Program-made: the position numbers and the translations under genes
DNA from: a virus
Length of the DNA stretch: 21,577 nt
Direction: 5' to 3' (one strand)
Virus record (IMG/VR): IMGVR_UViG_3300020468_000091
Span: 1-21,577 of that record
The notes under the pieces: generated by a model
What the model saw: only the letters and a program-made list of their open reading frames with translations
Told to the model about the DNA's origin: nothing
Database searches by the model: none
Part shown: positions 1 through 21,577 of the stretch, piece by piece
Layout of the letters: every line of letters begins with the position of its first letter
How positions within the stretch are numbered: the stretch's first letter is position 1

Positions 1-1642
1 TTGAGAGTAAAGTTTTATCTCCAAATAATATTGTCCCTTGGCCAGGGAATGTTACTATTGGATTAACCCTCTTCTTATATAGTGCATCTCTCTCAGCTTG
101 ATTTGGATTGAAAGACAACTTAGTAATACCTAATAATTGTCCTCGGTTAAATCCTGCTGGTGAGAACCATGCATCTCTTTCTTGGTCAGACCTTGCCATT
201 ATACCTGCTGTGTGTCCACATGCTGGAATATAACAGTAATTATCAGTATACTTATCGTATTGATAACACCATGCACTGTCCATTACTGCATAAGAACTTG
301 AAGATAAAGTATCTGCAAGTGCTACTATTGAAGTGGATTCTGAACCAGAATTGTTAACACAATCTTGTTTTCTTGGTGAAATGATTGCCATACAATCTTT
401 TCTTGCTTCACATATTGCAATTAAGTTATTTGCTTGAGTTGTTGCTTCTGCTAATGTTGTTACCTCGTTACCAGAACCATCGTCTCCATTAAGAGGCCCA
501 GATATTAAGAAATCAACATCTTGGGTTTCTGCATCACCGAGATAAGTCTCGATTCCAGATTTCTTCTGACCAGAAGTTAAGCAATAACCATCTGAACCAT
601 TTGTAAATGATTGTGTGATTGGTAATGTGTGTGTATCAAATATTGCACCCGCTGAAGCGAATGTATTACCAGATTCACTTAAATTTGAATTGTGGTTGGA
701 GAAGAAGATGTAGTTTGAGTTGTATCTTAGTTTATCTACAAAGTAGTTAGAATTTCCTTCTGCGTCTTTTGCATCAGATGCCATTGATACTCCTTCGAAT
801 ATCTCAAGAATTTCTCCTACTATACCTGTAATTAAACCATTCTCATCAACGACAGCAATGTGCATTTCATCCAAAGATGAACTGTTTGCAATAGCATCTG
901 GACTTGAGCCAGGAGCTTTTGTAAAACTAGATGCAAATTCCCATTCTCTGTTTACATTAGCTGAGTTTGCAACTACAGTTTGTAAACCAGAACTTCCATC
1001 ACTTGCCAATGCAAATGTAATGGCATTAGTATTAATTTCAGAGATTATATACTTATTAGTATCAGTACCAAAAGTAATTACATCTCCAACAACTAATGCA
1101 GCTCCACTTGCAACTGTCATTGATGTATCTCCCAATGCAATTGAACTGTCATTTACAGTTGTTGCAGCGGATTGTGAAAATGCATTTGCACTTGCACAAA
1201 CAGATACTTTTAAACTATTACCTAAAACACCAACACATCTTGCAACAAAATCTCCAACATTTGAAGCAGCTGCACCTGTATGATAATTATTATCATAATA
1301 ATGTGTCGCATTTTTTACTAGTAAACCAGCTGAACCAGTGGATGCATTCAACATATTTGTTGAAACTGCACGAACCACTTTTAAGTTATTTCCATATTTC
1401 AAGAAATTTGCAGCTGAATAAAAGTGTTCTTTCTTCTTCACAGAAGTAAGATAGGCGTCATCATTAGATGGGTCACCAAATACACTTACTAAATCCTTTT
1501 CGGATGTAATAGTTCTAACTTCATCAACTGGGCCCCAACTAAAAGAACCTACATAACCACCTATACTAGATGATACTGCTGGTACTACATTTGAAACATC
1601 TATTTCTCTGACTTGAACGCCAGGACTTACTAGAAATGCCAT
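1..1642 (-). CDS. 18: Tail sheath protein, gp18-like (C-terminus outside window)
   Basis: This is the contractile sheath protomer that surrounds the tail tube and shortens at infection. The frame is open from the ATG at 1642 to the window edge, giving 547 codons with no stop; T4 gp18 is about 659 residues, so the C-terminal part lies outside. The N-terminus MAFLVSPGVQVREID, followed by a glycine/serine stretch and SFSWGPVDEV, is the standard start of phage sheath proteins. A central threonine/serine-rich part (about residues 140-240) fits the variable protruding domain, and the later WFSPAGFNRG segment fits the conserved sheath core. A GGGAG ribosome site lies about 9 bases before the ATG. 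It follows gp17, as in T4, with an 80-base gap holding late-promoter-like motifs. I am confident of the family from the N-terminus and the gene order. Confidence 0.93.
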   Translation of the reverse strand, partial: MAFLVSPGVQVREIDVSNVVPAVSSSIGGYVGSFSWGPVDEVRTITSEKDLVSVFGDPSNDDAYLTSVKKKEHFYSAANFLKYGNNLKVVRAVSTNMLNASTGSAGLLVKNATHYYDNNYHTGAAASNVGDFVARCVGVLGNSLKVSVCASANAFSQSAATTVNDSSIALGDTSMTVASGAALVVGDVITFGTDTNKYIISEINTNAITFALASDGSSGLQTVVANSANVNREWEFASSFTKAPGSSPDAIANSSSLDEMHIAVVDENGLITGIVGEILEIFEGVSMASDAKDAEGNSNYFVDKLRYNSNYIFFSNHNSNLSESGNTFASAGAIFDTHTLPITQSFTNGSDGYCLTSGQKKSGIETYLGDAETQDVDFLISGPLNGDDGSGNEVTTLAEATTQANNLIAICEARKDCMAIISPRKQDCVNNSGSESTSIVALADTLSSSSYAVMDSAWCYQYDKYTDNYCYIPACGHTAGIMARSDQERDAWFSPAGFNRGQLLGITKLSFNPNQAERDALYKKRVNPIVTFPGQGTILFGDKTLLS

Positions 1643-1664
1643 TTTAGTTTTCTCCCATAAAGTT

Positions 1665-1671
1665 TATTTAT
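1665..1671 (-). promoter_or_regulatory. Putative T4-type late promoter upstream of gp18
   Basis: The minus strand reads CATAAATAAA here, matching seven of eight bases of the T4 late promoter box TATAAATA. It ends about 23 bases before the sheath start, in the 80-base gap after gp17. The motif is read from the sequence; promoter activity is inferred from its position and from four other copies in the window. Confidence 0.6.
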
Positions 1672-1702
1672 GACCGACCACATTTATTGTGTTCGTCCAT
1701 AG

Positions 1703-1709
1703 TATTTAG
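1703..1709 (-). promoter_or_regulatory. Possible second late-promoter-like box before gp18
   Basis: The minus strand reads ACTAAATACTATG, which resembles the extended T4 late consensus TATAAATACTATT but has two changes at the start of the core. It lies 38 bases upstream of the better box at 1665. It could be a tandem or weaker promoter, or chance in AT-rich DNA. Confidence 0.3.
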
Positions 1710-1722
1710 TATTTTATTGTTT

Positions 1723-3327
1723 TTAAAACACTCCATAATTCTTTCCATCGTCCACAACTGTCCAGACATCACCATCTTCTTCAAAGGTATCTCCACCTTT
1801 ACCACTATCTATAATACCTATTGGGACTATATCGTCTTCGATTTCTTTTTGTTTTTCTGCATATAACATTGATTTTAAGTCTGCACTTGACATATCTTTA
1901 AACAATGGTGTACTAACAAACCATGCAAACATAACACAATTCATCACCATATCGTCATGACAACCACCATCTGCTTGCCAAGATTGACCTCTAGATACAA
2001 AAGTTGCAAATTCTTGAATAGTATCGGAGTCTCTTATATACAGTTTTTTCTCTTCCATTATTTCTCTTAAGGCTGCACAACCCTGTGCTTTAACCTTTTT
2101 AGTCATACGAACACCGACTCCATCTGCTTTAACTGAACTAGTCATAAACATATTTTCGTATTCTAACTCGTAATACATCTCTCTACAAACCATTGTTCCT
2201 TGATTATTATTCTCTACAATAATCAATGCATCGTTATACAACTTACCATATTTTACACATATGTCTGGTAATAACATAGGAGATATTAAATTATCTCTAA
2301 ATGTGCATACTTGTTCAAATAAATTACCATCATGTATGTCAAATATAGTAAAGGTAGAATAGTCCATACCTTTACCCTCTGCAACATCTACAGTCATTAT
2401 ATACTCATGATGGGGTTTAGGTTTCTTATATACTCTTACTTGACCATATAATTCAGTAGGATTTTCAGATACTAATCCTAAAATAATATTAGATGGGATA
2501 AGAGTTCTACCAGTTCCTAAGAAAGAATTACCAAATTCTTGTTCAAACTGCAACTCTGATGTATTTGCAATGGTAGTTTTCTTCCATGTTTCATCTCTGC
2601 CTGGCACATCACTCCAGTCTATTTGATAGTTTGCAAACTCATTTGAGTTAGTAACTGATGCTTCCCAGATACGATGAAACATATTACCTACTCCATTTGC
2701 AGTAGATGTTATAATAACCTTTGAGTTCTTACCAGATGTAATAACTGGATATGTACCAGTATAAAATGGTTCTGCATTTTCTACAAAGGCAAACTCATCA
2801 AGATAAAGAAGGTTAACAGATAGACCACGAATCGATGATGTCGTGGTTGCAGATGCAATAATTCTAGAATTGTTTTCAAAATCTATACTTCCTTTGTTTA
2901 ATGCTTTAGTCCCAGGCTGTAAAAAGAAGGGAACATTCTCTAACATAATTGTAATACGAGATAACATTTCTCTTGCAGTTGCACCTTTGTTTGCAAGAAT
3001 AGCTACTGTTTGTTCTGGATGAAATAATAAATACCAAAGAAGATATGCACATACTGTTATAGATTTACCACTTTGACGACATGCAAGAACTATGTTAAAT
3101 CGATTATCTTCGAAGTGTTGTATTAATCCCTGTTGATAATCATAGAGTTCAAAGGGAACTAATCCTTCATCTAGTGAAATAATTTTTAAATATTTGGATA
3201 TAAAGTATGCTGGTTCACGAGTACATCTTAAATACTCTTGAACTTTATCGTCTGTCCATTCCTCAGTAACACCCTGTCTTTTGACATTTATGTTACCAAG
3301 ATATCCTTCATTCTTCGGTTTTGGCAT
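1723..3327 (-). CDS. 17: Terminase large subunit, gp17-like (ATPase and nuclease)
   Basis: This is the DNA-packaging motor and headful nuclease that docks on the portal and drives genome DNA into the prohead. In the ATPase half, the Walker A motif CRQSGKS spans residues 83-89, Walker B LLYLDE spans 173-178 with D177 and E178, and the coupling motif TSTAN spans 207-211. In the nuclease half, the expected acidic residues are D314 (TVDVAEGKG), E372 (VENNNQ) and D458/D459 (HDDM). All the catalytic positions known for T4 gp17 therefore have candidates. At 534 residues it is shorter than T4 gp17 (610), mostly at the ends. The ATG overlaps the end of the small terminase gene by 20 bases, suggesting translational coupling. 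Confidence 0.97.
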   Translation of the reverse strand: MPKPKNEGYLGNINVKRQGVTEEWTDDKVQEYLRCTREPAYFISKYLKIISLDEGLVPFELYDYQQGLIQHFEDNRFNIVLACRQSGKSITVCAYLLWYLLFHPEQTVAILANKGATAREMLSRITIMLENVPFFLQPGTKALNKGSIDFENNSRIIASATTTSSIRGLSVNLLYLDEFAFVENAEPFYTGTYPVITSGKNSKVIITSTANGVGNMFHRIWEASVTNSNEFANYQIDWSDVPGRDETWKKTTIANTSELQFEQEFGNSFLGTGRTLIPSNIILGLVSENPTELYGQVRVYKKPKPHHEYIMTVDVAEGKGMDYSTFTIFDIHDGNLFEQVCTFRDNLISPMLLPDICVKYGKLYNDALIIVENNNQGTMVCREMYYELEYENMFMTSSVKADGVGVRMTKKVKAQGCAALREIMEEKKLYIRDSDTIQEFATFVSRGQSWQADGGCHDDMVMNCVMFAWFVSTPLFKDMSSADLKSMLYAEKQKEIEDDIVPIGIIDSGKGGDTFEEDGDVWTVVDDGKNYGVF

Positions 3328-3745
3328 TGTTTTTTAATAGTTTCTGTAATTCTGCTGTAGAACCTACAAACAAATTTTGATTTGTTGTTTGATTTTTAGG
3401 TCTATCGTCTTCTAAGTCATCCATCATTTTTTGTATTTGTAATAACTTTTCAGATGTTTCGGATACTGTCTTAATTAACTGTCCAGCAACCTCATAAGTC
3501 CTCGGATGTTCACTTTCTTTTGCAAGGTCTAGGATACCCTCAATTGCATCCTGTCCTCTCTCTACGAGTCCATACAGAGTGTTTCTGGTGTATTTGTAGT
3601 CAACCTGTTGTTCATCTTTTCTTTCTGTAAAACGACCATTCTGGTCTCTGGGAACGAGTTGTTTGTTAGTTTCTTTAACTACTTCTTCTGCTTCATTGTT
3701 AATATCTAGAAGTTCGTCTAGTTTGTCATCTATAGATTGTTTCAT
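3308..3745 (-). CDS. 16: Terminase small subunit, gp16-like
   Basis: This is probably the small terminase, which in T4 forms a ring, recognises DNA and stimulates gp17 ATPase activity. The call rests mainly on its place between gp15 and gp17 and its size (145 residues, against 164 in T4). The protein is highly charged. Its middle (about residues 55-112) is predicted by eye to be helical and coiled-coil prone, containing GQDAIEGILDLAKESEHPRTYE and a later LLQIQKMMDDLE stretch, as expected for the oligomerising core. It starts 2 bases after the gp15 stop, with no strong ribosome site of its own, and ends inside the gp17 start region. These features fit coupled synthesis of the two terminase subunits. 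Confidence 0.88.
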   Translation of the reverse strand: MKQSIDDKLDELLDINNEAEEVVKETNKQLVPRDQNGRFTERKDEQQVDYKYTRNTLYGLVERGQDAIEGILDLAKESEHPRTYEVAGQLIKTVSETSEKLLQIQKMMDDLEDDRPKNQTTNQNLFVGSTAELQKLLKNNAKTEE

Positions 3746-3747
3746 AA

Positions 3748-4578
3748 TTAAGTAATTGTGGTTTTATCAGTATTGTAATCTGAGTCATTCCCATCAAAAA
3801 AGTTTATTGTTTCAGTTATATTTAGTGGTGTTGTTTCTGGACTTGTATTAGTTGGATTAGGAACTTGTTTAATTTCACTTTGTCTTCCAGCTGCACTATT
3901 TGCTTGTCCATCATCTGTAATGTATGTTCTTGCACGAACATCTCTAATAATCTCTGATTTGCCAATAGAACCATATAGGTATGTTTTCATTTCAAAGTTT
4001 AGCGTCCAAATAATTACTCTACGAGATTGAAAGTCTCCTTCATATTGGTCATCATAAGATACATCTTGTAATACGATTGGTACATCTCTTTTTTCACTGG
4101 TGCCTGGCACTGTAGTCATTGTAACTGTAAAATCTGGTGTAAAAAAAGGTAATATCTGTTCTACAATCTGTAATGCATCTTCGGTATTTTTTGCAATTGC
4201 ATATAAACCGAAATTAATATTGTAAGGAACTGGTGCAAACTGTGTCTTTAAAACAGTATTATCACCACTATCTTGTAATTTATATTGTTTTAACTTACCA
4301 AGCTTTCTCTCTGCATCATAGTTTAAACCAGTAATATCAAATGCAATTCTAGGTAAAGTCATTGCAACTCTTGATGTAGAACTGTCCATTAAGTCTGCAG
4401 CTTGGTCTAATCTTGCAATAAATTTTTGTTTTGGGCCATAAGATAATGGAACTCTTATGTTTTGTGTTTGAGTTCCAGATGAGTTATCTCTTTGAATATC
4501 AATCTCATTGAACATTGTACCAAAAACTGATACTGCTCTTTTGATTGCTTCATGATAGAAATGTGATTTACCTAACAT
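3748..4578 (-). CDS. 15: Tail terminator / sheath stabiliser, gp15-like
   Basis: T4 gp15 caps the finished tail tube and sheath and joins the tail to the neck. The 276-residue length is almost that of T4 gp15 (272). The N-terminus MLGKSHFYHEAIKRAVSVFG and the following segment VPLSYGPKQKFIARL are hallmarks of this family in T4-like phages. The last 45 or so residues are serine/threonine/asparagine rich and may be a flexible tail. The ATG has an AGGA ribosome site about 9 bases upstream and an exact TATAAATA box 17 bases upstream, so the gene probably opens the gp15-gp16-gp17 unit. The neighbours gp14 and gp16 support the call. Confidence 0.95.
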   Translation of the reverse strand: MLGKSHFYHEAIKRAVSVFGTMFNEIDIQRDNSSGTQTQNIRVPLSYGPKQKFIARLDQAADLMDSSTSRVAMTLPRIAFDITGLNYDAERKLGKLKQYKLQDSGDNTVLKTQFAPVPYNINFGLYAIAKNTEDALQIVEQILPFFTPDFTVTMTTVPGTSEKRDVPIVLQDVSYDDQYEGDFQSRRVIIWTLNFEMKTYLYGSIGKSEIIRDVRARTYITDDGQANSAAGRQSEIKQVPNPTNTSPETTPLNITETINFFDGNDSDYNTDKTTIT

Positions 4579-4594
4579 TTTTAATTCCTACTCA

Positions 4595-4602
4595 TATTTA
4601 TA
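4595..4602 (-). promoter_or_regulatory. T4-type late promoter upstream of gp15
   Basis: The minus strand reads TATAAATA, a perfect match to the T4 late promoter core, ending 17 bases before the gp15 ATG. The TAA inside the box is also the stop codon of gp14, so one short sequence appears to end one gene and promote the next. Function is inferred. Confidence 0.72.
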
Positions 4603-5515
4603 GTGACCCAAATGGATTACTTTCCGAGAAGTCTACGATGTTTGCACCAGCAGTTTCAAAGTCCTTATTGTCTGCAAGTGGGTCATTTGGTGTTACATAT
4701 TGGTCTGGTGCAGTTGTTATTGTTCTACTTGCACTACTTGTTGCACCTACAATATTACCTGCAGCTGCATTAGACGATAATACAAACATAGTATTTGTTG
4801 CTGGAACATCTGTATCATCAAATGTTATGTTATTAACAATAAGAGTTTTACTATTTTCACCCTGTGAAGTATAAGATACTACCTGTCCAGATACAGTTTT
4901 ACCAGATGCAACTGTTTGTGTGACTGTTTCTCCATGAACAAAGTCTCCAGAACCAGAACCTAATGCCATAGATACTTGATATGCAAATGAATCTTCAACA
5001 CCATCAAGTTCTGCAATACCAGTATCAAATGCTTCATGTGAGTATTCAAAGGTTTCACATTGTAGTTTAAATACATTAAGCTTACCTAATTGGTAGAATG
5101 GATTTTCATGTTCTACAAATCTAATTTCAAATACTTGATTTCCAAGTGGGAAATAAATTAAGTCACCTTCTTGAGGTCTTGTTGCTGTAACTAAGTTTTG
5201 GTCTAATGATACAAACCTATTCCATGTTCTTCTAGATAAAACGAAGGTTGCTTGGTCTCTGACTTCTACACCAAATTTAGAAAGTAAGTCTCCTTCACCT
5301 TCAAACCCTTCGGTATTTTCAATATACATTTCAACCGAATATGCATCGTCAAACTTTGATGAAGTATCTTCACCAAACAATTCATCCTCATCTACAATAG
5401 TTCGTGGTAAGTAAAAACATTCATGGCCATAGAATCTTAAAGATTCTACAACTAAATCTTCATGTAAGTCTTGTTCCGATTGAACTGCATGGTTAAAATA
5501 TACATTAGTAGGCAT
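4598..5515 (-). CDS. 14: Neck protein, gp14-like
   Basis: T4 gp14 is one of the neck proteins that close the filled head and create the tail attachment site. The N-terminal part has family features such as MPTNVYFNHAVQSEQDLHED and FYGHECFYLPR, then an acidic segment with DELFGED and a conserved-looking FVLSRRTWNRF. At 305 residues it is longer than T4 gp14 (256). The extra length is probably the serine/threonine/glycine-rich C-terminal part from about residue 180, which looks like a beta-rich insertion of the kind seen in marine relatives. It starts 3 bases after the gp13 stop, with a G-rich ribosome site formed by the end of gp13. Order gp13-gp14-gp15 supports the call. Confidence 0.94.
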   Translation of the reverse strand: MPTNVYFNHAVQSEQDLHEDLVVESLRFYGHECFYLPRTIVDEDELFGEDTSSKFDDAYSVEMYIENTEGFEGEGDLLSKFGVEVRDQATFVLSRRTWNRFVSLDQNLVTATRPQEGDLIYFPLGNQVFEIRFVEHENPFYQLGKLNVFKLQCETFEYSHEAFDTGIAELDGVEDSFAYQVSMALGSGSGDFVHGETVTQTVASGKTVSGQVVSYTSQGENSKTLIVNNITFDDTDVPATNTMFVLSSNAAAGNIVGATSSASRTITTAPDQYVTPNDPLADNKDFETAGANIVDFSESNPFGSL

Positions 5516-5518
5516 CGA

Positions 5519-6334
5519 TTACCCCATCATTATAGCAGACTCAGTTTGTAATAAATTACTCTGTTCCTCTAACTTTTCAATTTCAGTGTTTGCATCTTCT
5601 AGGATTTGTCTACCCTGTAAGGTAACTCCGCCAGGCAACTGAACCCCTTCAAACTTAGAAAGGTTCTGACCCCATTGTTTTTTGATTAATGCAGTTACAT
5701 ATTTCTTTAACCAAACATCATTATAAACATCTGTGAATTGTGTTGGGTCTATCTTTCTGTAACAATCTATGATAATATATTCTCCAGATGTGACTGCATT
5801 TGACCAATCCATATCTAAGTATAATCTGTTTTGTGCTTTGTTAAAACGAATTGGAACTTGTCCGATTAGTATTTCATCTAATAATTGAATGTGATTTTGC
5901 ACCATTTCATACTGCACTATAGATGTAGAAGAGATATCATATAAGTCATTTAGTCTTAATTGGTATCTAAGGTCAAACATGTTTAGACCAGATTTATCTA
6001 CGAATGGAAATACTCTTAATACTGAATAAACCGATTCTGGAAGAACAATGTATCCTTGACCCTCTTTAAAAGTCATAGAACTTGATATGTGTGTTCCTGT
6101 AGATGATTGAGACATACTTGCATCTGCTTTTTGATTTGCAAGGTCGTTATCGTTAATTTGATGTTTTAAATATGTTCGAATAGTACCATCATAATGATAC
6201 TCTGCAAAGTATTGTAATGCATCATCTATAATATCATCAACTTGGTCATCATCCACATTGATTTCAATCACTGGTTTACCCAGTTGTCTTAATGCATATT
6301 CTTTTAATGTTGCTTTACTATTTGGAGCTGCCAT
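5519..6334 (-). CDS. 13: Neck protein, gp13-like
   Basis: T4 gp13 works with gp14 to complete the head after packaging and let the tail join. This 271-residue protein (T4: 309) starts MAAPNSKATLKEYALRQLG and continues with DDDQVDDIIDDALQYFAEYH. This acidic helical N-terminus is one I recognise from gp13 of marine T4-like phages. The middle is an aromatic-rich mixed fold, and the C-terminus ends in a helical, glutamate-rich segment (EDANTEIEKLEEQSN). A clear AGGA ribosome site precedes the ATG, and an ATAAATA box lies 37 bases upstream. It probably leads a gp13-gp14 unit that continues into gp15. Confidence 0.94.
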   Translation of the reverse strand: MAAPNSKATLKEYALRQLGKPVIEINVDDDQVDDIIDDALQYFAEYHYDGTIRTYLKHQINDNDLANQKADASMSQSSTGTHISSSMTFKEGQGYIVLPESVYSVLRVFPFVDKSGLNMFDLRYQLRLNDLYDISSTSIVQYEMVQNHIQLLDEILIGQVPIRFNKAQNRLYLDMDWSNAVTSGEYIIIDCYRKIDPTQFTDVYNDVWLKKYVTALIKKQWGQNLSKFEGVQLPGGVTLQGRQILEDANTEIEKLEEQSNLLQTESAIMMG

Positions 6335-6370
6335 AACATAATCCTGTTAGAAATTAATTTCTTCTATCAG

Positions 6371-6377
6371 TATTTAT
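6371..6377 (-). promoter_or_regulatory. Putative T4-type late promoter upstream of gp13
   Basis: The minus strand reads CATAAATACTG, a seven-of-eight match to TATAAATA with a following CT as in the extended consensus. It lies 37 bases before the gp13 ATG and immediately after the stop codon of the 83-residue gene. Confidence 0.65.
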
Positions 6378-6378
6378 G

Positions 6379-6630
6379 TTATTTTTGATTTGAAAGTAAG
6401 AAATCGTCAATTTTTTTATTAATGTTATCTAAAGAATCCATCATTCTTTCCATATCTTTATGTAAATCTTCTTTAGAAACAAAATCTCTATTTACTTCTT
6501 CACGAGTTTTATTTAATAATACTTCTACTCTTTTAAGTTCACTGTTTAGATTTGCCATGAACCATACGAATGGGCCAATAATACCTGTTAATACTAAGTT
6601 CCATACTAAATGTCCGAGTTCAAAATCCAT
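6379..6630 (-). CDS. Small membrane-anchored coiled-coil protein, unknown
   Basis: The product has 83 residues. A hydrophobic stretch at about residues 8-26 (LVWNLVLTGIIGPFVWFMA) looks like one membrane span, and the rest is charged and helical with heptad-like spacing up to residue 80, probably a coiled coil. I do not know its function. The layout of one span plus a soluble coil occurs in small phage lysis or membrane proteins, but there is no lysis gene nearby to support that. It has an AGGGA ribosome site about 7 bases before the ATG and a CTAAATA motif 35 bases upstream. It sits between the accessory cassette and gp13. Confidence 0.75.
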   Translation of the reverse strand: MDFELGHLVWNLVLTGIIGPFVWFMANLNSELKRVEVLLNKTREEVNRDFVSKEDLHKDMERMMDSLDNINKKIDDFLLSNQK

Positions 6631-6663
6631 AAGATAATCCCTATAAAGTGTGTTTATATAAGG

Positions 6664-7383
6664 TTATTTAGGGAAATGAAGGTTTCCACTTTCTGGACAA
6701 ACTTCAAATACTGGTATATCGTCTACTTGTCTTGCTTGTATATCTGGATGATTATTTAGGTCTTGACTGTTACCTCTCCAACTAAATGAGTTATTGAATG
6801 CAATTGAGATTCTATCAAAGTCTGTTTCTAATGGTTCTACATGATGTTGCATTGCAGAAGGAAATAATAATACATCACCTTCTCTTGGTTCTACAACAAA
6901 GTTATCTCTACTTCTTGCAGTTGCATGTATAAAGTTTGACATGTGTTTTGCTTGGCCACTTAAGAATTGTAAAACTCCAGACCCCCTAGTCTCTTCTGGA
7001 ACAGAAATATAAACAACACCACTATACCAACAGCCTGGATGTGTATGCACATTATTATATCCATGTTGATAGTTTATGTTTACCCAATAATTATTATGTT
7101 CTAAAGTAAAATCTTTATGATGTTCTCCACAATAAAATGGGAATACTTCTTTATTAAAAACCTCTTCTACACCATTGAGTAAAGATTGAAATATGGGTCT
7201 TTCATCTACACCATCGTTAGATTGCCAACCAGCACCATTATTAGAACGAGACCTACCAATTGGGTCATTTTTTCTCATGGTATAACATTCTTTTTTCATT
7301 GCATTTAGTTGTTCTTGAGAAACTACACCCATATCTAATAGGTTTGCTTTAAATACATGCCATGAAAACATCGGTAAATACAT
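6664..7383 (-). CDS. 2OG-Fe(II) oxygenase superfamily protein (HxH type)
   Basis: This is probably a non-haem iron, 2-oxoglutarate-dependent hydroxylase. In the 239 residues, WVNINYQHGYNNVHTHPG (100-117) gives H113 and H115 as an H-x-H metal pair. H180 or H181 (MQHHVEPL) is the distal histidine, and R191-I-S193 is the 2-oxoglutarate-binding R-x-S. The pattern of N-I-N, HTHPG, SGVVY and a late GDVLLFPS segment resembles the TIGR02466-type putative 2OG oxygenases. The substrate is unknown. It begins with a TAATG overlap on the previous gene and has AAAGGAG 8 bases upstream, so it is probably translated as the last gene of the accessory cassette. Oxygenases of this kind are common beside tail-fibre genes in marine T4-like phages. 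Confidence 0.85.
   Translation of the reverse strand: MYLPMFSWHVFKANLLDMGVVSQEQLNAMKKECYTMRKNDPIGRSRSNNGAGWQSNDGVDERPIFQSLLNGVEEVFNKEVFPFYCGEHHKDFTLEHNNYWVNINYQHGYNNVHTHPGCWYSGVVYISVPEETRGSGVLQFLSGQAKHMSNFIHATARSRDNFVVEPREGDVLLFPSAMQHHVEPLETDFDRISIAFNNSFSWRGNSQDLNNHPDIQARQVDDIPVFEVCPESGNLHFPK
6665..6671 (-). promoter_or_regulatory. Weak late-promoter-like box before the 83-residue gene
   Basis: The minus strand reads CTAAATAA, one base away from the ATAAATA core, at 35 bases from the ATG at 6630. This matches the spacing of the better boxes. It overlaps the last codons of the upstream oxygenase gene, so it may be only coding sequence. Confidence 0.25.
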
Positions 7384-8258
7384 TATGAATACTCCTTTCT
7401 AGTCTTAAACAGTTTTGTATAGTATGGTTCAGAAACTTTATTTTTAATATCTTCCCTTTGATTCATTTCCTTTAAATCACCTTTTATATCTTTTTCAAAT
7501 CTTTCAACAACTTCTTCTTTAGTTAAATATGTAATTTTACTTTTCCAAGGATATCTAACAAAAGGTACAATTTGTACCAGTGGTGTACCTTTAGGAATTA
7601 TAAAAGATTCATCTACTTTAGGATAAAAAATTAAATGATTATTTGTAGTCAACTGATTAAATTTATCAGTATCTATAATACCTTGCCATGTAGACAAATA
7701 TGGATTATCAAAAAGAAAAGGGTCAAGATAATAACAAGATGTACCTTTAGGTGTTTTTATTAAAAAATCCATTTTAAATTTTAACTGCATCTTATCATCT
7801 CTGCTCATTCCAGTTACTTGTTTTGCTGGATGACCACCTACCCTGTTTATCATATCAGATAGTTCCTTAATATTAAGTTTATTAATTTCAATATAATTTA
7901 CTATATCATCTACTTTTTCTTCTTTTAATAATGTTTTGATATAAGAAAGTTTTTCTGTTGATATATTTTTTAAAGGAATTGTTATAGATATTGGTTCATC
8001 ATAATCATTTTTACTCATTAGAACTAAAACTGTGTGTCTATTTCTAATAAGATAACCCATAGATAACCAATCATGCATGGCTGGACATTTTTTAATAGTA
8101 TCTAATCTATTACCCTCTGCATCTTCAATTAATACTGGTAGTTTTTTATACCATTCTGGTTTTACTTTTTTTGCTGGAACTGGTTCAAATAGACTATTTT
8201 CAGTGTCTATAACACACTGAAATTCTATTTCCATTTCTTTTATTGGGCATTGTTCCAT
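7383..8258 (-). CDS. DUF6065-like phage protein
   Basis: This 291-residue protein has no known activity. Several stretches look like the DUF6065 family: FEPVPAKKVKPEWYKKLP near residue 24, TIKKCPAMHDWLSMGYLI near 54, HPAKQV in the middle, then a KTPKGTSCYYLDP segment, GIIDTDKF, and IPKGTPLVQIVPFVRYPW near 222. I name the family from memory, so it needs a profile search. Histidines and acidic residues are scattered but no clear catalytic triad is visible. The gene is very AT-rich and lysine-rich compared with the structural genes, which fits recent acquisition. It overlaps the DUF2061 gene by 19 bases and shares one base (TAATG) with the following oxygenase gene. Confidence 0.7.
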   Translation of the reverse strand: MEQCPIKEMEIEFQCVIDTENSLFEPVPAKKVKPEWYKKLPVLIEDAEGNRLDTIKKCPAMHDWLSMGYLIRNRHTVLVLMSKNDYDEPISITIPLKNISTEKLSYIKTLLKEEKVDDIVNYIEINKLNIKELSDMINRVGGHPAKQVTGMSRDDKMQLKFKMDFLIKTPKGTSCYYLDPFLFDNPYLSTWQGIIDTDKFNQLTTNNHLIFYPKVDESFIIPKGTPLVQIVPFVRYPWKSKITYLTKEEVVERFEKDIKGDLKEMNQREDIKNKVSEPYYTKLFKTRKEYS

Positions 8259-8428
8259 AATCGCTCGTGTAAATAATATAATATAAGTTTTATTACAAAG
8301 TCAAAAGTCATGATTGCACCAGCAACCTCAACTGAACCTGTAAGGACATAACCTATTAATCCTGTAGTGACTGTTGCAATTATTCTCCATGAAAATGCTT
8401 TTGCAATAGATTTACTTTGTGAGTCCAA
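8240..8428 (-). CDS. DUF2061 small membrane protein
   Basis: This is a small integral membrane protein of the DUF2061 type. The diagnostic pattern is KAFSWRIIATVTTGLIGYV followed by a second hydrophobic stretch and the ending LILYYLHERLW, i.e. two membrane spans with conserved S-W-R and Y-x-H-E-R-x-W. I chose the TTG start at 8428 (62 residues) because AGGAGA lies 4-5 bases before it. A longer frame with a TTG at 8476 (78 residues) has no such site and would overlap the upstream gene by 65 bases instead of 17. DUF2061 is known from bacteria next to or fused with APS-kinase genes, and here the upstream gene is APS-kinase-like. Its molecular role is unknown. Confidence 0.8.
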   Translation of the reverse strand: MDSQSKSIAKAFSWRIIATVTTGLIGYVLTGSVEVAGAIMTFDFVIKLILYYLHERLWNNAQ

Positions 8429-9200
8429 GCTGTCTCCTAATTTCTGTTGCAGAAATTGATTCAGTCTCTTTATCAAAAGATTCTTGTTCTATCTTATAAC
8501 CTACATCTCTACCATAGGTTATATTGACAATGTTTGGTACTTTTTGTATAATAAAATGCACATTTTCTTCGTATCCTTCTCCTAGTAAAAACATTTTTAT
8601 GTTCTGTTTTACTGTTTTAAAATCAAAAGGATTCTTTTTACTATTCTTCATTGCACGAATCATAATACAAACTTGACCTGTTTTATCATAACATCTTTTA
8701 AATAATGCAAGATGACCATCATGAAAAGGTTGAAATCTACCTAACATTTGTGTAGTTGGTTTATTAATATCAAACCTTCTGTTCTCTGCAAGTAACTCTC
8801 TTGCAATAACTTCGGAATGTAATTCACCATTTTGGTCTTCTACCCAATAATCAACTTCATTTTTTAAAGGTCTTTGAAATGCTTTATTTGTATCTGCATA
8901 TCTACCTTTTTCTATAGTATCCATAAAGATAATATAATCTGGGTTTAAGATTTGTCTTCCTTGAGTAAAAGGACAAACAAAATCCATAATTGCAAAAGGT
9001 TTGTCGGAATCTCTGCATAGGTCTTTCATTCTATGCACCTGTCTGAGTCTACCTTCTTCTGAGAAATCCCAATCATTATGTTGGGCTCGGATTGCATCAG
9101 CATTGAAATGGTCTGCATCTAAATGTTCAAGTAGACATTTTGATATGTAAGTTTTTCCACTGCCTGGCAATCCAAAAATTAAAATTGTTTTTGTTTTCAT
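8412..9200 (-). CDS. APS-kinase-like / nucleotidyltransferase fusion protein
   Basis: This is a two-domain enzyme of 262 residues. Residues 1-145 form a P-loop kinase with Walker A GLPGSGKT at 10-17 and a segment NADAIRAQHNDWDFSEEGR (33-51) that aligns with the LDGDxxR and FSxExR region of adenylylsulfate kinase, although the usual DGD reads NAD. Residues 150-262 are a cytidylyltransferase-fold nucleotidyltransferase with GRFQPFHDGH (154-163, HxGH motif) and ISATEIR (249-255, ISxTxxR motif). The second domain most resembles NMN/FMN adenylyltransferases rather than ATP sulfurylase. The joint substrate is unknown; NadR has the same two activities in the opposite order, so a nicotinamide role is an alternative. 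It sits 8 bases after the oxygenase gene and overlaps DUF2061. Confidence 0.85.
   Translation of the reverse strand: MKTKTILIFGLPGSGKTYISKCLLEHLDADHFNADAIRAQHNDWDFSEEGRLRQVHRMKDLCRDSDKPFAIMDFVCPFTQGRQILNPDYIIFMDTIEKGRYADTNKAFQRPLKNEVDYWVEDQNGELHSEVIARELLAENRRFDINKPTTQMLGRFQPFHDGHLALFKRCYDKTGQVCIMIRAMKNSKKNPFDFKTVKQNIKMFLLGEGYEENVHFIIQKVPNIVNITYGRDVGYKIEQESFDKETESISATEIRRQLGLTK
8433..8438 (-). promoter_or_regulatory. Ribosome binding site that sets the DUF2061 start
   Basis: AGGAGA on the minus strand lies inside the last codons of the kinase/nucleotidyltransferase gene, with the TTG at 8428 four bases after it. It supports the short 62-residue product and coupled translation. Confidence 0.6.
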
Positions 9201-9208
9201 ACTAATAC

Positions 9209-10036
9209 TTATTGTTCTCCCCAGAGACGAACTTCGTCTCCACGAACCACTAAACTAGTTCTATATGGAAATTGATTTTCAACATTGTAATCTGCATCTG
9301 GGCCTGGATGTCTGTGAGTCATTGCACCATTCATAATGACTAATCTGTTTGGTTTGTATTTAACTCTACCTATTTCATGAGACCCTTCATCTTCTGGTAT
9401 TCCAGAGTATTCCTCTGCATGACTATGGTATTCACTATTGTAAAAAATTAAATCTCCACCCCAGTCATCATCCCACCTCATTTGGTCATAATAAAGAAAT
9501 GATAAATTATTTAAACAATCATTTCCTAATCCTGTATCTTCATGTACAGTCCCATCTTGTCCTTTTGTTTGTCCATTAAATCCACAATATTGAAATTTGA
9601 CCCAATCAAAATGAAAGTCTTGTCTTAATTTGTGAATAAACCAATCTATCATAGAATGTCTATAACCAACACCTTTTGGTGATATAGCATTTTTTTTCCA
9701 CTCTGCTTGATTCTTCCACCTATCACTATTTAATGCTCTTTGTTCTGACCACCAGTCTGGACTTTTTGCTTTTCTCTCCCAACCCCTATCTTCTATATTA
9801 ATGTAAATAGATTCACCCCAATATAAATGTCTTATTTTATCATTACGAATTACTCTATTTTGTCTACCCCATTTTGAAGAACTAAATCTCGATTCATACC
9901 AAGAATCATGAATACTTGGTGGTAAATAATTATCAATTACCCATATTTGTTTAAAGGGTAAACTAGGAATGGGTTTAGGTTTTTGCAAAAACTGAACATC
10001 TATAGGTTGCATTAACCATTCATAATGGTTTGACAC
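9209..10036 (-). CDS. Prolyl-4-hydroxylase-like 2OG-Fe(II) oxygenase
   Basis: This is probably an iron and 2-oxoglutarate-dependent hydroxylase, 275 residues long. The metal ligands are H165-E-D167 (TVHEDTGLG) and H241 (MTHRHPGP). WGGDLIFYN at 192-200 is the strand typical of prolyl-4-hydroxylase-like enzymes, and R259-T-S261 (YRTSLVVRG) would hold 2-oxoglutarate. The start is a GTG, because it is the only one coupled to the previous stop (TAGTG) and AAGAGG lies about 8 bases before it. Its substrate is not known. It lies two genes downstream of a 535-residue protein dominated by Arg-Pro repeats, which is a possible target. The N-terminal 120 residues are rich in tryptophan and arginine and unlike the catalytic part. 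Confidence 0.87.
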   Translation of the reverse strand: MSNHYEWLMQPIDVQFLQKPKPIPSLPFKQIWVIDNYLPPSIHDSWYESRFSSSKWGRQNRVIRNDKIRHLYWGESIYINIEDRGWERKAKSPDWWSEQRALNSDRWKNQAEWKKNAISPKGVGYRHSMIDWFIHKLRQDFHFDWVKFQYCGFNGQTKGQDGTVHEDTGLGNDCLNNLSFLYYDQMRWDDDWGGDLIFYNSEYHSHAEEYSGIPEDEGSHEIGRVKYKPNRLVIMNGAMTHRHPGPDADYNVENQFPYRTSLVVRGDEVRLWGEQ

Positions 10037-10674
10037 TAAACTGACCTCTTATCCTCACCGATGTCTTCTTGTCCACCATTAATATCTAAGGTATCAGAAC
10101 TTTTATCGAATCTATCATCTGCCCAAGAAGACTCACAGAAAGTATCGATATTTGGTATAGTTGGCAATTGATTTTCATAAAACTCATAATCTTTTAAATC
10201 TATTTCAAGTGTTTGATTTATTTCTTCTTTTAATCTATAGTAAATACCATTTATAAAATCCATCCAATCTAAAACTCTTCTTCCAATTTGTCTTCTTGGG
10301 TCGTTTGACATTTCTCTAGATGCAATTACAAGTTGTGCTGTATTTTTAAATCCAAGTTCTTCGATATTACTTTGTAATGCTGAAATTCTGTCTTCGACTA
10401 GGTATTCAAGGTCTTCAATTGTCTGTTTTTGCATGGTTACACTTGCGGGCGGGTCACATAATTTAATATATTCTTCTATTTCAGAAATATGTTCTTCACT
10501 TAAAGGTAATTTTTCTTCATTTAAAACATATTCAGTTTCATCATCAAAAGGACAATAAAATAAAACATCGTAATCAAATGAGAATTGTGGTTTTTGTGTT
10601 TTTTTATAGTTCCAACGAAGTCCTTTATCGTTAGTTATGTGTAACACATTTTCGTCATCGTACACTAATAACAT
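10036..10674 (-). CDS. Unknown protein, possible fibre-assembly chaperone
   Basis: This is a 212-residue acidic protein that I do not recognise. The first 100 residues look like a small beta-rich domain (LLVYDDENVLHITNDKGLRW onward). Residues about 100-175 are strongly helical (DLEYLVEDRISALQSNIEEL and later a DWMDFINGIYYRL segment). The last 30 residues are rich in Asp, Ser and Gly, and probably disordered. A short gene directly after fibre/adhesin genes with a beta domain followed by a helical part is the usual layout of tail-fibre assembly proteins, so that is a guess from position and shape only. GGAG precedes the ATG by 8 bases. The stop TAG overlaps the GTG of the oxygenase gene. Confidence 0.75.
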   Translation of the reverse strand: MLLVYDDENVLHITNDKGLRWNYKKTQKPQFSFDYDVLFYCPFDDETEYVLNEEKLPLSEEHISEIEEYIKLCDPPASVTMQKQTIEDLEYLVEDRISALQSNIEELGFKNTAQLVIASREMSNDPRRQIGRRVLDWMDFINGIYYRLKEEINQTLEIDLKDYEFYENQLPTIPNIDTFCESSWADDRFDKSSDTLDINGGQEDIGEDKRSV

Positions 10675-10712
10675 AATATAATCTCCATAATATAGTAGTA
10701 TATAGTCTGGTT

Positions 10713-12320
10713 TTAAGGCCAGGGTTTATTCAAATCACCATCCCATGTAGATACTGGTCTAGTTGCTGGTCGAGTCGAAGGTCTAGTTGCTGGTCGAGTC
10801 GAAGGTCTAGTTGATGGTCTAGTATTTGTCACCTCATAACTTGTAGGCCTATTGATTGTTTGTTCAAAATTAGCAGGTCTACTATTTTGTAGTTGTGATG
10901 GTCTCGGTATTGTTTGTTCAAAACTTGTAGGTCTAGAAATTGTTTGTTCAAAACTTGTAGGTCTACTAATAGTAACTTCAAAACTTGTAGGTCTTGGAGT
11001 TTGAAAATTAGTAGGTCTGTTAATAGTTACCTCATAAGAAGTAGGCCTATTAATAGTTACCTCATAAGAGGTAGGTCTATTAATTGTTTGTTCATATGAA
11101 GGCGGTCTATAGTTTTGTATTTGAAAATTAGCAGGCCTATTAATAGTTCCTTGAGTTTGATAGTTTGCTGGTCTATTAATAGTTTGGTTAGTTTGATAGT
11201 TTGCTGGTCTATTAATAGTTCCAGTAGTTTGATAATTTGCTGGTCTAGAATTCTGTATCTGATATGATGGTGGTCTATAGTTTTGTATCTGATATGATGG
11301 TGGTCTATAGTTTTGTATCTGATATGATGGTGGTCTATAGGCCTGCACTTGATAGCTATCTGGTCTCTCAGCCCATCTTTGATAATTTGCTGGTCTTGGT
11401 ATTGTTTGTTCATAAGAGCCAGGTCTATTAATGGTAATTGCAAAAGGTGGATTTGTTAAACCAAATTTAGGATTATAAGAGCCAGCGATGGTTTGTTGAT
11501 AAGAGGTAGGTCTTGGTATTGTTTGTTCATATGAAGTAGGTCTAGAAACTTGGACTTGGTATTCATCTGGCCTATATATTTCTTGTTGGTAGTATTGTGG
11601 TCTATATCCAGTAGTCTGGAAGTATTGTGGTCTATATCCAGTAGTCTGGAAGTATTGTGGTCTATATCCAGTAGTCTGATAATTTGTAGGTCTAGGATTA
11701 GTAATCTGAACATTATATGATGTTGGTCTAGGATTAGTAATCTGAACATTATATGATGTAGGTCTAGGATTAGTAATCTGAACATTATATGATGTAGGTC
11801 TAGAACCTTGAGTTTGATAGTTTGCTGGTCTATTAATAGTTACTTCATAAGAGCCAGGTCTTGGTATTGTTTGTTCATAAGAGCCAGGTCTTGGTATAGT
11901 TTGTTCATAACTTGATGGTCTACTATTTTGTAATTGAGCAGGTCTAGGAATAGTTTGTTCAAATGATGAAGGTCTATTGATTGTTACTTCATAAGATGAT
12001 GGTCTATTAATGGTAACTTCAAAACTTGATGGTCTTGGAGTTTGGAAATTCGTTGGCCTAGGTATAGTTACTTCATAAGACGAAGGTCTATTAATCGTCA
12101 CTTCAAATGGTTGTTGAAAAGGTTGTTGAAACCCTTGTTGGAATGGTTGCTGAAAAGGTTGCTGAAAAGGTTGTTGTACCTGTATTGTACCTGTTTGAAA
12201 TTCCCACCCTGTAGGAGTTTTTCTTTTTACATCAACGACCTTCTTCCACCCAGATGGAGTTTTTACTCTCCATCCTGTAGTGTCATTCCATCCCGCTGGG
12301 GTTTTTACTTTTGAACTCAT
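10713..12320 (-). CDS. Arg-Pro decapeptide-repeat protein, putative virion adhesin
   Basis: This 535-residue protein is almost entirely repetitive. Residues 6-39 hold three KTPxGW motifs, a pattern I associate with phage structural proteins. Residues 49-72 are six QQPF/QQGF units like those of cereal prolamins. Residues 78-500 are 40 units that each begin Arg-Pro followed by a Tyr/Phe-containing core, such as RPTSYEVTIN, RPPSYQIQNY and RPTSYNVQITNP. Residues 501-524 are six RPxT/RPVS units, and the end is TWDGDLNKPWP. Unit lengths are 8, 10 or 12 with one irregular unit of 29 (270-298). There is no signal peptide or membrane span. Its place after the 1346-residue fibre suggests a surface fibre or adhesin. 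A GAGGAAATT ribosome site precedes the ATG. Function is not known; real gene status is well supported by the repeat periodicity in this frame. Confidence 0.88.
   Translation of the reverse strand: MSSKVKTPAGWNDTTGWRVKTPSGWKKVVDVKRKTPTGWEFQTGTIQVQQPFQQPFQQPFQQGFQQPFQQPFEVTINRPSSYEVTIPRPTNFQTPRPSSFEVTINRPSSYEVTINRPSSFEQTIPRPAQLQNSRPSSYEQTIPRPGSYEQTIPRPGSYEVTINRPANYQTQGSRPTSYNVQITNPRPTSYNVQITNPRPTSYNVQITNPRPTNYQTTGYRPQYFQTTGYRPQYFQTTGYRPQYYQQEIYRPDEYQVQVSRPTSYEQTIPRPTSYQQTIAGSYNPKFGLTNPPFAITINRPGSYEQTIPRPANYQRWAERPDSYQVQAYRPPSYQIQNYRPPSYQIQNYRPPSYQIQNSRPANYQTTGTINRPANYQTNQTINRPANYQTQGTINRPANFQIQNYRPPSYEQTINRPTSYEVTINRPTSYEVTINRPTNFQTPRPTSFEVTISRPTSFEQTISRPTSFEQTIPRPSQLQNSRPANFEQTINRPTSYEVTNTRPSTRPSTRPATRPSTRPATRPVSTWDGDLNKPWP
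10851..11048 (-). repeat. Duplicated seven-unit block, C-terminal copy
   Basis: Units 33-39 (residues 425-490) have lengths 10-8-10-10-10-8-10, matching units 1-7 at 11892-12089 in order and type. Both include RPTNFQTP as second unit and a shorter xQLQNS unit as sixth. This is a higher-order duplication within the array. Confidence 0.8.
11892..12089 (-). repeat. Duplicated seven-unit block, N-terminal copy
   Basis: Units 1-7 (residues 78-143) mirror the unit order of the block at 10851-11048. Both blocks are 66 residues long. Confidence 0.8.
12105..12176 (-). repeat. QQPF tetrapeptide repeats
   Basis: Six 12-base units encode QQPF (one is QQGF) between the KTPxGW head and the Arg-Pro array. 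They are read directly from the translation of residues 49-72. Confidence 0.9.
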
Positions 12321-12352
12321 TAATCAATTTCCTCATTCATTATATATTGTTA

Positions 12353-15300
12353 CTATGAGTATGTTATCCAGATATCACCAACTGCTCCATCTGAACCGCC
12401 AGGTGCAGAAGAATGTATGAATACATTTCTCATTGCTTTTGCACTTGCACCTATTGTTGTATAACTTGTTGTTGCAGCTCCTGTAACTCCCAATGTTCCA
12501 CCCACTGTTTGGTTACCACTAACTGCTAATCCTGTTAAAGTACCAACACTTGTAATTGCAGTCTGAGCTGCACCTGTTACTGTAGCTGCACTTCCAGAAG
12601 TGTTTCCTGTGACATTACCTTCTAAGTTTGCAACCAATGTTCCAGTAGTAACAGTTAAACTACCAGTTGAAGAACCTGTTGCAGTAGTTGTTCCCATAAC
12701 AAACTTATCTGCACTTTCGTCCCAACCCATAAATGCATTGTTACCTGTTGAACCTCTTTCAAGTATAAGACCTAAGTCATTACTGTTTGAACCAGTATTA
12801 CCAGAACCAAGTTCTATTAATGCATCTTCAATTGTTGTGTTTGTTGAACTATTTGTTACAGATGAACCATTAACTGTTAGGTTACCAGTAATTACAACAT
12901 TACCACCAGCAGTTATATCTGTTGCAGCTATATCTGCAAAGGTTACATCTGAGGTTGTTGCAACATCCTGTCCAATACTAATTGCAGGCTCCCATCCTTC
13001 ACCAGCACTACCTGTGACAGTAACACCAGTTCCACCAGTAACATTGTCAACATAGTTACCAGTTGTTCCAGAACCTAAAGCAACATCTGCTACTACAAAA
13101 TTAACTTTTGCAGATGCATCGTCATAAGTAACTGCAATACCTGTTTCTGTATTACCAGTAAACATTCCACCAACTGCGTCTTGAGCTGCTTCATTAAAGT
13201 CTGAAACTGCACCACTTGTAATACTAATGTCTACATTAGATGCACTTGTTACTCTACCTTTTGAATCTACTGCTACTTGAGCAACACTGTCTGCATCACC
13301 ATAAGTTGCAGCTGATACACCAGAGTTTGCAAGTGTGATTGGTAATGCAACATTACCTGTTCCATCAAATGACTGTGCTGAATCTGTAGTTGCATCTCCA
13401 CTTACTGTAAAGTTTCTTGAAGTTGCAAGTGCAGTTGCAGTTGCAGAGTTTCCTGTTGAACTCCCAGCACTACCACTTACATTACCTGTAATATTTGCAA
13501 CTAGAGTTGCAACACCATATCCTGTTCCAGTTGTATTAACTGTTGTTGAAGGTTCTACCTGTGTATCTGTAAATAATCTAAATGTGTTATCTGTTGATGC
13601 ATCAAAGAATATACCACCATATTTGGTTGTTCCACCTTCCACATACTTACCATAAAAACCAAAGTCTGTTGCATTTCCTGTATTTGCATTTGTTAAACCT
13701 GTAAAGTTTGAGTCGGATACAATTGCACCTGTTTGTGTTGTTGTTCCACTAACTACCAAGTTACCACTAACTGTTAAATCATTTGATACTGTTACATCAC
13801 TTGGTAATCCTACTGTTACTGTTCCAGAAGATTCTCCAACTTCTACTTCATTCGAAGTTCCAGAGAATGTAAGTGTATTTCCTAATGCAATTGCAGTAGA
13901 AGCTGAACCATCGGTTACTGTAAAACTAGAGTTTGCAAGATTACTGTTTGAAATTGAACCTGCTAACATACTGTTTTCTACAGTTCCAGCACCTATTGTC
14001 AATGCAATACTAGTGCTACCTAGGTTTGTCATAACTCCAGAACCAGTTACATCTCCTGTGTAAGATAATGTTGGGTCATTAACATTAAAGTCTAAAGTGC
14101 CATCTGAGTCTTCATAGGTAACTGAGATACCACTTTCTGTATTAGATGATACCATTCCACCAACGACATCTTGAACTCTTTCTGTAGTATGGTAGAGATT
14201 GCTTGAGCCTTCGGATAAGTTGTCTGTGTCAAATCCAGAAATACTTGTTACTAAATCAATAGTTCCATCACTATCTTCATAAGTTGCAGTAATACCTGTT
14301 TCTGTATTTGAACTGAACATTGCTCCTACAGTGTCTTGAATTACTTCTGATAGGTCTATATTTGCAGAACCATCGAATGAAACACCATGAATTGTTCTTG
14401 CATTCGCCAATGCAGTTGCAGTTGCAGCGTTTCCTGTTGTATCTTGGTTAAGTGTTGCAACTGTAAAATCTAAAGTACCATCTGCATCATCATATGCAAC
14501 TGTAATACCACTTTCGGTATTAGATGTTACCATTGCACCTACGATATCTTCTACAGACTCAGTAAGGTCTGTAATAGTTGATGCAGTTGTGCTTACTACT
14601 AAATCGATTGTACCATCTGAATCTTGATATGTTGCACCAACACCTGTTTCAGTATTACCAGAGAACATTGCACCAACAATGTCTTGAATTCTTTCTGCAT
14701 TTAGTGTAACATCACCAGTTGATACAGTAAAGTCTGTTCCATCAAATGTTGCAACACCAGCATTTGTTTCTGTTGCAAGTTCAGCTGCTATTGTAGCAGT
14801 TGACCCTTCACTTGCTGTATGAGTTATATCAATACCTTGACCAGCAGATAACTCTCTTAAAAAGTTACCAGTTGTATCTGTTCCTAATACAACTGAATCA
14901 GCTTGAATAGTTGAATTAATAGATATGTTTCCAGTTCCATCAAATGATGCAGAACCAACTACATCTCCTGCTATTGCAATTGTTCTTGCAGATGCAAGTG
15001 CTGTTGCTGTATCAGCATTACCTTCTAAGTCTGCAATTAATTTACCTGTTGAATGTCCTGTTCCACTTGTATTAACTGTGGTTGTAGGTTCTGATTGGTT
15101 TCCATGAAATAATCTAAACTTACTTGATTCAGATGCATCCCATAGTAAACCAGCATATTTTGTGGTTGAACCTTCAACATATTGACCATACAAACCGAAG
15201 TCGGTTGCATTTGCAGCGTTATCTTTTGCAACTTTTACTGAACCATCTGCCACTTCTAAAGTAGTAGATGATACTGTTGTTGTACTTCCTTGTACTGTAA

Positions 15301-16393
15301 GGTTACCAGATAAAGTTAAATTGGCTGCACCAACATCTCCTGTTACTGTTAAATCGTTTCCTATTGTTACATCATCTGGCAATGCAAGAGTTACACTTGC
15401 ACTTTCTGAACCAGAGCCAGATACAGTAATTTCATTTGCTGTTCCTGTAATATCTTGTACATAGTTTCCTGTTGTGTCTGTTCCTAATGCAACACTGTTA
15501 GCTGCAATTGTTGTAGATATAGATGTATTTCCTAGGTCTGTCATTGTTGCAGAACCAGTTACATCTCCTGTCAAGGAAATGGTAGGGTCATTGACATTAA
15601 AGTCTAGAGTACCATCTGAGTCGTCATAGGTCACTCCTATACCACTTTCTGTGTTAGATGATACCATTGCACCAACTACATCTTGAACTCTCTCAGTGGT
15701 GTGATATTGGTTTGTTCCTTCTGGTAAAAAAGTTGTGTTTGGAGTTGCACCTATTATTACAGATGCACCCATTCCACTATGGTTTGCACAATAGTAATAA
15801 TGTGGATTCATTGCATCCATTTCAAAACATACTTCTACATATGCACCAGCTGAACCTGCTGTTCCTACTTTATTATAGATAGTATATCCAGCTGACATTT
15901 CAGAACCACTGTTATGTGTTCCATCACTGGTTGTAGAGAATCTTAAAGGATGGTTTGAGTTTGTATTATCTGACTGGTCAAATCTGTAAACAACATTGGG
16001 AGAAAGTTTTGCTGTTTGTTGTGACCCACCATCTAATAAAAACTTACCACCATTTACTGTAACTACAACTTTATGGTAGTATGGTGCTGATGTATTGTTT
16101 AATTGTTGTTCTACTGCAAGGTCAATAGTTCCATCACTATCTTCATAACCTACAGTTATATTAGTTTCAGTGTTAGAACTAAACATAGCTCCCACTGTAT
16201 CTTGAATGAATTCTGCACCTACTGTTGCACTAAATGTACCAGATGAATCATCATATGAAAATGATATACCTGTATGTGTTCCAGCACCGAACAGACTTGA
16301 AATCTGGTCTTGTATCGCTTCAACTGCACCAGTAGAGTCTAGTTCTCCAGATGCATTTAAAAGGTCTGCAAGATATCTTGCTTTTGTTGGCAT
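12353..16393 (-). CDS. Giant modular tail-fibre protein with cupredoxin-like domain
   Basis: This 1346-residue protein is probably a long tail fibre or baseplate-attached adhesin. It starts MPTKARYLADLLNASGELDS, an N-terminus I know from marine T4-like phage fibres. A 33-residue repeat of the form IQDxVGAMFSSNTETGI..YEDSDGTIDL occurs eight times, at about residues 27, 62, 235, 568, 613, 684, 739 and 1069. Residues 106-215 are an inserted cupredoxin-like domain with H148, C202, H205 and M208. Two large related modules lie at 340-490 and 865-1015, each with GNL.V.G, NATDFG.YG.YVEG and FRLF. A third GNLTVNGSS module starts near 1165. The C-terminus AMRNVFIHSSAPGG...DIWITYS looks like a fibre tip. 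GGGAG precedes the ATG, and an ATAAATA box lies 35 bases upstream. Confidence 0.9.
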   Translation of the reverse strand: MPTKARYLADLLNASGELDSTGAVEAIQDQISSLFGAGTHTGISFSYDDSSGTFSATVGAEFIQDTVGAMFSSNTETNITVGYEDSDGTIDLAVEQQLNNTSAPYYHKVVVTVNGGKFLLDGGSQQTAKLSPNVVYRFDQSDNTNSNHPLRFSTTSDGTHNSGSEMSAGYTIYNKVGTAGSAGAYVEVCFEMDAMNPHYYYCANHSGMGASVIIGATPNTTFLPEGTNQYHTTERVQDVVGAMVSSNTESGIGVTYDDSDGTLDFNVNDPTISLTGDVTGSATMTDLGNTSISTTIAANSVALGTDTTGNYVQDITGTANEITVSGSGSESASVTLALPDDVTIGNDLTVTGDVGAANLTLSGNLTVQGSTTTVSSTTLEVADGSVKVAKDNAANATDFGLYGQYVEGSTTKYAGLLWDASESSKFRLFHGNQSEPTTTVNTSGTGHSTGKLIADLEGNADTATALASARTIAIAGDVVGSASFDGTGNISINSTIQADSVVLGTDTTGNFLRELSAGQGIDITHTASEGSTATIAAELATETNAGVATFDGTDFTVSTGDVTLNAERIQDIVGAMFSGNTETGVGATYQDSDGTIDLVVSTTASTITDLTESVEDIVGAMVTSNTESGITVAYDDADGTLDFTVATLNQDTTGNAATATALANARTIHGVSFDGSANIDLSEVIQDTVGAMFSSNTETGITATYEDSDGTIDLVTSISGFDTDNLSEGSSNLYHTTERVQDVVGGMVSSNTESGISVTYEDSDGTLDFNVNDPTLSYTGDVTGSGVMTNLGSTSIALTIGAGTVENSMLAGSISNSNLANSSFTVTDGSASTAIALGNTLTFSGTSNEVEVGESSGTVTVGLPSDVTVSNDLTVSGNLVVSGTTTQTGAIVSDSNFTGLTNANTGNATDFGFYGKYVEGGTTKYGGIFFDASTDNTFRLFTDTQVEPSTTVNTTGTGYGVATLVANITGNVSGSAGSSTGNSATATALATSRNFTVSGDATTDSAQSFDGTGNVALPITLANSGVSAATYGDADSVAQVAVDSKGRVTSASNVDISITSGAVSDFNEAAQDAVGGMFTGNTETGIAVTYDDASAKVNFVVADVALGSGTTGNYVDNVTGGTGVTVTGSAGEGWEPAISIGQDVATTSDVTFADIAATDITAGGNVVITGNLTVNGSSVTNSSTNTTIEDALIELGSGNTGSNSNDLGLILERGSTGNNAFMGWDESADKFVMGTTTATGSSTGSLTVTTGTLVANLEGNVTGNTSGSAATVTGAAQTAITSVGTLTGLAVSGNQTVGGTLGVTGAATTSYTTIGASAKAMRNVFIHSSAPGGSDGAVGDIWITYS
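13091..16315 (-). repeat. Eight dispersed 33-residue repeats in the giant fibre
   Basis: Copies lie at residues 27-58, 62-94, 235-267, 568-600, 613-645, 684-716, 739-771 and 1069-1101. Two subtypes appear: an AMFSSNTET...GTIDL form (odd in acidic residues at the end) and an AMVSSNTES...GTLDFNV form. The first and last copies are the most diverged. Several of the seventh and third copies' neighbours, such as YHTTERVQDVV, are also duplicated. Confidence 0.85.
15750..16078 (-). other. Cupredoxin-like domain with candidate type-1 copper ligands
   Basis: Residues 106-215 of the fibre read as a beta sandwich with VVYRFDQSDNTNSNHPLRFS (134-153) and PHYYYCANHSGMGA (197-210). In blue copper proteins one His on an N-terminal loop and a C-x2-H-x(n)-M loop bind copper; here these would be H148, C202, H205 and M208. 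The Met spacing (x2) is shorter than in plastocyanin (x4). Metal binding is inference. I recall similar segments in other marine phage structural proteins. Confidence 0.65.
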
Positions 16394-16427
16394 TTTAAAG
16401 TTTCTCCCTAATTAAATCCTTTATAGT

Positions 16428-16434
16428 TATTTAT
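16428..16434 (-). promoter_or_regulatory. Putative T4-type late promoter upstream of giant fibre
   Basis: The minus strand reads GATAAATAAC, a seven-of-eight match to TATAAATA, 35 bases before the ATG at 16393 and just after the stop of the 412-residue gene. It could drive the giant fibre, the Arg-Pro protein and the accessory cassette. Confidence 0.6.
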
Positions 16435-16435
16435 C

Positions 16436-17674
16436 TTATTCATCTATTTCAATGAAACTTTCACCTGTGATTTCTTCTAATTTTCGAATCATCTTTTCCA
16501 TATTGACTTTAAATCTTTTTCCTGTTATACTATTCTCAGAATAATATGTCCATTCACCCTCAGCATTGTGAGGAGATATTTGTGTGACATTACCTGCCTC
16601 ATCTCTTACAAATAATTCTGCACTACTCGATACATCCTTTGCATATATGGCTGCACGATTTGTGACTCCAGATGGGTCGGATGCAAGTACTTCCATATGC
16701 ATTGGCCCAATAATACCATTACCATTAGTGTTTAAGTCACCACCTAAGAATGGTGCAGTATCCAGAAATAAGTTTACTTCTGGTGTTTCAAATCCATATT
16801 CAATGACATCTATAACATAGTTTGGGTCTGTAAGTGCATCAACAAATGTAATTTCTGAACCACTACCAGAACTCCATTGTCCTTTTTTAACTAAGATACC
16901 ATTCACAAATACCTCTGAATATTTGGGAATGACACTTAATGTATTTCCATTTGCATCACTTCCACTTATACTTGAAGTAGAAGATGCAGTAATGTCATAT
17001 TGATTTCTAAAAAATGGTGCAGAACCATCATAAGATTTTATAATTACAGTATCACTAACCTGTAGTCCAGCATTAAATGTTATTGTGGTTGTATTTGTTT
17101 CTGTATAGTCTGTAGATGTTCTATTATCCATAAGAACACCATTTAAGAATACTAAGACTTGGCCTGGCGTATATGCTAAGGTATTACCATTTTCATCTGC
17201 ACCAGATATAACAGTTTGTCCTGCTGTTGCAGTATATTCATAAACAGAGATTGCTGTAAGCTTTGCACCAGAACTCCCACCTAAAGATATTATCTCTAAG
17301 TAGTCAGATGATTTTGCACCATCATCTAATACTATTGATGTTCCATTACTTGCAGTATAATCATCTGGGTCTAAGAATACACCATTTAAAAATACAAGTA
17401 TTTGTCCAGCAGTATATGATAAACTTTCATTGTTTACATCGGTGCCTGAAAATGTTGTTTGGTTTGCACTTGCATTATAAAGGTAATGTTTCATTACAGT
17501 AAAATCAGATGTTTCTGCACCTACCTCAACGATAGATTCAGTTCCACCTACACTTTTCTTAATGTATGCCTTACCATCATAGGTGTTCAATGCCAATTCA
17601 CCTAACGCTAAGTCAGATGTACTTGGAATAGCACCAGCAGTAGCAGACCTTTTTAATTGGACTGTCTGTGTCAT
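16436..17674 (-). CDS. Tail-fibre protein with three VFLNGV repeats
   Basis: This is a 412-residue structural protein, probably a fibre. Residues 1-50 (QLKRSATAG..LALGELALNTYDGKAYIK) resemble the N-terminal domain of the major tropism determinant type, which attaches fibres to the baseplate. Residues 64-131, 144-214 and 224-293 are three copies of a roughly 70-residue unit with the pattern SG.D.NG..L.Y..GQ.LVFLNGV and a later acidic strand; the third copy is the most diverged. The C-terminal 100 residues include GGDLNTNGNGI, a Trp-Tyr-Tyr segment (GEWTYYSENS) and a helical end (FKVNMEKMIRKLEEITG), likely to be the trimerising tip. It has a GTGAG ribosome site before the ATG, and the 45-base leader holds a perfect palindrome. 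Confidence 0.87.
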   Translation of the reverse strand: MTQTVQLKRSATAGAIPSTSDLALGELALNTYDGKAYIKKSVGGTESIVEVGAETSDFTVMKHYLYNASANQTTFSGTDVNNESLSYTAGQILVFLNGVFLDPDDYTASNGTSIVLDDGAKSSDYLEIISLGGSSGAKLTAISVYEYTATAGQTVISGADENGNTLAYTPGQVLVFLNGVLMDNRTSTDYTETNTTTITFNAGLQVSDTVIIKSYDGSAPFFRNQYDITASSTSSISGSDANGNTLSVIPKYSEVFVNGILVKKGQWSSGSGSEITFVDALTDPNYVIDVIEYGFETPEVNLFLDTAPFLGGDLNTNGNGIIGPMHMEVLASDPSGVTNRAAIYAKDVSSSAELFVRDEAGNVTQISPHNAEGEWTYYSENSITGKRFKVNMEKMIRKLEEITGESFIEIDE

Positions 17675-17694
17675 ATGTCACTCACTTTGTCATT

Positions 17695-17708
17695 AGGGTA
17701 TATACCCT
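17695..17708. repeat. 14-base perfect palindrome, leader of 412-residue fibre gene
   Basis: AGGGTATATACCCT is identical to its reverse complement. It lies 21 bases upstream of the ATG at 17674 and 8 bases from a second 14-base palindrome. It could be a protein-binding site or a small RNA hairpin; no T-run follows, so it is not a classical terminator. Confidence 0.6.
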
Positions 17709-17716
17709 GTAATACT

Positions 17717-17730
17717 CTGTTATATAACAG
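17717..17730. repeat. 14-base perfect palindrome over the stop codon of the 134-residue gene
   Basis: CTGTTATATAACAG is a perfect palindrome with the same TATATA centre type as its neighbour at 17695-17708. It contains the TAA stop of the upstream gene. Function is unknown. Confidence 0.6.
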
Positions 17731-18124
17731 ATTCTTTTTCTAAAATTGCACTCCATGTAGAAGTGTCTACAGTATATTTGATTCTAATCTGGTCATCTGC
17801 ATAACCAAGTCCCAAATAATTTAAAACATCGTTTGGAACATTTTTAATAGTTCTCTCAACTAATTTATTATTAGATTCCCACCAACCATTTGTTGGTGTC
17901 TCACCATCAACTCTGAATCCTAATTGTAATTCTCTACCACCCTCAGAATTATCTAATTTGAGTTTAGCAGTCATGTTTCCATTATCACTAATAAAAACTT
18001 TACCATCTATAGGTAAATAAAGTTGTTGCATTACATTATCTGGAATTTGTATATCAATTGTTCTATCGACAACAAAACCATCTACTCCAGAATTATCAGA
18101 ATTCCATACTTTTCCATAACTCAT
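17720..18124 (-). CDS. Unknown fibre-region protein, 134 residues
   Basis: I do not recognise this family. The protein is soluble, beta-rich in appearance and weakly acidic, with DRTIDIQIPDNVMQQLYLP, a glycine-rich GGRELQLGFRVDGE turn, WWESN near residue 82 and a C-terminal RIKYTVDTSTWSAIL. There is no signal peptide or membrane span. It lies between two fibre genes in the same direction, with an AGGAATATATT site before the ATG, so a role as a small virion decoration or fibre-linking protein is likely but unproven. Two related segments (IQIPDNVMQQLYLPIDG and IKNVPNDVLNYLGLG) might be a loose internal repeat. Confidence 0.75.
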   Translation of the reverse strand: MSYGKVWNSDNSGVDGFVVDRTIDIQIPDNVMQQLYLPIDGKVFISDNGNMTAKLKLDNSEGGRELQLGFRVDGETPTNGWWESNNKLVERTIKNVPNDVLNYLGLGYADDQIRIKYTVDTSTWSAILEKESVI

Positions 18125-18145
18125 AATATATTCCTTTTTTTAAAA

Positions 18146-18158
18146 GACATCCGATGTC
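18146..18158 (-). terminator. Weak terminator-like hairpin after the 483-residue fibre gene
   Basis: On the minus strand GACATCGGATGTC can form a 5-base stem with a 3-base loop and is followed by TTTT. The stem is short, and the T-run is interrupted by A residues, so it may only slow transcription or do nothing. Confidence 0.25.
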
Positions 18159-18164
18159 ATGTTA

Positions 18165-19616
18165 TTAATAACTACCACCATCTATTGCGGTAATTGAAAC
18201 TGCACCAGATGATACTGTAAATTCACTTGCATTAAAAGATGCAATACCTTTGTTAGTTGCAGTAGCATCTTCAGCTGATAAAGTTATACTACCAGCACCA
18301 TTTGTAACATCTAAACCTTCTCCAGCAGTTAATGTTCCTAATTGCATGTCACCATTACCTGTGTGACCCATTAGAATCTGACCATTGGTTGGTGCAGAAC
18401 CATCTACACTTGTAATTGAACCAGCAAGGTCTAGTGAACCAATATCTAAACTACCTTTTGTACCAGATATAATTGAACTTGAATCAGTTGCTTCTGGAAC
18501 AAAGGTAAATTTACCTGTACTATCATCAAATCCGAAGAACCCTAATTTTGCAGATGAACCATCGTGCCATCTGAATTCCATACCTCTATCTTTGTTATCG
18601 TCTGAGCCTGGAGCAGAATCTCCACCTACGACAAAGATTGGGTCATCAACTGTGACTGTTGTACTGTTTACAGTTGTTGTAGTTCCATTGATAGTTAAAT
18701 TACCATCTACTGTAAGGTTGTTACCTATAGTTACATTATCTGGTAATGCAATTTGAATTTGTTGTGAACTTGCAGTTGTTACAATCTCGTTTGCAGTACC
18801 AATAATTGATAATGATTGTGAATCTAAATCGATTGCACCTGTTCCACTGTCACCAGCAGTATCTAAATCTTGAGCAGTTATATTTGTATCTACATAATCT
18901 TTAACTGCAGCTGATGTTGGAACTGTTGTGTCATTATCGTTTGAACCAATTCCTTCACTTTCTATTACTAAGAAAGAATCGTTTAAACTTACTGCACCAC
19001 TTGCTACAGTAAATTGTGAACTGTTAAATGATGCAAGACCTTTATTTGATGTACTTGCATCTTCCCCAGCTATTGTAATTGTATTGTCTGATACTGTTGT
19101 ATCAATACCTTCACCACCTGTGAAAGTTAAAGTCTCACCAGTTGAGAATGAATCGTTTGACCCACTATCTGCAGCTAATGATAAACTTGATACTACTGTT
19201 GCAAATTCTAACTGACCAGAACCATTTGTTCGAATGAACTGTCCAGAAGAACCATCACCATCTGGTAATGTAAATGTAGTATCACTTGTTACTGCATTTG
19301 GTGATTTAAGTGCAACAAAATTTGTTCCATTGTCACTATCTTCGTATAGTTTTAAACTACCACCAGTTGAACTTCCATTCCCTACTTTGAAGTCGGCTGG
19401 TGTAGGTGTTGTTCCATCTAAAATATCTGTATAGTATTTACCACCTAATTTCTGTATTACTGCACTACCACCACTATCTTGGGACTCTACATATAAGATT
19501 GCACCACTTCCACTATTGGAAGCATCCATTGAATATGCTAATTCACCTTGAGCTAAGTCAGATGCAGTAGGGGCAGAAACACCTGTGCTTCTTTTAATCT
19601 GAATTACTGTTGACAT
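18165..19616 (-). CDS. Modular tail-fibre protein, 483 residues
   Basis: This is probably a fibre or fibre-adaptor protein. Residues 1-60 ([26 protein letters not shown]) resemble the tropism-determinant N-terminal domain. Residues 85-138 carry [20 protein letters not shown] and [18 protein letters not shown], a module I recognise from marine phage fibres. [20 protein letters not shown] (191-210) recurs as [20 protein letters not shown] near the C-terminus. Residues 293-376 hold a [20 protein letters not shown] module shared with the giant fibre, followed by the [16 protein letters not shown] segment. The end, AIDGGSY, matches the last residues of the preceding 79-residue protein. GGAGAAAATA precedes the ATG. 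Confidence 0.87.
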
Positions 19617-19644
19617 TATTTTCTCCTAATTATATCCTTTAGTA

Positions 19645-19884
19645 TTAGTAAGTTCCACCATCTATTGAATTAGATGATTCAAACTTTCCTGTACTTGCAT
19701 CAAATATAAGGGTCGTTCCACTTTGCAATGATTCAGTAGTTGTATCTACATTTGCAAGTTCGTTTAATTCTATTGAACTTGCATCTACTTGTCCTATTGC
19801 AACCTGTTTCACCTGTTTATTCTGAGGATTAGCAACCTTTAATGAAATATTAGGTTGTTGAGTCACTTTTACTTGCGTAGTCAT
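19645..19884 (-). CDS. Small fibre-region protein ending DGGTY
   Basis: The product has 79 residues. The segment ELNELANVDTTTESLQSGTT (39-58) followed by LIFDASTGKFE is a short motif that I know from phage tail-fibre repeats of the type 'L..VD.....L..G..L.YD..TGK'. The ending SNSIDGGTY is nearly the same as the end of the following 483-residue fibre (AIDGGSY). It has AGGAG 6-7 bases before the ATG, inside the last codons of the previous gene, and sits 2 bases after that stop. It could be a linker that binds a shared partner through its C-terminus. No enzyme motif is visible. Confidence 0.78.
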   Translation of the reverse strand: MTTQVKVTQQPNISLKVANPQNKQVKQVAIGQVDASSIELNELANVDTTTESLQSGTTLIFDASTGKFESSNSIDGGTY

Positions 19885-19886
19885 AA

Positions 19887-20222
19887 TTAACTCCTAGAAA
19901 CACTTGGTGTCATAATCAATTGACCTTCCATCAATCTTGTTTTACCTCCGCTTGAATCTGTCTGTAATACATCATAAACATATCTACCAGATTCAATTGC
20001 AGCGGTTTGTACATCGGTAAGACTTAATGTTAAGTTCCCACCAACTCCATCGTGTGTGGCAGTAAATGTTCCCTTGACTGTAGAAGAACCATGACTTTTT
20101 CTTATTTGTGCAAGAAAACTTGAACCTGTCAAGTTCAATGCAGAATTTGTTGAATCAGTCAATGCCACAGAGATAGAAAAGTCTATACCTTGGTCTACGA
20201 ATAAATTACTGATACTTGCCAT
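19887..20222 (-). CDS. Small virion protein, BppU-like beta domain (tentative)
   Basis: This is a 111-residue beta-rich protein: MASISNLFVDQGIDFSISVALTDS, SFLAQIRKSHGSSTVKGTFT, LTLSLTDVQTAAIESGRYVYDVL and a final LMEGQLIMTP. The order of strands, with 'DQG.DF...V.L.D' then 'AQIR' then 'G.Y.YDV' then 'EG.I.V.P', resembles the N-terminal immunoglobulin-like domain of baseplate upper proteins (BppU type). I base this on pattern only. It follows an ATAAATA late box 34 bases upstream of its ATG and is likely the first gene of the fibre unit running to 16436. An AGG site precedes the ATG. Confidence 0.8.
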   Translation of the reverse strand: MASISNLFVDQGIDFSISVALTDSTNSALNLTGSSFLAQIRKSHGSSTVKGTFTATHDGVGGNLTLSLTDVQTAAIESGRYVYDVLQTDSSGGKTRLMEGQLIMTPSVSRS

Positions 20223-20255
20223 ATAAAATACTACCTTTTGATGTTATCTTAGTAG

Positions 20256-20262
20256 TATTTAT
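20256..20262 (-). promoter_or_regulatory. T4-type late promoter upstream of the fibre genes
   Basis: The minus strand reads CATAAATACTACT, matching the extended T4 late consensus TATAAATACTATT at 11 of 13 positions. It lies 34 bases before the ATG at 20222. Confidence 0.7.
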
Positions 20263-20295
20263 GCAATTTAGGACTTTGAACTTTGGATTTCTTTT

Positions 20296-20664
20296 TTAAG
20301 TAATTGCTTGATATTTTACTGTTGGAGTTTTTTGTTCTTCAATTGTACTGTAAATTGAATGTTTGTGGTCATTCATAGCAGTAGAGCCTACTGCTCCTTC
20401 AAACCACCCCAAAATAGCATCTTTTTCGCTTGTAGATAAAGATGATATATCTGAAAATACTGTATAATCTGCAACTGCTTTAAATTTTAAATTGAAAGCA
20501 CATGGTATAGCAAAATTTGCTGTATATGTATTTTCTCCCACAGTTTCAGTTCCAGTGTAATTTACTACAATTTCATAAATTGCATTTGTTACACTTCCAT
20601 CAGTTGCCTGATGAGTAGGGTGATAACTAACCCCTATTAATTCTTTTGTATAAGTTATTGCCAT
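20296..20664 (-). CDS. Unknown small protein, 122 residues
   Basis: I do not recognise a function. The protein starts MAITYTKELIGVSYHPTHQ, has an alternating beta-strand pattern (YEIVVNYTGTETVGENTYTA), a conserved-looking aromatic segment AILGWFEGAVGSTAMNDHKH, and ends IEEQKTPTVKYQAIT. There is no membrane span or signal. Similar small proteins occur in fibre regions of marine T4-like phages as far as I can recall. The ribosome site GGAGAAAAAATT precedes the ATG, which lies 11 bases after the stop of the 262-residue gene. A 73-base gap with the late box follows it. Confidence 0.78.
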   Translation of the reverse strand: MAITYTKELIGVSYHPTHQATDGSVTNAIYEIVVNYTGTETVGENTYTANFAIPCAFNLKFKAVADYTVFSDISSLSTSEKDAILGWFEGAVGSTAMNDHKHSIYSTIEEQKTPTVKYQAIT

Positions 20665-20675
20665 AATTTTTTCTC

Positions 20676-21464
20676 CTATGTAACTAATTCGTGAAACGCA
20701 TACTCTGACTTCTTCTCATCTGTTCCACCATAAGCATGAGTATAAGTTTGGGAAACTCCTGTTCCCTGTCTGTAAGCTACTCCACTACCCCCTCTAAGGT
20801 CTTCACTATTTCCTATTCTTCCAAAAGCAGTATACCCGCTAAAATTTACTGTAGAATCATTATCAGAACCAGCATGAGATGCAGCTAAACCAATAAATGT
20901 TCTATTTGTAGCAGTAGTTCTTGTAACACTTACAGTATTTAGTGAAGAAGTTGCACTAGAGACATTTTGAGCTAAACTTGTTACACCTGAAAATCCTGCT
21001 CCAGCAATAGTATTATAGTTTCCATTATATCCAATCGAAGTTGTGCCAGGGTTTAATTTAAAAAAACCTTGTGAGCGTTCAAAATTTTGTGGTGCTTTAA
21101 AAGCTAAGTTGTTAGGTTGTATTAAGGTAGGACTTCCAGATAAAGAAATGTCATATTGACTACCTGTTGGCCTTCCATCTTGTGCTAATCCAATAAATGC
21201 ATTTGACCCTGTAGGAGCAGTTATTGAAATTGTTGTACTTGAAGCACTATAATTACCATTGGTAACAAAGCCTTCAAAATTATCAGCTGATTTACCATAA
21301 AAATTAGAGAGAGATATAGTGCCTGAAGATACGCCTGCAAGATTTCTTAAAGCAGTTTCGTTTAAAGAAGATGTAGCTGTTGCACTTCTACTTAGTTCTA
21401 AATTAATAGACCTATTAGTTGTTGTGCCACCTATTGATATGGAGCCTGAACTAACTAGTGGCAT
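20676..21464 (-). CDS. Glycine/serine-rich structural protein with fibre-type N-terminus
   Basis: This is a 262-residue protein. The N-terminal 60 residues (MPLVSSGSISIGGTTTNRSI then LNETALRNLAGVSSGTISLS and NFYGKS) are a module common to structural proteins of marine T4-like phages. The rest is glycine, serine and threonine rich with two related strands, SNAFIGLAQDGRPTGSQYDI and TNRTFIGLAASHAGSDNDST, each after a T/S-rich segment. This suggests two copies of a roughly 90-residue beta domain. It is probably a tail or fibre surface protein. Its ATG lies inside the last codons of the upstream S74-like gene, so the two genes overlap by 14 bases. Confidence 0.8.
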   Translation of the reverse strand: MPLVSSGSISIGGTTTNRSINLELSRSATATSSLNETALRNLAGVSSGTISLSNFYGKSADNFEGFVTNGNYSASSTTISITAPTGSNAFIGLAQDGRPTGSQYDISLSGSPTLIQPNNLAFKAPQNFERSQGFFKLNPGTTSIGYNGNYNTIAGAGFSGVTSLAQNVSSATSSLNTVSVTRTTATNRTFIGLAASHAGSDNDSTVNFSGYTAFGRIGNSEDLRGGSGVAYRQGTGVSQTYTHAYGGTDEKKSEYAFHELVT

Positions 21465-21577
21465 TATCTAACCTCTCTTTTAATTCTTTGATTGCTTCTA
21501 TGAGATAACCAACAACATTGCCATAAGCTATAGACTTGTATTCTCCATCATGTACTAACTCGGGCGCAATCTTTTCA
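21451..21577 (-). CDS. Tail-fibre C-terminus, S74-type intramolecular chaperone (partial)
   Basis: Only the last 41 residues are inside the window. They read EKIAPELVHDGEYKSIAYGN followed by VVGYLIEAIKELKERL and the end DNATS. The order 'PELV..G.YKSIAYGN.VG.LIEAIKEL' is the C-terminal helix of the peptidase S74 / intramolecular chaperone domain, which folds trimeric fibres and is cut off by self-cleavage in known members. The catalytic Ser/Asp region would lie upstream, outside the window. The TAG stop is at 21451-21453, overlapping the start of the next gene by 14 bases. The start and total length cannot be known here. Confidence 0.82.
   Translation of the reverse strand, partial: EKIAPELVHDGEYKSIAYGNVVGYLIEAIKELKERLDNATS

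Follow-up and report, generated by a model that had tools for sequence, protein, structure and literature searches.

What does a virus build from a protein that consists largely of Arg-Pro-initial units of even length? The window, that is, the whole stretch of DNA analyzed here, is a 21.6-kb viral fragment (21,577 nucleotides; IMG/VR record IMGVR_UViG_3300020468_000091), and one of its genes encodes such a protein. A first-pass annotation had suggested that the even lengths correspond to the alternating faces of a beta strand and that the product may be an undescribed fiber or adhesive. We consider it quite probable that this RP-repeat protein is the virion fiber shaft of a T4-like aquatic phage, pairing antiparallel with itself and modified by the product of a neighboring oxygenase gene, 2OG3.

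Organization of the repeat protein

The RP-repeat ORF lies on the minus strand and begins with ATG, while the same stretch on the plus strand is full of stops. The gene and its parts are as follows.

10713-12320, minus strand: putative RP-repeat fiber protein, 535 residues, read as a fused two-arm hairpin from the ORF, unit lengths, mirror symmetry and register
12174-12320, minus strand: N-terminal base module, residues 1-49, three VKTPxGW repeats, invariant in orthologs
12102-12173, minus strand: arm 1 base, residues 50-73, six 4-residue QQPF/QQGF units (at the register S=573 described below, five Pro-Pro pairs, with QQGF at the sixth site)
11487-12101, minus strand: arm 1, residues 74-278, putative outgoing strand, units of 8/10/12 residues in strict parity
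11439-11486, minus strand: putative tip, residues 279-294 (AGSYNPKFGLTNPPFA), a break in the repeat rule at the center of the mirror symmetry
10821-11438, minus strand: arm 2, residues 295-500, putative returning strand, unit lengths mirroring arm 1 (19/19)
10749-10820, minus strand: arm 2 base, residues 501-524, 4-residue TRPx units facing the arm 1 base units
10716-10748, minus strand: C-terminal base strand, residues 525-535, TWDGDLNKPWP, a motif found also at the C-terminus of the separate strand-B proteins in the split clade described below

Residues 78-500 comprise 40 units beginning with Arg-Pro: 29 have 10 residues, six have 12, four have 8 and a single one has 29. Five units of 4 residues come next. 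The first-pass count of about 40 units of 8, 10 or 12 residues is therefore accurate for 39 of the 40. Its statement that nearly the whole product is repeat holds for about 79% of the chain, or 84% if the 4-residue units are counted; repeats are absent from residues 1-49 and from the last 11. The aromatic residue that it placed at position 5 is Tyr or Phe in 38 of the 40 units and is replaced by Leu in two 8-residue units. The single rule-breaking unit that it reported, residues 270-298, was found as described, and it is also the center of a mirror symmetry of unit lengths that the annotation had missed; probably it is the tip. The protein contains no His, and Gly accounts for 18 of its 535 residues.

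Units of 8, 10 or 12 residues persist (with one 11-residue unit among more than 400) in orthologs of as little as 43% identity, which have 36-47 RP each. Identical repeat peptides are often encoded by different codons, although some neighboring copies share the same DNA sequence. Since the unit lengths are kept in divergent orthologs and the codons differ, the pattern can be attributed neither to chance nor to replication slippage.

The RP-repeat protein showed no match in INPHARED (50,697 phage records) or, by sequence, in the PDB, and the Pfam and PHROGs searches gave low-complexity noise and no confident family. The Pfam matches to Keratin_B2, Fibrinogen_BP and Cementoin were rejected as low-complexity and under the cut-off. 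In IMG/VR, 13 direct relatives were found, and more with conserved ends; all members are metagenomic. The family thus appears to be undescribed, as had been supposed, and the recommended search of viral and metagenomic proteins returned relatives and no characterized family. When the N-terminal module alone (three VKTPxGW) was used as the query, at least 150 aquatic phage stretches were found in IMG/VR, with quite different repeats. This module defines a superfamily, one that is common in aquatic viral contigs and yet matchless among the 50,697 phage records. One phage, H28 from Manatee Spring, was rejected as a relative; it matched the repeats of relative L031 by composition, and its gene context is unrelated.

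A two-residue register

Over arm 1 (residues 50-282), all Pro (34/34), Arg (20/20), Ile/Val (24/24) and Glu (11/11) lie on fixed parities. Over arm 2 (residues 299-524) the same is true of 27/27 Arg, 21/21 Ile/Val, 10/10 Glu and 29/33 Pro, the four exceptions being RPP. The relatives that share the N-terminal module carry other repeats, such as YPYIANAQ, RSPFTYNH, FQQPYGYQQNYNAPYP and RRRPVQQSYQYNNTEP. In all of these types Pro occupies one parity and Tyr/Phe the other, often exceptionless over hundreds of residues; in L090, 75/75 Pro and 80/80 Tyr/Phe obey the rule. Family-wide, Pro makes up 29% of the Pro face and 0.1% of the opposite one, while Tyr makes up 21% of the latter and 0.5% of the former. 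Among the control ORFs of T4 and C48C1, no Pro window reached 0.9, there being only five Pro windows. Loci of these parity proteins hold further parity proteins among their other ORFs. The two-residue register is clear from these counts. Between close relatives, 159 of 203 indels are even (78%, with tip domains and ambiguous alignments counted in), and this value, below 100%, would count against a strict reading of the register.

Mirror symmetry and pairing of the two arms

Outward from the 29-residue unit, the unit lengths of both arms run six 10s, three 12s, four 10s, 8, three 10s, 8 and 10. The 13 distinct unit-length patterns among the relatives are likewise mirror-symmetric, exactly so save for L004, which has one extra unit, and L001, which has one 11-residue unit. 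The extra unit of L004 is unpaired, and it is absent from the near-identical relative L026. Tandem (direct) matching of unit lengths is lower than mirror matching, and shuffles reached the observed value at most 5 times in 10,000. At the tip, orthologs have larger non-repeat inserts instead (insert unit of 29-72 residues in single-insert orthologs), and in three-insert members (51-35-51) the symmetry axis is the middle insert. The symmetry is weak or absent in L031 and L034. Two giant fused relatives of 1373-1379 residues (L057:2624-6763 and L061:9998-14119) are mirror-symmetric about a large center, with 112-114 Arg-Tyr/Phe pairs. It is worth mentioning that this center, about 240 non-repeat residues, is a candidate receptor-binding tip domain.

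We then consider which residues would face each other. Pro-Pro counts alone leave the register of the window protein open, since several even shifts tie; the Arg-Tyr/Phe pairs fix it at S=573, where residue i lies opposite residue 573-i and 44 such pairs are formed, base included. At this register six QQPF/QQGF units of the base lie opposite six TRPx units, and the Trp of WDG lies opposite the eighth residue past the Trp of the third GW (GW+8). In nearly all fused proteins with enough pairs, the register given by this landmark is also the optimum for Arg-Tyr/Phe. L012, L027, L029 and L051 are off the landmark by 8 because of a second WDG at the C-terminus, and L031 has few Arg-Tyr/Phe pairs. 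In the fused proteins, R-R, Y-Y, E-E and E-R pairs number 0 against 10-47 expected. When arm 1 of one relative was set against arm 2 of another, the mean number of pairs fell from 38 to 19. Such mutual compensation in length and residue, familiar from the two sides of an RNA stem, means that the stretches pair physically and antiparallel. Read in this way, pairing of the arms is strongly supported by sequence, and with it the first-pass proposal that even lengths reflect alternating strand faces.

Strands encoded by two genes

Most of the distant relatives have no self-symmetry. In these, the next gene encodes a second parity protein (B) that ends in the WDG motif, and the A and B proteins line up antiparallel with an offset that hardly varies. 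Among 43 distinct A/B pairs, the mean z was 8.4 for cognate against 3.7 for non-cognate combinations, the true partner ranked first in 41 of the 43, and 86% of Pro were paired in cognate against 47% in non-cognate combinations. The landmark register, which was first noticed in the window and in L123 and then applied to these pairs, coincides with the optimal register for Pro-Pro in 37 of the 40 distinct pairs. The cross-strand pairs enriched in this split clade are P-P, H-R, I-R, E-F, A-Y, G-Y, N-S and Q-T. The pairing rules are therefore not uniform: Arg with Tyr/Phe in the fused clade, mainly Pro with Pro in the split clade. Because the split-clade A and B proteins match antiparallel at the shared landmark, the window protein can be read as A, tip and B fused in one chain.

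Two further features were observed among the relatives. A second adjacent parity pair (C/D), often with an N-terminus MxDEIYxN, lies upstream of the o111 gene (L075:480-1592 and 1849-2493; L104:2-1483 and 1485-2603; L123:2-1327 and 1327-2439); its antiparallel matching is weak, with an offset constant at 31-33 in half of 12. In addition, strand A of many split-clade phages ends, at the supposed fiber tip, in an autoprocessing domain of Hint/intein-like type (CFAPGSMIW...HN), with Pfam matches under the cut-off, as in L123:10001-11962, L125:9989-12091, L071:10001-11617, L130:9239-11500 and L131:10001-11767. This domain may self-cleave or ligate the tip.

There are two other possible interpretations of the repeats. 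The chain could be a disordered Pro-rich low-complexity linker or adhesive of the mussel foot protein, resilin or extensin type, with even spacing arising from repeat duplication. The composition and the exclusively low-complexity Pfam matches agree with this, as does the AlphaFold2 monomer model (13 sequences), whose very low confidence (pLDDT 34, pTM 0.15) gives no independent support for beta structure; monomer prediction had been proposed as a check in the first-pass annotation. A disordered chain, however, would have no need of a two-residue register shared by unrelated repeat types, of mirror-symmetric unit lengths, of a fixed antiparallel register between two genes or of a loss of pairs on swapping. 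Duplication would give direct repeats, and direct matching is weaker than mirror matching. We find this interpretation improbable. The second is a beta-solenoid or triple beta-helix shaft of the T4 gp5C or gp12 type, with one unit per turn and unpaired arms. The T4 gp5 beta-helix is built of octapeptide repeats (PMC3004832), and the present units are near that size; the gp5C octads, however, are Gly-dominated, whereas the units here are of 8, 10 and 12 residues with RP and an aromatic position 5. A solenoid predicts neither that arm 2 follows arm 1 in reverse order nor the cognate antiparallel matching of two genes, and it seems to us highly improbable.

Gene neighborhood and linked oxygenases

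The window belongs to a T4-like phage, with terminase, gp3, gp13 and gp14. The genes around the repeat gene that concern us are the following.

12353-16393, minus strand: large tail-fiber-like structural gene directly upstream (PHROG structural/tail-fiber matches; conserved order)
10036-10674, minus strand: o212, obligate neighbor of the repeat gene, with no INPHARED match
9209-10036, minus strand: 2OG3, prolyl-4-hydroxylase-like 2OG-Fe(II) oxygenase (invariant HxD...H...RxS; AlphaFold2 model; fold matches)
7383-8258, minus strand: o291, conserved cassette gene (phrog_7084)
6664-7383, minus strand: 2OG5, second 2OG-Fe(II) oxygenase, conserved in the cassette (PF13759; Pfam E 7.9e-22)

In the fused clade, where visible, the gene order is tail-fiber gene, repeat gene, o212, 2OG3, o291, 2OG5 and gp13, and the larger run goes from tail fiber and RP-repeat gene through gp13, gp14, gp3 and gp16 to gp17. 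Mapped split-clade loci have the same neighbors, with several parity genes among tail genes. The HMMs of four cassette genes each matched 73-75 ORFs in 82 further loci, many of which are incomplete. Loci were also recruited by o212 or 2OG3 alone (the best-scoring 80 per search) and scored where 3.5 kb upstream was present. A parity protein lay upstream in 99/99 of these loci, which are redundant and represent about 45 distinct repeat proteins; o291 was found in 98, 2OG3 in 97 and 2OG5 in 93. So recruited, the loci show an obligate gene linkage. From its position, we would guess that o212 is a fiber chaperone.

Among 58 sequences of 2OG3, H165, D167, H241, R259 and S261 are invariant, corresponding to the HxD...H iron triad and the 2OG-binding Arg. 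Its AlphaFold2 model has a pLDDT of 87, and the top Foldseek matches in the PDB are mostly prolyl hydroxylases (best E 4.5e-7, TM about 0.4-0.6). Against Pfam PF13640 the window copy is under the cut-off and the split-clade copies are over it. In L023, L024 and L047, where 2OG3 has no early ATG, it was found by tblastn at 57-59% identity; the matches in INPHARED phages are weak. Since the cassette linkage is obligate and the 2OG3 fold is nearest to prolyl hydroxylases, it is likely that 2OG3, perhaps together with 2OG5, hydroxylates the repeat strands.

Some other observations on the cassette can be added. 2OG3 is matched by phrog_274, named 'DNA endonuclease V', and this label in cyanophages may mark 2OG-Fe(II) oxygenases. 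A gene of about 500 residues lies between the parity gene and o212 in L123 (13365-14933) and L061 (14176-15630); it matches phrog_28018 in both and is GT8-like in L123. The GT8-like gene is present in the split clade, with a match at the cut-off, and possibly glycosylates the fiber. Between 2OG3 and o291 the window has a bifunctional nucleotidyltransferase and P-loop kinase-like gene (8412-9200), which is limited to the fused RP clade and had no match in the 82 further loci.

As to the phage itself, the terminase most similar to its own among the collected phages belongs to Phage C48C1 (60%), and the cassette is absent from the first 30 kb of C48C1. The cassette also occurs in L035 (NYUU01000002.1), which is catalogued as part of a Synechococcus MAG; this contig is probably phage DNA that was binned with the host or sampled along with it. 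A cyanobacterial host is without support, because psbA is absent from six related contigs.

It is also conceivable that the arms pair antiparallel in a non-virion product, such as a host-surface coat or an assembly scaffold, and that the oxygenases act elsewhere. Room for this is left by the fact that virion location and cassette functions are predicted from the genes. Against it stand the run from tail fiber to gp17 in the fused clade, the same neighbors in mapped split-clade loci, the several parity genes among tail genes and the obligate linkage to oxygenases, and we regard it as unlikely. A fiber would fit a neighborhood with a tail-fiber-like gene and the neck genes 13 and 14, so that this half of the first-pass proposal is retained; its adhesive half, drawn from the mussel foot proteins, had composition as its only basis.

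Proposed model of the fiber

In the proposed fiber shaft, the base would be formed by the N-terminal KTPxGW module and the C-terminal WDG segment of the same chain. From there an extended beta strand of about 200 residues would lead outward; the chain would then turn at a short tip (about residues 279-294) and return paired antiparallel with itself over its full length. Even unit lengths would hold every residue on its own face, with Arg opposite Tyr/Phe across the strands and Pro limited to positions at which an NH would make no bond to the partner strand. Parity is what a two-stranded ribbon would require, because the NH of every second residue points off the partner and Pro is harmless only there; Pro at outward sites may also block sheet growth. 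In most relatives the two strands would come from separate adjacent genes and form a two-chain ribbon. The strands would be hydroxylated by 2OG3, perhaps also by 2OG5, and in the split clade a GT8-like enzyme may then glycosylate them. The sequences themselves show the two-residue register, the mirror symmetry, the antiparallel matching of cognate strands and the obligate linkage of the genes; the beta conformation, location in the virion, hydroxylation, possible trimerization or other oligomeric state, and receptor binding by the tip are what we infer. The fiber would probably be about 60 nm long (about 200 x 3 Å), with the T4 needle as the yardstick, which is about 150 Å long (PMC3004832) with arms of 50 residues (PMC6957217).

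On balance, we favor the view that this is a new architecture class. Antiparallel strands of hundreds of residues, from one chain or two genes, would recognize each other via a cross-strand pairing code (P:P, R:Y/F, R:I/H, Y:A/G, N:S, Q:T) that evolves compensatorily like base pairs. The virus fiber containing them would be matured by a prolyl hydroxylase of the virus, with a glycosyltransferase perhaps acting as well in the split clade. Strand pairing is normally unreadable from one protein sequence; here it can be read, much as it can for the stems of an RNA, and more than 40 distinct phage gene pairs show covariation between a strand from one gene and a strand from the other. A design rule is suggested for very long, thin, non-aggregating beta ribbons, with Pro only at outward-facing sites. 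In a gene survey of Baltic Sea viruses, the viral use of prolyl 4-hydroxylase 'remains cryptic' (PMC9301287). The obligate tie of a prolyl-hydroxylase-like enzyme to a Pro-rich structural protein makes this question testable, and suggests what the long-puzzling prolyl-hydroxylase-like enzymes of marine viruses are for.

Comparison with known systems

Mussel foot protein 1 consists of Pro/Tyr-rich decapeptides, and the first-pass annotation had drawn a parallel with it. The parallel extends to composition only: mussel foot protein 1 is not known to have mirror symmetry, and no tyrosine-oxidase gene was recognized among the typed neighbors of the RP-repeat gene. The prolyl-hydroxylase-like neighbor is a functional parallel to mussel foot protein that the annotation lacked. 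An analogy to resilin was rejected as compositional only. A collagen-like protein was also rejected, as there is no Gly-X-Y, the period is 2 and not 3, and the strands would be paired and not in a triple helix. What is shared with collagen and hydroxyproline-rich systems is the linkage of a Pro-rich structural protein to a prolyl-hydroxylase-like enzyme. 2OG3 resembles the prolyl-4-hydroxylases PHD2/EGLN1, Trichoplax PHD and Pseudomonas putida P4H in fold, HxD...H and 2OG-binding Arg, at 11-16% identity and TM about 0.4-0.6, and its peptidyl-proline substrate is putative. A viral prolyl hydroxylase, the P4H of Paramecium bursaria Chlorella virus-1, is cited in PMC9301287.

The closest likeness is to the T4 gp37 needle, whose structure is attributed to Bartual et al. 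2010 as cited in PMC7291167. In its domain D11 the stem runs out over residues 882-931, a 28-residue tip spans 932-959 and the return covers 960-1009 (PMC6957217), the tip being inserted in the stem and the stem in the base. The gp37 arms have 50 residues against about 200 in the window protein. Its stem has no Pro, 14 His in the arms and iron-binding His sites, whereas the window protein lacks His; gp37 also shows no clear mirror statistic, and in the PDB and phage searches neither gp37 nor gp12 nor any other solved fiber had sequence similarity to the window protein. A needle of the gp37 type is a trimer with a collar fold and six antiparallel strands. Neither a two-gene split nor a linked hydroxylase is described for T4 in the open-access literature. 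The sequence and His/iron comparisons thus give no grounds for membership in the gp37 group, but the window protein, known by its sequence only, would work like the gp37 needle: a base from both chain ends, an outgoing strand, a tip and an antiparallel return.
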